Assembly: GCF_000337775.1 (NCBI RefSeq)
Contig: NZ_AOLQ01000042.1
Coordinates: 124,001 to 188,000, forward strand
Direction: 5' to 3'
From: Haloarcula vallismortis ATCC 29715
Lineage (GTDB): Archaea > Halobacteriota > Halobacteria > Halobacteriales > Haloarculaceae
Length of the DNA stretch: 64,000 nucleotides
The notes under the pieces are model-generated. The model ran no database searches, was not told where the DNA came from, and worked only from the letters and a program-made list of their open reading frames with translations. Below, one piece after another: positions 1 through 64,000 of the stretch (positions are counted from its first letter, which is position 1; each line of letters starts with the position of its first letter). Both the position numbers and the translations under genes were made by a program.

Positions 1-2391
1 CTCGACATTCGACATCAAGATTACCCACGGCAGGAGTTTCAGGAGAAGTGCCGGACAGTGTGTACGGAGTTCGAAGACGAGTTCACCGAGGACGTCCAGT
101 CGCTGGCGATCTCCATCGACTGGGACAACACCTACAAGACCATCGCGCCGGACGTCCAGCGCGTCTCCCAGCTTTCCTTCCTCGATCTCTACGAGCAGGG
201 CCGGGAGTACCGTCAGCGTGCGCCGACTATCTGGTGTCCGGACTGCGAAACCGCGATTTCGCAGGTGGAGCAGGAGGACAAGGACAAGCACACGAAGTTC
301 AACGACATCGCCTTCGATCTGGTCGAAACCGGCGAGGGACCAGCCGACGAAGACGCGACCTTCACCATCTCGACGACCCGACCCGAACTGCTGCCGGCGT
401 GTGTCGCCGTCTTCGTCCACCCCGAGGACGACGAGAACCAGCACCTCGTCGGCGGCAGTGCACGAGTGCCGATCTTCGAGCAGGAGGTTCCCGTTATCGC
501 CGACGAGCGCGTCGACATGGAGACCGGCAGCGGCATCGTGATGTGCTGTACCTTTGGCGATCAAAACGACATCGAGTGGTATCAGGCGCATGACCTGCCG
601 CTCCGGCTCGCCATCGACGAGTCCGCGACGATGACGGACGTGGCCGGTGAGTACGAGGGGATGCACACCACCGAGGCCCGCGAGGCCATCATCGAGGACC
701 TCGACGAAGAAGGGTCGCTACTGGAGAGCCGCGACCACGACCACACCGTGCAGGTCCACGAGCGCTGTGAAGAGGAGGTCGAGTACCTCGTCACCGAGCA
801 GTGGTACATCGAACTGCTCGATAAGAAGGATGAGTACATCGAGGCGGGCCGCCAGATGGACTGGTTCCCCGAGAAGATGGCGACCCGCTACGAGCACTGG
901 ATCGAAGGACTCGAATGGGACTGGTGTATCTCTCGGCAGCGCGACTCGGGCATCCCGATTCCGGTGTGGTACTGCGACGACTGCGGCGAACCCGTGATGG
1001 CTGAGCGCGAGCAGCTCCCAGTTGACCCGCTGTCGGACGACCCGCCGGTCGACGCCTGTCCTCACTGCGGCCATGACTCGCTGACACCCGAGGAGGACGT
1101 GTTCGACACATGGGCGACATCGTCACTGACGCCGCTCGTGAATGCTGGGTGGGACTGGGACAGCGACGCCGAAGAGTTTACCTGGGACAACCCCGAGCTG
1201 TACCCGTTCGACCTCCGCCCGCAGGGGCACGACATCATCTCCTTCTGGCTGTTCCACACCGTCGTCAAGTGCTACGAACACACCGGCGAGGTGCCCTTCG
1301 AGAACGTGATGATAAACGGAATGGTGCTGGACGAGAACCGCGAGGCGATGTCCAAATCGAAGGGCAACGTCATCCCGCCCAGCGAAGTGCTCGAAGAGTT
1401 CCCGGTCGACGCCACGCGCTACTGGGCCGCCGGCACCTCAATCGGAGACGACTTCCCGTACAAGGAGGGCGACCTCGAAGCCGGCGAGCGGCTCCTCCAG
1501 AAGCTCTGGAACGCCTCGCGGCTGGTCGACCAGCTGACGCCCGCAAGCCAGCCTGCCGAACCTGAAGACCTTGCGGCGGTCGACGAGTGGCTGCTGGCCG
1601 AACTGGACGCGACCGTGGCGTCGGTCACGACGAAGTTCGAAGACTACGAGTTCTCGAAGGCCCGGAACGAGCTCCGCTCTTTCTTCTGGAACACGTTCTG
1701 TGACGACTACCTCGAAATCGCCAAGCAGCGGTTGTCCGATGGTGGTGACACCTCGACCGAGTTCACGCTCCTGCACGCTCATCGGACCTTCCTGCAACTG
1801 TTCGCGCCGTTCCTCCCACACATCACGGAGGAGCTGTGGGAGCGGTGCTATAGCGAGAGCGAGGCGCAACGCGCCTCGGAACAATCGAGCGGACAGGGTC
1901 CGCGAGACGAGGATAGCTCCATCCACACGACGGACTGGCCGACGGCGGGCGGCTACGACGCCGACCTCGAAGCGGGCGAGACAGCGATGGAGGTCGTCTC
2001 CGCGCTCCGGCGGTACAAGACCGAGAACGGTCTGCCGCTGAACGCCGATCTCGACCACGTCGAGGTGTTCGGCCACATCGCCGGCTTCGAGGACGCCGTC
2101 GCCGAGGCGATGCACGTCGCCCAGCTGGACACCTACGACGAGGCCCCGGATATCACGACGGAGGTCAGCGGCATCGACCTCGACTACTCCATCGTCGGTC
2201 CCGAGTTCGGCAGTGAAGTCGGGGCTATCGACGCTGCCATCGAGGACGGCGAGTACGAAATCGACGGCGACACGCTGCAGGTCGCCGGCGTCGAGCTCGA
2301 CGACGAGATGTTCACCGTCGAGGAATCCCGGACCTACTCCGGCGAGGGCGAGATGACCGAAACCGAAAGCGCCGTCGTCGTCGTTCGGTAA
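1..2391 (+). CDS. valS: Valyl-tRNA synthetase, 3' part (5' end outside window)
   Basis: Cytoplasmic class I aminoacyl-tRNA synthetase that charges tRNA-Val. The reading frame is open from base 1, so the start and the HIGH motif lie upstream of the window. Visible are a Cys pair (WCPDC), the editing domain (TTRPELLPACVAVFVHP), a second zinc-like site (CDDC, then CPHC), and the KMSKS loop as MSKSKGN near bases 1348-1368, followed by the anticodon-binding domain. An extra stretch, YSESEAQRASEQSSGQGPRD (about 1849-1908), looks like an in-frame insertion. Its DNA holds a perfect hairpin. A T5 tract follows the stop. Family assignment is secure. Confidence 0.97.
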   Translation, partial: LDIRHQDYPRQEFQEKCRTVCTEFEDEFTEDVQSLAISIDWDNTYKTIAPDVQRVSQLSFLDLYEQGREYRQRAPTIWCPDCETAISQVEQEDKDKHTKFNDIAFDLVETGEGPADEDATFTISTTRPELLPACVAVFVHPEDDENQHLVGGSARVPIFEQEVPVIADERVDMETGSGIVMCCTFGDQNDIEWYQAHDLPLRLAIDESATMTDVAGEYEGMHTTEAREAIIEDLDEEGSLLESRDHDHTVQVHERCEEEVEYLVTEQWYIELLDKKDEYIEAGRQMDWFPEKMATRYEHWIEGLEWDWCISRQRDSGIPIPVWYCDDCGEPVMAEREQLPVDPLSDDPPVDACPHCGHDSLTPEEDVFDTWATSSLTPLVNAGWDWDSDAEEFTWDNPELYPFDLRPQGHDIISFWLFHTVVKCYEHTGEVPFENVMINGMVLDENREAMSKSKGNVIPPSEVLEEFPVDATRYWAAGTSIGDDFPYKEGDLEAGERLLQKLWNASRLVDQLTPASQPAEPEDLAAVDEWLLAELDATVASVTTKFEDYEFSKARNELRSFFWNTFCDDYLEIAKQRLSDGGDTSTEFTLLHAHRTFLQLFAPFLPHITEELWERCYSESEAQRASEQSSGQGPRDEDSSIHTTDWPTAGGYDADLEAGETAMEVVSALRRYKTENGLPLNADLDHVEVFGHIAGFEDAVAEAMHVAQLDTYDEAPDITTEVSGIDLDYSIVGPEFGSEVGAIDAAIEDGEYEIDGDTLQVAGVELDDEMFTVEESRTYSGEGEMTETESAVVVVR
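1860..1878. repeat. Perfect triloop hairpin inside valS
   Basis: Eight-base arms CGAGGCGC and GCGCCTCG flank the loop AAC. It has the same build (8-base stem, three-base loop, CGAG...CTCG ends) as hairpins in the mfnA 3' region at 62305-62323 and 62278-62298. It lies in the part of valS that looks inserted. Confidence 0.75.
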
Positions 2392-2401
2392 GGTCAGCGC
2401 G

Positions 2402-2406
2402 TTTTT
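2402..2406 (+). terminator. Oligo-T terminator after valS
   Basis: A T5 run lies 11 bases after the valS stop, in otherwise GC-rich sequence. Archaeal RNA polymerase terminates at short U-tracts without needing a hairpin. The assignment is by position only. Confidence 0.4.
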
Positions 2407-2487
2407 CCGACATCCGGCAGTCCTATCCGGTCGCACCCATCGCCGCGACCAGTAGCATCAAGACCTGCGGGTCCCGTCATTGGAACC

Positions 2488-2664
2488 ATGCGAACAGAGG
2501 ACGCGATCCGGGATCGGATCGAGGCGCTACAGGATGAGTACGACAGACACGACCCTCCGTCGACCGAGCTAGAGGACGAGGCCGAGGTCGCCATCTTGCG
2601 CGCTATCGAGGAACTGGAATGGGTGCTCAACGAGCGCGAGGCCGAGGACGGATTCACGACCTGA
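2488..2664 (+). CDS. Small acidic haloarchaeal protein, 58 aa
   Basis: Encodes 58 residues beginning MRTEDAIRDRIEALQDEY. It is acidic and predicted mostly helical, with no membrane segment. It starts 97 bases after valS and converges with the membrane protein gene that ends at 2696. The amino-acid composition (Asp/Glu-rich, regular hydrophobic spacing compatible with a short coiled coil) matches neighbouring haloarchaeal proteins, and codon use is GC3-biased like real genes here. Function unknown. Confidence 0.7.
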   Translation: MRTEDAIRDRIEALQDEYDRHDPPSTELEDEAEVAILRAIEELEWVLNEREAEDGFTT

Positions 2665-2695
2665 ACGTGAATGGTGGAGCAACTGAGTCCAGGGT

Positions 2696-3463
2696 TCAGG
2701 CCTGCCGTTTCACTTTCTCTATGCGGGTCGCCAGCGCAAGAAACGTCGCGGTAAGCGTCAACACGACCGCCCAGCCCGCCGCGAGGTCGTGGGCCAGCAC
2801 CGTGTGGTCGAACCCGCCGGCGACAATCGGTTCAGCGCGCAGCCAGGTGTGGTGTGGCCCATCCAGAACCGGGACGAAGTAATCCACCACGTCGTTGAAG
2901 CCGTACCAGCCGACAGCGACGGCGACGGACGCGACCGAAAAGCTCGCGTAGCGGTGGATGAGAAATGCTTCGGCGGCCATCGCGAGGTGACTCAGGACCA
3001 GGAACCAGTAGAGCCACAGCGGAATGCCGCCGGGGCCATTGAGGACGAGTTGGACGTACGGCGTCCACAGGCCGAGCTTGATACAGCCGAAGAAGCCGAG
3101 CATGTGGAGCCACTCGGCGTTCCAGTCGAGCCGCCAGGCCGCCAGCGAGAGCCCGATGAACATCGTCGCCACGGGTGAGTCCGGAATCAGTGGGTAGGCA
3201 GCCAGCGGGGCCGCACCCAGCTGGCCCTCGACGAGTGGCGGCGCGGCGTTCAGTGGTCGGCCAGCGTAGTACCAGAAGCCAAACAGCGTCCCGACCAGAT
3301 TGACGAGCGCGATTGGCCAGGCAAGTCTGAGCCCGACGTTCTCCAGCCACGCCGGCAGTGGCGCGACGTACCCCGGGAGCCCCTCGGCGTCGGGGAGTCG
3401 CCGGCTGAACACCCGCGCGACAGCCGCGTCGATGCGCCCGCCGACACCCTCGTCCGTAGCCAT
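2696..3463 (-). CDS. DUF1405 family membrane protein
   Basis: A 255-residue polytopic membrane protein with about six or seven hydrophobic segments (for example WPIALVNLVGTLFGFWYYAG and LYWFLVLSHLAMAAEAFLI). The pattern resembles DUF1405 proteins of Bacillus and Archaea, whose function is not known. The frame is open further upstream to 3589, but the Met at 3463 (MATDEGVGG) begins the acidic N-terminus and the upstream 42 codons overlap the pdxS promoter region, so 3463 is preferred. Divergent from pdxS. Confidence 0.8.
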   Translation of the reverse strand: MATDEGVGGRIDAAVARVFSRRLPDAEGLPGYVAPLPAWLENVGLRLAWPIALVNLVGTLFGFWYYAGRPLNAAPPLVEGQLGAAPLAAYPLIPDSPVATMFIGLSLAAWRLDWNAEWLHMLGFFGCIKLGLWTPYVQLVLNGPGGIPLWLYWFLVLSHLAMAAEAFLIHRYASFSVASVAVAVGWYGFNDVVDYFVPVLDGPHHTWLRAEPIVAGGFDHTVLAHDLAAGWAVVLTLTATFLALATRIEKVKRQA

Positions 3464-3579
3464 GTCGATGCAGTGGGGTGAGGCGATGAAAACGGTAGTG
3501 GTCTCAACTCCGTGCCCGAGAGAATATTGTGGCCACTGGCCCGATACCGGGCCCACTGCAAGTGGATTAAACGGCGTTC

Positions 3580-3596
3580 TGTCCTGCAAAAGGACA
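3580..3596. promoter_or_regulatory. Inverted repeat upstream of pdxS
   Basis: TGTCCT and AGGACA are separated by GCAAA, 34 bases before the pdxS start and just upstream of a weak TATA-like TTAAGTAA (3601-3608). It could be an operator for pdxS. Six-base arms occur by chance several times in a window of this size, so this is tentative. Confidence 0.3.
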
Positions 3597-3629
3597 CGCG
3601 TTAAGTAAATCCAGTCCTAAGTCTGGGTA

Positions 3630-4538
3630 ATGACTGAAGAGACCGACCTCGAGGACCTGCGGCGCGGAACTGACCTGGTCAAGCGCGGCTTCGCGAAGAT
3701 GCAGAAAGGCGGCGTCATCATGGACGTCGTCAACCGCGAACAGGCCCGGATCGCCGAGGACGCCGGCGCGGTCGCTGTGATGCACCTGGAGTCGGTGCCG
3801 GCCGACATCCGCAAGCGAGGCGGTGTCGCCCGGATGGCCGACCCGAGCAAGCTCGAAGAGATCATCGAGGAAGTGTCGATTCCGGTGATGGGCAAGGCCC
3901 GTATCGGCCACACCGCTGAGGCTCAGATTCTGGAAGCCGCCGGCGCGGACATGGTCGACGAGTCGGAAGTGCTGACGCAGGCCGACGACCGCTACCACAT
4001 CGACAAGCGCGAGTTCACCGCACCATTCGTCTGCGGGGCGCGGAACCTCGCCGAGGCGCTGCGCCGCATCGACGAGGGCGCGGCGATGATCCGTACGAAG
4101 GGCGAGGCGGGCACCGGCGACGTGAATCAGGCAGTTACCCACCAGCGCAACATCCAGCGCGCAATCGGCAAGCTCGAAGGGATGGCCTACGAAGAGCGCG
4201 ACGAGTGGGCCCGCGAGCACGGCGCGCCCCGGCGGCTCGTCCACGAGACGGCAGATCGCGGCCGGCTGCCCGTCGTCAACTTCGCGGCCGGCGGCATCGC
4301 AACGCCTGCCGACGCCGCACTGATGATGCAACACGGCTGTGACGGCATCTTCGTCGGCTCGGGTATCTTCGGCGCGGAGAACCCACAGGCGATGGGCGAG
4401 TCAGTCGTCGCCGCGGTCAACAACTACGACGACCCAGAACAGCTCAAGGAGATCGCGAAGAACCCCGGCAAGGGAATGAAAGGCCAGGCGAACGCCGACT
4501 TGGACGAGGAAGAGCAGCTGCAGGGTCGCGGCGTCTAA
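3630..4538 (+). CDS. pdxS: Pyridoxal 5'-phosphate synthase, synthase subunit PdxS
   Basis: Builds PLP from ribose 5-phosphate, glyceraldehyde 3-phosphate and ammonia in the DXP-independent pathway. The protein is 302 aa, normal for the family. Asp32 (IMDVV), Lys89 in MGKARIGH (the pentose-binding lysine) and Lys157 in RTKGEAGTG (the second lysine) are present, as is the phosphate-binding FVGSGIF segment. The glutaminase partner PdxT is not adjacent here. The start is near-leaderless, with TTAAGTAA about 25 bases upstream. PLP links to the window's PLP enzyme MfnA only in a general way. Confidence 0.97.
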
Positions 4539-4630
4539 CTGGGGCCGCAACTAATCGTTCTTGACCGGTTTCAGCTACCTTACAAACCGTCGCTCAAAGA
4601 CGAAGACACAAGTTCCTACGGTGGCGATAG

Positions 4631-5854
4631 ATGGCTGTGCAGGGGACGGCAACGCCCACGCCAGCGGCTAACGAAACCGGTGAGGGACTTCTCGAACTCT
4701 TTACCGCGTTACAGCGGTCACTGGAACAGTTGGTGGCGACGCAGGGGCGACTCGTCGCGACGCTCGTCCTCCTTACCGTCCTGCTTTTCAGTGTCGTCGT
4801 CTTTCCCGCAGCCCTCTCTCGGCTTCGGGCTGTCACGTCGGACCGAACCGGCGACTGGCTGCAGGTCATGGCCGACTACACGCCGACGACCATCCGGGGC
4901 GTGTTTCTCCGAATCGCCCAGTTCTCGATGGTCGTTCTCGTCGTCGTCTCGTTTCTCATCGTCTGGGGCGTTCTCGATGTCGTCCAGACGGTTGGGCCGT
5001 ACCTCGACGGGAGCGATCAGTCGGTACTGGCGACGATACAGACGATCGTTCTCATCATGCTGGCCTTTGTCCTGTCCGACCAGATGCAGCGGTGGATCGG
5101 CCGGTTCAGTCAGGCCGTCACCGGCTTCACCGAACACCAGGAGGAGATCCTCCTCCGACTGGGGCAGGTCACCGTGTTCGTCACTATCGGCGCGACGATC
5201 TTCGCCGTCTGGGGTATCGACCTCAGCGGCCTGCTCGTCGGGGCCGGGTTCCTCGGTATCGTTGTCGGTCTGGCCGCCAGACAGACGCTTGGGTCGCTCA
5301 TCGCCGGCTTCGTCCTGATGTTTTCCCGTCCGTTTACTATCGGCGACTGGGTGCTCGTCGGCGATCAAGAGGGGATCGTGACCGATATCACGATCTTCAA
5401 CACGCGGCTGGAGAACTTCGACGGCGAGTTCGTCATCATCCCGAACGACAGCGTGAGTGACAGCGCGGTGACGAACCGCAGCCGGAAGGGACTGTTGCGG
5501 CTCACTGTCGACATCGGTGTGGACTACGACACCGACGTTGATCGGGCGATGGACCTCGCTCGCGAGGCGATGGCAGATATCGAGCATGTCGTCGATTCGC
5601 CGACGCCGGACGTCGTCCCAAAGGACTTCGGGGATTCCGCCGTGGTGATGGAACTCCGGTTCTGGATCGATCACCCGACGCCACCGCGGAAGTGGCGTGC
5701 TATCTCGGCGGTCGTCCGGGGCGTGAAAGCTACCTTCGACGAGGAGAACATCTCGATTCCGTTCCCCCAGCGGACCCTCTCGAACCGCGTGGACGCGGCG
5801 GACGAGGAGTCTCTGGAAGGCAGCGTGGAGATGCGTCCGGACGGCGACGGCTGA
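4631..5854 (+). CDS. MscS-family small-conductance mechanosensitive channel
   Basis: A 407-residue membrane channel that releases solutes on osmotic downshock. It has an N-terminal hydrophobic helix at about 40-60, more helices at 95-175, then the MscS pore and beta-domain signature around 210-250 (AARQTLGSLIAGFVLMFSRPF, then IGDWV). The C-terminal cytoplasmic part continues to about 390 and ends acidic. The gene stands alone, converging with the small membrane protein gene at 5856. A purine-rich GTGGCGAT lies just before the ATG. Confidence 0.93.
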   Translation: MAVQGTATPTPAANETGEGLLELFTALQRSLEQLVATQGRLVATLVLLTVLLFSVVVFPAALSRLRAVTSDRTGDWLQVMADYTPTTIRGVFLRIAQFSMVVLVVVSFLIVWGVLDVVQTVGPYLDGSDQSVLATIQTIVLIMLAFVLSDQMQRWIGRFSQAVTGFTEHQEEILLRLGQVTVFVTIGATIFAVWGIDLSGLLVGAGFLGIVVGLAARQTLGSLIAGFVLMFSRPFTIGDWVLVGDQEGIVTDITIFNTRLENFDGEFVIIPNDSVSDSAVTNRSRKGLLRLTVDIGVDYDTDVDRAMDLAREAMADIEHVVDSPTPDVVPKDFGDSAVVMELRFWIDHPTPPRKWRAISAVVRGVKATFDEENISIPFPQRTLSNRVDAADEESLEGSVEMRPDGDG

Positions 5855-5855
5855 C

Positions 5856-6164
5856 CTACAGGTCGAGGCCGTCGAGAAGAAGCCCCAGCCCGAGAACCCA
5901 GCAGCCCAGCGCGGTCCCGAGCACACTGGCGTAGAACAGCCAGGAAACTCCTTCCTCTGCTGTCAGCGGCCCGCTCATCGCACCGGCCGCGGCATCGGTC
6001 GCGGCCGAGAGCGACCCGGCAGTGAGGGCCATGCTGGCAAACGCGCCGACGGCGGCCGGCAGCGCCACGGCGACCAGCACCAGACCGACACGTTTGGTCA
6101 GCGCGGCGACCGCAGCCGGGTCGAGCGGGGCGTCAAAGGTCGGAACCGGCTGTCGCTGTGCCAT
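5856..6164 (-). CDS. Small two-helix membrane protein, 102 aa
   Basis: Encodes 102 residues. After a short proline-containing cytoplasmic start come two or three hydrophobic segments (VGLVLVAVALPAAVGAFASM at about 26-45, and WLFYASVLGTALGCWVLGLG near 74-93). No known domain was recognised; similar orphan membrane proteins are common in haloarchaea. The stop abuts the end of the MscS gene. The start codon lies inside a perfect 19-base inverted repeat (6162-6180), and a TATA-like CTTTTATG is about 30 bases upstream. Confidence 0.75.
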   Translation of the reverse strand: MAQRQPVPTFDAPLDPAAVAALTKRVGLVLVAVALPAAVGAFASMALTAGSLSAATDAAAGAMSGPLTAEEGVSWLFYASVLGTALGCWVLGLGLLLDGLDL

Positions 6165-6180
6165 GCTATCTTATAGCATG
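6162..6180. promoter_or_regulatory. Perfect inverted repeat over a start codon
   Basis: CATGCTAT and ATAGCATG flank CTT. The left arm contains the start codon of the minus-strand 102-aa protein. With a TATA-like CTTTTATG near 6193-6200, transcription would begin close to this repeat. It could act as an operator at the start site or as an RNA hairpin hiding the start. On the transcript the outer ATG reads ATG CTA TAA, a two-codon mini-ORF. Confidence 0.45.
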
Positions 6181-6378
6181 TTCGTCTGACATAAAAGTGC
6201 GTTCCTCGCCCGAGACTGTGACATGTGTTCGGAGTGTACAGACGATCCAGAAATTCCCACAAAACAGCTGTGTCAAGCGCTAAACTAGTGGTTCGCTCGC
6301 CGGCCGTTGTGATAGAGGCCCCGCGGCGGAGCGACCGCCGGTCGAAACTACTATCCCCAACGGCACGAACGGAGTGAT

Positions 6379-6960
6379 ATGAGCACTCCGCCGGGGGAGT
6401 ATTACACCGAAGAACGCTGGCAGAACTGGCTAGACCGTATCGAGGAAGAAGACGTCGACCCTGAAGACGAGGATTCGGCGCGGCTTCTGTTGAATCTCCA
6501 AGACGACGCCGCGATCGCGGTCGCGAAGATTATTACCGACTACGAGGACGGACCGCTCGATCAAGAGGCGACGCTCGACGAGCTTACCGGCGTTCGGGAG
6601 ATCGTTCTCGACGACATCGATATCGACGACGAGGAGACTGTGATGCTGATCGACGGCGTCCAGACCTCGTTGCTGTGCGTGTTCTACGCGGCCGAAGAGT
6701 TCGTTGCTGAAGGGGCCGCGGACGATGCGACCGTCACGGACTACATTGAAGCTGCCGCAGACGCGGAAGCCCAAGAGGATCTCGATGCGGCGCTCGGATA
6801 CTGTGTGCAGGCCGGCACGCAGATCATCGGCGGGTCGGAGCTCCCGATGGAAGTCGCTGAGGACCTCGAATACGGGCTCGTCTCCGAGTGGGTCAACGGA
6901 CTCGACAGTCTCCAGACCGCGATGAGCGACCCGGAAGTCGTCGAAGAAGACGAGAGTTGA
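6379..6960 (+). CDS. DUF2150 family protein
   Basis: Encodes 193 residues, very acidic, soluble, predicted all-helical. The opening YYTEERWQNWLDRIEEEDVDPE and the central ARLLLNLQDDAAIAVAKII fit DUF2150, a haloarchaeal family with no assigned function. It is a single gene with about 215 bases of upstream DNA and no clear strong TATA box. Confidence 0.85.
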   Translation: MSTPPGEYYTEERWQNWLDRIEEEDVDPEDEDSARLLLNLQDDAAIAVAKIITDYEDGPLDQEATLDELTGVREIVLDDIDIDDEETVMLIDGVQTSLLCVFYAAEEFVAEGAADDATVTDYIEAAADAEAQEDLDAALGYCVQAGTQIIGGSELPMEVAEDLEYGLVSEWVNGLDSLQTAMSDPEVVEEDES

Positions 6961-7006
6961 TAATTCGGCAGTCAGGTTTTTACCGCCGTCTCCGCAACTC
7001 ATCGGC

Positions 7007-8968
7007 ATGAGTTTCACGGGCGATGAGCGCGCACAGTCAGTACAGGTCGGGGCTGTACTGCTGTTCGGCGTGCTTATCATCGCCTTCTCCTCGTACCAGG
7101 CGTTTGCCGTGCCGGAGCAAAACCGGGAAGTGGAGTTCAACCACAACCAGCAGGTCCAGACGCAGATGCAGGACCTGCGAAACGCCATCGTGTCCGTTCC
7201 GGGACAGCCGAGCAGGCAAGCTGTCTCGGTCCAGTTGGGGACGCGATATCCGAGTCGGCTGGTGGCGACAAATCCCGGGCCGCCCTCAGGGTTGCTGTAC
7301 ACTGATGGGACCAGCAACGAGTCGCAAAATCTCACGGTTCGCAACGCCGAGGCGGTCAACCCCGAGACGGCGGATTACTGGGACGGAGCCACGCCGCGGC
7401 ACTACAACACGGGGGCCATCGCTTACAAGCCGGCGTATAATGTCTACGGGGAGGCCCCAGAGACCGTCTACGAGCACTCGCTCGTCTACAACCAGTTCCG
7501 CGAGGGGAACATCACGCTCTCCGAACAGGCGATGGTCGACGGCCGCGACATCACGCTCGTCGCGCTCAACGGATCGCTGAGCCGCTCGGCAAGCGATTCG
7601 GTTACGGTCGATATAGAGCCGAAATCTCAGTCGTCCCGGACGGTCCGTGTGACCAACGCGACGGCGACATCGAACGTCAGAGTCACATTCCTCACTAGGC
7701 TCTCGGCATTGGAATGGGAGACGCTTTTGACCAACGAGGAGTACGTCGTGGACGTTATCGGCGACGAGGGTCCAGAATCGCTCAACGAGGTTACACTCGT
7801 CTTCGAGCGTGGGCAGACATATCGCCTAAAGATGGCGAAAGCGGGCATCGGTACGAAAGTGACCGAGGAGAGCGAAGCGTACCTCACGACTGTCGGCAAT
7901 AAGAATGTTAGCGTCGCGAAGGGCGGCAGCGAGGAAATCGTGCTTGAGGTCCGGGACGCGTACAACAACCCCGTAAGCGATGTCAATGTCGACGGGTCGG
8001 TCGAGGGGAGCAACACCGGGTCACTAACGACGGATACAGAGTCCTCCGACAGCGACGGCCGCGTCAAGTTCGTCTACGAGGCGGACCAGTCGACGGGAAC
8101 CGGGACGCATACCGTCCAGTTCAGTCTCGATGGTCTCGGTTCGTTCAACGGCGATTCTCCTGAAGACGTCTCAGTGCCGGTGACGGTGACAGAAGCGAAT
8201 CAAGGGTCTGGTGGCGGGTCCGGCAACAGTGGCCTCATCTACAACGAGGATGCGTTTGCCCTTGACAGCGACGGTGCCATTGATGGGGGCGTGCAGTTTA
8301 GCGTCACAAATGAGGTAGGCGAGACTATCACTATAACAACAGTTGCGGTCGACGCCGTAGACGAAGATATAGACTATCTTAGTGACAGTTATCGAAATGA
8401 CCGCGAGCCGGCGCCCCAAGAAAACGAGTTGTACATCGAGGCGGACACCGACGGCTACACTGATTTCGGTGGCGGGACAGACATTCCACAGGTCATCGAT
8501 GTCGACAATCAAGATCGTTCTCTGTCCGGGCCAAATCCAGTCATGGCCGACGGCTCGATTGCGACGTTTCACTTGTTCGAGTTCGAACGGTTCGGGGGAC
8601 AGATAGACATGAACGGCGAGAGTGTCACGATAACGGTGACGTACGAACCATCGAGCGGCGGCACCGACTCGAAGATGTTCACGGTCACTCCGGGCGGCGC
8701 AAACACGAACAGACAACCGAACGCCGACTTCACGATAACCTCGTATAAATCTGAATCGAACGGTAAGTGGGACTTCGATGCCAGCCCGTCCAGCGACCCG
8801 CAAGAAGATATTAGAGCTTATGAGTGGGACCTCAGTGGTGACGGCATCTTCGACGATGCAACCGGCCAGACGGTACAGAACAGGAAGGTTGACTCCGGCA
8901 CAATGGTCTCGCTCCGTGTCGTCGACTCGGAAGGGAATGCCGACACTGTACGCAAAGAGGTCCCGTAA
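7007..8968 (+). CDS. Surface protein with pilin-like N-terminus, Ig-like and PKD domains
   Basis: Encodes 653 residues. After DERAQSVQVGA comes one hydrophobic helix (VLLFGVLIIAFSSYQAFAV, about 18-36), as in haloarchaeal proteins that carry a pilin-like N-terminal anchor. The outer part has an Ig-like (Big-1 type) domain near 285-395 (NKNVSVAKGGSEEIVLEVRD, NPVSDVNV, VKFVYEAD), a Gly/Ser linker, a middle beta-rich region, and a C-terminal PKD-type domain with YEWDLSGDGIFDDATG. It probably works at the cell surface. Base composition in 8250-8800 is less GC-rich than its neighbours, which may reflect lineage-specific surface evolution. Confidence 0.85.
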   Translation: MSFTGDERAQSVQVGAVLLFGVLIIAFSSYQAFAVPEQNREVEFNHNQQVQTQMQDLRNAIVSVPGQPSRQAVSVQLGTRYPSRLVATNPGPPSGLLYTDGTSNESQNLTVRNAEAVNPETADYWDGATPRHYNTGAIAYKPAYNVYGEAPETVYEHSLVYNQFREGNITLSEQAMVDGRDITLVALNGSLSRSASDSVTVDIEPKSQSSRTVRVTNATATSNVRVTFLTRLSALEWETLLTNEEYVVDVIGDEGPESLNEVTLVFERGQTYRLKMAKAGIGTKVTEESEAYLTTVGNKNVSVAKGGSEEIVLEVRDAYNNPVSDVNVDGSVEGSNTGSLTTDTESSDSDGRVKFVYEADQSTGTGTHTVQFSLDGLGSFNGDSPEDVSVPVTVTEANQGSGGGSGNSGLIYNEDAFALDSDGAIDGGVQFSVTNEVGETITITTVAVDAVDEDIDYLSDSYRNDREPAPQENELYIEADTDGYTDFGGGTDIPQVIDVDNQDRSLSGPNPVMADGSIATFHLFEFERFGGQIDMNGESVTITVTYEPSSGGTDSKMFTVTPGGANTNRQPNADFTITSYKSESNGKWDFDASPSSDPQEDIRAYEWDLSGDGIFDDATGQTVQNRKVDSGTMVSLRVVDSEGNADTVRKEVP

Positions 8969-8984
8969 CGCCCTTTGTCAACCC

Positions 8985-9731
8985 TCAGCAGAGATTTACC
9001 GTGATATAGACGACGCCGTCGGCAGTCGCCGCACCGACGCCGATGTGGTTCGCGTTCGCTATGTACAACGTATTGCGGGGGCCGGAGAGGTCAAACCAGT
9101 GGTCGGCGACGGCATTGGCCGTCCGGGTCGCGTTCGCGCCGTTGGGGTCGATGCTCGTGACCAGTTCGAGGTCAGTTACCGGGCGGATGTACGTATTCCC
9201 TTCGTGGCGGAGGCGACACCGCTCGGACAGGCCAGCGGCTGCGTATCGGTCTGTCGTGTCTGACCCGTTCGCAATCGGGGAGGCCGACCCCTGTGCGGCC
9301 ATTCGCTCGCTGTGGTTGCCGGCCATCGCTGATAGCTTCTGTCCGGTTTTGGTCTCATCCGAGAGCGAGCCGTCGAAAGCGTCATTGGCAATTGGGTTAC
9401 CGCGTCGGTCGTTGATTGCTGCTATGAGTCGGTCTTCGAGGCGGGCCGTATCGATATCTGGCTCCGGATCTGGCGGTGTGGCCTGTGCCGCTTCCGGCGT
9501 CGAAGTAGCTTCTGTGGGCTGTGTGACCACAGCAGCAGTCCTCTCACTGCGTGTGTCGGGTGATACACTGTCCGTGTGGGGCGTCGTTGCCGACGGCGCT
9601 TCCGCGGACTCCGTTGGGGCTGGCTGGGTCGCGTCCGCGCCGAGCGTGCCCTCGACCGCTACCCCTGCAAGTCCCGAGACACTGAGTGCCGCCAGGACAA
9701 CTCCTCCGAGTACGATGATCGACCTGTTCAT
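8985..9731 (-). CDS. Secreted CAP/SCP-domain protein
   Basis: Encodes 248 residues. It has an N-terminal hydrophobic segment (SIIVLGGVVLAALSVSGLAG), a long Thr/Pro/Glu linker (about 40-105), then a CAP-like domain from about 108: LIAAINDRRG..., GNHSERMAAQG, and the end IGVGAATADGVVYITVNLC, which matches the 'GVG..., YVT' closing strand of CAP proteins. The frame is open to 9824, but the Met at 9731 starts the signal segment. It converges with the Ig/PKD surface gene (16-base gap). Extracellular; activity unknown. Confidence 0.8.
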   Translation of the reverse strand: MNRSIIVLGGVVLAALSVSGLAGVAVEGTLGADATQPAPTESAEAPSATTPHTDSVSPDTRSERTAAVVTQPTEATSTPEAAQATPPDPEPDIDTARLEDRLIAAINDRRGNPIANDAFDGSLSDETKTGQKLSAMAGNHSERMAAQGSASPIANGSDTTDRYAAAGLSERCRLRHEGNTYIRPVTDLELVTSIDPNGANATRTANAVADHWFDLSGPRNTLYIANANHIGVGAATADGVVYITVNLC

Positions 9732-9912
9732 ATGAAACGTTCCTGTCCCGTTCCGAGAAATGATATCTGAGACACAATTATTTCGGACCCATCTCGAACG
9801 GCGTAGATTCGGCTCTCTCTCCACAAATATGTTTGGGAGGTAGCGGCGCTCCGATTACCAGCGACGAAAACCTGCCCGTAAACATCTTTACTGTGCATGA
9901 GTGTCCTGAGGT

Positions 9913-10599
9913 ATGGGTGACCTGTCGCGGCGCGGCTTCGGAGCCTCGGTGCTTGCCGCGCTCTCCGCCGGCTGTCTCGGAAATCGAGCTGAACAGGAGT
10001 CCGAGACGACGCCAGTGCCGGAACTGACAGCGTCACAGCGGACTGCTACAGCTGAGCGTGTCAGTACCACCTCGACGCCAGCGGCAGATAGTGCTGCTAC
10101 TTCGGCGAACAGTTCAACAGGACAGCCCGGCGGGGCGTCACAGACGAACAACTCGACGGAGCCGTCGGCACGTCTGCAGGTCGAAACCGAGACACCGACG
10201 CCGACGCCCGAGCCGAACCACCGGTCGGTCGATACGACGTTCCGACTGGAGGAAAACGAGTACGAAGATTTCACAGTTGACGTGACTGGCCAGACAACGC
10301 TCACCTACGATCTTATTGTCCGGCGCGGCCCGGCCGTGGACATTATTCTGTTCACCGAGGAAGAGTACCGGGCGTTCCAGAGCCGCCACCGCGCCCGGCA
10401 CGCTGGTGAGGTGTCACGGTTCCACACGACGAACATCCGCGACAACCGGGTTACCATCGGGCGGGGAACGTATCGACTCGTGGTGAACAACACCGACTGG
10501 TCGCGTGCCGTTCCGTCACCGAGTGAACCGTACGACAGTCTCGAAGGCGAATGCTTGGTCGATTTCTCGTTCAGTACGGAACCAGCACCCAGCGAGTAA
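9913..10599 (+). CDS. Tat-exported lipoprotein, function unknown
   Basis: Encodes 228 residues. The N-terminus DLSRRGFGASVLAALSAGC carries a twin arginine and a lipobox (LSAGC), so it is likely exported folded by Tat and lipid-anchored. A Ser/Thr-rich low-complexity spacer (about 25-95) leads to a C-terminal beta-rich domain (VDTTFRLEENEYEDFTVDV, then RGTYRLVVNNTDW) like the cold-shock or PPC-type beta sandwiches of archaeal surface proteins. No catalytic motif was seen. Divergent from the CAP protein gene. Confidence 0.8.
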   Translation: MGDLSRRGFGASVLAALSAGCLGNRAEQESETTPVPELTASQRTATAERVSTTSTPAADSAATSANSSTGQPGGASQTNNSTEPSARLQVETETPTPTPEPNHRSVDTTFRLEENEYEDFTVDVTGQTTLTYDLIVRRGPAVDIILFTEEEYRAFQSRHRARHAGEVSRFHTTNIRDNRVTIGRGTYRLVVNNTDWSRAVPSPSEPYDSLEGECLVDFSFSTEPAPSE

Positions 10600-10669
10600 C
10601 CGCCTCACGGATAGCGTACCGCCCGTCGGCGCAGTACTAGTCAATCGTCGAAAGACCAGTCGACAAGCC

Positions 10670-10677
10670 CATATATG
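10670..10677 (+). promoter_or_regulatory. TATA box of HMG-CoA synthase gene
   Basis: CATATATG lies about 25 bases before the ATG at 10698, the spacing expected for a leaderless haloarchaeal transcript. Confidence 0.5.
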
Positions 10678-10697
10678 TCCGTCCTGACGTTAGACCC

Positions 10698-12035
10698 ATG
10701 ACTGCAGTCGGTATCGACGCCATGGAGATCTGGACCGGGAAGCTCAAACTCGACCTCGCTGAGACGTTCGCACCGGCTCAGGGAGACGATCCGGGGAAAT
10801 ACACGAAGGGACTGGGACTGCGCGCGTCATCATTTCCCGACGTGTATGAGGACATCGTTACGATGGGAGCGAACGCGGCCCATCGCCTGATGGAGCGCAA
10901 GGGGCTGACACCAGATGACATCGGCCGTATCGACGTAGCGACCGAGAGCGCCTTCGACAACTCAAAGCCCGTCTCGACGTACATCGCGGGCTGTCTCGAA
11001 CAGGTGTACGACGAGAACTTCCACCACGCCAACAAGGGCGAGCGGAAGTTCGCCTGCATCTCCGGGACACAGAGCCTCGATGACGCGTACAACTGGATCC
11101 GTGCCGGGCGGAACCGCGGTCGGGCCGCGCTCGTCATCGCGACCGACACCGCGCTATACGCCCGCGACGACCCCGGCGAGGCGACACAAGGGGCCGGCGC
11201 GGTGGCGATGCTCGTCGACGAAGACCCGAATCTGGTCGAGCTGTCGACCGAGCAGGGGTACGGTAGCGCCGACGAGACTGACTTCCTCAAACCGAACCAG
11301 CAGTTCCCGTCCGTCGACGGAAAGCGCTCGGTGAATGTCTACCTCGCCCGTATGCGCGAGGCGTTGGAGGACTTCGCCGAGGTGGCCGGCGACATCCACC
11401 CGGGCGACTACGAGATGATTCCGTTCCACACGCCGTTCCCGGGGATGGTCCGGAAAGCCGCTGCACTCGGCTACCGTCACATCATCCGTGGTACCGACGT
11501 GGGCGATCTGATGGCCGAGGAAATCGGTCACCAGCCCATGCGCTCAGACTTCGAGACAGACGACGAGTTCCACGCGGCAATCAAGGAGTACACCGACGCT
11601 CTCACCGAAACCGAGCGCTATCAGGACTGGTACAGTAATGCTATCGAGCCGACGCTCGAGATATCCCGCGAGGTCGGCAACTGGTACACCGGCTCCGTCC
11701 ACATCGCCCGTGCCTCCGGGCTGAAACACGCCCGTGAGAACGGACTGGACCTGGACGATGCCAGATTGTTAGTTGCCTCCTACGGGTCCGGTGCACAGGC
11801 AGAAGTCCACGCTGAGACCGTTGTCCCCGGCTGGGAGGAAGAGATCGGCGCGCTCGATATCGACGAGCAGATTCGGAACCGCTATGACCTCTCATTTGCC
11901 GAGTACGAGCAGGTCCACGACGTCCATAATCACGAAACCGAAACCGACGTCGAGGAATTCACTGCCCCCGAAAACGAGTTTGCCTTCGACGGCTGGGGCC
12001 GCATGGGTGAACGGAAATATCGGTACGTGGAGTAG
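10698..12035 (+). CDS. hmgB: Hydroxymethylglutaryl-CoA synthase
   Basis: Condenses acetyl-CoA and acetoacetyl-CoA to HMG-CoA, the first committed supply for mevalonate and archaeal isoprenoid lipids. The protein is 445 aa, the length of the long haloarchaeal form. The general base Glu83 (ATESAFD), the nucleophile Cys120 (KFACISGTQS) and His244 (IPFHTPFPGM) are visible. The Met at 10698 is leaderless-spaced from a TATA box. The stop codon lies inside a 19-base sequence that is repeated 68 bases downstream. Confidence 0.97.
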   Translation: MTAVGIDAMEIWTGKLKLDLAETFAPAQGDDPGKYTKGLGLRASSFPDVYEDIVTMGANAAHRLMERKGLTPDDIGRIDVATESAFDNSKPVSTYIAGCLEQVYDENFHHANKGERKFACISGTQSLDDAYNWIRAGRNRGRAALVIATDTALYARDDPGEATQGAGAVAMLVDEDPNLVELSTEQGYGSADETDFLKPNQQFPSVDGKRSVNVYLARMREALEDFAEVAGDIHPGDYEMIPFHTPFPGMVRKAAALGYRHIIRGTDVGDLMAEEIGHQPMRSDFETDDEFHAAIKEYTDALTETERYQDWYSNAIEPTLEISREVGNWYTGSVHIARASGLKHARENGLDLDDARLLVASYGSGAQAEVHAETVVPGWEEEIGALDIDEQIRNRYDLSFAEYEQVHDVHNHETETDVEEFTAPENEFAFDGWGRMGERKYRYVE

Positions 12036-12047
12036 CGAGAGGCGCGA
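12029..12047 (+). repeat. 19-base repeat copy 1, spans the HMG-CoA synthase stop
   Basis: GGAGTAGCGAGAGGCGCGA includes the last codons and stop of the gene. An identical copy is at 12097-12115. Confidence 0.85.
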
Positions 12048-12294
12048 ACGGAGTGAGCGGCTCTCGAACTGGAGCGGCGACGTAGGAAGCCGCGGAGGAG
12101 TAGCGAGAGGCGCGAGCAAAGCGAAAGATCTCGGATAGCGAACGAGGAGTGTAGCGACCCGTGAGCAGGCGAGGGGCGCGAACATAATATACGCAAGCAG
12201 AGCAGCGACCGGAGAGTAGCAAAAAGCGCGCTGTCAGGTGCCGTGAATACCCGGAGTCCTATTCATGCCGTAGTGAACAGTACGTGGCACCCTA
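12036..12294. repeat. Degenerate repeat tail after the HMG-CoA synthase gene
   Basis: No gene was seen in this 259-base gap. The first 195 bases are built from variants of short purine-rich units (GAGTAGCGAGAGGCGCGA, GCGAACGGAGTGAGCGG, GCGAACGAGGAGTGTAGCGA). CGAGAG at 12036-12041 and CTCTCG at 12061-12066 can pair. After about 12234 the sequence becomes ordinary. An A5 run near 12222 (T5 on the minus strand) could end transcription of the small membrane gene at 12295. Confidence 0.6.
12097..12115 (+). repeat. 19-base repeat copy 2, downstream of the HMG-CoA synthase gene
   Basis: Exact copy of 12029-12047, including the TAG that ends the gene in copy 1. It suggests a tandem duplication of the gene's extreme 3' end. 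Confidence 0.85.
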
Positions 12295-12462
12295 CTACCG
12301 GGTATCGTTGTTGAGTCGGCTAATGATGCTGTCGAGCGACACAGAGAGACTCCCATTACTGTCGTAGTAGTGAAGCGCAAGCATCGTACCGACGAACGAG
12401 GCAGCAACAACGAATCCGAAACCGACGAGTGCCCAGACGAGAAGGAAGCCAAATTGCACCAT
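12295..12462 (-). CDS. Small single-span membrane protein, 55 aa
   Basis: Encodes 55 residues: one long hydrophobic segment (FGFLLVWALVGFGFVVAASF) followed by a polar tail ending SLDSIISRLNNDTR. The Met at 12462 is preferred over the one five codons upstream because it directly precedes the hydrophobic helix. It is an orphan; its role is unknown. Confidence is moderate because it is short. Confidence 0.5.
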   Translation of the reverse strand: MVQFGFLLVWALVGFGFVVAASFVGTMLALHYYDSNGSLSVSLDSIISRLNNDTR

Positions 12463-12632
12463 GCACGGATGTGACACTCCGTTATCAAAGTAGTATTCAT
12501 TGATACCTTCGCAGTCCTACGGAGTTGTTGTGTCACGCCGTCTGATGAACAAAGGGGTCACATTCACGACAATAGTCGTCTTCCAGAATGTGTGTCGACG
12601 GGCCTGAAATAGTACGGCCAGAACCGGGTCGT

Positions 12633-13340
12633 TCAGGGTAGGTCTCGCAGGCCGCCCAGCAAGTCCTCCAGACCGGTATTGGTGATCGCCAGCGAAAAGT
12701 CATCGATGCGAGCGAGGTCCTGAGCGTGTTCCCAGACGGCCTCGTCGTCGAGTCCGTGGAGGATGACCGCGTTGGGCGTCGGTGAGACGACCCGGAGCGC
12801 GACCAGCGGGGACTCGCCACGCGTGACGTTCGTGAACACGAGCGCACGGTTGGTCGACTGGCCATACAACTGGTAGAACTCGTCCGAAGAGAGCCGCGTG
12901 ATGGCGGCGATGGAGTTGATGACAGTGTGGCCCGCCACGGTGTCCGTGCTGCCGCGGAACAGTTCCTCGGCGTCGATGGCATCATAGACGCGCTCGACGC
13001 CGACGTTGGCGGAGTACTCGCGGAGGTCGTGGACGACATCGCTGTCGAACCCGGCCGAGAGCACGCGGGCGTGCTGGCGGATGTGGTCGCCGCCGCGGTT
13101 CTCGTCGATGTCAAGCAATGCGACGACGAGTCGCCTGACCACCCCGATACCGGGGTTGTCACGCCGCCCGCTCTCGTAGTCCGAGACCACGGACGGGGAG
13201 ACATCGAGTTCGTCGGCGAGTTCGGTCTGTGCAACGTCGAAGTCAGTGCGCCACTTCCGCAGGGTCGCCCCTGGGTCGTCGCTCAGTGCCACCTCACCCG
13301 CCATTTTCTCCGCGAGGTCGTCGCGTGCGCCCCCTGCCAT
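12633..13340 (-). CDS. XRE-type helix-turn-helix regulator with C-terminal sensor-like domain
   Basis: Encodes 235 residues. A helix-turn-helix lies at about 27-62 (TLRKWRTDFDVAQTELADEL, then SPSVVSDYESGRR), clearly of the XRE/Cro type. The C-terminal 150 residues, including VERVYDAIDAEELFRGSTDT and later ALVFTNVTRGESPLVAL, form an archaea-specific domain seen in similar annotated regulators; its ligand is not known. It lies just downstream (minus strand) of the pilin gene. Confidence 0.88.
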   Translation of the reverse strand: MAGGARDDLAEKMAGEVALSDDPGATLRKWRTDFDVAQTELADELDVSPSVVSDYESGRRDNPGIGVVRRLVVALLDIDENRGGDHIRQHARVLSAGFDSDVVHDLREYSANVGVERVYDAIDAEELFRGSTDTVAGHTVINSIAAITRLSSDEFYQLYGQSTNRALVFTNVTRGESPLVALRVVSPTPNAVILHGLDDEAVWEHAQDLARIDDFSLAITNTGLEDLLGGLRDLP

Positions 13341-13392
13341 TAGTTCACACGCTGGGGGGTCGCGAATAAAAGGGTATCGGAACCACAGGCGC

Positions 13393-13950
13393 TTACCGGC
13401 GAGCGGTCAGTTCGACCGCAGCAAGGACGCCGTTTGAGGGAGCGTGGACGACACGTACTTCGATGCTGTCGCCCGGTTCGACGGTTCCACCACCGGCGTT
13501 CAACTGGAAAGTGATCGCCCGGCCCGCTGACCACCGCTGGCCGCCATTAGCGACGATACCGCCGACACAGTAGTCGTAGATGGCGTTGTCCGGGTCGTCA
13601 GTGTTGCTCGCTGACAGCGCCGTCCCGGAGACCGGGAGGTCGGTGATTCGGGCCTGTGCGTCCGGTAGCTGAACGGCGATTTCCAGTTCGTCGGCTGGGA
13701 CCGGGTCGCCGCCGGCGTGTCGAATCGTCACCGTGTTCGCGCCGCATCCACCCGACGGGCCAGTCACGAAATTTCCTGTCGAGCGGGCGACGGTCGGCGT
13801 CTGATGGCCCAGATCAGGGGTCGCACTGAGCGCAACCCCGCCGACTGTCGCAGCCAAGAGGACGGTGATCGAGAGCATGAGGACCACGCCGATGACGGGA
13901 CTGACGCCGCGACAGTGCTGATCGGGGCTCTGTAGGACCACTGGTGTCAC
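13393..13950 (-). CDS. Archaeal type IV pilin
   Basis: Encodes 185 residues. The N-terminus has the archaeal class III signal: CRG then VSPVIGVVLMLSITVLLAAT, with cleavage by the prepilin peptidase (PibD) predicted before VSPVIG, leaving the hydrophobic helix as the pilus core. The remainder is a beta-rich head with two Cys (CGAN, YDYC). This is the PilA/DUF1628-type adhesion pilin pattern of haloarchaea. Only one pilin is here; the assembly ATPase is not nearby. Confidence 0.9.
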   Translation of the reverse strand: MTPVVLQSPDQHCRGVSPVIGVVLMLSITVLLAATVGGVALSATPDLGHQTPTVARSTGNFVTGPSGGCGANTVTIRHAGGDPVPADELEIAVQLPDAQARITDLPVSGTALSASNTDDPDNAIYDYCVGGIVANGGQRWSAGRAITFQLNAGGGTVEPGDSIEVRVVHAPSNGVLAAVELTARR

Positions 13951-14040
13951 GCTCTATGTCCCGCCTTGTCTCAAAAACCCCAGCAGTGGACCGATACCGC
14001 TCCGCAATCCCTAAACGCCGGTCGCGCCAATCACGACCCA

Positions 14041-15552
14041 ATGGATTGGACGGAGAAATACCGCCCGACGACGCTATCAGAGGTGCGGGGCAACGACAAG
14101 GCCCGCGACGCACTCAAGGAATGGGCGGACACGTGGGACGACCACCGCGAGGCGGTCATCATCCACGGGTCCCCGGGCATCGGGAAGACCTCGGCCGCCC
14201 ACGCGCTGGCAAACGATATGGGGTGGCCGACCATCGAGCTCAACGCCAGCGACTCCCGGACGAAAGACGTCATCAACCGGGTGGCCGGCGAGGCCGCCAA
14301 ATCCGGGACGCTGACTGCTGGCGGTGGCGGCCGTCGGCTCGTCATCATGGACGAGGCGGACAACATCCACGGCAACGCCGACCGCGGCGGGGCTCGGGCC
14401 ATCACTGCGCTGGTCAAGGAGGCCAGCCAGCCGATGATTCTCATCGCCAACGAGTACTACGAGATGTCGAACGGCCTGCGGAACAACTGTCAGGATATCG
14501 AGTTCCGTGATGTCTCGCCCCGCTCTATCGTCCCTGTCCTCCGTGATCTCTGTCGCCAGGAGGGCGTCGAATACGAGTCCGACGCGCTGCAGGAACTCGC
14601 CGAACAGAACAGCGGCGACCTCCGCGGTGCGGTCAAAGACCTCCAAGCTATCGCTGAAACGACGGAGCGGCTGACCGCCGACGACGTGGTGACCGGCGAG
14701 CGCGATACGACCGAGGGCATCTTCGAGTACCTTGACGTAGTGCTCAAGGAAGCCGGCGCACAGGAGGCTCTGGAGGCCAGTTACGACGTGGACGAGACGC
14801 CGGACGACCTCATCAACTGGATTGAGGACAACATGCCCAAAGACTACGAGGGCGCTGAACTGGTTCGGGCCTACGAGTTCCTCTCGAACGCCGATCAGTG
14901 GCTCGGCCGTGTCCGCGAGACCCAGAACTACTCCTTCTGGCGGTACGCCGGCGACAACATGACCGCCGGCGTCGCCGCGGCGCGAGACGGAACCAAGGGC
15001 GGCTGGACCCGCTATGGCCCGCCAAGCTACTGGTCGAAGCTCGGCCGGTCGAAAGGAACCCGCAACACCCGGGACTACGTCGCCCAACAGATAGCCGCTA
15101 TCGACGGCGTTTCGATGCGGACTGCCCGCCGGGAGATCATGCCGTTCCTCTCGACGATGACTCACCACTGTCGGAACCGAGACCTGACAGTGGCAATGGC
15201 GGCAACCTACGACATGGAGGCCGAACACGTGTCCTTCGTCACTGGCTCCGGCAAAGACACGAACAAGGTGCAGGACATCGTCGCCGACGCCGAGGCGCTC
15301 AAGGAGGAAGCCGCCGTCGAACACTCGGGCGGGGTTTTCGAGGGTGCGAGTGCGGAAGGCGGGGACGGAGAGAGCGATGCAGATGGCGATAGTTCAGATC
15401 CCGGCGCTGGCGACGAGAGCGGCGAACAGCAGGTGACGCTCGCGGCCGACGATGGTGGCGAGTCCGATACCGATACCGACGACGAGACGGCATCAGCGAG
15501 CGAGACAGCCGAAGACGACGATCAGCAGTCCGGCCTTTCTGATTTTATGTAG
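14041..15552 (+). CDS. rfcL: Replication factor C large subunit
   Basis: The clamp loader subunit that opens PCNA and loads it on primed DNA. It is 503 aa, with Walker A at 43-50 (GSPGIGKT), Walker B LVIMDEAD near 100-107, and a long C-terminal acidic tail (from about 430; Glu/Asp/Ser-rich) ending SGLSDFM, a likely PCNA-interacting end. The frame is open 25 codons further upstream (13966), but the conserved start is MDWTEKYRPTTLSEV. The small subunit gene is not in the window. Confidence 0.97.
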   Translation: MDWTEKYRPTTLSEVRGNDKARDALKEWADTWDDHREAVIIHGSPGIGKTSAAHALANDMGWPTIELNASDSRTKDVINRVAGEAAKSGTLTAGGGGRRLVIMDEADNIHGNADRGGARAITALVKEASQPMILIANEYYEMSNGLRNNCQDIEFRDVSPRSIVPVLRDLCRQEGVEYESDALQELAEQNSGDLRGAVKDLQAIAETTERLTADDVVTGERDTTEGIFEYLDVVLKEAGAQEALEASYDVDETPDDLINWIEDNMPKDYEGAELVRAYEFLSNADQWLGRVRETQNYSFWRYAGDNMTAGVAAARDGTKGGWTRYGPPSYWSKLGRSKGTRNTRDYVAQQIAAIDGVSMRTARREIMPFLSTMTHHCRNRDLTVAMAATYDMEAEHVSFVTGSGKDTNKVQDIVADAEALKEEAAVEHSGGVFEGASAEGGDGESDADGDSSDPGAGDESGEQQVTLAADDGGESDTDTDDETASASETAEDDDQQSGLSDFM

Positions 15553-16533
15553 TCATCGACTGGTCGTCCCGAGACCGGGAATCGCGACCCGGTCTTCGAC
15601 GTATTCCATCAGGAGCGACGCCGAGAGCACCAGCGCCAGATACAACAGGCCGGCGAGGACGAACAGCTCAGTGTACCGGTAGGTCTCGCTGGCGATGGCA
15701 TCGGTCCGTTCGAACAGTTCGCGGACGGTGATGAAACTCGCAAGCGACGAGTACTTGATGAGGTACACCAGTTCGTTCGACCAGCCCGGAATCGCGTAGC
15801 GCAGGCCCTGTGGTAGGACGACATGTCGTATTCCGTCGACCTTCGAGAGGCCGATGGCGCGCGCGGCGGTGAGTTGTCCCTCAGGAACAGAGTTCAACGC
15901 CGACCGGATGTACTCCGACTGGTAGGCGGCGCTGTTGAGCATAAACGCAATAACGGCCACCCAGAACGCCTGTGCAGGAATGAATCCGGTCCCGACCGTG
16001 GGCAGTTCACGGATGATCGCCGTCAGCGGCGTCGCGAAATAGAGGACGAACAGCTGTGCGAGCAGCGGCGTCCCGCGGAACAACTCAGTGTAGCCCAGTG
16101 CGACCGAGCGGGTGGCGCTCCCGCCGTACACCCGAGCGACGCTGAGCGGGACGGCGATGAAGAACCCAAGCGCGATGCCGAGCACCGTCAGCAGTATCGT
16201 GGCCCACACGCCGGTTGCCAGTTGCGGCAAGTAGGGAATTGATGCCGCCAGAAACTCGAAGAAGCCGGCGACCCAACCGACGGGGAATCCGACCGGACCG
16301 AGACTCGAAGCGAGACTACCGAGCGTCGACGCAACCGACTCGAACGGGGCAGTCGGGAAGAACGACGTGTTGCGCTCGATGAGCGCACCGTCCAGCAGGA
16401 AGTCGTTCGTCCAGCGCACAACGAGCCACGTCCAGAAGACGGCGACAGTAAGCAGCGTCAGCGGCTGGTCGGTCAGCCCGGCGGCGCGGCCCCGGATTGT
16501 CCGTCCGGTAGTCGTGGACTCCGGCGTCCCCAT
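15553..16533 (-). CDS. Polar amino acid ABC transporter permease (second permease)
   Basis: Encodes 326 residues, longer at the N-terminus than the partner permease, with extra hydrophobic helices before the core. The core has the HisMQ-type fold and its EAA-like loop (SVPEGQLTAARAIGLSKVDGIRHVVLPQGL). It is last in the four-gene operon (binding protein, permease, ATPase, permease) on the minus strand. Together with the 226-aa permease it likely forms a heterodimeric membrane channel for an amino acid. Confidence 0.93.
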   Translation of the reverse strand: MGTPESTTTGRTIRGRAAGLTDQPLTLLTVAVFWTWLVVRWTNDFLLDGALIERNTSFFPTAPFESVASTLGSLASSLGPVGFPVGWVAGFFEFLAASIPYLPQLATGVWATILLTVLGIALGFFIAVPLSVARVYGGSATRSVALGYTELFRGTPLLAQLFVLYFATPLTAIIRELPTVGTGFIPAQAFWVAVIAFMLNSAAYQSEYIRSALNSVPEGQLTAARAIGLSKVDGIRHVVLPQGLRYAIPGWSNELVYLIKYSSLASFITVRELFERTDAIASETYRYTELFVLAGLLYLALVLSASLLMEYVEDRVAIPGLGTTSR

Positions 16534-16536
16534 CGG

Positions 16537-17283
16537 TCACTCCCCCTCGTGAGTCAGACGGCTGAGGAATTCACCGGTGCGGGCCGCCTGTGGGTTCTCG
16601 AACAGCTGTTCCGGCGGGCCGTGTTCGACGATACGTCCGTCATCGAGGAAGATGATATCCGACGCCGCCGACCGCGCGAATCCCATCTCGTGGCTCACGA
16701 CGAGCATTGTGATGCCCTCGGCGGCGAGATCGCGCATTACCTCGACGACTTCGCCGACGAGTTCCGGATCGAGCGCGCTGGTCGGCTCGTCGAACAGCAG
16801 AAGCTTCGGGTCCATGGCGAGTGCGCGAGCGATGCCGACGCGCTGCTTCTGGCCGCCGGAGAGTTCGGCGGGGTAGGAGTCGGCCTGGTCCAGCAGCCCG
16901 ACCTGTTCCAGATGCTCGTAGCCTTTCTCTTGCGCTGCCGCTTTGTCCATGCCACGGACTTTCCGCAGGCCAAGTGTGACGTTCTCGAGTGCCGTGAGAT
17001 GGGCAAAGAGGTTGAAATCCTGAAACACCATCCCGACCTGTTTTCGGAGTTCGTTCACGTCGGTGTTGGCGTCGGTGATGCAGTCACCGTCAAGGTAGAT
17101 GTCGCCGCCGTTGATCTCGGTGAGGCGGTTCACACAGCGGAGCATCGTCGACTTCCCGCTGCCGCTGGGACCGATGACCACGTCGACGTCGCCGGCGTCC
17201 ATCTCGAAACTGACGCCGGAGAGCACCTGTTCCTCGCCGTAGGACTTGTACACGTCGTCGAGTTCCAGCAGCGGAGGACTCAT
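16537..17283 (-). CDS. Polar amino acid ABC transporter ATP-binding protein
   Basis: Encodes 248 residues. Walker A GPSGSGKST, signature LSGGQKQRVGIARAL, Walker B LLLFDEPTSALDPE, and the closing His in LVVSHEMGFA are all intact. It is GlnQ-like, the ATPase of amino acid importers. It overlaps the upstream permease gene (17280) by 4 bases and lies 3 bases before the second permease, so translation is coupled. Confidence 0.96.
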   Translation of the reverse strand: MSPPLLELDDVYKSYGEEQVLSGVSFEMDAGDVDVVIGPSGSGKSTMLRCVNRLTEINGGDIYLDGDCITDANTDVNELRKQVGMVFQDFNLFAHLTALENVTLGLRKVRGMDKAAAQEKGYEHLEQVGLLDQADSYPAELSGGQKQRVGIARALAMDPKLLLFDEPTSALDPELVGEVVEVMRDLAAEGITMLVVSHEMGFARSAASDIIFLDDGRIVEHGPPEQLFENPQAARTGEFLSRLTHEGE

Positions 17284-17960
17284 GCGCGCTCACCTCCGGG
17301 GATGCTGAAGTGGTCGTCGATATAGTCAAGCGAGCGGTTCGTCACGAACGTGAGAACAAAGTAAATGAGGCTCACAGTCAGGAAAATCTCAAGCGCAGCG
17401 GTGCTCTGACCGCCCTGATAGAGGTTCTGACCGACAGTTAGCAGTTCGCCGAGGCCGATGACGATTGCGATACTCGTGTCTTTCAGGACAATCGTGAACT
17501 CGTTCTGGAAACCGGGGACACTCCGGCGGAGCGCCTGCGGGACAACGACGCCCCGGATGGCCTGAAGCCGTCCCATGCCGATGGCGCGAGCGGCTTCCAG
17601 TTGTCCCTCGTCGACGCTCTGGAGCGCGCCGCGGAAGATCTGTGACTGATACGCGGCGCTCCGGAGCCCGAGCGCAATGGTCGCCGTCACGAAGGCGCTG
17701 CTCGACACCGAGAGCCCGAAGAACAGGAGGATAATGATGACGAGCAGCGGCGTTCCACGAAGGACGACGCCGGCCGTCTCGACGGCGCGTTTGAGCGGGC
17801 CGCGGCCGTACACTTCGACGGCTCCCGCCGGAAAGCCGAGCAGAAAGCCGAGCAAAATGCTCGCGGCTGTCAGGCCGACCGTGACACCCGTGCCTGCGAG
17901 TAGCAGGTCGAGGTTCCCGGCGACAAACGCCCAGTCACTCTGCAACGGGAGCGGTGGCAT
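17280..17960 (-). CDS. Polar amino acid ABC transporter permease (first permease)
   Basis: Encodes 226 residues in the standard HisMQ permease fold, with about five helices and the loop SVDEGQLEAARAIGMGRLQA that docks on the ATPase. It lies between the binding-protein gene (3-base gap) and the ATPase gene (4-base overlap). Confidence 0.95.
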   Translation of the reverse strand: MPPLPLQSDWAFVAGNLDLLLAGTGVTVGLTAASILLGFLLGFPAGAVEVYGRGPLKRAVETAGVVLRGTPLLVIIILLFFGLSVSSSAFVTATIALGLRSAAYQSQIFRGALQSVDEGQLEAARAIGMGRLQAIRGVVVPQALRRSVPGFQNEFTIVLKDTSIAIVIGLGELLTVGQNLYQGGQSTAALEIFLTVSLIYFVLTFVTNRSLDYIDDHFSIPGGERA

Positions 17961-17963
17961 CGG

Positions 17964-18764
17964 TTACTGCTGGCCGAACCACTTGTTCGTCAGGTCCTGA
18001 TAGGTGCTTCCGTCCCTGACAGTGGACAGCCCGTCATTGAGTGCCTGCGTGAACTCGTCGTCGCCTTCCCGGACGCCGAACCCGAAGTTCTCGCCCGTCT
18101 CGTAGGTGAAGGCGATGGTGACCGGACGCTGGGCGGCGAAAGTTTGTGCGACCGGTTCATCGATGACAACGGCGTCGATGTTACCGTTCTGGAGGTCCTC
18201 GACTGCCAGCACGTAGTTGCCGTAGGAATTGTAGTTCGACTCGTCGAGATTGCCCGGTTCGATGAGTTCGTCCTGCACCGTCGTCTCGCCGGTGGTACCC
18301 TTCTGTGCGCCGATTGAACGGCCGGAGAGGTCCGACAGCGATTCCGGCGAGAAGTCGCCGTCCTCCCGGACGACAATGGCTTGGTTCGAGCTGTAGTACG
18401 GGTCGGTGAAATCGATAGTCTCGTCGCGCTCGTCGTTGATGCTCATGCCTGCGGCGACCACGTCGATATTCTCGTTGGTCAGCGCCGGAATCAGGGACTT
18501 GAACTCGTACTCCTCCCAGCCGGCCAGGGTGTAGTCGGTCTCGTCGACGACCGCTTCGAGCAGGTCGATATCGAACCCGACGAGTTCGCCGTCCTGCTTC
18601 ATCTCGAACGGGGGGAACCCGGGCGCGGTGCCGGCAGTGATTTCGGTCGTACCGTCGTCACCGTCACCGCCACCGCCGCCGAAACAGCCGGCGAGCGAGA
18701 CAGTTACTGCGGTTCCACCGACCGTGGAGAGGTACTGGCGTCGTGAAAGGCCGTCGTCTGACAT
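17964..18764 (-). CDS. Polar amino acid ABC transporter substrate-binding lipoprotein
   Basis: Encodes 266 residues. The start MSDDGLSRRQYLSTVGGTAV has a twin arginine, and LAGC is the lipobox, so export by Tat and lipid anchoring are expected. The body matches family 3 solute-binding proteins: TAGTAPGFPPFEMKQDGELV, GFDIDLLEAV, and later VVIDEPVAQTFAA. The Met at 18764 is chosen over the one four codons upstream because GGTGAGGA lies a few bases before it and a TATA box lies at 18789-18798. First gene of the operon. The substrate cannot be decided from sequence. Confidence 0.95.
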   Translation of the reverse strand: MSDDGLSRRQYLSTVGGTAVTVSLAGCFGGGGGDGDDGTTEITAGTAPGFPPFEMKQDGELVGFDIDLLEAVVDETDYTLAGWEEYEFKSLIPALTNENIDVVAAGMSINDERDETIDFTDPYYSSNQAIVVREDGDFSPESLSDLSGRSIGAQKGTTGETTVQDELIEPGNLDESNYNSYGNYVLAVEDLQNGNIDAVVIDEPVAQTFAAQRPVTIAFTYETGENFGFGVREGDDEFTQALNDGLSTVRDGSTYQDLTNKWFGQQ

Positions 18765-18788
18765 AGTCCTCACCACACGACAGACCGG

Positions 18789-18798
18789 AATATATCTT
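18789..18798 (-). promoter_or_regulatory. TATA box of the amino acid ABC transporter operon
   Basis: On the minus strand it reads AAGATATATT, about 25-34 bases before the chosen start at 18764. Confidence 0.5.
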
Positions 18799-18834
18799 AC
18801 GTGTTACCCACAGGGGTGGTATTCGTGGTCGTGG

Positions 18835-19323
18835 TCAGTCGTCGGCGCGTGCCGCGTGCTGGCTGTCGGCCGATTGCACCGACGGTGACTCTGCCGTGTC
18901 GGTGTAGGCCCACGCCGTCGCCGCGACCATCGACCCGAAGATGAGCTGTGCGGCCCCGTGGTGGAGTACCTGCGCCGTGGCACCGAAGTTGAAGATGGTG
19001 TTCGCGCCGAGGAGAATCTGCATTGGGAGTACGACCGTGGCGATGCCTGTTGCGAGCTTGATCCGCCGGCTGTACTCGCCGCGCCACGCGGCGATTGTCG
19101 ATCCGAGAATGCCGAACCCAGTAATCATTGCGACTAAGCGGTGGAACCACTCGACGAAGCTCGCCCAGTTTGCGGGGAACAGCCCCATCCAGCCGTCACA
19201 GAACGGCCAGCGTGCCTCACAGGTCAGCCCGGCACCGATAGCACCGGTGTACACGCCGAGCAGGATGAGTGCGAACGTCAGCACCGTCGTCGTCGCCACC
19301 AGTCGGCGGAAACGGGTGGTCAT
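18835..19323 (-). CDS. ctaA: Half-size heme A synthase (CtaA/COX15 family)
   Basis: Encodes 162 residues with four hydrophobic helices, half of the eight-helix bacterial CtaA, as known for archaeal forms. The Cys pair in the first outer loop (LTCEARWPFCDGW) and the two heme-ligand type His positions (EWFHRLVAM and VLHHGAAQL) are visible. It would oxidise heme O to heme A for terminal oxidases; two copies probably dimerise. It stands alone; no oxidase genes are adjacent. Confidence 0.9.
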   Translation of the reverse strand: MTTRFRRLVATTTVLTFALILLGVYTGAIGAGLTCEARWPFCDGWMGLFPANWASFVEWFHRLVAMITGFGILGSTIAAWRGEYSRRIKLATGIATVVLPMQILLGANTIFNFGATAQVLHHGAAQLIFGSMVAATAWAYTDTAESPSVQSADSQHAARADD

Positions 19324-19410
19324 ACCTAGAGCTTCGGTTGCACGTACTTATGCTCTCTTTTCCCGTTCGGCCACGGAACACTATTATCTTTACTGATATT
19401 CTCGGAGTCA

Positions 19411-19421
19411 CCTTTATCTAC
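19411..19421 (+). promoter_or_regulatory. TATA-like box of the transducer gene
   Basis: CCTTTATCTAC lies about 31-41 bases before the ATG at 19452, in an AT-rich gap shared with the divergent ctaA gene. Confidence 0.35.
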
Positions 19422-19451
19422 AGCTGTTATCCAATGTAACATAGCTACCCC

Positions 19452-21365
19452 ATGTTCGACCAGATCCGCACCTATTTCTACGGCCAGCGGTCCCGTTCTC
19501 CGGACGCTGCGGCCAGACGGGCGGACGGCGGATTCATCGCGAGTGACGGGCAGACTCGCTTTCTGGCCGACGCCATTGACCCGAACTCGCCACGCCTCAA
19601 CGACCGCTTCGACGACCCCGATAAGGCCGCTGTTGGGACACAGCACGTCGAGCGGCAGTTCGAACTCGAACCTGACGAACTCCGAGCACTGATCGACGAA
19701 TACGAAACCGCCGGCATAAGCCAGCGGGAGTTCATCGCCACCCAGGGATTTGTCGCCGAATCGCTCGTCGAAGGTGCGTTCGAACAGCTCCGGGATGAAC
19801 TCGGCCCGGACGCACAGACTACTATCGACGCTGTCGAGGCCGAGCTTCACGAAGGGCTGAAGACGACACAATCGGTCTCTCAGGCCGGCATCAATGCGTT
19901 CGCTCAGTCCGGGGCTGAAAGCGGCGCTAACGGGGGGTTCGACTATCACGACGTGTTGCAGCATATCGGCACGCCGCTCTTTGTACTGGACACGAACGGT
20001 GATATCCTCAGCTGGAACAGTTCTATCGAAAACCTCACGGGCGTCTCCGAGGCTGAAGCAAAGGAGATGGAGATGGCGAGTATGGCGTTCTATCCGGACG
20101 GCCGGCGCGGGAAGACCCTCGCCGACAAGGTTCTCGACGCCCCGGAGACGACCCACAGAGAGTACGACGTGCCGAAGGTCGAGGACGAGGACTTCACGCT
20201 GTACCGCGACACGAGCGTGATGGCCGACCAGCACGGGACCGAACGCCACATCTCGTTCAGCGCGGCCCCAATTTACGATGCGGAGGACGAACTCATCGCG
20301 GTCGTCGAGATGGTTCAGGACCGAACTGACGAGGCCAACCGCCACGAAGCCGTGACGAGTCTGGTCGATGAGGTCAAATCGACCATGGCTGCACTCAAGA
20401 ACGGCCGCCTCGACGCCCGAGCGTCGTTCGACCGGACTGACGGCGGCGAGTACGTCGACGATCAGCTGTACGAAGTCGTCGGCTCGCTCAACGATATGGC
20501 TGAACGGGTCGAGCAGCTAGCGGATCAGGTGGACGAACAGGCACAGCAACTCGCGGTCACTATCGAACAGGCGAATTCGTCCGCGGGAGCTGTCGAGAGC
20601 CGAGTTGTCGAACAGACCGACTCCCTCACAAAGGCGGCTGACAACATTCAGGACATCGGGGCCGGGATGGAGGAGGTCGCCGCGACGTCAAGCGAAGTGG
20701 CGTCAGCAGCACAGCGCGCGAAGGCAGCCGCAGAAGACGGGTCAGCCGCCGGTGAAGCGGTCATGGACGTCACCGACGGGCTCGCCGAAACGAGCGAAGC
20801 CCTCGTCGACACCGTCACCGACCTCGACGACCAGATGGACGAGGTGAGCGAGATTGTCGAGATAATCGCCGACGTGGCGGAGCAGACGAATATGCTCGCG
20901 CTGAACGCCAACATCGAAGCGGCCAGGGCTGGTGAAAGCGGGAGCGGGTTCGCTGTCGTGGCCGACGAGGTGAAGACACTCGCGAATGAGACGAGCGAGT
21001 ACGCCTCCGAGATCTCGACGAGCATCACCACGATTCAGGACCAGGCGACCGAGACAGCCGAAATGGTCGAGACATCCCACGAGCAGGTCGAGCGTGCAGA
21101 GTCCGAGATCGAGGAAGCACTGGATTCGCTAGACGAGATTTCCGACGCCGTCGAGGAGGCGACGAGGGGTATCCAAGAGGTCGCCGACGCCAACGACGAT
21201 CAGGCGAGCGCTATCGAAAGCGTGACTTCGATGGTCGAAGACGCACAGAACCACGCCCAAGAGGCCGAAGCGGCGACGAAGGAAATCGTCAAGGCGACCG
21301 ACCGGCAGGAAGACGCGGTCACCGAGCTGACGGACAGGGTCGGGGAACTGACGAATACGAACTGA
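19452..21365 (+). CDS. Soluble methyl-accepting chemotaxis transducer with PAS domain
   Basis: Encodes 637 residues with no membrane helix, so it senses in the cytoplasm. Residues 1-150 form a helical domain of unknown type (RFLADAIDPNSPRLNDRF, then GISQREFIATQGFV). A PAS domain follows at about 170-290 (HIGTPLFVLDTNGDILSWNS), then a HAMP-like linker, then the long coiled coil with the signalling tip IADVAEQTNMLALNANIEAA (about 475-495) that docks CheA and CheW. No che genes are adjacent. Signal unknown; PAS could bind heme, flavin or a metabolite. Confidence 0.95.
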   Translation: MFDQIRTYFYGQRSRSPDAAARRADGGFIASDGQTRFLADAIDPNSPRLNDRFDDPDKAAVGTQHVERQFELEPDELRALIDEYETAGISQREFIATQGFVAESLVEGAFEQLRDELGPDAQTTIDAVEAELHEGLKTTQSVSQAGINAFAQSGAESGANGGFDYHDVLQHIGTPLFVLDTNGDILSWNSSIENLTGVSEAEAKEMEMASMAFYPDGRRGKTLADKVLDAPETTHREYDVPKVEDEDFTLYRDTSVMADQHGTERHISFSAAPIYDAEDELIAVVEMVQDRTDEANRHEAVTSLVDEVKSTMAALKNGRLDARASFDRTDGGEYVDDQLYEVVGSLNDMAERVEQLADQVDEQAQQLAVTIEQANSSAGAVESRVVEQTDSLTKAADNIQDIGAGMEEVAATSSEVASAAQRAKAAAEDGSAAGEAVMDVTDGLAETSEALVDTVTDLDDQMDEVSEIVEIIADVAEQTNMLALNANIEAARAGESGSGFAVVADEVKTLANETSEYASEISTSITTIQDQATETAEMVETSHEQVERAESEIEEALDSLDEISDAVEEATRGIQEVADANDDQASAIESVTSMVEDAQNHAQEAEAATKEIVKATDRQEDAVTELTDRVGELTNTN

Positions 21366-21537
21366 GGGCCGAAGACGGTCCAGCACGCTGCTGTCCCGGC
21401 GGAGGATATTTTCCAATTGACGGGACGCGACCGGGGCAAAATTCGCTGTAACCAGCCGACATTCGACAACCGTCGTTGTACCGCTCGTCCGTTGACGGTA
21501 AACTTGTCTTTTTTACAGTAGGGTTCGACATCCGGGT

Positions 21538-23790
21538 ATGGGACTTGACGAGGACGCACTGGAGTACCACCGGAGCAAGCCGCCGGGGAAGATAGAGATT
21601 GCGACGACAAAGCCGACAAACACGCAGCGTGACCTCTCACTAGCGTATTCGCCGGGCGTGGCCGCACCGTGTAACGAGATAGACGAAGACCCCGAGCGGG
21701 CCTTCGAGTACACCGCAAAAGGGAACCTCGTGGGCGTCGTCTCCGACGGCTCGGCGGTGCTCGGCCTCGGCGACATCGGACCGGAAGCCGGGAAGCCGGT
21801 CATGGAAGGCAAGGGCGTGCTGTTCAAGCGGTTCGCCGACATCGACGTGTTCGACGTGGAACTGGACACGGACGACGCCGAGGCGATGATACAGACAGTG
21901 GCGGCAATGGAGCCGACCTTCGGCGGTATCAACCTCGAAGATATCGCCGCCCCGGAGTGTTTCGAAGTCGAGCGCCGGCTCAGCGAGAAACTCGACATCC
22001 CGGTGTTCCACGATGACCAACACGGCACCGCGATAATCTCCGGTGCGGCGCTGGTCAACGCGGCCGACATCGCCGGGAAGGAACTGGAAGATCTAGAGGT
22101 CGTCTTCTCCGGGGCCGGAGCGTCCGCGATTGCCTCCGCGAAGTTCTACGTCTCGCTGGGCGTCTCGAAGGACAACATCACGATGTGTGACTCCTCGGGT
22201 ATCATCACCGAGGAACGAGCGACCCACGAGGACCTCAACCGATTCAAACAGGAGTTCGCCCGCGATATTCCGGAGGGCGGCCTCGCCGACGCGATGGACG
22301 GGGCCGACGTGTTCGTCGGCCTCTCCGTCGGCGGCATCGTCGATCAGGAGATGGTGCGGTCGATGGCAAGCGACCCAATCATCTTCGCGATGGCGAACCC
22401 GGACCCAGAAATCGCCTACGAGGACGCCAAGTCCGCCCGAGACGACACGGTCATTATGGCGACCGGCCGTTCTGACTACCCGAATCAGGTCAACAACGTC
22501 CTCGGGTTCCCGTTCATCTTCCGCGGGGCGCTCGACGTGCGGGCGACCGAAATCAACGAGGAGATGAAAGTGGCAGCGGCCCGAGCGCTGGCCGACCTCG
22601 CCAGACAGGACGTGCCCGACGAGGTTGTCAAGGCCTACGGCGACCAGCCGCTGCAGTTCGGCCCCGACTACATCATCCCGAAACCGCTCGACCCGCGGGT
22701 TCTCTTCGAGGTGACCCCCGCGGTCGCGGAAGCCGCCATCGAGAGCGGCGCGGCGCGAACGGAAATCGACACCGACGCCTACGTCGAGCAACTCGAAGCC
22801 CGACTCGGGAAGTCCCGCGAGATGATGCGCGTCGTGCTCAACAAGGCCAAAAGCGACCCCCAGCGGGTCGTCCTCGCCGAGGGCCACGACGAGAAGATGA
22901 TCCGCGCGGCCTACCAGCTCGTCGAGCAGGGCATCGCCGAACCGGTCCTCATCGGCGACGCCGACCAAATCGAGTCCACGCGCCGGAAGTTCGGCCTGGA
23001 GTTCGACCCCGTCGTCGTCGACCCCGAGACGGCCGACGTGGCCGACTACGCCGACCGACTGTACGAGATTCGCCAGCGGAAAGGCATCACGCGCCGCGAG
23101 GCCGAGGAGCTGGTCCGGGACGGGAACTACCTCGGCAGCGTGATGGTCGAGATGGGTGACGCCGACGCAATGTTGACCGGGTTGACCCACCACTACCCAT
23201 CGGCCCTGCGCCCGCCGCTACAGGTCATCGGTACGGCCGACGACGCCGACTACGCGGCCGGGGTGTACATGCTGACGTTCAAGAACCGCGTCATCTTCTG
23301 TGCCGACACCACAGTCAATCAGGCCCCCGACGCGGACGTCCTGGAGGAGGTCACGCGCCACACCGGGGAACTGGCCCGGCGGTTCAACGTCGAACCGCGA
23401 GCGGCGATGCTGTCGTACTCGAACTTCGGCAGCGTCGACAACCCTGGAACGAAGAAGATCCGCCGAGCGGTGTCCCGGCTACAGGACGACGACCGCGTGG
23501 ACTTCCCTGTCGACGGCGAGATGCAGGCCGACACCGCCGTCGTCGAGGACATCCTGCAGGACACCTACGAGTTCTCAGAACTCGACGAGCCCGCGAACGT
23601 CCTCGTGTTCCCCAACCTCGAAGCCGGGAACATCGGCTACAAGCTCCTCCAGCGACTGGGCGGCGCTGAGGCCATCGGACCGATGCTCGTCGGCATGGAC
23701 AAACCGGTCCACGTCCTCCAGCGCGGCGACGAGGTCAAAGATATCGTGAACCTCGCCGGCGTTGCCGTCGTCGACGCTCAACAGGAGTAA
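21538..23790 (+). CDS. maeB: NADP-type malic enzyme fused to a phosphotransacetylase domain
   Basis: Encodes 750 residues. Residues 1-430 form the malic enzyme: malate to pyruvate plus CO2, with the catalytic [12 protein letters not shown] region, the metal-binding VFHDDQHGT, and the Rossmann segment [14 protein letters not shown]. Residues 430-750 resemble phosphate acetyltransferase ([37 protein letters not shown]); in MaeB proteins this part is regulatory and does not act as a transacetylase. With ppsA in the same window it can feed pyruvate to PEP. A T6 run before the gene (21508-21513) may mark an upstream terminator. Confidence 0.96.
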
Positions 23791-23894
23791 CAAGCGCCGC
23801 TCGGTCTGAACGTACCGACGACTGCTTTTGTCGAACTGAGATGGAGTCACCTGTCAGAAAGCTCAGCGTTCAGGCCCGCCGCCGGAACGCGATG

Positions 23895-24155
23895 TCACGT
23901 GTCGTCTCGCCGTTGACCGCGGGTCGGTGGGTGGATGAAGAGCGCATCGACGACCGTCACAGCGCCGACAAGTGATCCGCCAGCGATTGCCGCCTGACGC
24001 GAGAGGTCCAGAACGAACGCGGCGGCGAGCGTGAGGACGAACACCGCGGGGATGACGGCGAGGACGAGGTCGTGCCGCGTCGGCGACTGACGCGGCAATA
24101 GTTGCTCGACGTACTGTCCGCTGAAACCGTCCGGTCCATCGGTTCTGGTACTCAA
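23895..24155 (-). CDS. Small two-span membrane protein with a TTG start
   Basis: Encodes 86 residues. A polar N-terminus (MSTRTDGPDGFSGQYVEQLL) is followed by two helices (LVLAVIPAVFVLTLAAAFVL and AAIAGGSLVGAVTVVDALFI) and a basic tail. The start codon is TTG at 24155-24153. It is chosen because a full archaeal Shine-Dalgarno GGAGGTGA sits six bases upstream and a TATA box lies at 24191-24202. Function unknown. Confidence 0.75.
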   Translation of the reverse strand: MSTRTDGPDGFSGQYVEQLLPRQSPTRHDLVLAVIPAVFVLTLAAAFVLDLSRQAAIAGGSLVGAVTVVDALFIHPPTRGQRRDDT

Positions 24156-24161
24156 CGTAGC

Positions 24162-24169
24162 TCACCTCC
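24162..24169 (-). promoter_or_regulatory. Consensus Shine-Dalgarno deciding a TTG start
   Basis: On the minus strand GGAGGTGA, fully complementary to the archaeal 16S rRNA tail (ATCACCTCC), stands six bases before TTG at 24155. Most genes here lack such a site. Confidence 0.7.
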
Positions 24170-24190
24170 CACCGTATACTATCCAATTTC

Positions 24191-24202
24191 TAATATATAA
24201 AA
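24191..24202 (-). promoter_or_regulatory. TATA box of the 86-aa membrane protein gene
   Basis: AATATATAAA-like AT-rich core (minus strand TTTTATATATTA) about 36-47 bases before the TTG start. This leaves a short leader that includes the Shine-Dalgarno. Confidence 0.5.
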
Positions 24203-24443
24203 TTTGGTCTGTGTGACGTTCCCTGAACGTACACGATAATCGGTACGACTATTTCCATAACTTATGGAGATTATCTTGCACGGACAGCGACTGAAGGAGA
24301 GCTCCGCAGCACTCAGTTGCGATAATTTCTGCCTGTCGTCTGGTTTTCTCTCGGAGCCGCGGTTGTATGTGATATTTCAAGCACGACGGCTGTGCGCTGA
24401 ATGAGGAATGATGCAGCTACGTACCACTGTCGACGGCTATGTC

Positions 24444-24448
24444 AAAAA
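24444..24448 (-). terminator. Oligo-T tract after the RNase H gene
   Basis: On the minus strand T5 lies 27 bases beyond the stop at 24475, consistent with archaeal U-tract termination. Confidence 0.35.
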
Positions 24449-24474
24449 GTGCGATACCGTATCAGTCCGTCTCG

Positions 24475-25137
24475 TTAGTCCGACGCGCCGCCACGCTCCG
24501 CGCGTGACGGCGGCGGGACGCGTTCGTTGACGGTCGGCGCGTCAGGGAGGACACACCGGTCCGGCTCGCCGTTGACGTGTGCGTACTGGTCCGGTGCGTT
24601 CGCCAGCGGATGAGCAGGGTTGCGGTCGCCGGAGATCCGTGCGGCACGGACCTCGCCGAACCCGTTGATGCGTGCCTGAATCCCGCGCCAGTGCAGTCCT
24701 GTCGCCGGCGGGACCGACACGGAGTGTGGCGGGTCATAGGCAGAGCCATGAGAGGCCAGTACCTCCGCGTTCACGTTTTCAGCGAGCTGGTCGTGGTCGA
24801 TGAGTAAGCCGACACGGGCGTTGGGTGGAGCCCGTCTCGCAAGCACATCGAGCCCCAGATGGAGCGCCCGATACTCCGCAACGTTGTTATCTGGGCAGGT
24901 GTCGGGGACCGACAGCCTGACGACGCGTTCACCGTCGAGAGTTTCGACGACGACACCCAGCCCGCCTGTCGAGCTGTTCGAATCGCTGTTGGGCGATGTC
25001 GTGCCGTTGTGGGGTCTGAACGACCCGTCTGTGGCGATGTAGAAGTCTCGATGGTGACTCCGCGGCGGATGCGCGATGTGCGGCGTCGGTGATTCATCGA
25101 ACAGGTCTCGAAGTGACGGCCGGCCGTAAGCGGCCAT
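24475..25137 (-). CDS. rnhA: Ribonuclease H-like protein (type 1)
   Basis: Encodes 220 residues. The RNase H core runs from about 32 to 175: Asp37 in IATDGSF, Glu88 in NNVAEYRALHLGL, and Asp114 in LLIDHDQL match three of the four catalytic carboxylates. At the fourth position, where typical proteins read N..AD.LA, this one reads RNPAHPLAN, with His in place of Asp. It also carries a 30-residue N-terminal and a 45-residue C-terminal extension. It would remove RNA from RNA-DNA hybrids if active. Confidence 0.82.
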   Translation of the reverse strand: MAAYGRPSLRDLFDESPTPHIAHPPRSHHRDFYIATDGSFRPHNGTTSPNSDSNSSTGGLGVVVETLDGERVVRLSVPDTCPDNNVAEYRALHLGLDVLARRAPPNARVGLLIDHDQLAENVNAEVLASHGSAYDPPHSVSVPPATGLHWRGIQARINGFGEVRAARISGDRNPAHPLANAPDQYAHVNGEPDRCVLPDAPTVNERVPPPSRAERGGASD

Positions 25138-25161
25138 AGTTTCCGTTGGGTAAGCAGGATA

Positions 25162-25172
25162 ATAAATATATT
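25162..25172 (-). promoter_or_regulatory. TATA box of the RNase H gene
   Basis: Minus-strand AATATATTTAT lies about 25-35 bases upstream of the start at 25137. Confidence 0.5.
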
Positions 25173-25311
25173 CCCTCGACGGGGGTCGTTCCGGTGCGGC
25201 GGTATGGACAGCCTCCCGGACGGCATTGCTGCCATGTCAGACCTGTCCGCGTCGAATATGTTAGGCGGTGAGAAAGAGTTATATCGATGTAGAACTATGT
25301 TACCAATACAC

Positions 25312-25425
25312 ATGACTCCAACGAAAATTCGTGAACGACTCGAAGAATCGGAGGACCGGGTCGACACAGAGCTGTTCGTCAGTGCGTTAGAGTACGTTCG
25401 GGACGACGGGCGCACTCGTCGCTAA
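25312..25425 (+). CDS. Possible 37-aa small protein
   Basis: The short frame MTPTKIRERLEESEDRVDTELF... is acidic and helical, with codon use like nearby genes. The same frame is open back to 25204, but that part has an unlike composition (Met, Cys, Ser-rich) and lower GC. A T5 run follows at 25433-25437. Support is weak; only composition and context. Confidence 0.35.
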   Translation: MTPTKIRERLEESEDRVDTELFVSALEYVRDDGRTRR

Positions 25426-25532
25426 TCGCGTTTTTGTCGTGACTAGCGGAGGTGTATATTGCACCTAGCAGTAGTGGATGGCGAGACTAGCGAGCGTGAG
25501 CGATACCTGTCGGGCTACCGCGCCTGCCCTGC

Positions 25533-26228
25533 TCAGTCGTCGGCGAGTCGCCAGCCCTCGCCGACGGATTCGACGACACCGCGCCGCTCCATCTCGGTGG
25601 TAACCTCGCCCAGCCGGTTCGGCTGTGCGATCTCTAGGTTCGTCCGGTTGACGCCGTGGTACTCCTGAAGCAGACGGCGGATGTCGTCCGCAGTGTGAGT
25701 CTCCTGACCGCTTTTTTCCATGACGCCAGCGACGAGTTCGACCATGTCTTCGACGAAGTTCCAGGGGTAAACGACCCAGGTCCACTCGTCGAGGCGCTCG
25801 CCGACGAACTCAGGCTCGTGGTCGCTGGTCTGGAGCAACTGGAGTGTCGCCGTTCGGACGCTGCTCGGGTTTCGGTCGCGGACGCACTCCGCGGCCGTCT
25901 CGATGGACTGGCCAGTGTCGGCGATGTCATCGACGACCAGCACGTCCTTCCCCTCGACCGCACCGTCGGCCAGCGGGTATTTGACCTGTGCCTCCTCACC
26001 TTTCGCCGCGGTCCCGACGTAGTGTTCGACTTTCAGGCTCGCCAGGTCGTCCAGCCCGAGAAAGTCACAGAGGCAGCGTCCGCCGAACCAGCCGCCCCGC
26101 GCCAGTGCGACGACCACGTCGGGCTCGAACTCGGCGGCCTTCACGTCGTCGGCCACGTCTCGACAGAGGCCGTAGATGTACTCCCAGTCGGTGATGGTAC
26201 ATGAGAACTCGTCCGGTAGCTCGCCCAT
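25533..26228 (-). CDS. Phosphoribosyltransferase with C-terminal winged-helix-like tail
   Basis: Encodes 231 residues. Residues 1-160 are a type I PRTase: the PRPP loop is VLVVDDIADTGQSI (about 95-108), preceded by VVALARGGWFGG. The family moves a phosphoribose onto a purine base; xanthine or guanine PRTases are closest by pattern. The last 65 residues (HTADDIRRLLQEYHGVNRTN, then MERRGVVESVGEGWRL) look like a winged helix. It may be a regulator or bifunctional. Single gene, converging with the region at 25425. Confidence 0.87.
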   Translation of the reverse strand: MGELPDEFSCTITDWEYIYGLCRDVADDVKAAEFEPDVVVALARGGWFGGRCLCDFLGLDDLASLKVEHYVGTAAKGEEAQVKYPLADGAVEGKDVLVVDDIADTGQSIETAAECVRDRNPSSVRTATLQLLQTSDHEPEFVGERLDEWTWVVYPWNFVEDMVELVAGVMEKSGQETHTADDIRRLLQEYHGVNRTNLEIAQPNRLGEVTTEMERRGVVESVGEGWRLADD

Positions 26229-26296
26229 ACGAGATGGCGTGTGTGGCCGGACTTAACCGTTGCATATTCCGCGTCACTTGCGCCACAAGCGCCCGC

Positions 26297-27679
26297 TCAC
26301 TCTGCTGGGTCGCCCTTCCGGAACTCCCGGAGGACGACTGTCGCGTAGCTCCCTTTCGGGAGCGAGAACGTGAACGTCAGGTCAGCGCCGTCGCGCTCAA
26401 CGCCGAGGTCGGTCCGGAGCAGTATCGCGCGACGCGTCCCATCGCTGTCGAACGCACCGGGAAGGTCGAAGTCGTCCTGTTCGAGGCCGAGGTCGTCAAG
26501 GACTTTACGAGCAATGTCGCCCGGCTCGCCGCCGCCAAGCTCAGTGTCGGTCCCGACAAGCGGCGCGGTGACAAAGGCCCGGCCGCGCTCACAGTGGCGC
26601 TCGACGGTCGAGAGTCGCTTTGCCGTGACCTCCTGCGTCCGGTCAGCGTCCGGAATCGGGAAGTCCTCCGGTGCGTCGCTGTCCCGGAAACAGACCACGT
26701 CGCCCTCGACGGGTCGGTCGAAGGGAAGGCCCCGTTCCAGCCGCTCAGAGAGGATGCGATTGAACACGTAGGACTGGGCGGCGTTGACGAACAACGACTG
26801 GAGGTTAGACGGCAGCGCCTCCAGCGCCTCGCGGAAATCCGCTGGTTCGTCGGCCCCGTTCTCGACCAGCCGGTGACAGATAGAGCGTTCGTAGCCCAGC
26901 GCACCGGGAAGCCTGTCCAGCGCGCCGGCCCAGTCGTGGGTTTCGTCGACGTATGCCCGCGCCTCCTGTGTCGACTCGGGTTCGCGGTCGTGCGGGTTCC
27001 CGACGTAGGCGAGGACCGCGTCCTTCCACTCGCCGCGGGCGATTGCCAGCCCGACTTTGTGGGTGACCGGCCGGCGCGAGCCGAACCGCTGCTGGCCGAA
27101 GTAGTTGGGCACGCCGACTGTCGTATCGCCGTCCGGGAGCGCGGCGTCGCTGGAGCGGTCGCCGCCCGCCGTCGGGTCGCCCCCACTGGCGAATGCCTGG
27201 AGATCAGCAACCACGCTGGCAGCACTATCCGTGTTCTCGGTGTCACGGACGACGATTTCGAAGGCGTTGCCCGCCAAGTCGCCAAAGAGGATGGGGCGGC
27301 CGGCGCGGCCGATGACCTCGATGTCGGTGCCGCCAATCTCCGGCAGGTCCTCGGCCGTGACGCCTTTCACCGAGAACAGTTGGGTCGTGACCGCGCGCTT
27401 GTCCTTCGTCCCCGCCCACGACACACGCTCGCGGGAGATGCCCAGTCGGTCCGACAGTTTGCTGGCGAAGTCGTTTGTCTCCCAGTTCCGTAGCTCTGCC
27501 CGGAAGACGAGATGGGGGTACGCGCCGGTGTCGGCGTCGACCGGTTCGGTGTCGAACGCTTCCAGTTCCCGAACGCGGAAGTCCGCGGGGGAGACACGGA
27601 GGCGGCCGCCCACCCCGTCGGCGTCGCTGACGTAGTACTCCATCCCGACTGCCCGCTCGATTGGGTGGGCCGCTTGCAT
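26297..27679 (-). CDS. truD: tRNA pseudouridine(13) synthase TruD
   Basis: Encodes 460 residues. The catalytic Asp93 is in [12 protein letters not shown]. The N-terminal FRVRELEAF and the C-terminal segments [19 protein letters not shown] and [14 protein letters not shown] fit the archaeal TruD family. An inserted low-complexity stretch ([17 protein letters not shown], near 190-206) precedes [19 protein letters not shown]. The frame is open 25 codons further upstream (27754); the Met at 27679 is preferred because the extension is basic and unlike the protein. Confidence 0.95.
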
Positions 27680-27825
27680 TGGTCGACTGTTCGCGGCTCG
27701 GCGCTTATGACTGGCGCTTGCGGACTCGGTGTGTGTCCGTGTCTCAGCTGACACCTAGTGTTATCACGGCACACGCCGTATCTGTGACCAGGTCGTGGCT
27801 ATGCGGGCGACCGGAGACCACCACG

Positions 27826-27954
27826 ATGCCAAAGCTAGCATGTGAGAGCTGCGGACGAGAAATTACGTTTGACAGGGACGGGCAGGAGTCCCGCGCACCG
27901 ATGCGGTACTGTCCACGCTGTGGCGACGAGTTCCCGCCCCGCGACGAGTGGTAG
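27826..27954 (+). CDS. 42-aa zinc-finger protein
   Basis: Encodes 42 residues, MPKLACESCGREITFDRDGQ and onward to YCPRCGDEFPPRDEW. The Cys pairs CESC and CPRC form a likely zinc ribbon. It fits the class of small CPxCG-related zinc-finger proteins common in haloarchaea, some of which affect growth and stress responses. Starts at an ATG 46 bases after the last divergent sequence; converges with the MFS gene. Confidence 0.75.
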   Translation: MPKLACESCGREITFDRDGQESRAPMRYCPRCGDEFPPRDEW

Positions 27955-27970
27955 GCACAGTCCGGCGGAC

Positions 27971-29320
27971 TCACTCGTAGGCCTCGAACTCCCGACCGAA
28001 GGCCATGAAGTAGGCGACGCCGACCAGTCCGACGATAGTAGCGACGCCGAAGGCAAGTTCCGGGCCGGCTTGTAGCACTACGCCGCCGACAGCCACCGCC
28101 CACTCGCTCCCGTAGAGCCACCCACCGAGTGCGGCGCTGGGGATGACCAGCGTATTTCGAAGCAGGTAGTACGTCCCGGTGACGCGGCCGCCGGTGTCCT
28201 GCTCCGCCGGACCGACGATGAGCGCCTTGTGGGCGGGCAGGCCGGCAAATCGCAGCCCCGAGAACGCGAACAACAGGACCAGTACCCACTGGTCACCCGG
28301 CGCGAAAATGAGAAGCAACGGGAATACGGCATAGACAAAAAAGCCCAGCGCGACGGCGGGCTTGAGCCCGGCCCACTCGGTGAGTTTTGCGACGGGGGCC
28401 ATCGAGAGGATGGCGATCACCATCTCGACGCCGAGCAAGACACCAAAGAAAGCATCAGGACGTAGCTGGACGCCAAAGCCCGTGAAACCCACGGAGAGGA
28501 ACTCAGTAACGACAATGACGAAGAAGACGTACACCATGCCGTTAGCGAAGCGGACGAGCGTATCAGCGACCAGCAGTGGTCGGAGCGTCGCTGGCATCGT
28601 CCGGAGGTCGGCGAGTATCTGGTCGATACCTTCGAAGGACTTCCCGAGCGTGTCTTCGCTGGCGTCGTAGAGGAAGTGCTGTGCGACGGTCGCGGCGATG
28701 CCACAGGCCAACGCGACCAGTAGCACGCGCTGGAAGCCGTCGACAAACGTCGCGGTCGTCGCAAGCAGCGCCGCGGCGGCCAGTGGCCCGAGCAGGAAGC
28801 CGATGCGACGGAACATCTCCGTGCTGGCAAACCCCATCGCCAGCCGCTCTGGTGGGACACTCTGTTTGACGATGGCGAATGTCGCGCCCAGCCCGAAGGA
28901 CTTCCACGCCTGTGCGAGAAAGAGGCCGACGAACACGAGCGTCCAGGCCGGCAGTGTCGTCGTGCCGAGTGTGACATCGCCGATGACCGAGGCGAGATAC
29001 CAGATGCCGAACCCGATTGTCGCCAGCGTCGCGAAGGCCGTCAGCGCAAGTCGCGATCCAATGCGGTCTGATACCGCGCCACCGGGGTAGGGGTACACCG
29101 CGCTGATGAAGTTCCCGACGCTGCCGTACAGGCCGATGACGCCGGCGCTGGCACCCAGAATCCGCATGTACTCGGGGATGTACCGGCTGGTCATCTGGAA
29201 CGCGAGACTGAACGCCAGCATCGACAGCGAGAGCACGAGCACGTCCCGCTCCAGCGCGAAGAACTGCCGGAAGGAGTCAAGCAGGTCAACGTCCTCGTCG
29301 GTCCCTGTCTCAGTTGCCAT
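27971..29320 (-). CDS. Major facilitator superfamily transporter
   Basis: Encodes 449 residues with about 12 hydrophobic helices in two halves. The frame is open 106 codons further upstream (29638), but that part reads as basic non-membrane protein, and the Met at 29320 (MATETGTDEDVDLLDSFRQF) starts the acidic cytoplasmic N-terminus. MFS-like motif YPGGAVSDRIGSRLALT lies between helices 2 and 3. Substrate unknown. It may be a drug or solute exporter. The gene lies 77 bases downstream of the AtoE-type gene. Confidence 0.9.
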   Translation of the reverse strand: MATETGTDEDVDLLDSFRQFFALERDVLVLSLSMLAFSLAFQMTSRYIPEYMRILGASAGVIGLYGSVGNFISAVYPYPGGAVSDRIGSRLALTAFATLATIGFGIWYLASVIGDVTLGTTTLPAWTLVFVGLFLAQAWKSFGLGATFAIVKQSVPPERLAMGFASTEMFRRIGFLLGPLAAAALLATTATFVDGFQRVLLVALACGIAATVAQHFLYDASEDTLGKSFEGIDQILADLRTMPATLRPLLVADTLVRFANGMVYVFFVIVVTEFLSVGFTGFGVQLRPDAFFGVLLGVEMVIAILSMAPVAKLTEWAGLKPAVALGFFVYAVFPLLLIFAPGDQWVLVLLFAFSGLRFAGLPAHKALIVGPAEQDTGGRVTGTYYLLRNTLVIPSAALGGWLYGSEWAVAVGGVVLQAGPELAFGVATIVGLVGVAYFMAFGREFEAYE

Positions 29321-29397
29321 TGTCGAATACAGTTCCCCCGGGGTCTTAATGCTGGAAAAAGGGGCAATCAGTCGGTTCGCTGAGAAGACAGCCCTGC

Positions 29398-30801
29398 TCA
29401 GTACGGGAGGACAAACAGGACGACCGCCAGAAACGGCGTGAGCGCGAGCAGCATCGCGATGGCGTAGCCGAACATCTCCCGAGCCTTGATGCGGGTGATG
29501 GCGAGCAGCGGGAGCGCCCAGAAGGGGTTCAGGAGGTTCGTGTGGGCGTCGCCGACGGCGTAGGCCATCGTCGCCTGCCCGGCCGGGACGCCGAGGTTCT
29601 GTGCGGCTTCGAGAATCGGCGGGCCGAGGATGATCCACTCGCCGCCGCCGGAGGGGGCGAAAATGTTGACCGTTGCGCCGGTGAGCCAGGCGATGACCGG
29701 GAACGTCTGGGGGGTGGACAGCGAAATGAGCCCGCTGGCCATCAACTGCGCGAGTCCGGAGGTGGCCATCATGCCCTGAATACCAGCGAAGAAGGGAAAC
29801 AGCAACACGATGCCCGACGCGGCGGTCGCCGCCTCGCCGAACTTCTCCCGGTAGGTCTGTGGGTCCATGTAGATGAAGATGCCAATCGTCAGGAAGCCGA
29901 AGTTGACGATGTTCAGTCCGAGCGCGTCGATGCCTGACTGAATGAACTGGGAGGCGACCATCGCGATGCCGGTCAGGCCGATAATCCCACCGAGGACGCG
30001 ACTGTGATTGATTCGCTCGGCCGGAACCTGCTGGGTGGTCGCAGTCGCTTCCACGCCGCCATCACTCGCGGACTCGAACAGGTCGTCTTCGGGGATGTAG
30101 TGCGTGATGCCCCGTGCCTGGTCGCCGGTCGGCGTGATGACGTAGAGGACGACGAGCGCGTAGGCTATCGACAGGCCGGTCAAAATGAGGCCGTAGGGGT
30201 GGAAGATGGTCTCGGAGGCTGAGACGACGACGTCGATGACGCCCTGCTGGATGAACTCATTACCCTCCGTCGCGAGTAAGAGCGGCGCGGACCCGGACAG
30301 CCCCCAGTGCCACGTAAGGCCGAGGCCGAGATAGCCGGCTACGCAGAGAACCGGATAGTGGACATCGATGTCGTTCTCGTGGGCGGTCTTGCCCATCTCC
30401 CGGGCGAAAATCGCGCCCAGAATGAGGCTCAGTCCCCAGTGAACCCACCCCAGCAGCATCGTCAGCAATCCGACGAGGACGACTGCCTGTTTCCCGGTGT
30501 TGGGAATCTCCGTCAACCGGCGAATACCGGCGTTGACGCGGGGGTGGTACGCCACGACGAAGCCCGTCATCAGGATGAGGACCATCTGCATCGAGAACGT
30601 CAGGAAGGCCCAGAAGCCGTCGTACCAGAACCCGACCATCTCGATTGGTCCGGCCCCGGTGAGGCCGACGCCGGCCAGAAACACGACGTAGCTGAGAATG
30701 AGGGCGAACAGGAACGGGCTCGGCATCCACCGTTCCACCCACGCCGAGAGTCGATAGCCGATACGTTCGAGGACAGTCTCACCTGTGTCATTGGTCGACA
30801 T
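29398..30801 (-). CDS. Short-chain fatty acid transporter (AtoE family)
   Basis: Encodes 467 residues, polytopic, about 11-12 helices. The pattern RLSAWVERWMPSPFLFALIL, later PSGGGEWIILGPPILEAAQN and AMAYAVGDAHTNLLNPFWAL fits the AtoE family, which takes up short-chain fatty acids such as butyrate. The Met at 30801 replaces an in-frame upstream Met (30831). No fatty acid degradation genes are adjacent. A TATA-like box (minus-strand ACTTTTATGA) lies about 30 bases upstream. Confidence 0.9.
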   Translation of the reverse strand: MSTNDTGETVLERIGYRLSAWVERWMPSPFLFALILSYVVFLAGVGLTGAGPIEMVGFWYDGFWAFLTFSMQMVLILMTGFVVAYHPRVNAGIRRLTEIPNTGKQAVVLVGLLTMLLGWVHWGLSLILGAIFAREMGKTAHENDIDVHYPVLCVAGYLGLGLTWHWGLSGSAPLLLATEGNEFIQQGVIDVVVSASETIFHPYGLILTGLSIAYALVVLYVITPTGDQARGITHYIPEDDLFESASDGGVEATATTQQVPAERINHSRVLGGIIGLTGIAMVASQFIQSGIDALGLNIVNFGFLTIGIFIYMDPQTYREKFGEAATAASGIVLLFPFFAGIQGMMATSGLAQLMASGLISLSTPQTFPVIAWLTGATVNIFAPSGGGEWIILGPPILEAAQNLGVPAGQATMAYAVGDAHTNLLNPFWALPLLAITRIKAREMFGYAIAMLLALTPFLAVVLFVLPY

Positions 30802-30959
30802 GCGGTTGCCACGTCCGCCCGAATGTATCATAAAAGTTTGCTACTATTCTGTCAGTTCTCTGCTGGCCGCCCTTGCGCGGTACGGTCCAGTGATGCGATT
30901 CCGTTGACTGGCCCAGTCCTGACAGATGATTTTATTCCGTCGCCGGAGCAAGCTAGAGT

Positions 30960-31940
30960 ATGACATACAAAATCGTCGTCTCTGACACCAAGGTACTGGA
31001 CGGGGAGACACGGGCGGCGGTGCTGGGCGCGGTTGATGCGACTGTCGAGACGATAGCAGCGAAAGAGCCGGCGGCCGTCGCACGCGCAGTTGACGGTGCG
31101 GACGCATTGATCGTCGATGCCGGAACGCAGGTCACGGCCGAGGTCATCGACGCGGCCGACTCGCTCCAGGTCGTGGGCCGGGCCGGCATCGGCGTGGACA
31201 ATATCGACGTACGGGCGGCGGTCGAAGCTGGTGTGGCGGTCGTCAACGTCCCGGACTACTCTGTCGAAGAGGTGTCGACCCACACGTTCGCACTCGTGCT
31301 TGCGTGCCTGCGGAAGATACCGACATTCGACCGGTCGGTCAAGAACGGCGAGTGGGAGTGGTCGGTCGGCCAGCCGATCCATCGCCTCGCCGGCAGTACT
31401 GTCGGCCTCGTCGCCTTCGGCAAGCTCGCCAGTCGGTTCGCCGCGAAGCTCCGGGGGTTCGATGTCGACGTCGTCGCCTACGACCCGTACGTGCCCGAGT
31501 ACCGGATGGGTGACCTCGGCGTCGAGTCAGCCACCTTCGAAACGCTGCTGGCCGACTCGGACATCATCTCCTTGCACGCACCGCTGACCGATGAGACGCG
31601 TGGGATGATTGACGCTGGTGCGCTCGACCGGATGCGCGACGACGCTCTGCTTGTGAACACAGCCAGGGGCGGGCTCGTCGACGAAACGGCGCTGTACGAC
31701 GCCCTCGTCAGCGGGGATCTCGGCGGGGCCGGACTGGACGTCCGCGAAGCGGAACCGCCCGGAGAGTCACCCCTCCATGACCTCGACAGCGTCGTCTGTA
31801 GCCCGCACGTCGCGTGGTATTCCGAGGCGTCCCGGGTCGAACTGACACAGACCGTGACCGAAGACGTCATTCGGGTACTGCGGGGCGAGGAGCCCGAGGA
31901 GCCCGAGAATCCCATCGACCCCGAGACCGGCTGGTTCTGA
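30960..31940 (+). CDS. D-isomer-specific 2-hydroxyacid dehydrogenase (CtBP-like)
   Basis: Encodes 326 residues, soluble NAD(P)-dependent oxidoreductase. The substrate domain comes first, then the Rossmann domain (STVGLVAFGKLASRFAAKLR). Catalytic residues: Arg in NTARGGLVD, Glu in DVREAEPPGESPL, His in CSPHVAWYSE. This matches the C-terminal-binding-protein-like branch of the D-2-hydroxyacid dehydrogenases. It resembles phosphoglycerate dehydrogenase SerA but has no ACT domain and no serine genes beside it. The true substrate is unknown. Confidence 0.9.
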   Translation: MTYKIVVSDTKVLDGETRAAVLGAVDATVETIAAKEPAAVARAVDGADALIVDAGTQVTAEVIDAADSLQVVGRAGIGVDNIDVRAAVEAGVAVVNVPDYSVEEVSTHTFALVLACLRKIPTFDRSVKNGEWEWSVGQPIHRLAGSTVGLVAFGKLASRFAAKLRGFDVDVVAYDPYVPEYRMGDLGVESATFETLLADSDIISLHAPLTDETRGMIDAGALDRMRDDALLVNTARGGLVDETALYDALVSGDLGGAGLDVREAEPPGESPLHDLDSVVCSPHVAWYSEASRVELTQTVTEDVIRVLRGEEPEEPENPIDPETGWF

Positions 31941-31962
31941 CTGCTCGGGTAGCCGAGACGGG

Positions 31963-32886
31963 TCAGGTGTCGGCTGCGTCGAGGAGTCTGATTACAAGTT
32001 CAGCAGCTTCGACCGCTGTCTCGCCGAAGACGTAGGTTATCGGCTCGATACCGAACGCGCCGTTGTGGTAGATAACGCGTGGAACAGCGCCGCGTTCTCG
32101 GAAGGTGGCTTCGAGCCGTTCGTCACGGTCCTCGTAGCCGGCGTCGAACTGCAGCGGCTCGAAGCCTTGTTCCTGAGCGGCATCGAGAACGGCCTCGTGG
32201 GTCGTCAGATTGAGTGCCGCACGGCACGAGGAATCAACCGACATCGCGGTCAGTATCGTCCGTGCGACGTGTTCTGACGCGCCGAACTCGGGGTTCGACG
32301 GGACGTTGACCCGCCCCCGAAGGTCGTGAATCCGACCGGGGACTGCCGCCACGTCGAGCGCGTCTGCAGCATCCGGCAGCGCCATGCCGACGTTCATCCC
32401 CACGTTCGGGATGGCGTCCACGACGACAGCGCTGTCCGCCAGCAGTCGCGTGGCTCGCCGGACCGACGAAAGCACAGCCCGTTCCGCCTGTACTGCAGTG
32501 TCTGTCCCTCGAACGCAGAGGTCACAGCCCATCCCCTGCAGCGCCGGCATCTCCTCTTCGTGGACTGCACAGATGGGACCCCGGTCTTCGAACTCCCGTA
32601 CCAGAGCGAGCAGTTCGTTCAGCACCGCGTACTCGTCCATTTCGCCCGCGGTCAGTCCGTCAGCGATTCGCCCGATGGTCTGTTGCATCCGGGCGTCTTC
32701 CCGGAACCGCTCCTCGACAGTGACCGAGCCGCTGCCGTATTTGCTCACCGCGGCCTGTGTCACGCCGAGCTGGTCGGCAATCTCCTGTTGCGTCCAGCCC
32801 TCCTCGTCGAGTCTCGTGGCGAGCATTGCCCGGGCCGTCGGGAGAAATCGCTCGACCACAATTTCGCTTGGTAACTGCAGTGTCAT
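31963..32886 (-). CDS. thiR: ThiR-type regulator, helix-turn-helix plus ThiN domain
   Basis: Encodes 307 residues. The HTH is at about 30-55 (GWTQQEIADQLGVTQAAVSK). A middle segment has three Cys (PICAVHEEEM, then GCDLC), possibly a metal site. The C-terminal ThiN domain (about 135-305) contains VPGRIHDLRGRV and NPEFGASEHVA. Known relatives are archaeal ThiR, which repress thiamine genes when thiamine phosphate is bound to ThiN. It is divergent from tenA at 33091, 204 bases away, which supports a thiamine regulon. Confidence 0.88.
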   Translation of the reverse strand: MTLQLPSEIVVERFLPTARAMLATRLDEEGWTQQEIADQLGVTQAAVSKYGSGSVTVEERFREDARMQQTIGRIADGLTAGEMDEYAVLNELLALVREFEDRGPICAVHEEEMPALQGMGCDLCVRGTDTAVQAERAVLSSVRRATRLLADSAVVVDAIPNVGMNVGMALPDAADALDVAAVPGRIHDLRGRVNVPSNPEFGASEHVARTILTAMSVDSSCRAALNLTTHEAVLDAAQEQGFEPLQFDAGYEDRDERLEATFRERGAVPRVIYHNGAFGIEPITYVFGETAVEAAELVIRLLDAADT

Positions 32887-33032
32887 TACTGGAAATGACG
32901 GGCGTAGTTCGCTTAGCAGTTGGGACTACAGACGCTGTCGGTCGACTACGTGGTCGTGATTACGAGCAGCAGCAAAGTCAGTGAGACGCGCAGTGCCCAG
33001 AGCGCACTGCGTGCGTTGCTCATCCCCGCGCT

Positions 33033-33063
33033 TACAACCCAGTTGTATTAGCAGGATATAATA
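33033..33063 (+). promoter_or_regulatory. Possible ThiR operator and TATA box before tenA
   Basis: TACAAC, CCA, GTTGTA (33033-33047) is a perfect inverted repeat just upstream of the TATA-like GATATAATA at 33055-33063, 28 bases before tenA. Its position fits an operator for the adjacent regulator. The ThiR consensus is not known to me, and the arms are only six bases. Confidence 0.4.
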
Positions 33064-33090
33064 CGTCGGAGGTTGTTGTGTCGGCTATCA

Positions 33091-33750
33091 ATGGCGTTCA
33101 GCGACCACCTGCTTGACATCGGCGAGAACATCTGGGCGGCACAGAAAGGGCATCCGTTCGTCACGGAACTGGCAGAGGGAACGCTCGACGAAGCGGCGTT
33201 CGAGCACTGGATAAAACAGGACTACCGGTACCTGCAGGACTACGCACGGTTGTTCGCGCTCGCCGGCGCGACAGCAAACGACGAGTCGACCATGACGCAC
33301 CTGCTTGGGGTTGCCCATCAGGTGCTTGAGACCGAGATGGACCTGCACCGGGAGTTCGCGTCGGAGTACGATATCTCAGAGCGGGAACTGGAGGCGACCG
33401 AGAAGGCCCCGACCTGTCTGGCGTACACGAACTTCCTTGTCCGGACGGCCTACGAGGGCCACGAGGCGGAGATCGCCGCCGCGCTGTATCCCTGCATGCA
33501 GGGCTACCTCGACGTGGCCGAACATATGGCCGATTCGGCAGACGGCGACCACCAGTACACGCCGTTCATCGAGATGTACACCAGCGACGACTTCCGTGAG
33601 GCGACAGGCTGGTGTCGGGCGTACGTCGACCGCTGTGGGGAGCGGTATCCCGGTCAACACGACGCCATGGAAGACGCGTTTCTGACGAGCGCGAAGCTCG
33701 AACACCGGTTCTGGGAGATGGCCTACACGCAGGAGGGATGGGAGCTATGA
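33091..33750 (+). CDS. tenA: TenA, thiaminase II (Cys type)
   Basis: Encodes 219 residues, all-helical. Cys135 in ALYPCMQGY is at the catalytic Cys position of Bacillus TenA, and Asp44 (KQDYRYLQDY) and Glu204 (AKLEHRFWEM) match the other active-site acids. It hydrolyses aminopyrimidine from degraded thiamine to HMP for salvage. The Met at 33091 is preferred over one six codons upstream. First gene of the tenA-tenA-symporter operon, with a 4-base overlap with the next gene. Confidence 0.93.
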   Translation: MAFSDHLLDIGENIWAAQKGHPFVTELAEGTLDEAAFEHWIKQDYRYLQDYARLFALAGATANDESTMTHLLGVAHQVLETEMDLHREFASEYDISERELEATEKAPTCLAYTNFLVRTAYEGHEAEIAAALYPCMQGYLDVAEHMADSADGDHQYTPFIEMYTSDDFREATGWCRAYVDRCGERYPGQHDAMEDAFLTSAKLEHRFWEMAYTQEGWEL

Positions 33751-34511
33751 CGGCCGAGACGTACGAAGCCTACACCGACCGCGTCGCCGACCCCCGGTTC
33801 ACCGACTGGCTCCGCGACCAGAGTCAGCCGGACTGGGACGCTGCCGTCGAACACCCCTTCATCGAGGAACTCGGGACCGGCACGCTCGACGAAGACGCGT
33901 TCGCCGCATATCTGGTGCAGGACTACGCCTTCGTCGATGAACTCGTCGGCACGTTCGGCCACGCGGTCGGGCAGGCCCCGGATATGGCCGCCAAACGACA
34001 GTTTGTGGAGTTCCTCGATACCGTGACCGACGAGGAAGACGACTACTTCGAGCGGTCGTTCGATGCGCTGGGCGTTTCGGAGTCACGTTGGCAGGACCCC
34101 GAGCCGACACCGGCGACTGCGGCGTTCGTCGACCTACTCGGCCGCGCCGCACGAGAAGGCGGGTACGCCGAGACGCTGGCTGTGCTCGTGCCCGCCGAAT
34201 GGGTATACGAATCCTGGGCGACAGCGGCCGCGGACACCCACGGCGACCCAGACGGTGACGGCCTGCCCAGCGCCGGGATGGGACTGCCGTTCTACTTTGC
34301 CGAGTGGGTGGACCTCCACGCCGTCGATTCGTTCGTCGCGTTTGTCGACTGGCTCCGGGGCGAACTCGATGCTGTCGGGCCGACGCTTTCCCCTCGACGG
34401 GAGGCCCGCGTCGCGTCGCTGTTCGACCGGACGGTCACGCTCGAACGGCAGTTCTTCGAAACGGCCTACGAAGGGACGCAGGCGACGGCCGACGCCGAGG
34501 TGAGCCCGTAG
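33747..34511 (+). CDS. TenA-like protein lacking the active-site Cys (TenA_E type)
   Basis: Encodes 254 residues. Same fold as the preceding gene, but the segment aligning with ALYPCMQGY reads VLVPAEWVYE, so Cys is replaced by Ala150 with Glu151 beside it, like the TenA_E family that salvages formylamino- or aminomethyl-pyrimidine in plants and bacteria. The start overlaps the tenA stop (ATGA). The frame is open further upstream inside tenA (to 33612), but the ATG at 33747 fits best. Confidence 0.9.
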   Translation: MTAETYEAYTDRVADPRFTDWLRDQSQPDWDAAVEHPFIEELGTGTLDEDAFAAYLVQDYAFVDELVGTFGHAVGQAPDMAAKRQFVEFLDTVTDEEDDYFERSFDALGVSESRWQDPEPTPATAAFVDLLGRAAREGGYAETLAVLVPAEWVYESWATAAADTHGDPDGDGLPSAGMGLPFYFAEWVDLHAVDSFVAFVDWLRGELDAVGPTLSPRREARVASLFDRTVTLERQFFETAYEGTQATADAEVSP

Positions 34512-36020
34512 ATGGTCTCTTCGGCAACCGTCCTCGCTCTGACTGCGGCGACTGTGCTCGTGTTCACGGGCGTCGGCCTCTTCGCCGCCCGCGGCCGCAT
34601 CGACTCGGTGGAAACGTACATCTCTGCTCGTGACTCCGCCGGCAGCGGAACCCTCGCTGCGACCGTCATCGCGTCGATGATGGGCGTCTGGATTCTGCTG
34701 AGTCCGGCCGAGGCCGGGGCTGCCTTCGGCGGGCTGCCCGCCGTTCTGGGCTATGCCATCGGCAGCGCGATTCCGCTCGTCCTCTTTATTCCGGTTGGCG
34801 CTCGCATCCGTGAGGTAATGCCCGCCGGCCACTCGCTGACGGAGTTCGCCTACGCCCGCTTTGGCTCCGGGATGTACCTGCTCGTCTTGCTGGTCTCGGT
34901 GTTCTACATGTTCATCTTCCTCGCCGCGGAGATGACCGGTATTGCCGGCGCGCTCGCACTCGTCGCGGACGTGCCCCTCTGGCAGACCTCGCTGCTCATC
35001 GGCGGCTTTGTCCTCGTCTACACGACCTACGGTGGCCTGCTCGCCAGCATCGTCACCGACACGGTCCAGACGCTGGTCATCCTCCCGCTGCTGGCCATTG
35101 GGTTCGGCGGCGCGCTGCTCTCGCTCGGTGGCACGAGCGAATTCCACGCGACGGTGGTGTCGGCCGACCCGACGCTTCTGGACCCCGGCTTCGGCCCCGG
35201 TCTGGAGTTTGGGCTCTACGTCGCCTTCGCGCTCCTCGGGGCAAATATGCTGAATCAGGGTGTCTGGCAGCGAGTGTACGCCGCTGACGGTGAGGACACG
35301 CTCCGGCGCGGCATGGGCATCGCCGCCGTCGTCGTCGTGCCGATGCTCCTGCTGTCCGGCCTGTTCGGCATCGCTGCCGCGGGGCTGGGCCTCACGGAAT
35401 CCGGCTCCGCCAGCATCGCCTTCTTCCTCGTGGTTGCAGAGGCGTTCCCGACGTGGGTGACCCTCGCCATCGTCGTCCTCGCCGTGTTGCTGGTGATGAG
35501 TTCGGCTGACACGATGTTCAACGCTATCGCCAGCGTCGTCACCGCCGACCTTGCCCGACTGCTCGACGACCCTGACCAGCAAACCCTGTGGCTCGGAGGC
35601 CGCGGGCTGACTGTCGCTGTCGCGCTCGCCGCGATATTCATCGGCGCACAGGGATACAGCGTCCTCCAGTTGTTCCTGACAGCAGATTTGCTTGCTGCCG
35701 GCGTCTTCGTGCCCTTCCTCGCCGGCCTCTACACCGAGCGACTCACCGGCCCGGGTGCGATGCTCTCTGGCATCGCCGGCCTAGTCGTCGGATTCGTCTA
35801 CTTCCCGTCGCTCCGTGGCCTCGTCGCCGCCGTGCCAGGCGTCGGGAGTATGTTGCCAGCGCCGTCGTTCTTGATCGCCTTCGCCGGCGCGACGCTCATC
35901 TCGGCCGCCCTCACCGTGATTGCGACGCTGCTGGGCGGAGCCGATGCTGACCTCGATAGTCTCGGGCGAGAAGTCCGCGCGCTCGATGATCCGATGGCCG
36001 ACGGAGGGGCCGAGCAATGA
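34512..36020 (+). CDS. Sodium:solute symporter family transporter
   Basis: Encodes 502 residues with about 13 helices of the SSS fold. It follows directly on the tenA-like gene (start abuts the stop), so it is in the thiamine operon and may import thiamine, HMP or a thiamine breakdown product; this is inferred from context only. A 42-residue membrane protein follows, overlapping by 4 bases. Confidence 0.9.
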   Translation: MVSSATVLALTAATVLVFTGVGLFAARGRIDSVETYISARDSAGSGTLAATVIASMMGVWILLSPAEAGAAFGGLPAVLGYAIGSAIPLVLFIPVGARIREVMPAGHSLTEFAYARFGSGMYLLVLLVSVFYMFIFLAAEMTGIAGALALVADVPLWQTSLLIGGFVLVYTTYGGLLASIVTDTVQTLVILPLLAIGFGGALLSLGGTSEFHATVVSADPTLLDPGFGPGLEFGLYVAFALLGANMLNQGVWQRVYAADGEDTLRRGMGIAAVVVVPMLLLSGLFGIAAAGLGLTESGSASIAFFLVVAEAFPTWVTLAIVVLAVLLVMSSADTMFNAIASVVTADLARLLDDPDQQTLWLGGRGLTVAVALAAIFIGAQGYSVLQLFLTADLLAAGVFVPFLAGLYTERLTGPGAMLSGIAGLVVGFVYFPSLRGLVAAVPGVGSMLPAPSFLIAFAGATLISAALTVIATLLGGADADLDSLGREVRALDDPMADGGAEQ

Positions 36021-36145
36021 CGCCGTCAGCCATCGCCCCTCTCGCCGCGCTCGGGTCGACGGCGTTCGCGGCGCTGGCTTGGGGGTCGATTCTGCTCGTC
36101 CTCGGTGTGTTTCTCGCTGTTGGCTGGCTGGTCCTGACCGAGTAG
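36017..36145 (+). CDS. Symporter small accessory protein, 42 aa
   Basis: Encodes 42 residues: MTPSAIAPLAALGSTAFAAL, then one hydrophobic helix (SILLVLGVFLAVGWLVLTE). It overlaps the symporter stop by 4 bases (ATGA), so it is translated with it. Small single-span proteins of this type accompany SSS symporters in archaea and bacteria and are annotated as symporter accessory proteins; their role is not established. The overlap and hydrophobic helix make the gene convincing despite its size. Confidence 0.75.
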   Translation: MTPSAIAPLAALGSTAFAALAWGSILLVLGVFLAVGWLVLTE

Positions 36146-36223
36146 CCCGCGACCGAGAGCCTGAAGATACGACTCGTGGTAACAAGATACATACTTATCA
36201 TGATGGGGTGAGGACCATCGCAC

Positions 36224-36619
36224 ATGCAGACCTTCGTGCTCGCGACGAACTCCGGGACAGTCAGCGAAACGCTGTGTTCGTACCTCGAAGGTGTTCTCGA
36301 CCCGGACGACAGCGTCTACGCGGTCAACTCACAGCCGGGCGGGGACAGCACGGAACCAGAGGCGGTCGCCGACGGGAAGGCAGCGCTCGAAGTCGTCTCG
36401 GACCGACTCGGCGATCAGGTGTCCGTCGAAACATACCAGATAATACGGGGGAACAGTCCGGCGACGGACATCTTCGACATCGCCGAGGAAGTCGACGCCG
36501 ACGAACTCGTCATCGGCGTCCGAAAGCGAAGCCAGACCGACCGGCTCATCTTCGGCAGCGTCGCACAGGACATCATGCGACAGTCAGACTATCCGATGCG
36601 GGTCGTGCCTCGGGAGTGA
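36224..36619 (+). CDS. Universal stress protein (UspA family)
   Basis: Encodes 131 residues. Usp fold with the ATP-binding type end motif GVRKRSQTDRLIFGSVAQDI (G-x2-G-x9-G type here read as IGVRKRS...GSVAQDIMR). The central ADELVIGV is typical. Cytoplasmic stress protein of unknown ligand. Independent gene upstream of the proteasome genes, convergent with them. Confidence 0.9.
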   Translation: MQTFVLATNSGTVSETLCSYLEGVLDPDDSVYAVNSQPGGDSTEPEAVADGKAALEVVSDRLGDQVSVETYQIIRGNSPATDIFDIAEEVDADELVIGVRKRSQTDRLIFGSVAQDIMRQSDYPMRVVPRE

Positions 36620-36643
36620 GCGGCGGCTGGTCGGTCACTGCTG

Positions 36644-36656
36644 AAAAAACGAAAAA
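36644..36656 (-). terminator. Double oligo-T tract after psmB
   Basis: On the minus strand T5 and T6 runs separated by CG lie 27 bases beyond the psmB stop. This is a likely archaeal terminator between the convergent uspA and psmB genes. Confidence 0.5.
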
Positions 36657-36682
36657 CCGTACCAACCACCGACGTGGCCGGG

Positions 36683-37375
36683 TTACTCTGCGGACTCGTA
36701 GTCGTCGAAGGCGTCGATCTCGACGCCCTCGTCGGTGATTTCTGCGAGCACAACACCGTTGCCGGACCCGGTATCACGCTCAGCCGCGGCGTTGACGGCG
36801 CGAATCGCCAGGTCACGAGCCTCGGAGAGGCTCATCTCGGGGTCGTACTGCCCCTCGATGGTCCCCGTTGCGACCATGGTCCCGGAGCCGGTGACGGTGT
36901 AGTCGTCTTCGAGTACACCACCGGCGGGGTCGACACTGTAGACGTGGCTGCCCTCTTCGTCGACGCCGCCGACGATTGGGTTGATGGCGAAGTACGGGCC
37001 GCCGCGGGCGAAGTTACCCGCGAGTGTCGCCAGCGCGTGAATCGAGAGCGGCTCGTCGCGGCGGACCTCGTAGAGGTCGGCCTCCGCGCGCAGCGAGCGG
37101 ATGAACGACTGTGCCCCGCCGACGCTACCGACCAGCGTCATCGCAGCCGTCGGGTGAATCTGCTCGACCTTCTGGACCTGCTTGTTCGAGACGAAGCGGC
37201 CGCCCAGCGAGGCACGCCGGTCCGTCGCGATGATGACGCCGTTCTCCGTCGAGAGACCGACGGTTGTCGTGCCGGTCTTGACGACGTTCTCCTCGTCGCG
37301 ACCGCCATCCTCGTTCGGCAACGTGCCGACTTCGGGTTCGTACGCGTCGGTCAGTCGGTTGTCAGGGTCGTACAT
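36683..37375 (-). CDS. psmB: Proteasome beta subunit
   Basis: The catalytic subunit of the 20S proteasome, 230 aa. A 35-residue propeptide ends at KTG before TTTVGLS; Thr36 becomes the nucleophile after self-cleavage. Asp17 (mature numbering, TDRRAS) and the Lys near position 33-34 are kept. The start overlaps the psmA stop by one base (TAATG), so alpha and beta are co-translated. Confidence 0.97.
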   Translation of the reverse strand: MYDPDNRLTDAYEPEVGTLPNEDGGRDEENVVKTGTTTVGLSTENGVIIATDRRASLGGRFVSNKQVQKVEQIHPTAAMTLVGSVGGAQSFIRSLRAEADLYEVRRDEPLSIHALATLAGNFARGGPYFAINPIVGGVDEEGSHVYSVDPAGGVLEDDYTVTGSGTMVATGTIEGQYDPEMSLSEARDLAIRAVNAAAERDTGSGNGVVLAEITDEGVEIDAFDDYESAE

Positions 37376-38109
37376 TATTCCTCACCTCCGAGCTCGAACT
37401 CTTCGAGCCGCTCGGCGATGTCGTCCTCAGCGAGCTTTTCGAACTGCTCGCTTTCCACGTCAATGGTAGCGATGTCGACACCGGTCGCGTCGAGGCCGTC
37501 CTCGTTGACCGAGGCCAGCGCCCGGAGCGCGAGTTCGATGCCGCCTTCGAGGTCCATCTCCTCGGCGTACTCGTCTTCGAGGAACGACTGGATGTCCTCG
37601 CGGGAGCCGCCGATTGCGACGGCCTGCCACTCGTAGGGCGTCCCCGAGGGGTCTGTCTCGAACAGCCGGGGTTCGCCGTCTTCGATACCGGCGACCAGCA
37701 GCGCAACACCGAACGGGCGTGCGCCACCCGTCTGGGTGTACTGCTGGATGTAGTCCGTGATCTCCTTCGTCAGCGACTCGACGGAGGCCGGCTCGTCGTA
37801 GCGCAGGCGGTTGACCTGGGACTGCCGGCGCGCCACGTCGATAAGCTGGCGGGCATCGGCGACGTGGCCCGCGCTGGCGACGCCGACGTGGGAGTCGATC
37901 TCGTGGATCTTCTCGATGCTGTCGCGCTCGATGAGCGGCGACCGGGCGTGGCGATCCGCAGCGATGACCACGCCGTCTTTGGTGCGGACCCCCACGCTGG
38001 CGGTTCCGCGCTTGACGGCTTCTCGTGCGTACTCGACCTGATAGAGGCGTCCGTCCGGGGAGAAGATGGTAATCCCGCGGTCGTAGGCCTGTTGTTCGTT
38101 TCCTTGCAT
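37375..38109 (-). CDS. psmA: Proteasome alpha subunit
   Basis: Encodes 244 residues. The N-terminal YDRGITIFSPDGRLYQVEYA is the alpha-subunit gate signature. It forms the outer rings that dock PAN/Cdc48 ATPases. The C-terminus is acidic and ends ELGGEE rather than with a special motif. First in the psmA-psmB operon; TATA at 38150-38157. Confidence 0.97.
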   Translation of the reverse strand: MQGNEQQAYDRGITIFSPDGRLYQVEYAREAVKRGTASVGVRTKDGVVIAADRHARSPLIERDSIEKIHEIDSHVGVASAGHVADARQLIDVARRQSQVNRLRYDEPASVESLTKEITDYIQQYTQTGGARPFGVALLVAGIEDGEPRLFETDPSGTPYEWQAVAIGGSREDIQSFLEDEYAEEMDLEGGIELALRALASVNEDGLDATGVDIATIDVESEQFEKLAEDDIAERLEEFELGGEE

Positions 38110-38149
38110 GATGTATCGTTTTGTTCTTCACCTGAGGTTAGGGTTGCTC

Positions 38150-38157
38150 TTATATAA
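38150..38157 (-). promoter_or_regulatory. TATA box of psmA-psmB
   Basis: TTATATAA lies 41-48 bases before the psmA start, giving a short leader of about 20 bases. Confidence 0.55.
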
Positions 38158-38178
38158 CCGTATCGCGGGCCGCTGCCC

Positions 38179-38517
38179 TCAGAACAGCGGCAGGTCGCCG
38201 GTGACGCGGTCCACCAGCTCGTCCTCGGCGGGACCGACGGCGAGTGCCGTGACGGTTCCCGGGTCGAGCTGTGTGTGGCCGGCGTCCCGGACGACCGCAT
38301 GCGGCAGGCCTTCGCGCTCGGCGACGTCCGCGAGTTCGAACAGTTCGGACTCGCTGGCGGCTTTCAGGACGACCTTCTTCTGCCCCGCACCCTTCCAGGC
38401 TTTGCGGGGTTTCGGGCCGGCGTCCTCGTAGGCCGACAGCGAGGCGTGGGCAACCTGGGCGGCGAGCTTGCCCTCGCCCATGCCGATGTCGGCCCGCGCG
38501 ACGATAGCCTGCTTCAT
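38179..38517 (-). CDS. pth: Peptidyl-tRNA hydrolase (Pth2 family)
   Basis: Encodes 112 residues, the normal archaeal/eukaryotic Pth2 length. [20 protein letters not shown], then [13 protein letters not shown] and [24 protein letters not shown] match the family. It frees tRNA from stalled peptidyl-tRNA. The start at 38517 is used instead of 38589, because the upstream 24 codons do not look conserved. Confidence 0.96.
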
Positions 38518-38594
38518 ATGCCTACATGGCCACCCGTACTTAAACTCCCGTCGGACTCCCTCCACGGTTGCACATACCATAGAGTACATACGCC

Positions 38595-39338
38595 GTGGCC
38601 GAGCACACCCCGGAGATGCCCTCCAGCATCCGAACGTTCCTCCTGCGACCGGGCGACTTCTTCGAACAGCGCCGAGACCGACTCGGTGGGGTCCGTGGCG
38701 GCGGCCTCGCCCTCGGTATCGCCGTCGCCGTAACAGCCGTTCTCGGCGTCGCGCTCCGCCTGTTTACCGCCCAGTTCACCGGCACTGTCGAGGTAGACAA
38801 CCCCGCACGGCCGCCGGACCAGATGTGCGAAGACGGTGGTATCGGCGAAATAACCGTGTCTGGCTGTGACCAACCGGCGACAAGAACGGTCGAAATCGGG
38901 TCGCTCGTCTGGGACCAGGCGACCGAGGTCCTCCCGGGGCTGTTCATCGGCCTTGTGGTCGTCTGGATCGGACTAGTTGTCCTCCTGTACGTCGGCGCAA
39001 AGCTGGCCGGTGGCTCCGGCCGGTTCGGGGAGACGGCGGAGGTCACTGCCTGGGGGCTGCTCCCGTCCGTCGCCGGCGTTGCCATCGGCGGTGCCGCACT
39101 CGTCTTGTTCGCTGCCAACACCGACCTTTCCGCGTCTTCACCGGAGATGCTGCTCGAACAGGTGCGGAGCCTGCAGAACGGCCTCTCCGGGCTCGTGTTC
39201 CTCGCGATACAGGTCGGGACCGCAGCCTGGCAAGCGTACGTCTGGGCTGGCGGCCTCCGAGTCATCCACGAGATCAGCAGATACGCGGCGGTCGCCGTCG
39301 CCGTCATCGCCGCGACGCTGCCCGTGGTCCTCTCCTGA
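38595..39338 (+). CDS. Yip1-domain-like membrane protein
   Basis: Encodes 247 residues. A short N-terminal cytoplasmic part ([18 protein letters not shown]) precedes about five hydrophobic helices, as in Yip1/YIP family proteins of haloarchaea. The start is GTG at 38595; an ATG seven codons later (38616) is the alternative. An outer loop of about 40 residues with two Cys (MCEDGG, SGCDQ) lies after helix 1. Function unknown. Confidence 0.82.
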
Positions 39339-39379
39339 GAATCGGGGAGTTTAGGCTTCCGGCCGCACACGCCACTCTC

Positions 39380-39967
39380 ATGATACTCTCAGATGCGGAT
39401 ATTCTCCGGCGACTGGAACAGGGTGACCTCGTCGTCGAACCGCTCGACGACCCGGACATCCAGATCCAGCCGGCCAGCGTGGACCTCCGACTCGGCCGGG
39501 AGTTCCTGGAGTTCCAGCACGCCAACATCCCCTGTATTCACCCGAATTCCGAAGACGAAGTCGCCGACTACGTCGAGGAAACCGTCATCGAGGAGGGTGG
39601 GGAGTTCATCCTCCACCCCGGCGACTTCGTGCTGGGGACGACCCACGAGCGCGTCGCCATCCCCGACGACCTCATCGCCCACGTCGAGGGCCGCTCGTCG
39701 CTGGGACGGCTTGCGATTGTGGTCCACGCAACGGCCGGCCTGTGTGACCCCGGCTACGAGGGCCAGATCACGCTTGAACTATCGAACCTCGGCACCGCGC
39801 CGGTCGCACTGACGCCCGGCATGCGAATTTCGCAGCTAACGTTCACAGAACTCAAGACGCCTGCTGACCGGCCGTATGGGGCCGAGCGCGGCTCGAAGTA
39901 CCAAGGTCAGTCCGGGCCGCAAGCGAGCAAGATACAGGGAGACAGAGAATTCGGAGGCGACCAGTAG
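39380..39967 (+). CDS. dcd: dCTP deaminase
   Basis: Encodes 195 residues. Converts dCTP to dUTP for dTTP synthesis. The motif [18 protein letters not shown], then [15 protein letters not shown] contains the catalytic Glu, and the Ser/Arg of GRSSLGR bind phosphate. [11 protein letters not shown] is the typical N-terminal block. Directly followed without a gap by an HTH-ThiN gene and a methyltransferase gene, an odd combination. Confidence 0.96.
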
Positions 39968-40864
39968 ATGCGGTTCATCGAGGAGATCGTCGTCGACGAC
40001 TTCCTGCCGACGTTTCGCTCGCTGCTGGCCGACGCCCTCAGGGAGCGCGGGCTGACGCAGTCCGAAGTCGCGGACCTGCTCGGCATCAGCCAGAGCGCGG
40101 TCTCGAAGTACGTCCACGGCGACGTGGCGCGCCACGACGACCTGCTGGCCCATCGCGGACTAGAGGAGCTGGTCGAGCGGCTGGCTGACGGGCTGGCAGA
40201 CGGCGATATGAGTCCCGTCCAGGCGCTGGTCGAAACGGAGGTGTTCATCCGCGAACTCGAACATGGCGGCGTGCTCGCGCAGTTACACGAGGACGCGGTC
40301 CCGGAACTCGGCGACTACGACGACGAGTTCGCCGTCCACGACCCGGACTCACAGCTCCGGTCGGCCGAGCGGACGCTCGCCTCGGTGCGGCGCGGACTCA
40401 GCGTGCTCGAAAACACCAGCGGGTTCGCGACGCTCATTCCGGCGGTCGGGTCGAACCTCGTCCAGTGTCTCCCCGACGCCGACAGCATCGAGGACGTGGC
40501 CGCCGTTCCGGGGCGAATTCTCGACGTGAAAGGACGGGCAACGATTCCGGCAGACCCGGAGTTCGGCGTCAGCGAGCACGTCGCGACGCTGCTGCTTGCG
40601 GCGCGGGCCGCTGGGAGCGACGCCCGCGCCGTGTTGAACGTCCGGTACGACGACGGTGTCGTGAGGGCGTTGCAAGATGCGGGTCGGACCGTCGTCGAGT
40701 TCGACGCGGAAGAGAGCGTCGAGCCGGCTGTCGCGGCCGCAATGGCTGACGACCCAGCGGCCGACGTGCTGTATCACACCGGCGCGATGGGAATCGAGCC
40801 GGTCGTGTACCTGCTCGGGGACGACGCTGTGTCGGTCGCCGAAACGGCCCGCGAGATCCTGTGA
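39968..40864 (+). CDS. Second HTH-ThiN protein, ThiR paralogue
   Basis: Encodes 298 residues. HTH at about 28-52 (GLTQSEVADLLGISQSAVSK), middle segment, and ThiN domain with VPGRILDVKGRA and DPEFGVSEHVA, as in ThiR at 31963. Unlike ThiR it has no Cys in the middle segment where ThiR has GCDLC. It starts at the base after the dcd stop and overlaps the methyltransferase by 4 bases. It may respond to a different phosphorylated ligand. Function inferred only. Confidence 0.88.
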   Translation: MRFIEEIVVDDFLPTFRSLLADALRERGLTQSEVADLLGISQSAVSKYVHGDVARHDDLLAHRGLEELVERLADGLADGDMSPVQALVETEVFIRELEHGGVLAQLHEDAVPELGDYDDEFAVHDPDSQLRSAERTLASVRRGLSVLENTSGFATLIPAVGSNLVQCLPDADSIEDVAAVPGRILDVKGRATIPADPEFGVSEHVATLLLAARAAGSDARAVLNVRYDDGVVRALQDAGRTVVEFDAEESVEPAVAAAMADDPAADVLYHTGAMGIEPVVYLLGDDAVSVAETAREIL

Positions 40865-41511
40865 CAGACGCGCAATCCTTCTACGGCCGGTGGGCGCGGG
40901 TGTACGACTGGGTAGCGAATGCCCCCGGTGTGTCGTCCTGGCGAGAACAGGCGGCGGACTCGCTGGCGCTCGCGCCCGGCGACAGCGTCGTCGAGATGGG
41001 CTGTGGCACGGGTGCAAACGTGGCCCACCTCCGGGAGCGAGTTGGCTCGCCGGGTCGGGTCGTCGGCATCGACGTAACCAGAGCGATGCTCGACCGCGCA
41101 CGCGACCGCTCCGTGCGGACAGGCAAAACCGTCCACTACGTACAGGCCGACGCCGCCCGACCGCCTGTTCGAGAGGCGGACGCCGTGCTGGCGACGTTCG
41201 TCGCCGGCATCTTTGAGGACCCCGCAGCGGCCGTCGATGCATGGTGTGACAGTGTCGTCCCCGGTGGCCGCGTCGCGCTGCTGAACTTCCAGCGGAGCCC
41301 CAGCGCCCTCGCCGCGCCGCTGAATCTTGCCTTCGAAGCGTTTGTCAGGCTGTCCGCGCCGGGAACGCGGCTCTCGACGCAGTCACACGCCAGCGCGTTC
41401 GAGCGGCGAGTACGGGCAGCCCGCGAGCGCCTGACAGCGCGGACGGTGGACCGACGATACGAGACCTTCGCCGGGGGGTACCTCGGTCTGCTGAGCGGGA
41501 CCGTCCAGTAA
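40861..41511 (+). CDS. Class I SAM-dependent methyltransferase
   Basis: Encodes 216 residues. SAM motif I is VVEMGCGTGANVAHL (about 43-57), with acidic RVVGIDVTRAML following and the VQADAARPPVREADAV segment. It resembles the UbiE/Ubie-like small-molecule family. It starts with GTG overlapping the HTH-ThiN stop by 4 bases. The target is unknown. Confidence 0.85.
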   Translation: MTDAQSFYGRWARVYDWVANAPGVSSWREQAADSLALAPGDSVVEMGCGTGANVAHLRERVGSPGRVVGIDVTRAMLDRARDRSVRTGKTVHYVQADAARPPVREADAVLATFVAGIFEDPAAAVDAWCDSVVPGGRVALLNFQRSPSALAAPLNLAFEAFVRLSAPGTRLSTQSHASAFERRVRAARERLTARTVDRRYETFAGGYLGLLSGTVQ

Positions 41512-41532
41512 CGGAACTACTGGGGCGAACCG

Positions 41533-42294
41533 TTATGGCCGATACCGTTCGGCGTGTGCCGGACAGAACTCGGGCCCCCGTAGCTGAGCCGCGACGACGC
41601 CAGGCTGGCGGTGGGGGTTGTGGAGCCGGCATGTTTCCTCGTCGCAGAACGCGTCTCCGGTGTCGAGGTAGTGGTAGGCCTGCAGCACGTACCCCTTGAT
41701 AGCCTCGGTCGTCCGCGGGTCGCGTTCAACGAGAAACTCGCCTTCGACTTCGTTTTCGAGCACTTCTCGAGGCGGTGCCCCGCCGCCGAGCAGGGCGTGT
41801 TTCTGCTGTTCCTTGTAGTACTGTTCGGGCTTTGCGGGGGCCTCGTAGAGACCCGGCACCGAGACGACTGCGGGCTGGCCGAGGACGTTCACGCGCTTGT
41901 GCCAGCGACCGTCGTGGTCGCCCCACGTCCCGACGACGCGGTCCAGCAGCGGCACGTGGAGGTGGTCCAGCGACCGGTCGGACTCGGGGAGTCGCTCGTG
42001 GAGCGCCCGCTGGACCGCTAGCCCGTCGTAGATGACACCGCCGGCCCGTTCGGGCGACTCCAGTGCTCGCTCTTCGTAGCGAACGATACCTAGCATCGTG
42101 TTTCCGGTCTCCCGGTCGTACGGCGAGAGTACCCGCGCCTTGGCGAACGACTCCGCCAGCTCCGAATCGCCGTGCAGCGAGAGAAACCGGTCTTGCACCG
42201 AGACGGTAGCCTCGACCCGCGCGTCAAGCCAATCGGCGATAGCGTCCGCGTCGACGACCGCCGTCGGGGCGCGGTACAGCGTGACGGACTCCAT
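41533..42294 (-). CDS. DUF6775-type protein, archaemetzincin-like remnant
   Basis: Encodes 253 residues. MESVTLYRAPTAVVDADAIA at the start, ETGNTMLGIVRYEERAL in the middle, and near the C-terminus FCDEETCRL followed by EFCPAHAERY. The Cys-x4-Cys ... Cys-x2-His pattern recalls the second zinc site of archaemetzincins (Cys-x4-Cys ... Cys-x2-Cys). The expected HExxH helix is not there: the matching part reads QAYHYLDTGDAF. The family name is from memory of haloarchaeal annotation; catalytic status is doubtful. Convergent with the methyltransferase gene. Confidence 0.75.
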   Translation of the reverse strand: MESVTLYRAPTAVVDADAIADWLDARVEATVSVQDRFLSLHGDSELAESFAKARVLSPYDRETGNTMLGIVRYEERALESPERAGGVIYDGLAVQRALHERLPESDRSLDHLHVPLLDRVVGTWGDHDGRWHKRVNVLGQPAVVSVPGLYEAPAKPEQYYKEQQKHALLGGGAPPREVLENEVEGEFLVERDPRTTEAIKGYVLQAYHYLDTGDAFCDEETCRLHNPHRQPGVVAAQLRGPEFCPAHAERYRP

Positions 42295-42388
42295 TGTATT
42301 TGCCAGTGGTATTGGCGGGTAATACCAGTTATGTCTCGGCGGTTCACAGCCGATGAGGGTATCGAGTCGATGAACTGGCTTGGTCTGC

Positions 42389-43576
42389 TCAGATATCGCC
42401 GGTGATGATGTCAGCGACTCGCTGCCGGTCGAACAGTTCGTCTTCGGTGAATATGTCCGGGTAGATACGCTGGGCGGCCAGTTCAGTCTGGAACAGGTTG
42501 ATAATCGGTCCCTGATCGAGGTAGCCACCGCGGTGTATCGCGTTTTCCTGAACCGCTGTGATCTCACTCGCGACCGAGTCGTTTCGCAGCGTTTCGACGA
42601 CGGATTCCTGGAACTCCTCGTCTGTTTTCTGTTCCTGCCCCCGCACGATGAGGGCGTCAGGGTCGACTTCAAGCAGCGTTTCGAGGTCCATTGTCGACCC
42701 GTCACCCGAGTAGTTAGCTACGTCTGAGCCCGCGAAGGCGTCCCGCAGACCGAGGTCACGGAACTGCTTCTTACTGACGCCGCCCTCGTAAAGTCGATAC
42801 GGGTAGAACGCAGTGACGGATTCGTCAGCGGGGTACACAAGGAGCGACCGCGGACGCTCCGACTCCGATGGGAGCCGCTCGGTGATGTTGCCGATGAACT
42901 CCTCATGGAGGCTGTCGAACGCCGCAAACCGGTCGGTCGCTTGGAACACCTGTGCGATCTTCTCGAAGGCCTCGTACAGCGTGTAATACCGGTAGTTTTG
43001 GTGCCAGTCGTCACTACGCCGACGGATGAAATTCCCGAAAAAGGGGGCAACGTTTTCGGCGATTTCCTCGACATCTGCCTCGTCCCACCCGTACCAGTGA
43101 ATGAGTTGGTTCGGCTCCATGAGATGGAGGTCCGCGTCTAGCGCGTAGAACCGCTCCTTGTCGACGCTGTCACTTTGATACAGCGTCGTGACCGCGTCAG
43201 GGTCGTAGGTGATACCGGGGAGTTCCTCGTAGAAGTGCGTCGCGTATCGGTAGGGGAGTTGCGTCCCGAGTGTCTGGCCCGCGCCAAGCGCAAATCCCAT
43301 ATCGGCGTAACTTCCCAGGAGCGCAACCCAGGTCTCTGGCGGCCCATCGAACTGGACCTCCCCCATGGGTTCCATAGAAACGGTGTACGTGTCACCCGTC
43401 ACCGTTCCAGGAGTTGACTCTGTGCTCGGTTCAGCGGCCGCTCCGGACTCCGTCGCTTGAGTGTCAGTCGTCGTATCCTCCGAGCTGGCAGAACAGCCAG
43501 CCAGTACACCAGCGAGAACTGCTGCCCCTCCGCCTTCGAGATACGTCCGTCGTGTCAGTCGTTGCTCATCTGTCAT
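42389..43576 (-). CDS. Iron-type ABC transporter substrate-binding lipoprotein
   Basis: Encodes 395 residues. The N-terminus MTDEQRLTRRTYLEGGGAAV carries a twin arginine, and LAGC is the lipobox. The body has the FepB/BtuF-type helical backbone: PETWVALLGSYADMGFAL, and DPDALIVRGQEQK. It would deliver iron-siderophore or heme to a permease that is not adjacent. Its promoter carries two DtxR-like operators, supporting iron control. Confidence 0.88.
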   Translation of the reverse strand: MTDEQRLTRRTYLEGGGAAVLAGVLAGCSASSEDTTTDTQATESGAAAEPSTESTPGTVTGDTYTVSMEPMGEVQFDGPPETWVALLGSYADMGFALGAGQTLGTQLPYRYATHFYEELPGITYDPDAVTTLYQSDSVDKERFYALDADLHLMEPNQLIHWYGWDEADVEEIAENVAPFFGNFIRRRSDDWHQNYRYYTLYEAFEKIAQVFQATDRFAAFDSLHEEFIGNITERLPSESERPRSLLVYPADESVTAFYPYRLYEGGVSKKQFRDLGLRDAFAGSDVANYSGDGSTMDLETLLEVDPDALIVRGQEQKTDEEFQESVVETLRNDSVASEITAVQENAIHRGGYLDQGPIINLFQTELAAQRIYPDIFTEDELFDRQRVADIITGDI

Positions 43577-43584
43577 AGACTAGT

Positions 43585-43602
43585 TTTTAGGCCAGTCTAA
43601 AA
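43585..43602 (-). promoter_or_regulatory. DtxR-like operator 1, downstream of the TATA box
   Basis: TTTTAG, GCCAGT, CTAAAA: dyad with the TTAGG...CTAA theme of DtxR/IdeR sites. It lies between the TATA box and the start codon, so binding would block the start site. Confidence 0.7.
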
Positions 43603-43611
43603 GTATATAAA
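43603..43611 (-). promoter_or_regulatory. TATA box of the iron-type binding protein gene
   Basis: Minus-strand TTTATATAC, bracketed by two dyads and 27-35 bases from the start codon at 43576, giving a near-leaderless transcript. Confidence 0.65.
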
Positions 43612-43619
43612 CGTTATTA

Positions 43620-43635
43620 TTTAGGTATACCTAAA
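43620..43635 (-). promoter_or_regulatory. DtxR-like operator 2, upstream of the TATA box
   Basis: TTTAGGTATACCTAAA, a perfect 16-base palindrome. It matches the TTAGG...CCTAA core of DtxR/IdeR-family iron repressor sites and covers the BRE region. Confidence 0.75.
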
Positions 43636-43732
43636 GTGCGCGCCATCAGGAAGGATAGAGGTCGTGAACTGACGCAGGAACAGGCTCGGAAGTCCTCGGC
43701 CAGCACTGCCTGTAGAAATTCTAGTGGGCGTG

Positions 43733-44221
43733 CTATGTCCCAGATTTATGCGGGAGCGCCGGCGGGTCCGCAGTGAGTGCGTCGATGCAATCGGTGACGG
43801 ACCATGTAGTCTCTCCATCGGTACACGGGTACACTCCAACCAGGTCGTCGTCCGCGTAGACGGCGACAGCTATCATCGGGAGTCGGAGCACCTCCGTACT
43901 GCCGCCGACCAGTAGCGACGAGGTCCGCGTCTCGAAGGGTGGTCGGAGACTCAGTCCCCGTTCAGTCGCCCATTGTTCGTATCTGTCGACGGTCGCAAGC
44001 ACCTCGCCGTGCTCGTTCCGCTGGGACACGGGAATTTCCTCGGGCCACGTCTGGATATCGAAGTCGTCGATAACTCCCGTTGCGGCGAGTTCTGTGAACC
44101 GGTCGATGGCTGTCGTTCGGGGGCCACAGACCGGCCGCCGGCTCCAGAGCTGGACCGCGAGCTCACGGGCGACTGGCTCTTCGGAGCCATGTTCGGTGGT
44201 CCGCTGCATCTCTTCAGACAT
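43733..44221 (-). CDS. Conserved haloarchaeal protein, function unknown
   Basis: Encodes 162 residues. RELAVQLWSRRPVCGPRTTA, later LSLRPPFETRTSSLLVG and GVYPCTDGETTWSVTDCIDAL are motifs I associate with a haloarchaeal-only family with no assigned role. It is soluble and acidic, with no signal peptide. The Met at 44221 is chosen over one 13 codons upstream. A perfect dyad TGATTG, G, CAATCA (44222-44234) abuts the start. Confidence 0.7.
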   Translation of the reverse strand: MSEEMQRTTEHGSEEPVARELAVQLWSRRPVCGPRTTAIDRFTELAATGVIDDFDIQTWPEEIPVSQRNEHGEVLATVDRYEQWATERGLSLRPPFETRTSSLLVGGSTEVLRLPMIAVAVYADDDLVGVYPCTDGETTWSVTDCIDALTADPPALPHKSGT

Positions 44222-44352
44222 TGATTGGCAATCACTAACATAACCATCGCACACTTGCATAATTGTTTGTATTAGTGCGATATTATGGATAGAATGAGTA
44301 GTAAAGTCGGGAGAAACTAGGCGTTTAAAAACTAGAGGGCCGCGAGAGGATT

Positions 44353-45288
44353 TCAGTCGTCAGCAGGGGAGGCCGCGTCGCGACTCGTGACATCGACCGG
44401 TTCGGCGTCGACTTCGAGCTCATCGAGCGCGACCTGCGCGGCGCGCTTGCCGGAGACGAGCATGGCACCGAACGTCGGGCCCATGCGCGGGAGGCCGTAG
44501 GTCGTCGCCGTCGCCATGCCGGTGACGACGAGGCCGTCGTGGGCGAGACCGGTGTGTTCGACAACGGCGTCCTCGCTCTCGCCGACCCACATCGAGTCGT
44601 GGCCGGGCGAGTCGTGGCCGGGCGCGCCGTAGGTGTCGTCGTCGGTCTGGTCCATGCCGCTGGCTTCGTCTTCGAGCCCCGGCGCGTTGAGGACGCCGCG
44701 CTCGTCGAGTTTCTTGACGGCCATCGCGTCGTGGCCAGTCGCGTCGATGACGAGGTCCGCCTCGACGGCGATGGGGTCGACACAGGTGATTTCGCGCGGG
44801 AGCGCATGGACCGGCGTCCAATTCATCACGATGCCGCCAACGCGGTGGTCTTCGCGGATGACGATGTCGGTGAACTCCGTCATGTTCTGCATCTTCGCGC
44901 CGGCGTCGCAGGCGGCCTTGATCAGCCCGGAGCAGGCTTCGGGCCCGTTGGCGACGTAGAGCCCCTCGCTGTCCTTGGACTGCTTGTGGTCGACCGCGAG
45001 TTCGTCGAGCACCTGCTGAGCCGGGTCACGCACTGTGACCTTGTTCATCAGGAAGCCGCCGAGCCAGAAGCCGCCGCCGAGGTAGTTGTTCTTCTCGACG
45101 ACCATCACCTGGACGCCGCGCTCGGCGAGTTCCTTCGCGGCCATCAGCCCCGACGGGCCGCCGCCGACGATGATGACATCGGAGTCCGAGAAGTCCATGA
45201 ACTCCTCGGTCCACTCCTGCCCGATGGCGCGTGTGACTTCCGCCTCGCCGACGTCGCTGAACTGTTCGAATGAGTCGGAATCGCTCAT
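44353..45288 (-). CDS. thi4: Thi4, thiamine thiazole synthase, suicide (Cys) type
   Basis: Encodes 311 residues. Makes the thiazole phosphate of thiamine from NAD and glycine. The FAD/NAD-type dinucleotide motif is [16 protein letters not shown], followed by [12 protein letters not shown]. Cys169 in [12 protein letters not shown] aligns with yeast THI4 Cys205, which donates its own sulfur and is inactivated, whereas methanogen enzymes have His there. The Met at 45288 is chosen over 45354. An ACCACC/GGTGGT dyad brackets the promoter. Confidence 0.93.
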
Positions 45289-45314
45289 ACCACCTAGTGA
45301 TATTTTGCGGTGGT
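45289..45314 (-). promoter_or_regulatory. ACCACC/GGTGGT dyad around the thi4 promoter
   Basis: ACCACC at 45289-45294 and GGTGGT at 45309-45314 flank the AT-rich AAAATATC (45299-45306, minus strand), immediately before the thi4 start. It is a possible operator, perhaps for ThiR, but it does not resemble the dyad before tenA. Confidence 0.4.
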
Positions 45315-45375
45315 ACATAGTCGTTCTGATGCAGAGACCGGTCGCTGCGCACACAGTATCGGGGGAGAGGAACCC

Positions 45376-46164
45376 TCAGCCCCAAGCAGTCAGTCCATTG
45401 GCGGTCAGTATGTCCGAGCCGCCGTCAGGCTGGCAGACAGCCCACCGTGAGTGGTCAGCGTCTTCGGGGAACAAGTGCTCAGGGACCAGTGGCATCGGCA
45501 CGGGCGGGTAGCCGCCGCGCCGCATCGCTGTCGGACCGGGGAACCGCTCGATTACGTCGCCGCCAGCTGTCACCTCGAACTGCCCGTTATCCGCCCGGCG
45601 GTAGGCGTGCTGGAAGGCGTGGCGACCGGCATCGGCGAGCGAGTCGACGTGTTCGAGAACGGCGATCACCTCCGTCCCGACGCCAAGTTCGAGTCTGGGT
45701 CGACCCTGATCGACTCTGACCTCGCGCCACTGGAGGTCACCGGCCGGTGCCCGCGCGCAGGCGTAGCTCCCGTCAGAGAGCGGGACGCGGTCGGGACCGT
45801 TGTAGAACTGCCGGCCGTCAGGGTCGTCGGCGGCGAGACAGGCGGGCTCGCCGAGGATGGTGGCGACCATCTGGGTCAGTGTCGTTCCCATCGCCTCCGT
45901 CGACGGGACCACGAACAGGCAGTCTCGGCCCTCCCGGACCGCATCGGCGAACCGGGGAATGAGTCCATCGGGGCCGACGTTAGCTTCGGTTAGTGGTTCG
46001 ATAGCAACCGGCCGCGGGTCGGTCGCGTCCACGAGGCCGACCGCGTCGTCGTTCGGAGTCGCGAGCGCGGGCGGTCCGCCGCTGTCGTCACGCACCGCCA
46101 CATCGTAGCCGGCCCCCTCGCACAGCGAGACGCCGTGGTCTCGGACCGATGGGTAGATGAGCAT
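45376..46164 (-). CDS. Haloarchaeal protein of unknown function, 262 aa
   Basis: Encodes 262 residues, acidic, soluble. It opens MLIYPSVRDHGVSLCEGAGY and includes EGRDCLFVVPSTEAMGTTLT near 80-100 and PAGDLQWREVRVDQGRPRLE. No catalytic or binding motif was recognised. Minus-strand gene lying between thi4 and the 152-aa gene. The composition supports coding; the role is unknown. Confidence 0.72.
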   Translation of the reverse strand: MLIYPSVRDHGVSLCEGAGYDVAVRDDSGGPPALATPNDDAVGLVDATDPRPVAIEPLTEANVGPDGLIPRFADAVREGRDCLFVVPSTEAMGTTLTQMVATILGEPACLAADDPDGRQFYNGPDRVPLSDGSYACARAPAGDLQWREVRVDQGRPRLELGVGTEVIAVLEHVDSLADAGRHAFQHAYRRADNGQFEVTAGGDVIERFPGPTAMRRGGYPPVPMPLVPEHLFPEDADHSRWAVCQPDGGSDILTANGLTAWG

Positions 46165-46241
46165 TCGCCATTTGTACGGGCGCTTCCCGCTTGAACCCTC
46201 GCCACAGATAGCGGGGCGTTGCGTGGGCTGTCGGACCCTGC

Positions 46242-46700
46242 TCAGGTAGTCGCGGTAGCAGCCAGCGTCGAGAGCGTATCGGCGGTCCGAAGGTCATCGA
46301 TAGTGCAGTACCACGCGCCTCGGAGGCCGTGCTGGTCGTTCTCGACAGGACTATCAAGCGGGACGAGGTCGCCCAGTTCGAACACCAGGACGGTGTCTGT
46401 CTCCGAGAACGGGTCGATGAGGGTGGCCCAGTCGTCCTCGTCCATCGGTCCCGGGCCGCCGCGAGTCTGCTCCGTTCTGGCGGTCACCGGGGCGTAGTGC
46501 GTGACCGCTGAGACCGGCGCAGTCCGGTAAAACGCCATGTAATCGAACGATTCTGTCGTTCGGTCATACGACTTTGGCGACGGATAGAAGCCCTGTCGAC
46601 AGCGTTCGAACGTCTCTGTCTGCGCGGCGACAGCACAGACCCGGGCCTCACCGGGTGCGTCGTCGGCCGGCGTGTCGTCGGTAAAGCGGTCGAGGTCCAT
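46242..46700 (-). CDS. Haloarchaeal protein of unknown function, 152 aa
   Basis: Encodes 152 residues: FERCRQGFYPSPKSYDRTTE, DYMAFYRTAPVSAVTHYAPV, and DTVLVFELGDLVPLDSPVEN. The tyrosine-rich beta segments and the 'AFYRTAPVSAVTHYAPV' phrase resemble EVE- or restriction-associated nucleotide-binding-like folds, but I cannot name a family. 78 bases upstream of the preceding gene on the same strand, so probably one transcript. Confidence 0.7.
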   Translation of the reverse strand: MDLDRFTDDTPADDAPGEARVCAVAAQTETFERCRQGFYPSPKSYDRTTESFDYMAFYRTAPVSAVTHYAPVTARTEQTRGGPGPMDEDDWATLIDPFSETDTVLVFELGDLVPLDSPVENDQHGLRGAWYCTIDDLRTADTLSTLAATATT

Positions 46701-46783
46701 ACCCGGCCCTTAGCCCGGACACGGAAGTACACCCCGCCAGCGGCAGCAGGACACTGATATGGACGCAGACCCGTACCATTGCT

Positions 46784-46903
46784 ATGGCACAGCTACTCGT
46801 CTGTCAGCAGTGTGATACCGGCTTCGAGTACGACACGGCAGCGTTCAGCGCGACGTGTCCGGACTGCGGGCATCGATACCACCCCCGAACTGGGTGTTGT
46901 TAG
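46784..46903 (+). CDS. 39-aa zinc-ribbon protein
   Basis: Encodes 39 residues: MAQLLVCQQCDTGFEYDTAA then FSATCPDCGHRYHPRTGCC. Cys pairs CQQC and CPDC form a zinc ribbon with an extra terminal CC. It is another small zinc-finger gene of the haloarchaeal type. It lies between oppositely oriented genes and is short, but the motif makes chance unlikely. Confidence 0.7.
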   Translation: MAQLLVCQQCDTGFEYDTAAFSATCPDCGHRYHPRTGCC

Positions 46904-46931
46904 GGCAACGTACCGGTCGCAACCACCGTAG

Positions 46932-47576
46932 CTACAGGTACGCTACTAGCGCGTCGGCCAGTTTCTTTTCGGCGCGCCGCAGGTGGTCCTCTGCGGTTCT
47001 GCGCTGAACTCCAACACGGTCCGCAATAGCCGCCGTTGTCGTCTCGCGGGGGAGTTCGTAGTACCCGTGTTCGTACGCCGTCAGGAACACCTCGCGCTGG
47101 CGTGGCGAGAGGGACGGGACCACGTCGCCAACAGTTACCAGCGGCGCGTCAGGCGTCACTGACCCGATCTCGCGTTTTGACTCGACAGTGACCTCGAAAG
47201 CCGACGCCAACGACCGATACACTGCCGACAGCGCCTCGGAACTGAGTCCCAGCGCTCGGACAAATTTGTGCCCCTCCGCGTACCGAAGTGGCGGCACAAG
47301 CAGACACCCCTCGTCGGCCAGATAGCGTTCGACGGTGTCCGCTATGCGGGCCTTCAGACACGCCTCTGTGATCAAAACCTGCCCGTCATCTGTTTCGAGG
47401 TGCTCGGCGACGCCGACAGTCTCACGGACCTGTTCGACGACCGGCCCAACATCCCCACCGCGGACATGGAGGAGGTCGCTGTGGTCGGTACACCACAGTT
47501 CGATGCGCGTGCCGGTCCCGTCGGTCGCCACCTCGTAGGCCCCGTCACCGGCCACCCGGAACACCACCTCGTACAT
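46932..47576 (-). CDS. Bat-type HTH (HTH_10) transcription regulator
   Basis: Encodes 214 residues. The C-terminal HTH at about 155-205 ([20 protein letters not shown] then [20 protein letters not shown]) is the HTH_10 type found in Bat and many haloarchaeal regulators. The N-terminal part has no GAF/PAS motif I can name. It is divergent from hutU, sharing an 81-base promoter gap, and likely controls the hut operon. Confidence 0.88.
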
Positions 47577-47657
47577 AGCAACCAATACACATATACATAT
47601 AAAAACAGTTCCGAACGGAGAGTCTCGGCTATCACGGGAGGGCGCGAACAGGAGGGT
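47577..47657. promoter_or_regulatory. Shared divergent promoter of the regulator and hutUGIH
   Basis: ATACACATATACATATAAAAAC (core 47591-47606) provides TATA elements in both directions. The regulator start is 15 bases to the left, so it is near-leaderless; the hutU start is 52 bases to the right and is preceded by GGAGGG. The regulator probably binds here. Confidence 0.6.
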
Positions 47658-49406
47658 ATGGCACAGCAGTCTGCCCCAGACACCGACCACAACGTCGGGA
47701 CTCCCTCGGAACAGTGGCGCGAGTACCAGGGTGCGTCCACCGGTACCGACATCGAGTGTGAAGGGTGGCGACAGGAGGCCGCGCTGCGGATGCTGAACAA
47801 CAATCTCGACCCCGAAGTCGCCGAGAAGCCGGAAGAGCTGGTCGTGTACGGCGGAACCGGGCGTGCAGCCCGGTCGTGGGACGCATACGACGCACTCGTC
47901 GACGAACTCCGCGAACTCGGCGACACTGAAACTCTCCTCGTCCAGAGCGGCAAACCGGTCGGGCGGTTCGAGACCCACGAGAAGGCTCCGCGCGTCCTCA
48001 TCGCGAACTCGAACCTCGTCGGCAAGTGGGACACCTGGGAGCACTTCCACGAACTCGAAGCGACGGGACAGATCATGTACGGCCAGATGACCGCCGGTTC
48101 GTGGGCCTACATCGGCACGCAGGGCATCATCCAGGGGACCTACGAGACGCTGGCCGCACTCGCCCGGCAACACTATCCGGAGAACGACGGCCTGCGCGGG
48201 AAGATTGTCGCCACCGGCGGCCTCGGCGGCATGGGCGGCGCGCAACCCCTCGCGGTGACGATGAACCACGGCGTCTGCATCGCGGCCGAAGTCGACGCGG
48301 ACCGTATCGACCGGCGCATCGAAACGGGGTACTGTCAGGAGCGGACCGACGACCTGGCCGAGGCCATCGAGCGAGCGCAGATGGCAGCTGAAAACGGCGA
48401 GCCCTACAGCGTCGGTGTCCACATGAACGCCGCGGATATGCTCGCGGAGATGCGTGAGATGGAGTTCGTCCCCGATGTAGTGACTGACCAGACGAGCGCA
48501 CACGACGAACTCGAGGGGTACTACCCTGCTGGCTACACTGTCGAGGAAGCCGACCGACTCCGCGAGCGCGACCCCGAAACGTACGTCGCGGAGAGTCTCG
48601 ATACGATGGAGCGCCACGTCGAGGGCATACTGGAACTGCAGGACAGGGGTGCTATCGCCTTCGAGTACGGCAACAACATCCGTGGGCAGGTCGAGGACCA
48701 CCGCGACCTCGACAGCGCGTTCGACTTCCCGGGGTTCGTTCCGGCGTATATCCGCCCGCTGTTCTGTGAAGGCAAGGGGCCGTTCCGCTGGGCCGCGCTT
48801 TCGGGCGACCCTGCAGATATCCAGCGGACTGACGAGGCCGTCAAGGAACTGTTCCCCGGGAAGGACGACCTGCACCGCTGGATCGACCTGGCACAGGAGC
48901 GGGTGTCGTTCCAAGGGCTCCCCTCGCGAGTCTGCTGGCTGGGCTATGCGACCGAAGACGGGCTGACCGAACGCGCCCGCCTCGCGCTCCGTATCAACGA
49001 ACTCGTCGCTGACGGGGCGATTTCGGCACCCGTCGTCGTCACGCGGGACCACTTAGACGCCGGGAGCGTCGCCTCGCCACACCGCGAAACTGAGGCGATG
49101 AAAGACGGGACCGACGCTGTCGCCGACTGGCCAATTCTGAACGCCCTGCTGAACTGTGCCGCTGGCGCGGACATCGTCAGCGTCCACGACGGCGGCGGCG
49201 TCGGTATCGGGAACTCGCTGCACACGAACAACCACGTCGTCCTCGATGGCTCCGATCTCGCCGCCGAGAAGGCCCGCCGCGTGTTCACGACTGATCCCGG
49301 GATGGGCGTCATTCGCCACGCCGACGCCGGCTACGAAGTCGCACAGGACGCCGCCGACGAGAACGACGTTGCGGTCCCGATGCGCGACCGCAACCGTGAC
49401 CGATGA
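47658..49406 (+). CDS. hutU: Urocanate hydratase
   Basis: Encodes 582 residues. Second step of histidine degradation: urocanate to imidazolonepropionate, NAD-dependent. [10 protein letters not shown] near the NAD site, [19 protein letters not shown] (the glycine-rich NAD motif), and YCQERTDDL with the conserved Cys. Met at 47658 is chosen though the frame is open to 47268. First of four overlapping genes; next gene overlaps by 4 bases. Confidence 0.97.
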
Positions 49407-50326
49407 CTGACCTGACAGCCCCGTCGCCGTGGACCAGCCCGTCAGGCGACCCAGACGACGAGCAGTTCGGTGACATCGTCGAGATGGCCACGCTCGCGAC
49501 CGCTGACGAGTACGACGCTGTGCTGGTGGGCGAGCCGTACGACGGCGCAGTCATCGGGCGGCCGGGCGCGCGTGCCGGCCCGGCGGCTCTCCGGCGCGAA
49601 CTCCGCGGCACGAAGACACAGCACATCGAACGCGGACCGGTCCGCTCAGTCGCCGACCTCGGTACCATCGAGGTTCCGGCTGGCGGCGTCGAACGGGTCC
49701 AGCGCGCCGTCCGTTCGGTAACGGCCGAGATACACGCAACGGGCGCAGTGCCGGTGTTTCTCGGCGGCGATAACTCACTGACGTTCCCGAATGCCGCGCC
49801 GCTGTTGGCTCACGAAACGCTCGGCGCAGTCAGCTTCGATGCCCATCTTGATTGCCGCGCCGTTCGGGACGAACCGACCAGTGGGACCCCGTACCGGCAA
49901 CTCCACGATGCGGGCCTCGACACGCTGGCCGTTGTCGGCGCACGACACTTCGAAACTTCGACAGCGTACCACGACTACCTGACCGAGCAGGGTGGGACAG
50001 TGCTGCCGCCTGAGTCGGTGGCCGGTGACCCCGCTGGCGCGGTGGACGACGCGCTCGCCGCGCTGGGCGACGTAGACGCCGTCTACGTGAGTCTGGACCT
50101 CGACGTGCTCGACGCCGCGGCTGCACCGGGCGTGAGCGCGCCGACACCGGGCGGCCTCTCGACACGGGAACTGTTCCGGATGCTGGGCCGCATCGCATCC
50201 GACGACCGTATCGCCGGGTTCGAGGTGGTCGAGTGCGCACCGCCGCTTGACGCCGGGGACCGGACCGCTCGCGCCGGGGCCCGTGCGGTCGCACACTTCC
50301 TCAGCGGTCTGGGAGGTGGCCGATGA
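49403..50326 (+). CDS. hutG: Formimidoylglutamase (arginase family)
   Basis: Encodes 307 residues. Cleaves formimidoylglutamate to glutamate and formamide. The manganese-binding motifs are [14 protein letters not shown] and [14 protein letters not shown], as in the ureohydrolase (arginase) family. It starts inside the hutU stop (ATGA overlap) and ends overlapping hutI by 4 bases. Confidence 0.95.
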
Positions 50327-51585
50327 CGGCCCTCGATGCCGTGGTCTACGGCGCGGCCGAACTCGTCACAGGCCCAGCGGCAGACGGTCACAGTCTGGAG
50401 ATTTACGAGGACGGCGCAGTCGCCATCGTGGACGGCACTGTCGCCGCCGTCGGCCCGACTACGGAGGTAACCGCCGAATACCCGCCGGAGAGCGCCAGTG
50501 TCGCCGTTGATGCGAGCGGTCAGGCCGTCGTTCCGGGCTTCGTCGATCCCCACACCCACGCGCTGTTCGCTGGCGACCGCTCGGACGAGTTCGCCGCCAG
50601 ACTGCGCGGGAAGTCCTATCAGGATATCCTCGCCGACGGCGGCGGCATCCTCCGAACGGTCCGAGCGGTCAGGGACGCAGATGCGGAAACGCTGCTGTCG
50701 AACCTGCTGGCCCACCTCGACACCATGCTCGCTCACGGGACGACGACGGTCGAGGTGAAGTCCGGCTACGGGCTCGACACGGAGACGGAGCTACGGATGC
50801 TCCGAGTTATCGACAGCGCCGACGACGTCCATCCTGTCGACGTGGTCCCGACGTTCATGGGCGCACACGCTGTTCCCGAGGGGTGGGACGCCGACGACTA
50901 CACCGCGGCTGTCGTCGACGAACAGCTCCCGGCCGTCAAATCACAAGGCATTGCCGAGTTCTGTGACGTGTTCTGCGAGGAGGGCGCCTTCTCGGTCGCG
51001 CAGTCCCGGCGCATCCTCGAAGCAGGCGCAGCCGCCGGGCTGACGCCGAAGGTTCACGCCGAGGAACTGGGCCACATCGGCGGAACCCAGTTGGCAGCTG
51101 ACGTGGGGGCGGCCAGTGCCGACCACCTCTTACATGCCACAAACGACGACATCGACGCGCTTGTCGAGTCAGGCGTGACACCGGTCCTCCTGCCCGGGAC
51201 GGCGTTCGGTCTCGGGGCCGAATACGCCGACGCCGAGGCATTCCTCGACGCGGGCGCGTCGGTCGCCGTCGCGACGGATTTCAATCCGAACTGCCACAGT
51301 CACAGCATGGGCTTTGCGCTGTCGCTTGCCTGCGTCGAGATGGGACTGACGCCGGCAGAAGCACTGATCGCGGGGACGAAACACGCCGCGCTCGCACTGG
51401 ACAGGACCGATGGTCTGGGGACGCTCCGCCCGGGTTCGCCCGGTGACGCCGTCGTCCTTGCCGCGCCGAGTCACGTCCACATTCCATACCAGTACGGGAC
51501 AAACGTCGTCGACACTGTCCTGAAAGACGGCTCGGTCGTCAGCACCTCAACAGATGAGTCATCCCACCGGGACGTGCAACCATGA
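50323..51585 (+). CDS. hutI: Imidazolonepropionase
   Basis: Encodes 420 residues. Third step: opens the imidazolone ring to formimidoylglutamate. Amidohydrolase fold with metal-binding His pair (VDPHTHALF), [20 protein letters not shown], and Asp in DFNPNCHS. Overlaps hutG and hutH by 4 bases at each end. Confidence 0.97.
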
Positions 51586-53213
51586 ACGCCGACGTTGTTC
51601 TCGACGGCGAGTCGCTCACGCCCGCTGAGGTGGTCGCCGCCGCTCGGAACGATGCGACCGTCACGGTTGCCGAGGCCGCCCGCAAGCGAATTCGCGAGTC
51701 CCGCGAGCGTGTCGAGAGCGTGCTTGACAGCGGCGAAGCGGTGTACGGCGTCACCACCGGCTTCGGCGACCTTGTCGACGAGCGCATCCCACACGAGGAC
51801 CTCGATGCCCTCCAGCGGAACCTCCTTCGGAGCCACGCCGCCGCCGTCGGCCGGGAATTGACGACTGCGGAAGTCCGGGCGATGATGGTCACGCGGGCGA
51901 ACACGCTGGCGAAGGGGTATTCAGGCATCCGCGAGTCGGTCGTCGATTTGCTGGTGGCGATGCTCGACGCAGGTGTTCACCCGGTTGTCCCATCGCGGGG
52001 CAGCCTCGGCGCGAGCGGCGACCTCGCGCCACTCGCCCATATGTCGCTGGTCCTCATCGGTGAGGGGGAAGCCGAGGTCGATGGCGACCGACTTCCCGGC
52101 GACGAGGCACTCGACGCGGCCGGCCTCGAACCGGTGACGCTCCGGGCCAAGGAAGGATTGGCGCTCATCAACGGGACGCAACTGACCGTCGGCGTTGCCG
52201 CCCTCCTCCTCGCCGACGCCGAACGACTGGTCGCCGCCGCCGACATCGCTGGCGCGCTCACGACGGAGGTGACCCTCTCCTCGACGGTGCCATCCCACGA
52301 AGCTATCACCGCCGTCCGACCCCACACCGGGCAGGCCGCGAGTGCGCGAAACATCCGGCGGCTGACGGCCGACTCCGACGTGGTCGAATCCCACCGGAAC
52401 TGTGACCGCGTGCAGGACGCCTATGCGATGCGCTGTCTGCCGCAGGTCCACGGCGCGGTCCGTGACGCCGTCGCCCACCTCCGGGAGGCTGTCGAGGTCG
52501 AGCTCAACAGCGCGACTGATAATCCGCTGGTGTTCCCTCGCGGCACAGACGCAGAACGGGACGACGGGAGTGAGCGACGCCCGCGGCAACCGACTCACAC
52601 AATCACCGGCGACCGAGCCTCGGGAACCGATAGTGCGGCCGTGCTCTCCGGTGGAAACTTCCACGGCGCGGTGCTCGCCATGCGCCTCGACTATCTGACG
52701 AACGCGCTCACCGAACTCGCGGCCATCTCGGAGCGCCGGACCGACAGGATGCTCAATCCGAGCCTGCAGGAGCCACACCTCCCGCCGTTTCTCACAGAGC
52801 GAAGCGGCGTCCGCTCTGGCTATATGATCGCACAGTACACCGCTGCGGCGCTGGTAAACGAATGTCGGTCCTTCGGCCGGCCCTCGATGGACAACACCCC
52901 AGTCAGTGGCAATCAGGAGGACCACGTCAGCATGAGCGCGCAGTCGGCGTATCTGGCCCGAAACGCAGCCCGAAACGCCGCCGCGATTCTCGGCGTCGAA
53001 CTGTGCTGTGGAGCGCAGGCCGCCGACTTCGTCGACGACGACCTCGAACTGGGTGTCGGGTCCGCAGAAGCCTACGATGCCGTCCGCTCGGTGGTGCCGG
53101 CGCTTACCGAGGACCGCCCGATACACGCGGACATCGAAGCCGCGAGCGCACTCGTCGAGTCACCGGCGTTTCTGGAACGGGTCGCCGGAGCGCTCGACGC
53201 TGAACTAGAGTGA
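51582..53213 (+). CDS. hutH: Histidine ammonia-lyase
   Basis: Encodes 543 residues. First step: histidine to urocanate and ammonia. The MIO cofactor forms from Ala144-Ser145-Gly146 in SLGASGDLAPLAH; Tyr55 (AVYGVTTGFG) is the catalytic Tyr. A 30-residue insertion between DNPLVFPRG and VLSGGNFHG (about bases 52545-52640) is Glu/Arg/Thr-rich and unlike other HutH. Last gene of the operon. Confidence 0.97.
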   Translation: MNADVVLDGESLTPAEVVAAARNDATVTVAEAARKRIRESRERVESVLDSGEAVYGVTTGFGDLVDERIPHEDLDALQRNLLRSHAAAVGRELTTAEVRAMMVTRANTLAKGYSGIRESVVDLLVAMLDAGVHPVVPSRGSLGASGDLAPLAHMSLVLIGEGEAEVDGDRLPGDEALDAAGLEPVTLRAKEGLALINGTQLTVGVAALLLADAERLVAAADIAGALTTEVTLSSTVPSHEAITAVRPHTGQAASARNIRRLTADSDVVESHRNCDRVQDAYAMRCLPQVHGAVRDAVAHLREAVEVELNSATDNPLVFPRGTDAERDDGSERRPRQPTHTITGDRASGTDSAAVLSGGNFHGAVLAMRLDYLTNALTELAAISERRTDRMLNPSLQEPHLPPFLTERSGVRSGYMIAQYTAAALVNECRSFGRPSMDNTPVSGNQEDHVSMSAQSAYLARNAARNAAAILGVELCCGAQAADFVDDDLELGVGSAEAYDAVRSVVPALTEDRPIHADIEAASALVESPAFLERVAGALDAELE

Positions 53214-53241
53214 TTTGGCGGAGAGAGCGCAGTGTGGCGGA

Positions 53242-55782
53242 CTACGGCCCGAGTCCGAGGTCAGCAGTCCCCTCCGCTCCCTGATAGCGGTCCCGGTCGT
53301 CCCAGTCGGCGATGCTCGAATGCGTCTCCCAGACGGCAGTCTCCAGATGCGCCTGCGTTATGTCCGAGCCGTCACGCAAGGCGTGCCGCGCGGCGTCCTC
53401 GGCGAGGAGTTCGAGGTCACTGGCAGCGTAGCCGGCCGTCGGCTCGACGATGGCGTCCCAGTCGATGTCACCGGCGACGGGCCGCTCCTGCAGGTGGATC
53501 TCCAGAATCTGCCTGCGAGCCTCGGCGTCCGGCGGCGGGACCTCGACACGCTCGTCGAACCGACCGGACCGCCGGAGCGCCGCGTCGATGTCCTCGACGA
53601 AGTTCGTCGCGGCGACCACAACGATGTCGTCAGCCGCTGCGCCTTCGAGTTCGGTGAGGAGTTGGTTGACCAACTGCTGTTCGCTCGTGTTCATCGAGCC
53701 CCGCCGCGACCCCGCGATGCCGTCGATTTCGTCGATAAACAGCACGCAGGGGGCGTTCGCGCGGGCCACCTCGAACACCTCGGCGACGTTGCGGGCCGGC
53801 TCGCCCATCCACTTGCTCGTCACGTCTGCGGGGCTGATTTCGACGAAGCTATGCCCGAGTTCACCCGCGAGCGCGCCGGCGAGGTGGGTCTTCCCACAGC
53901 CGGGCGGGCCGTACAACAGCAGGCCCGATAGTACGTCGATGCCGTACTCGGCGTATGCGTCGGCGTTCTGAAGCGGATCGAGGACCGTGTCTTCGAGCCG
54001 GGCTTTCAGGTCGCCCATCCCGCCCACATCGGCGAAGTCGCGTCCGGGGTCGGTCTCGACCAGTGAACTGGCCTGCAGGTCGACGCCGTCGGGCTGGACG
54101 ACGCCGTTCTCGGCAACCATCTCGGGGTCAACCCAGTCCGCGATGCTCGTGTCAGTCTCCGTGGCGGCCTGCATCAGGTGGTCCGTCTCGATTGGAGCGT
54201 CCGCTCGCAGTGCCTTTCGGGCGGCGTCCTCGGCGATGAGTTCGATGTCGCTGGCCGCGAAGCCGGCCGTCTCCTCGACGACGGAGTCCAAGTCGATGTC
54301 AGCCGCGGTCGGCCGACCGGCGAGGTGAATCTCCAGAATCTGCTTGCGGGCTTCGGGGTCCGGCGGCGGCACCTCCACCCGCTCGTCGAACCGGCCCGAG
54401 CGGCGGATGGCGTCGTCTACGTCCTCGACGAGGTTCGTCGCGCCCAGCACGACCACGTCCTCGTCGGCGATGCCTTCGAGTTCGGTGAGCAGTTGGTTGA
54501 CCAGTTGCTGTTCGCTACTGTTCATGTTGCTGTCGCCGTCGCGCGCGCCGGCGATGCCGTCGATCTCGTCGATAAAGAGGATACAGGGGGCGTTCGCGCG
54601 GGCGATCTGGAACAGCTCCTCGACTTTCTGTGCGGGTTCGCCCATGTACTTGCTGGTCACGTCGGCCGGCGTGACCTCGATGAAAGCGTGGTCGACCTCG
54701 CCCGCGAGCGCGCCGGCGACGTGGGTCTTCCCGCAGCCGGGCGGGCCGTGCAGGAGGACGCCGTTGACGACGCCGATACCGTACTCCTCGAAGGCGCTGG
54801 GGTCCTGTAGCGGCCGGACGACCTTGTGGTTGAGCGTTTCCAGCAGGTCGCTCATCCCGCCCACGTCGGCGAAGCTCCGGGAGGGGTCCGGGTCGACCAA
54901 CTGGTCGGCTTGCATGTCGACACCGTCCGGCTGGACCACCGACCCGTCGTCCGACGGGCGCTCGCGGTTAATCGAGGGCGCGCCGTCGGAGGTGTCGGGG
55001 CCGGTATCGGCCGGGTCGGTGTCGTCGGACTCGTCGATCCGCTCCCGGATGTTCCGTTCGAGCCGGTCGGGGTTGACCTCGTAGCCATACTCGGCTAGCC
55101 GGCGGGGTTCGGCGCTGAGGAACTCGGCGAGCCAGCCGTGACGTTTTAGCTCCTCGGTCGGGGCGTCTGGGTCACGGAACGTGACGAGCTTGACGTCCGA
55201 GCTGTCGGGCGAGTGGTACTCGGCGAGCCAGAAGGGGAGATACAGGCGCTCGACGGCGGTCACACCGTCGAACCCGTCGGGGTCGAAGTCCCCGGGGAGC
55301 CCGTAGGACTCCCTGAGCTTCCTGAGGAAGACGTTCGCCGCGCCGGAAGCGGCGTCCTGTTGCTGTTCGCGGTACTCTGCGACGCGCTGGGGCAGCAGCG
55401 ACCGGGCGTCGTCGTCGGTGACCTGAAACTGCAACAGGACGGACCGGCCAAGCGCCGGGTCGCTGCGGCCGAAGTCATAGTCGCCCGTCGCTCGGCGGAC
55501 CACCGCGTCGGTGTCATCGACGTACTGGGACACCGCCCGGTCGTTGTCCGCCCAGAGGCCGTCGAGAAACGCCGTCTCGGATTTCCTCGTCGTGCCGAAC
55601 AGCTTCCCCTCGCCGGTCTCGTACTCGTAGTCGACTTTGAACACCGGATAGAACACGCGGTGGAGGCGTTCGAGTTCCTCGACATCGCCGAAAGCGGTCA
55701 TCGTCCGCTGGTCGAGGGTCTCCCTGACGGTTTCCTCGTCGGGAACTCGACGGTCGGCGTAGATGTACGGCGGCAGACTCAT
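53242..55782 (-). CDS. Tandem AAA ATPase with unusual N-terminal domain (CDC48-like)
   Basis: Encodes 846 residues. Two AAA modules: Walker A GPPGCGKT at 346-353 and 625-632, Walker B ILFIDEID at 401-408 and VLFIDEID at 680-687, arginine-finger motif RRSGRFDE near 460 and 737. Each is preceded by the same linker VVQPDGVD(M/L)QA (282-291 and 561-570), pointing to duplication of linker plus ATPase. The first 250 residues are not the double-psi N-domain of CDC48/VAT; I do not recognise them. It is co-transcribed after phosphopantothenate synthetase (4-base overlap). It may unfold or remodel an unknown substrate. Confidence 0.9.
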   Translation of the reverse strand: MSLPPYIYADRRVPDEETVRETLDQRTMTAFGDVEELERLHRVFYPVFKVDYEYETGEGKLFGTTRKSETAFLDGLWADNDRAVSQYVDDTDAVVRRATGDYDFGRSDPALGRSVLLQFQVTDDDARSLLPQRVAEYREQQQDAASGAANVFLRKLRESYGLPGDFDPDGFDGVTAVERLYLPFWLAEYHSPDSSDVKLVTFRDPDAPTEELKRHGWLAEFLSAEPRRLAEYGYEVNPDRLERNIRERIDESDDTDPADTGPDTSDGAPSINRERPSDDGSVVQPDGVDMQADQLVDPDPSRSFADVGGMSDLLETLNHKVVRPLQDPSAFEEYGIGVVNGVLLHGPPGCGKTHVAGALAGEVDHAFIEVTPADVTSKYMGEPAQKVEELFQIARANAPCILFIDEIDGIAGARDGDSNMNSSEQQLVNQLLTELEGIADEDVVVLGATNLVEDVDDAIRRSGRFDERVEVPPPDPEARKQILEIHLAGRPTAADIDLDSVVEETAGFAASDIELIAEDAARKALRADAPIETDHLMQAATETDTSIADWVDPEMVAENGVVQPDGVDLQASSLVETDPGRDFADVGGMGDLKARLEDTVLDPLQNADAYAEYGIDVLSGLLLYGPPGCGKTHLAGALAGELGHSFVEISPADVTSKWMGEPARNVAEVFEVARANAPCVLFIDEIDGIAGSRRGSMNTSEQQLVNQLLTELEGAAADDIVVVAATNFVEDIDAALRRSGRFDERVEVPPPDAEARRQILEIHLQERPVAGDIDWDAIVEPTAGYAASDLELLAEDAARHALRDGSDITQAHLETAVWETHSSIADWDDRDRYQGAEGTADLGLGP

Positions 55783-56528
55783 TCGAGGTCCCCCTCCCGA
55801 ATCGTCCGCTCGGCGGCGGTCAGGGCGCTGTCGGCGTCGAACGCGTCGATGGCGTCCCGCTGGGCGTCGGGGTCACCGCGGAGGTCCCGGGCGTGCTCGG
55901 TGACGTTCGGTATCGCACGGATGATGTTGTCGATAATCGGTACTGACGCTACCTCGGCCGAGCGGCTCTGTGGATTGAGGTCGATGACCAGTTCTGTCTT
56001 GCCCATCTCGCCCAGCGCCTCGGCGCGGTCACCGTCTTCCAGCGGAACGAGCACCACGTCCGCCGCGCCGATGCCGTCGGCGTCGACCTTCGCGCGCTCG
56101 TGGTCGAGGCCAGGGATGCGCCCGTCGGCAGTCAGTCCCTTCACGTCTGTCGCGCCGTGTTCGCGGAGATACTCGGCGATGGCCTCGATGCGTTCCTCGG
56201 TCCGGTTGAACAGGTTCACTTCGAGATCCGCGCCGGTCACCTCGGAGAGTTCGACGAGCTCACCGGGCACGAGGGCGGCGGCGTTGCCGTTGACCGAAAT
56301 CACGGCGTGGTCGGCAGCAAGGAGGTGCGCCGCGGCGGCGCGTTCGGCGGCGTCGGCGCTGTCGATGGTGCGCTCGCCCAGCAGGTAGTCGAAGGCCTCG
56401 CCACGGCCTTGGGCGATGAGGCCCTGCCGGGACGTGATACCGCGGTCGACGCCCGCCTCGATCCGGTGACGGGTCAGCAGCGACTCATAGCGGGGGTGGC
56501 TCTCAGGGAGATCGACGTCGTCGCTCAT
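55779..56528 (-). CDS. 4-phosphopantoate-beta-alanine ligase (phosphopantothenate synthetase)
   Basis: Encodes 249 residues. Makes 4'-phosphopantothenate from phosphopantoate and beta-alanine in the archaeal CoA route. The start ESHPRYESLLTRHRIEAGVD and the ATP-site segment GLIAQGRGEAFDYLLGE, then VNGNAAALVPGEL fit the family, with IDNIIRAIPN near the end. mfnA, which can supply beta-alanine, lies 4.6 kb away on the other strand. It overlaps the AAA gene by 4 bases. Confidence 0.9.
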   Translation of the reverse strand: MSDDVDLPESHPRYESLLTRHRIEAGVDRGITSRQGLIAQGRGEAFDYLLGERTIDSADAAERAAAAHLLAADHAVISVNGNAAALVPGELVELSEVTGADLEVNLFNRTEERIEAIAEYLREHGATDVKGLTADGRIPGLDHERAKVDADGIGAADVVLVPLEDGDRAEALGEMGKTELVIDLNPQSRSAEVASVPIIDNIIRAIPNVTEHARDLRGDPDAQRDAIDAFDADSALTAAERTIREGDLE

Positions 56529-56643
56529 ACGTTCCAGTGATAGCCCCCTGTACTAAAGTCGTCCGTCGAAATCACGTCCTGCCGTCGGTTGCCCCCGGTT
56601 CGCTCCGGAAAAGGTTATCTGCGGGTCAGCACAACTCCGTGCC

Positions 56644-57555
56644 ATGGATACCCGACAGGCGCTGCTTGTCGACGCGTTCGCTGCGGAGCCGACGGCTGGC
56701 ACACCGACCGGCGTTGTCCCCGATGCCGACGGATTGACTGACGACCAGATGCGCGCCGTCGCCAGCGAACTAGGAGCGCCCGAGACGGCGTTCGTCCTGC
56801 CGGCGGACGACGCCGACCGCCGACTCCGCTGTTTCTCGCCGACCGCGGAACTGGAGCAGGCGGAGACAGCAGTGGTCGCCGCACACGCGGCGCTCTTCGA
56901 GCGTGGACAGATCGATGAGGGCGAGTGGACGGTCGCCACCGCCGCCGGCGAAGTCGCTGTCGAGACGAAACAGAACGGCATGGTCTGGGTCGAACAGGGG
57001 CGAGCCGACATCACAGAAGTCGATATCCCCTACGCCGATGTCGCGGACGCGCTCGGACTCGACGCGGCCACACTCAAAGACGTGGGCGCGGATCTCCCGC
57101 TCGTGACGGCCGGCGCTGGCGAGCCGTGGCTCATGGTCCCAGTCAACTACTTCGAGCATCTGAGTACTCTCAGCGTTGACGTGGCCGCCGTCGACTCGCT
57201 CTGTGACCGCGCGGACGCGGCCGGTGTGTTCCCGTTCACCTTCGACACGGTTGGTGCCGACGCGACGCGCCGGTCGACGTTCCACGGACGGGCCTTCCGA
57301 GCCGGGAGCCGGACAGAGGAACCGGTAACCGCGGCGGCGTCGGGGGCCTGTGCGGCCTTCGTCCGCCGCTACGGAGCGCTCGATGACACTATCGAGCAGA
57401 TCATCGCCGAGGGCGGGCACTTCCGTGACAGACCCGGGACAGTGTCGGTCGATACCGACGGGACCGAGGTGTGGGTCGGCGGGCGTGCCGTCGCTGCACT
57501 GGACGGGACAGTGACCGTCCCTGCTGTCGACGATGACGACATCATCGAGGCGTGA
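56644..57555 (+). CDS. PhzF family isomerase-like protein
   Basis: Encodes 303 residues. Diaminopimelate-epimerase-like fold; the PhzF key Glu in APETAFVLP (about 45) is kept, as are the SPTAELEQAETA and AAASGACAAFVRRY (SG-A-A phosphate-like loop) motifs. It may isomerise a small acid; the real substrate is unknown. Single gene upstream of ppsA. Confidence 0.88.
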   Translation: MDTRQALLVDAFAAEPTAGTPTGVVPDADGLTDDQMRAVASELGAPETAFVLPADDADRRLRCFSPTAELEQAETAVVAAHAALFERGQIDEGEWTVATAAGEVAVETKQNGMVWVEQGRADITEVDIPYADVADALGLDAATLKDVGADLPLVTAGAGEPWLMVPVNYFEHLSTLSVDVAAVDSLCDRADAAGVFPFTFDTVGADATRRSTFHGRAFRAGSRTEEPVTAAASGACAAFVRRYGALDDTIEQIIAEGGHFRDRPGTVSVDTDGTEVWVGGRAVAALDGTVTVPAVDDDDIIEA

Positions 57556-57676
57556 CCGCGCAACTGTACCGGCGGCGTGACAGCCTAATTCACTCGAAAT
57601 CGAGTGAAGAGCGGCCCCGTCACTGACTGTAACCGGAACTTCCTTAATTGTCGTTGAAGATGATACAGGTGAGTCC

Positions 57677-59986
57677 ATGCCAACACTGTGGCTCGATGAA
57701 ATCGGTGCCGACGACCTGGCGCGGGTCGGCGGCAAGGCGGCGTCTCTCGGAGAACTGACCGGAGCGGGCCTGCCCGTTCCGTCGGCGTTCGTCGTTACCG
57801 CCGACACGTATCGGTCGTTCATCGAAGCAACTGGAATCGACGAGCCGCTGTTCGAGGCCGTCGATGTCGACAGCGATGATTCGCAGGCGCTGGCCGAGGC
57901 GGCCGAGCGCGCCCAGGAACTGATTCTGGAAACGGACACCCCACCGTCGGTCCGCGAGGACCTGCTGGCCGCCTACGACGAGATGGGCGACGAGGACGTT
58001 GCGGTGCGGTCCTCGGCGACCGCGGAGGACCTCCCGGACGCCTCCTTCGCCGGCCAGCAGGATACGTACCTGAACGTCTCGCGTGCGGACCTGCTGCAGC
58101 GAGTCAAGGAATGCTGGGCGTCGTTGTTCACTCAGCGGGCCATCTACTACCGCAACGAGAACGATTTCGCGCACGACGCCGTGGACATCGCCGTCGTCGT
58201 CCAGCAGATGGTCGACGCGGAGAAATCCGGCGTCATGTTCACCAGCCACCCGTCGACCGGTGGCCCGACGGCCATCATCGAGGCCGCGTGGGGACTGGGG
58301 GAAGCGGTTGTTTCCGGTGCGGTTTCACCCGACAACTACACCATCGACCGGGAGACCGGCTCTATCGACGAGGTGACCGTCGCCGACAAGAAGGTGATGT
58401 GTGTCCGGGGCGAAGACGGGGAGACCATCGAACGCTCCGTCCCCGAAGAGAAGCGCAACGAGCGCGTTCTCGGTGAAGAAGAGATCCGCAAGCTCATCGA
58501 AATCGGCGAACGCGTCGAAGACCACTACGACACCCCACAGGACGTGGAGTGGGCGGTCTACGAGGGCGAAGTGTATCTGTTGCAGTCCCGTCCGATTACC
58601 ACCATCGACGACCCCGAAGGGAGCGCCGGGTCGGCCAACGAGGCCGAGAGTCAGCCGCCGGGTGCCCAATCCGGTGTCGCCGACGGTGGGGCGATGGAGA
58701 GCCAATCGGAGTCGGTCCGGCTTTCCGGCATCGGCTCCGCGCCGGGCCGGGTCACCGGCGTCGTCCGCATCGTCGACAAGCTCGACAACCTCGACAAGGT
58801 CGAGGATGGCGACATAATCGTTGCCGAGATGACCACGCCGGACATGGTGCCGGCGATGAAACGCGCAAACGGCATCATCACCGACGAGGGCGGGATGACC
58901 AGTCACGCCGCCATCGTCTCCCGCGAACTCGGCGTGCCGGCCGTCGTCGGTGCCGAGGACGCGACACAGAAGCTCAGGGACGGCGAAACGGTCACACTCG
59001 ACGGCGACAAAGGCACAGTCGAGAAAGGGGCCAAGGTCCCAGAGACAAGCGACGAGGGAGACGACGACGGGCCGGTCGAGGCACACTCGGCCGTCAAGCC
59101 GATGACCGGAACAGAGGTCAAGGTCAACGTCTCCATCCCGGAGGCCGCCGAACGTGCTGCTGCAACGGGGGCCGACGGCGTCGGTCTGCTGCGCATCGAG
59201 CACATGATCCTCTCGACGGACAAGACCCCCTCGCGCTACGTCGAGGACCACGGCGAGCGCGCCTACGTCGACGAAATCGTCGAAGGCGTCCGCTCGGTGG
59301 CCGAGGCGTTCTACCCGCGCCCGGTACGGGTCCGGACCCTCGATGCCCCCTCCGACGAGTTCCGCCAGCTTCAGGGCGGCGAGGACGAGCCCAGCGAGCA
59401 CAACCCGATGCTTGGCTACCGGGGTATCCGGCGCTCGCTGGACCGTCCCGGCGAGTTCAAGCTCGAGCTCCGGGCGTTCGAGCGCCTGTACGACCTCGGC
59501 TACGACAACGTCGAACTGATGCTCCCACTGGTGACTGACGCCGAGGACATCCTGCGGGCGAAGGCGCTGATGCAGGAGGTCGGCATCGACCCCGAGAAGC
59601 GCGACTGGGGCGTCATGGTCGAAACGCCGGCGAGCGCGCTGTCCATCGAGGATATCTGTGCGGCCGGCATCGACTTCGTCTCCTTCGGGACGAACGACCT
59701 CACGCAGTACACGCTCGCCCTCGACCGCAACAACGGCAACGTCGCCGACCGCTTCGACGAACTCCACCCGGCCGTCCTCGAACTCATGCGCCAGGTCATC
59801 GGGACCTGCCGCGAGCACGATGTCGCCACGAGCATCTGCGGCCAGGCCGCCTCGAAGCCACGGATGGTCGACTTCCTCGTCGAGGAGGGAGTCACGTCCA
59901 TCTCACCGAACATCGACGCCGTGCGTGACGTGCAACACGAGGTCAAGCGCGTCGAACAGCGCCTGCTGCTGGAATCGGTCCGCTGA
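57677..59986 (+). CDS. ppsA: Phosphoenolpyruvate synthase
   Basis: Encodes 769 residues. Pyruvate plus ATP to PEP for gluconeogenesis. ATP-grasp part has DLARVGGKAASLGEL and VRSSATAEDLPDASFAGQQD; phospho-carrier His410 is in GGMTSHAAIVSREL; PEP-binding barrel carries FGTNDLTQYTLALDRNN and the Cys in TSICGQAAS. A Gln/Ser/Glu-rich spacer (about 318-345) separates the ATP domain from the His domain. T7 run follows. Confidence 0.97.
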   Translation: MPTLWLDEIGADDLARVGGKAASLGELTGAGLPVPSAFVVTADTYRSFIEATGIDEPLFEAVDVDSDDSQALAEAAERAQELILETDTPPSVREDLLAAYDEMGDEDVAVRSSATAEDLPDASFAGQQDTYLNVSRADLLQRVKECWASLFTQRAIYYRNENDFAHDAVDIAVVVQQMVDAEKSGVMFTSHPSTGGPTAIIEAAWGLGEAVVSGAVSPDNYTIDRETGSIDEVTVADKKVMCVRGEDGETIERSVPEEKRNERVLGEEEIRKLIEIGERVEDHYDTPQDVEWAVYEGEVYLLQSRPITTIDDPEGSAGSANEAESQPPGAQSGVADGGAMESQSESVRLSGIGSAPGRVTGVVRIVDKLDNLDKVEDGDIIVAEMTTPDMVPAMKRANGIITDEGGMTSHAAIVSRELGVPAVVGAEDATQKLRDGETVTLDGDKGTVEKGAKVPETSDEGDDDGPVEAHSAVKPMTGTEVKVNVSIPEAAERAAATGADGVGLLRIEHMILSTDKTPSRYVEDHGERAYVDEIVEGVRSVAEAFYPRPVRVRTLDAPSDEFRQLQGGEDEPSEHNPMLGYRGIRRSLDRPGEFKLELRAFERLYDLGYDNVELMLPLVTDAEDILRAKALMQEVGIDPEKRDWGVMVETPASALSIEDICAAGIDFVSFGTNDLTQYTLALDRNNGNVADRFDELHPAVLELMRQVIGTCREHDVATSICGQAASKPRMVDFLVEEGVTSISPNIDAVRDVQHEVKRVEQRLLLESVR

Positions 59987-60015
59987 GGCCGCGGCCGCCT
60001 GACGTAGCCAGCAGA

Positions 60016-60022
60016 TTTTTTT
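60016..60022 (+). terminator. Oligo-T tract after ppsA
   Basis: T7 lies 30 bases past the ppsA stop and 23 bases before the next start at 60045. It suits a U-tract terminator, though it also lies in the promoter space of the next gene. Confidence 0.5.
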
Positions 60023-60044
60023 GCACCGTTCGCTTCGTTGCAGT

Positions 60045-60953
60045 ATGGCACCCGAATCGACACCGGAAGCCAAGAGTATCAGCTCCGGTGTGTCCTACAT
60101 CCCCTTCGGCATCCCCGGGCTGGACGGACAGGTCCGTGGGATTCCGACCGGGAGCACGGTCCTGCTGGCGGGGGCGTCGGATGCGGGCGGCGACGCGTTC
60201 ACCTACACCAGCCTCGCGACGCTGATGCTCGCGAAACACCGCCCCGAGATGGTCCCGAACGGCATCGCCCGGCGCAGCGAGGCGATTCCCGACTCGGTGA
60301 CCTACATCACGCTCTCGCACGACCGCGAGCACGTCTACAGCGAACTCGACGCCGTGCTCGATGGCTACCAGTTCGACACGCTGACGGACAACATGACCGT
60401 CGCCGACTTCTCACAGCGGTTCATGGAGCTGTTGCCGGTCCCCGAGGCGCTGTTCGACGCCCGACGGAGCGACGACGACATCGAATCGCCCGACGCTGAA
60501 CCGGACCCCTCAGCGGCCGAGCCGTCGGACGAGACCTTCGAGAAACTACTGTCCGACATCAGCGAGCGGATAGCCGAGGCCGCGGGGACGCTCATCGTCG
60601 TCGATTCCCTGACCGACCTCGAACGAGCAACGGCGTTCGGCCTGCCCCAGAACCACGAGGTCGCGTTCCTGATGGGGCTCCGTGAGGCAGTTGTCAACTG
60701 GGGGACCGTAGCCTTCGTCAAACTCGACCGACCCGCGGGCGACGTACGATCCGACGAGCTCATTCACGGCCTCCTGCACGGCAGCGTCTACTTCTACTCC
60801 AACGACAAGGGGTTCGAGACGTACCGGACGATGCGGGTCGGCTCCTTCGGCGGCGCACTCGATTCCGAGCGCCAGACAGTCTTCGAGTCGCTCATCGGTC
60901 CCACGGGCTTTCGCGCGAAGGCGACGAAGAAGATCGGCCCCTCGAACTGGTAA
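60045..60953 (+). CDS. RecA/KaiC-like protein with degenerate Walker A
   Basis: Encodes 302 residues. KaiC-like opening SYIPFGIPGLDGQVRGIPTG, then the P-loop position reads AGASDAGGDAF (G-x4-GGD instead of G-x4-GKT), so the ATP lysine and Thr are missing. Walker B-like LIVVDSLTDL follows. It fits haloarchaeal HTR-like proteins, RecA-superfamily members with doubtful ATPase activity. The Met at 60045 is preferred over 60021. Confidence 0.85.
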   Translation: MAPESTPEAKSISSGVSYIPFGIPGLDGQVRGIPTGSTVLLAGASDAGGDAFTYTSLATLMLAKHRPEMVPNGIARRSEAIPDSVTYITLSHDREHVYSELDAVLDGYQFDTLTDNMTVADFSQRFMELLPVPEALFDARRSDDDIESPDAEPDPSAAEPSDETFEKLLSDISERIAEAAGTLIVVDSLTDLERATAFGLPQNHEVAFLMGLREAVVNWGTVAFVKLDRPAGDVRSDELIHGLLHGSVYFYSNDKGFETYRTMRVGSFGGALDSERQTVFESLIGPTGFRAKATKKIGPSNW

Positions 60954-61091
60954 GTCGGTCTCATGCGTTCGCCAGCAGCCATTTCCGGCAGCCGGACTGG
61001 CCCGACTCGTCCCCCACCGACAAGATAAACGCCGGACAACGACACACGCGAGCACAACGGCTAAACCGCTCCCCCTCTATACTCGCGATAG

Positions 61092-62144
61092 ATGCTCCAG
61101 CGGGCAGCGCCACAGGACTTCGAGCGCGTCCTCTCGTCGATGTGTACCGTGCCACACCCGTCGGCACGCGAAGCAGCAGAACGCTTCCTCGCGACGAACC
61201 CCGGAGACCCGGGTACGTACGAGACCATCGCCGATCTGGAACGCGAGGCTGTCGACTATCTCGGCGAGATCACCGGGCTCTCGGACCCCGCAGGATACGT
61301 CGCCTCGGGCGGGACAGAGGCCAATCTTCAGGCGATACGCATCGCCCGGAACCGCGCCGATACGGACGACCCGAACATCGTTGCGCCCGTCCACGCCCAC
61401 TTCTCGTTTACCAAGGCCGCTGACGTGCTCGGTGTGGAACTGCGGACTGCGCCGGCGACGGACTACCGTGTCAACATGGCGGCGATGACCGAACTCGTCG
61501 ACGAGGACACCGTGTGTGTCGTCGGCGTCGCCGGCTCGACCGAGTACGGCTATGTCGACCCAATTCCGGCCATCGCCGACCTCGCCGAAACAGTCGACGC
61601 CCTCTGTCACGTCGACGCCGCGTGGGGCGGCTTCTACCTCCCGTTTACCGACCACGAGTGGCACTTCGGCCACGCGGACATCGACACGATGACCATTGAC
61701 CCGCACAAGGTCGGGCAAGCAGCGGTTCCCGCCGGCGGGCTGCTCGCTCGTGACCGCTCGCTGCTTGACGAACTCGCCGTCGAAACGCCGTATCTGGAGT
61801 CCACGGACCAGCTAACCCTGACGGGCACGCGGTCTGGCGCTGGCGTGGCCTCTGCCGTTGCGGCGATGGAGTCGCTGTGGCCGGCGGGGTACAGGGAGCA
61901 GTACGAAACATCGATGGCCAACGCTGACTGGCTGGCTGACCAGCTATCGGCGCGGGGCCACGACGTGGTCGGCCCCGAACTCCCACTTGTCGCGGCCGAC
62001 CTCTCGATGCCGATGACAGACGAACTACGGGACCGCGGCTGGCGAGTCTCGAAGACCGGTGCCGGTGAGATGCGCGTCGTGTGTATGCCGCATGTGACGC
62101 GGTCGATGCTGCGGTCATTTGTCGCGGACCTCGATTGGTATTAA
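61092..62144 (+). CDS. mfnA: Tyrosine/aspartate decarboxylase MfnA
   Basis: Encodes 350 residues, PLP-dependent group II decarboxylase. Lys206 in [12 protein letters not shown] binds PLP; Asp175 ([10 protein letters not shown]) pairs with its ring nitrogen. In archaea lacking methanofuran it acts as aspartate decarboxylase giving beta-alanine for CoA; the neighbour phosphopantothenate synthetase supports this. Its last 44 bases before the stop are repeated at 62408-62451. Confidence 0.93.
62097..62140 (+). repeat. 44-base direct repeat, copy 1, 3' end of mfnA
   Basis: The final codons of mfnA ([14 protein letters not shown] and the first two bases of Tyr). An exact copy is at 62408-62451, offset 311 bases. 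Both copies are followed by a stop (TAA and TGA). Confidence 0.92.
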
Positions 62145-62189
62145 ATCGAGGGACAATTCTGTCGCCGCGAGCGGAGCGAGCGGCGTTCA

Positions 62190-62227
62190 CCGACTGCGAG
62201 GACTGTGTCCGAGCAGTCGGCCTTTTT
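62190..62227 (+). terminator. Hairpin plus T5 after mfnA
   Basis: CCGACTGC (62190-62197) and GCAGTCGG (62213-62220) pair perfectly, followed at once by CCT5. It resembles an intrinsic terminator and stands 46 bases past the mfnA stop. Confidence 0.6.
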
Positions 62228-62233
62228 CACCAC

Positions 62234-62260
62234 CGAAAGACTCGCTTCGCTCGTCTTTCG
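62234..62260. repeat. Hairpin in mfnA tail region
   Basis: CGAAAGAC and GTCTTTCG around an 11-base loop (TCGCTTCGCTC). Confidence 0.7.
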
Positions 62261-62277
62261 AGCCTTGCTTCGTGGTT

Positions 62278-62298
62278 CGAGAGAGCTTCGCTCTCTCG
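62278..62298. repeat. Triloop hairpin in mfnA tail region
   Basis: CGAGAGAGC, loop TTC, GCTCTCTCG: nine-base perfect stem. Confidence 0.85.
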
Positions 62299-62304
62299 TC
62301 ATCA

Positions 62305-62323
62305 CGAGGGGCTGCGCCCCTCG
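62305..62323. repeat. Triloop hairpin in mfnA tail region
   Basis: CGAGGGGC, loop TGC, GCCCCTCG: eight-base perfect stem, the same shape as the hairpin inside valS (1860-1878). Confidence 0.85.
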
Positions 62324-62361
62324 AACGACTCCGCTCAGCAAGACCACGTTTTTCGAGGAGT

Positions 62362-62378
62362 GGTCGCCGAAGGCGACC
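62362..62378. repeat. Triloop hairpin in mfnA tail region
   Basis: GGTCGCC, loop GAA, GGCGACC: seven-base perfect stem. Confidence 0.8.
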
Positions 62379-62407
62379 CGACGATGAAAAAGGTGGTGTC
62401 GCAGGTC

Positions 62408-62451
62408 ACGCGGTCGATGCTGCGGTCATTTGTCGCGGACCTCGATTGGTA
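62408..62451 (+). repeat. 44-base direct repeat, copy 2
   Basis: Exact copy of 62097-62140. With the bases before it (GTC for GTG) and after it (C then TGA for T then TAA) it encodes the same 16-residue ending, [16 protein letters not shown]. Confidence 0.92.
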
Positions 62452-62556
62452 CTGAGCTGCTGTCTGAGGGTGTGACAGACTGGCGAACATACCGGTATTG
62501 AGCGCTCCCGAGGGGACATACGAAGGTTTAGAAGTGCCTGTTTGTTACAGAGAGGC

Positions 62557-63141
62557 GTGGAACTGGTAGTACCGACCGCAGCGTTCATTGCCTTCATCGG
62601 TGACTGTACGACCGCCGGCACTCCACTGTCGCCGCTCGAAGAGGCCGTCTGTACGGCCACCGGTCCGACCGGACTAGGTATCATCGCGGTGTACTCGTTC
62701 CTGATCGCGTTCATTCTCCCGCTCCCAAGCGAAGTCGTGCTGGTTCCGGCCGAAACACTTCGGCTCGGACTTTCCACGAACGGGAATCTGGTGGCGATTA
62801 TCATCATCAGCGGCCTCGGGAAGGCGTTCGGTAGTCTCGTCGCCTTCCATATCGGTCAGGAGGCAAAGGAGTACGGTCCGCTCGTTCGCCGAATCAAGCG
62901 CTCCCGGTTCAACATCATCGAGTGGTCGGAAAAGAAGACGGTACAGCTAGCACAGAAGTACGGGTACGTCGGTCTGGCGCTTGCGCTCTGTGTGCCCTTC
63001 TTCCCCGACACCATCTCTATTTACGCGTTCACCGTCCTCGAACGCGACTACTATCGGTTCGGCGCAGCGACGTTCTTCGGCAGTGCCGGACGGCTCGTCG
63101 TGACACTCGGGCTCGCCAGCGGGACGCTCGTGCTCTTGTGA
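62557..63141 (+). CDS. VTT-domain (YqaA/DedA-like) membrane protein
   Basis: Encodes 194 residues with four to five hydrophobic segments (LGIIAVYSFLIAFILPLPSE, LVAIIIISGLGKAFGSLVAF, YGYVGLALALCVPFFPDTIS). The pattern E..(V)P, then GK..GS and PFFPDT fits SNARE-associated/VTT proteins, thought to move lipids or ions. The start is GTG at 62557; TTG at 62542 is the alternative. Function in haloarchaea unknown. Confidence 0.83.
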   Translation: MELVVPTAAFIAFIGDCTTAGTPLSPLEEAVCTATGPTGLGIIAVYSFLIAFILPLPSEVVLVPAETLRLGLSTNGNLVAIIIISGLGKAFGSLVAFHIGQEAKEYGPLVRRIKRSRFNIIEWSEKKTVQLAQKYGYVGLALALCVPFFPDTISIYAFTVLERDYYRFGAATFFGSAGRLVVTLGLASGTLVLL

Positions 63142-63215
63142 CCGGATGGACACCGAGTCCGGCCACCACGCCGAAACCAACCCCCTTTTGACCCGTCGGT
63201 GGCACACGAACAGGT

Positions 63216-64000
63216 ATGAGCAACGACGAGTTTCCGACGGACCAGCCGGCGGTCGTGACCTGTGGGTTGCCCTACGCGAACGGTGACTTGCACGTCGGCC
63301 ACCTCCGGACGTACGTCGACGGGGACGCGCTGTCGCGCTCCCTCCGGCGAATCGGCCAGCAGACGGCGTTTGTTTCGGGGTCGGACATGCACGGTACCCC
63401 GGTGGCAGTCAACGCCGCCGAAGAAGGCGTTGAGCCACGGGAGTTCGCGCTTGACTTTCACGAGACCTACGCCGAGACGTTCCCACAGTTCAACATCGAG
63501 TTCGACAACTACGGGCACACCGACGACGAGACCAACGTCGAACTCACGCAAGAATTCGTCCGCTCGTGGGTCGAAAACGACCACGTCCACGAGAAGGAGA
63601 TCGAAGTCGCCTGGGACACCGAGGAGGACCAACCGCTCCCGGACCGCTACGTCGAGGGGACCTGTCCCTACTGCGGCGAGCAGGCCCGCGGCGACGAGTG
63701 CGACGAGGGATGCCAGCGCCACCTCGAACCCGGCGAAATCGAGGACCCGGTGTCAACGCTGACGGGGAACCCCGCCGAGTACCGCACCCGCGAGCACAAG
63801 TTCCTCCGTCTCGCTGACTTCCAGGAGTACCTCCAGGGCTTCCTCGACCGGCTGGAAGGGACCGACAACGCCCAGAACCAGCCCCGCGAATGGGTCGAGG
63901 GCGAACTGCAGGACCTCTGTATCACGCGAGACATGGACTGGGGCGTCGATTATCCGGAGGACGTTGACGGCGGTAGCGTTGCTCCGGAGGAGCAACGAGA
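63216..64000 (+). CDS. metG: Methionyl-tRNA synthetase, 5' part (3' end outside window)
   Basis: Charges tRNA-Met and initiator tRNA. The open frame runs from ATG 63216 to the window edge, 261 codons seen. Class I HIGH motif is YANGDLHVGHLRTY (about 20-33). The zinc knuckle appears as CPYCGEQARGDECDEGC, then later PREWVEGELQDLCITRDMDW. KMSKS is beyond the window. The start is near-leaderless. Confidence 0.97.
   Translation, partial: MSNDEFPTDQPAVVTCGLPYANGDLHVGHLRTYVDGDALSRSLRRIGQQTAFVSGSDMHGTPVAVNAAEEGVEPREFALDFHETYAETFPQFNIEFDNYGHTDDETNVELTQEFVRSWVENDHVHEKEIEVAWDTEEDQPLPDRYVEGTCPYCGEQARGDECDEGCQRHLEPGEIEDPVSTLTGNPAEYRTREHKFLRLADFQEYLQGFLDRLEGTDNAQNQPREWVEGELQDLCITRDMDWGVDYPEDVDGGSVAPEEQR

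Follow-up and report, generated by a model that had tools for sequence, protein, structure and literature searches.

The five genes lying at 31963–36145 of the window (the whole 64-kb stretch of DNA that was analysed) quite probably form a haloarchaeal unit for the uptake and salvage of thiamine pyrimidines, working along the lines that we propose below. The layout given by the initial annotation is indeed what we find there, i.e. a ThiR-type gene facing two tenA genes, an SSS symporter gene and an ORF of 42 residues:

31963–32886, minus strand: ThiR1, a regulator made of an HTH and a ThiN domain (ThiN PF10120, 176.9 bits, and HTH_3)
33091–33750, plus strand: tenA_C, a TenA of the thiaminase II type with the active-site Cys (TENA_THI-4 PF03070, 155.8 bits; TIGR04306)
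33747–34511, plus strand: tenA_E, a TenA in which Ala-Glu replaces the Cys (TENA_THI-4 PF03070, 96.9 bits)
34512–36020, plus strand: a ThiV/SSSP-like sodium:solute symporter (SSS; SSF PF00474, 84.4 bits)
36017–36145, plus strand: the ORF of a 42-aa single-span microprotein, retained for its coupling to the symporter and its conservation

The reading frames overlap by 4 bases between tenA_C and tenA_E, and by 4 again between the symporter gene and the 42-aa ORF, while tenA_E and the symporter gene abut with an overlap of 0. We surveyed 32 genomes of the same genus, and 27 loci carry the cassette (15 of the near class and 12 of the mid class). The order tenA_C–tenA_E–symporter is kept in 26 of these 27 loci and ThiR1 is divergent from tenA_C in all 27, so that the order of the cassette is not a matter of chance. 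The start ATG of tenA_C is also invariant across the 27 aligned promoters.

The two TenA proteins had been typed as one Cys and one Glu enzyme, rightly so. The tenA_C product passes the thiaminase II model TIGR04306 (162.1 bits for a cut-off of 130) and retains the columns Cys135 (B. subtilis numbering), Glu205 and Asp44; Cys is found at the first of them in 72/72 relatives (for all these column counts, matches shorter than 150 aa or with stops were left out). Its match to PF03070 and TIGR04306, with the active-site Cys and Glu205, places it among TenA_C. The tenA_E product stays under the TIGR04306 cut-off (93.4 vs 130 bits) and has Ala-Glu together with the Glu205 and Asp44 columns. Among its 53 relatives the Cys135 column holds Ala (52) or Val (1), and Glu stands at column 136 and at 205 in 53/53, Glu129 of P. 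furiosus being a candidate counterpart of 136. Passages of PMC5635689 define TenA_E by the absence of the Cys and by two conserved Glu residues, which is what the sequence of the tenA_E product displays; they also state, citing Zallot 2014, that plant TenA_E hydrolyses FAMP, and the roles of both classes are described there and in parts of PMC10470507. It is plausible that the two enzymes share the work, the Glu type putatively deformylating or deaminating the pyrimidine and the Cys type completing its conversion to HMP.

The symporter appears linked to thiamine, as supported by the TPP riboswitches found directly upstream of its bacterial relatives in 15 of the 16 loci checked (the 16 being 15 drawn from a set of 80 loci, plus one further locus). 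Control of the gene by thiamine is therefore read from sequence on two sides, by the riboswitches of these relatives and by a ThiR-type box in the window, where Rfam detected no family at gathering score over the 64 kb, hence no TPP riboswitch by that test. The protein belongs to the SSS fold family (PF00474) and keeps the Ser-Ser of the sodium site at the SiaT 342/343 columns, a pair that we take to bind sodium; both features are those of ThiV/SSSP. Parts of PMC11452348 give the ThiV signature, in SiaT numbering, as Tyr78, an acidic residue at 139 and Phe254. In a low-identity sequence alignment of nine symporters, column 78 is Ala with an invariant Tyr at 82, column 139 is Glu in 8/9 and Asn in one, and column 254 is Asn or His, not Phe; the signature of the probable HMP symporter of SAR11 appears only partly present in the window symporter. 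The initial annotation considered the transporter substrate as undescribed, which holds only in part: this kind of transporter is not undescribed, as it resembles ThiV/SSSP, which sections of PMC11452348 present as the symporter that probably takes up HMP in SAR11. An SSSP clade of Halobacteria has also been in print since 2014 (PMC4260697, in the part on that clade).

The gene facing tenA_C does encode an HTH and a ThiN domain, and the name of ThiR-like regulator stands; but it is one of two such genes. ThiR1, bound to the cassette, occurs in 27/27 same-genus genomes with the symporter and in 0/5 without it (n=32), whereas ThiR2 occurs in 32/32; they share about 40% identity. A ThiR gene was counted as near the symporter when at most 4.5 kb separated it from the start of the symporter gene, the stretches read being roughly 8 kb long. 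A ThiR paralogue bound to such a cassette is probably new. The elements relevant to regulation are the following:

33033–33059, plus strand: ThiR-type box, consisting of the TACAACCCAGTTGTA dyad (33033–33047) and a 3' extension, drawn from promoter conservation and from the same pattern at thiC and thi4
39968–40864, plus strand: ThiR2, second HTH and ThiN regulator, outside the operon (PF10120, 179.3 bits)
44353–45288, minus strand: thi4, thiazole synthase, a candidate co-regulated gene (PF01946, 201.2 bits; ATG at 45288)
45289–45315, minus strand: ThiR-type box abutting the thi4 start, drawn from the matrix and the 19-base pattern

The operon box lies just upstream of a TATA-like element, which we read at 33057–33063, and touches it. 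It is conserved in position in 15/15 near-class promoters, and 12/12 mid-class promoters carry TAYAA-N5-TTRTA exactly or with a single deviating letter; two of these 12 sites were extracted with a pattern relaxed at one letter. A matrix of 27 columns, for which the 12 mid-class promoters were the sole input, gives the operon site the top score of the 64 kb (20.6); second, at a separate position, comes the start of thi4 (9.9). The matrix also selects the thiC start within the 4.3-kb thiC locus. When up to one mismatch is allowed, a pattern of 19 bases falls on three places of the 3.9-Mb genome—thiC, the operon and thi4—of which only thi4 was unforeseen, the pattern having been written after the operon and thiC sites were seen; its reversed control gives one match per strand as well. 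The thi4 box is present in 15/15 near-class genomes (14/14 besides the host), and a related dyad precedes thiC in the 21 thiC loci read. Operon, thiC and thi4 have this putative ThiR-type box in common. For the ThiDN locus the matrix gave no convincing box (best 5.9). Two other patterns were discarded: the exact dyad TACAACNNNGTTGTA, with one place in the genome, is too strict for a regulon, and the looser TAYAANNNNNTTRTA, with five places, is too loose. Outside the genus, a matrix score of at least 10 is reached in only 6/47 tenA-bearing loci vs 14/337 other upstream regions, so that the box is not proven class-wide. Altogether the HTH and ThiN domains, the TenA classes, the divergent order and the shared box support the salvage of thiamine pyrimidines under ThiR-type control that had been put forward.

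The 42-aa ORF is present in 15/15 near-class loci, with an omega of about 0.12 over 14 of these 15 sequences (the fifteenth, L018, whose ORF is shorter, was left out). A coupled single-span ORF also follows the symporter gene in 36/70 genomes of other genera, vs 3/397 control ORFs of the same loci. Purifying selection of this order and such a coupling indicate that the ORF behaves as a gene, in keeping with its first description. Its product bears the signature F-A-x-L-x-W-G-S; no Pfam model recognises it at E 0.001, nor does any NCBIfam model, NF038354 included, as far as E 10, with the proviso that weak matches are removed by the HMMER filters; and by eye no coupled single-span ORF was seen at three paralogous SSS loci. 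The microprotein is probably new, and from its coupling and conservation it would most likely be a small subunit stabilising or tuning the symporter.

The host genome encodes ThiC and ThiDN. As it has thiC, salvage would be for this host an economy rather than the sole source of pyrimidine. More generally, the operon is present in 20/21 thiC-bearing genomes of the genus and is absent from 4/11 without thiC, so that the cassette does not replace a lost HMP synthesis; 7/11 genomes without a thiC match keep it, two of these seven being only 71–80% complete.

As regards substrate, ligand and role of the microprotein, we infer the following. ThiR1, possibly also ThiR2, would bind the core-promoter box of the operon and repress it when thiamine phosphates are plentiful. 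When these run short, the symporter would import, with sodium, HMP and/or aminopyrimidine and formylaminopyrimidine, which TenA_E and TenA_C, judging from their active sites, would hydrolyse to HMP. ThiDN, encoded elsewhere, would then phosphorylate HMP and couple it with the thiazole supplied by Thi4, these last steps being those of the known thiamine pathway; the 42-aa protein might meanwhile adjust the symporter. A more elaborate and less probable version, which we hold as tentative, is a two-component SSS transporter in which the coupled FA-x-L-x-WGS microprotein would be a working subunit, setting the specificity or shutting off the symporter; ThiR1, tied to the cassette, would then sense a ligand of its own, e.g. 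a pyrimidine phosphate. If so, ligand sensing by ThiR1 would tune uptake apart from the general ThiR2 regulon.

Alternatively, the cargo of the symporter might be thiamine as such, or the thiazole moiety; the TenA enzymes would then act on thiamine damaged inside the cell, and the neighbourhood would only reflect shared regulation. This seems to us unlikely. In its favour, in other haloarchaeal genera 23/70 symporter loci are devoid of tenA, 15 of these 23 reach a matrix score of at least 10, riboswitch control in bacteria suits thiamine as well as a pyrimidine, and parts of PMC4260697 propose thiamine or HMP as cargo of eukaryotic SSSP. Neither thi4 nor thiC was found by tblastn beside the tenA-less loci. 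On the other hand, tenA lies upstream of the symporter gene in the remaining 47/70 loci and in 27/27 of the genus, and uptake by the SAR11 relative is HMP-specific according to the relevant part of PMC11452348.

That most owners of the operon can make HMP, as the 20/21 thiC-bearing genomes indicate, could suit a unit of detoxification or repair, clearing thiamine breakdown products or antivitamin pyrimidines without feeding synthesis. We find it improbable: a box common to the biosynthetic genes thiC and thi4 is expected for supply, not for defence, and the operon persists in those 7/11 thiC-less genomes, the two incomplete ones included. Finally, relatives of the symporter are named “sodium:proline symporter” in PLSDB, and the PutP and PanF models give weak matches to it, far below their cut-offs; yet transport of an unrelated solute such as proline, with a placement in the operon by chance, is very improbable given the order kept in 26/27 loci and the TPP riboswitches of relatives in another domain of life.

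Uptake and salvage of thiamine pyrimidines thus remains our preferred reading. Several known systems come close to parts of the cassette. ThiR regulators of archaea were reportedly treated by Rodionov in 2017 and by Hwang in 2017, and are named in PMC12029414; ThiR1 has, like them, an N-terminal HTH and a C-terminal ThiN domain, and a putative ThiR-type box recurs at the operon, thiC and thi4, but ThiR1 differs as a second paralogue bound to a cassette. The TenA enzymes are distinguished, as in the parts of PMC5635689, PMC10470507 and PMC10277260 on TenA_C and TenA_E, by Cys135 or its replacement and by conserved Glu residues; unlike there, both classes stand here side by side with a 4-base overlap, and the Glu enzyme is closest, among solved chains, to the Streptococcus (S. 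pneumoniae) TenA (1z72/2a6b), not to a plant one. Sodium:HMP symporters of the ThiV/SSSP type occur in SAR11, Methylobacillus and algae (parts of PMC11452348 and PMC4260697), and in some Pelagibacterales the gene adjoins tenA (a section of PMC10881298). The window symporter shares with them the SSS family, a predicted thiamine control and a tenA neighbour; it differs by a ThiR-type box where no riboswitch was found, by the microprotein that follows, and by a signature partly kept. NF038354, the “putative transporter small subunit” of 43 aa that adjoins a Paracoccus SSS, is comparable in that an SSS gene is there, too, immediately followed by one for a single-span protein of similar length, about 43 aa; but the window microprotein shows no match to its model up to E 10 and carries its own F-A-x-L-x-W-G-S. 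The family of the importer was thus already known, while its arrangement and its tiny partner protein look new.

The initial annotation had read this stretch as a thiamine operon of two tenA genes, a symporter gene and a very small ORF facing a ThiR-like regulator, and the ORF coordinates and order in the window bear this anatomy out:

30960-31940, +, D-2-hydroxyacid dehydrogenase
31963-32886, -, ThiR1, HTH+ThiN regulator
33091-33750, +, tenA_C (Cys-type TenA)
33747-34511, +, tenA_E (Glu-type TenA)
34512-36020, +, SSS symporter
36017-36145, +, 42-aa single-span protein (the microprotein)
36224-36619, universal stress protein gene, next after the microprotein, with proteasome subunits encoded beyond it

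The thiamine role then claimed is well supported, by the box found at thiC and thi4 and by the TPP riboswitches at bacterial relatives of the symporter, both discussed below. With the residue numbering of B. subtilis TenA, Cys135 is kept in 72/72 relatives of the tenA_C product; relatives of the tenA_E product have Ala (52) or Val (1) at this position and Glu at the next one (53/53), and the TenA relatives of both types all retain Asp44 and Glu205. The solved chains closest to the tenA_E product are those of S. pneumoniae TenA (1z72, 2a6b). Two papers report the conversion of AmMP to HMP for TenA_C and action on FAMP for TenA_E (PMC10470507, PMC5635689); in the ocean survey of the former, archaeal TenA_E outnumber TenA_C, largely in Halobacteria and Haloferacales.

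A true relative of the symporter occurs in 27/32 same-genus genomes, the remaining five having only a paralogue of ~30% identity. The 27 genomes form a near class (15 including the window's own, symporter identity 86-100%), all of whose loci contain both tenA genes, the symporter and the microprotein, and a mid class (12 genomes, 50-54%), where both tenA genes are present in 11 of the 12 loci, genome G009 being without tenA_E. The whole cassette exists in two divergent versions within the genus (L019-L030 versus L005-L018), between which tenA_C is ~43-46% and the symporter 50-54% identical; none of the 32 genomes showed both together. Across the taxonomic class of the host, probably a Haloarcula, in which relatives of Haladaptatus and Haloferax are among the other members sampled, the symporter (E 1e-40 or better) was found in 85/292 sampled genomes and 30/77 genera. 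Upstream of it, the 70 genomes outside the genus show both tenA (26), tenA_C only (19), tenA_E only (2) or neither (23). Our literature search, most subscription papers being outside its reach, found no published description of a haloarchaeal tenA-tenA-symporter operon or of the microprotein.

Letters resembling TACAAC-N3-GTTGTA are conserved in the intergenic region before tenA_C of near-class loci, and TAYAA-N5-TTRTA in that of mid-class loci, the spacing from box end to ATG being fixed at 31 or 27 bases in these near- and mid-class promoters. With a matrix built from 12 mid-class sites, the operon site has the top score in the 64 kb window (20.6), the second separate place (9.9) is the start of thi4 (44353-45288, -), and the best place in the thiC locus is the thiC start (16.8). 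A 19-base pattern (at most one mismatch) matches only thiC, this operon and thi4 in 3.92 Mb; it was composed after the operon and thiC sites were known, so that thi4 alone is an independent match, and the reversed-pattern control gives one match per strand. The thi4 gene itself lies in the window, and its start codon directly adjoins a ThiR-type box. This box is retained in 14/14 other near-class genomes, and a related dyad precedes thiC at 21 loci of the genus. In other genera, a matrix score of 10 is reached at 15/23 loci without tenA and 6/47 with tenA, the comparison set of upstream stretches of other genes giving 14/337 and column-shuffled matrices about no matches. Given the matrix and pattern matches in the genus and the uneven counts outside it, the box connects the operon to thiC and thi4 within the genus, the picture being mixed elsewhere. 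A GAT(T/C)ACCCGGTTATA-type site, common to the tenA-less symporter loci L221, L225, L227, L228, L234, L238 and L248 and placed 50-70 bases upstream in them, may represent a lineage-specific variant of the box. The regulon tables of Rodionov 2017, where a halobacterial ThiR motif is reportedly described, may already include this operon.

A divergent ThiR1 adjoins tenA_C in 27/27 same-genus symporter loci. As ThiR1 is restricted to exactly those 27 genomes and ThiR2, a second HTH+ThiN regulator of ~40% identity, is present in 32/32, ThiR1 travels with the cassette. Outside the genus, a ThiR1-like gene (52-63% identity) lies within 4.5 kb of the symporter in 11/70 genomes. The ThiR2 gene (39968-40864), 4 kb from the operon, directly follows that of dCTP deaminase (39380-39967). 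Probably new here are a ThiR1 that is tied to the cassette and the microprotein that accompanies the symporter.

The host genome encodes ThiC, Thi4 and ThiDN, and from this gene content should make its own thiamine. Since 20 of the 21 same-genus genomes with thiC (out of 32) also carry the cassette, the latter is not a simple stand-in for lost HMP synthesis; it is also present in 7/11 genomes without thiC, two of these seven being only 71-80% complete. Economy of an expensive precursor is its likeliest use.

The microprotein starts within the symporter stop-codon region in 15/15 near-class loci, and none was seen in the 12 mid-class loci. For 14 of the 15 near-class loci omega is ~0.12, and pairwise single codon changes are mostly synonymous (986 vs 275). 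Of the 70 loci in other genera, 36 have a single-span ORF (28-75 aa) whose start lies between 14 bases ahead of the symporter stop and 6 bases past it, against 3/397 behind other ORFs (>=200 aa) of the same loci; many of the ORFs coupled to the symporter carry FA-x-L-x-WGS. A small partner of an SSS protein is not unprecedented, since NF038354 ("putative transporter small subunit", 43 aa) directly follows an SSS gene in Paracoccus (L262-L264); the window microprotein, however, does not match this model.

In a Halomonas relative of the symporter (39% identity), the gene begins directly behind a TPP riboswitch (65.1 bits). Such a riboswitch is also directly upstream in 14 of 15 further bacterial loci, a selection from a set of 80, L149 being without one at gathering score. 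The record titles name Halomonas, Vreelandella, Billgrantia or Halovibrio for 14 of the 15 and a Competibacteraceae MAG for the other. The same symporter line is thus apparently under thiamine control in another domain. In Halomonas and relatives (L097-L174 sample, L037), the aptamer match extends ~10 bases into the predicted SSS ORF, which suggests translation-start control or a mis-set start codon.

The transporter substrate had been called undescribed. The kind of transporter, at least, is known: PMC11452348 describes ThiV/SSSP as a member of the SSS transporters that is associated with TPP riboswitches and probably carries HMP in SAR11, whole cells of which were measured to take up HMP. 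A Euryarchaeota-Halobacteria SSSP clade, riboswitches not being detected, was reported in 2014 (PMC4260697). Compared with the ThiV signature, the alignment of nine symporter sequences lacks Phe254 and has its Tyr at 82 instead of 78; the acidic residue 139 is matched by Glu in 8/9.

Follow-up and report, generated by a model that had tools for sequence, protein, structure and literature searches.

In Haloferax volcanii, a T5C motif alone terminates 95% of transcripts in vivo; the intrinsic terminators of that species have T5C after genes, and hairpins precede many of the 3' ends (PMC7237163). The locus described here, at the end of mfnA in a 64,000-nt stretch of Haloarcula vallismortis DNA (the window), shares these features; it differs in that a conserved, dispersed hairpin, termed module M, bears T5C on both strands and lies between two copies of the gene tail. 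Like M, the small mobile repeats (SMRs) of Haloquadratum are short palindromes that have terminal inverted repeats, lack a transposase and are mobilised in an unknown way (PMC3119063). SMRs reportedly target other mobile elements and cause no target duplication, whereas M sits at gene ends, often beside long tail copies, and 59 of the 129 M copies among the matches listed were flanked by direct repeats. The same study describes repeat-mediated deletions that remove the DNA between direct repeats while retaining one copy, comparable to the strains with a single mfnA tail, but it describes loss only and not the origin of the repeats.

MITEs and PATEs (IS605-related) are likewise short, non-coding, palindromic and dispersed, and M has the terminal inverted repeats expected of a MITE. 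Unlike these elements, M lacks a short target duplication of fixed length, its flanking repeats being variable (19–136 bp) and absent from about half of the copies among the matches listed, and it retains a conserved scaffold in which the inner hairpins turn over. Integrative elements that use tyrosine recombinase att sites are flanked by gene-end direct repeats and leave the target gene intact. M is flanked in the same way, with the gene intact, but its arrangement has no integrase, spans only 100–250 bp and occurs at many unrelated target genes; between the mfnA tails, no integrase gene or relic was found, only 267 bp of hairpins. A diversity-generating retroelement (VR/TR) was rejected as an explanation, as the two mfnA copies differ by C/T, T/G and G/C without adenine bias. 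No named haloarchaeal element with tail duplication was found in the open-access literature, and a survey of REP elements makes no mention of Haloarcula, Haloferax or Halobacteria (PMC12306157).

The mfnA tail repeat and its spacer

The mfnA gene (61092–62144, forward strand; from the ORF list) encodes a tyrosine decarboxylase MfnA whose product scored 354.9 bits against the TIGR03812 equivalog (cut-off, 299.4). Its tail was found as a direct repeat of 55 bp at 95% identity (62086–62140 and 62397–62451) with a spacing of 311, the left edge being its less similar part. Copy 1 (62086–62140, forward) supplies the functional C-terminus, and copy 2 (62397–62455, forward) has its own TGA stop; the exact 44-bp recurrence of 62097–62140 at 62408–62451, first noticed in a sequence-only reading of this DNA, was confirmed as their common core. 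The left end of copy 2 is joined directly to M and its right end to native downstream DNA. The window contains no other intergenic short-range repeat of this type. Long direct repeats at 53390–54099 and 54221–54936 (spacing 831–837) lie inside coding sequence and probably represent two ATPase domains of one protein.

Four parts follow copy 1 on the way to copy 2. Hairpin hp0, CGCCGCGAGCGGAGCGAGCGGCG (62163–62185, forward), was read from the sequence and has the same position in the relatives L010 and L022. Hairpin hp1 with its T5C (62190–62228, forward; T5C at 62223–62228) is a predicted forward terminator, judging from its fold and from the T5C of Haloferax. An optional spacer (62229–62343, forward) then contributes a dispersed module with further hairpins at 62234–62260, 62278–62298 and 62305–62323. 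Module M (62344–62396, assigned to neither strand) comprises the hairpin CCACGTTTTTC ... GAAAAAGGTGG, was recognised by covariance model match and covariation, and carries T5C forward at 62349–62354 and reverse at 62391–62386. The sequence-only reading had counted five perfect hairpins here, three of them with three-base loops; those at 62278–62298, 62305–62323 and 62362–62378 are indeed perfect and have such loops, whereas 62190–62220 and 62234–62260 contain two internal mismatches each. The T5 that it placed after 62190–62220 is present. The 267-nt spacer folds far better than its shuffles (z = −6.2 as RNA and −5.7 as DNA), and a search of 61900–62700 with the Rfam covariance models returned nothing up to E = 1.

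The same tail-element-tail arrangement, with the same junction, was present in the independent genomes G015, G005, G004, G016 and G025 (the last from another branch), ruling out the assembly artefact for which the earlier reading had allowed. Since the structure recurs in independent assemblies and in other genera, the probability that it reflects artefact or chance is next to nil.

Parts of the mfnA spacer are dispersed in their own right. A 138-bp part has a 99% identical copy elsewhere in the genome (G000:C38), and other parts recur at about a dozen places. The module between the first T5C and M, ACCGAAAGACTCG..CTTTCGAGCCTTGC..CAAGAC with two to four hairpins, was seen at 62229–62343 and also at L002, L003, L004, L007 and L008. 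It is present at L045 and lacking from most orthologues of this locus in relatives, as though the module could move independently.

Module M is associated with tail duplication and transcript boundaries

M has the form CCACGTTTTT-variable hairpin-AAAAAGGTGG, with T5C on both strands and the inverted repeat CCAC[G/C]TTTTTC, imperfect at one base, at its two ends. Alignment of 33 copies revealed that 98.8% of pair cells were formed, with 54 double changes (0/500 shuffles) and a C-G to G-C change at the stem base among the covarying pairs. T5 pairs with A5 in all 121 distinct copies among the matches listed. A covariance model of M gave 13 matches on the genome (about a dozen copies) and one in the window, at 62342–62396 (56.7 bits, E = 1.2e-11). 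Of 108 genomes sampled from the order, 21 had the strict pattern, which was densest in the family of the present genome; the reversed control pattern occurred in 0/108. A viral origin of M was considered improbable, just four IMG/VR viral contigs (L284–L287) having the pattern. The mfnA spacer is one member of a family of intergenic palindromic elements in haloarchaea.

We next describe what M adjoins in a sample of at least 129 copies, taken from haloarchaeal DNA by the exact pattern; the proportions describe this sample only. Among the matches listed, a repeat of the left flank directly followed M in 59 of 129 copies, with lengths of 19–136 bp (median, 59) and start points 0–14 bp from the right end of M, apart from a few internal matches. 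When flanks were swapped as a control, about 1% reached such repeat scores. At these 59 loci the repeat nearly always corresponds to the tail of the left-hand gene including its stop codon, and the gene body was on the same side of M in every duplicated case checked. L068 and L075 are apparent exceptions, in which the duplication seems to cover the start of an opposite-strand gene whose body is again on the left. Orthology links many of the 59 loci (about 30 gene families by hand count), so the independent duplication events are fewer than 59. With low-complexity sequence and N runs set aside, most short-range repeats of 30 bp or more in the 856 kb surrounding M copies occurred at M. The present genome has the duplication at five of about 15 M loci: mfnA, L047 (putatively citrate synthase-like, from its sequence), L049 (putatively gatB-like), L290 and L296. 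The suggestion of the sequence-only reading that a palindromic element may sit at gene ends together with a copied gene end was therefore right in substance, and it extends far beyond mfnA.

Non-duplicated copies mostly adjoin other transcript boundaries. Convergent genes of at least 100 codons with a stop beginning 0–6 bp from M were found at 29 of the 70 non-duplicated copies (about 1.2 expected) and at 0 of the 59 duplicated ones, among the matches listed. Most of the remaining non-duplicated copies among these matches, read by eye, adjoin either the 3' end of a convergent tRNA or the promoter that comes next. At L045 and at the rnpB promoter, the position of the element is kept in 9–10 species of the Haloarcula group, while the inner hairpins differ.

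The terminator element directly precedes the RNase P RNA promoter in 10/10 Haloarcula-group genomes read (L171–L179 and L052). Its inner hairpins vary and its stem ends co-vary, with CCCACG/GGTGG in some and CGACG/CGTCG or GGTCG in others.

The simplest function for M and the hp1-T5C elements would be that of a bidirectional transcription terminator, because T5C terminates 95% of transcripts in Haloferax volcanii. A T stretch followed by C occurs downstream of mfnA at 62223–62228 and 62349–62354 on the forward strand and at 62391–62386 on the reverse, and M is placed between transcription units, beside stop codons and promoters.

The duplicated loci also share a junction. In about 22 duplicated rows (a hand count gives roughly 17 gene families), and also at gatB and two other loci of the present genome, GGTGG is followed by 3 nt matching the gene and one extra base, after which the match resumes. 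The extra base is mostly C, sometimes T and rarely two bases; it may arise at or soon after duplication, because some highly similar copy pairs have it. Copy 2 keeps its stop codon at most loci. The frame of the copy relative to M is mixed over all loci and many copies have a 1-nt insertion, contrary to the earlier impression, drawn from mfnA, that the reading frame is kept as if selected.

Tandem arrays of gene tail plus terminator were also observed, at L005/L006 (G000:C21, about 14.5–14.9 kb), L149, L076, L130 and L157, with two or three units of about 120–190 bp each.

Histories at mfnA and gatB

Comparison of mfnA among relatives revealed four states: tail-element-tail with the same junction (the present genome and the five named above), other junctions (for example, G012, G013, G017 and G002), one tail alone, and one tail plus a remnant of the last ~22 bp. 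In the gene tree, the same-junction state lies on basal branches of a 15-species clade. The arrangement is apparently ancestral in this clade, consistent with a single old origin and repeated losses. Downstream of copy 2 lies the DNA that follows mfnA in single-tail species. Over the 42-nt core, the two tails differed on average at 1.7 sites within genomes and at 3.9 sites between genomes, while the 13 nt beside M in copy 2 were mostly copy-2-specific across species. The copies are homogenised within each genome by gene conversion that fades at the edge, and their exact identity therefore does not mean that the duplication is young. Of the two readings first offered for this identity, a recent event or ongoing gene conversion, the latter holds, whereas a recent origin does not, the junction being common to five other genomes.

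At gatB, the present genome has the order tail-hp-M-tail, whereas the single tail found in nine relatives matches copy 2 and the DNA beyond it; copy 1 ends differently (LLQEELN against LREELES). Copy 2 is the native tail. G004 shares this hp-M and its right junction and has, farther along, another hp-M of a different type and a third tail; two M variants with three tails indicate that the insertions at gatB were separate. Between the present genome and G004, the block from GAAGAGCTAAAC to the end of M is identical at 109/112 positions (97%), and this identity runs on into copy 2, whereas gene and copy 1 are 83–87% and the flanks as a whole 80–87% (about 85%) identical. A block of about 140 bp with its terminator, 98% identical between the two species inside these diverged flanks, thus passed between lineages, with exchange points in the two tails. 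When about 45 orthologous pairs were tested for such cassette transfer, most hairpins had diverged further than the genes. A general horizontal transfer was rejected on these grounds, gatB being the one clear case; L074/L157 gave a weaker hint.

Origin of the duplicated tails and its meaning

Our preferred reading, to which we give roughly even credence, is that a bidirectional terminator was inserted in the mfnA tail together with a replacement tail, with later conversion, spread and loss. The inserted segment would bring a replacement tail and the terminator, leaving the old native tail behind M as copy 2; hp1-T5C would stop mfnA transcripts, and the T5C motifs of M would act on both strands. 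Gene conversion would then keep the tails alike, the two tails could act as short homology arms for passage of the cassette between species, and recombination between them would delete the terminator plus one copy. We infer the insertion event and its polarity; as no fresh insertion was caught between near-identical strains, insertion with tail replacement was not directly seen. Counting against this reading are the arrays at L149, L076, L130, L157 and L290, by which tandem amplification also occurs; the one-pyrimidine insertion after 3 nt, which it does not predict; and the finding that only the gatB pair shows clear short-tract transfer. More tentatively, M may represent a new family of mobile bidirectional terminators that enter the last ~130 bp of genes in fixed orientation, copy or replace the tail, leave a junction of GGTGG, 3 target nt and a pyrimidine, and use the tails as interspecies homology arms.

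The main rival is a transposon-like insertion of hp-M in which the tails are a long, variable target duplication (about 20–135 bp) and only insertions that leave the gene intact survive. Repeats that flank M directly on both sides (L116, L080, L112, L115 and L144), the imperfect terminal inverted repeat CCAC[G/C]TTTTTC, tight junctions with the recurrent 1-nt signature, and the gain by G004 of another, distinct M together with a further copy of the tail all speak for it; we nevertheless consider it rather unlikely, given M copies without any target duplication and a gene body that lies consistently to one side of M throughout the duplicated cases checked. To our knowledge, long variable target duplications are not described for MITE or IS elements, which also counts against it. 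Tandem duplication of the gene tail and terminator, by slippage or by a break at the M hairpin rejoined to the sister chromosome, with the second terminator decaying, would account for the (tail-hp-M)n arrays at L149, L076, L130, L157 and L290 and for partial or decayed hp/T5 after the second copies at L116, L080, L112, L060, L087 and L143. It certainly amplifies some arrays but fails to account for gatB, where pristine native DNA follows copy 2 and the non-native tail is copy 1, not copy 2; the simple tandem duplication proposed in the sequence-only reading is unlikely there, its pure form was rejected for this locus, and as a general account we judge it improbable. It is very doubtful that copy 2 is itself functional, for example by giving rise to an antisense RNA that ends at the reverse T5C or by encoding a peptide. 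The stop is kept at most loci, and an antisense transcript from the right would end at M's CCACCTTTTTC; against this, the frame relative to M is mixed, 1-nt insertions are frequent, copy 2 has been lost repeatedly and without trace at mfnA, and gene conversion alone explains the similarity. A peptide-coding role was rejected on account of the mixed frames.

The recurring order of gene tail, terminator and tail copy points to an undescribed route of terminator insertion and gene-end copying. Haloarchaeal intergenic regions thereby gain a readable grammar, with a T5C palindrome fitted exactly between stop codons, tRNA ends and promoters, and annotators should note that such tail copies are not genes. 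A recurrent process would give genes new tails and terminators without breakage, gene conversion keeping its trace visible, and the junction signature renders the generating mechanism testable. The tails on either side illustrate how homologous recombination can carry a 100-bp non-coding cassette from one species to another.
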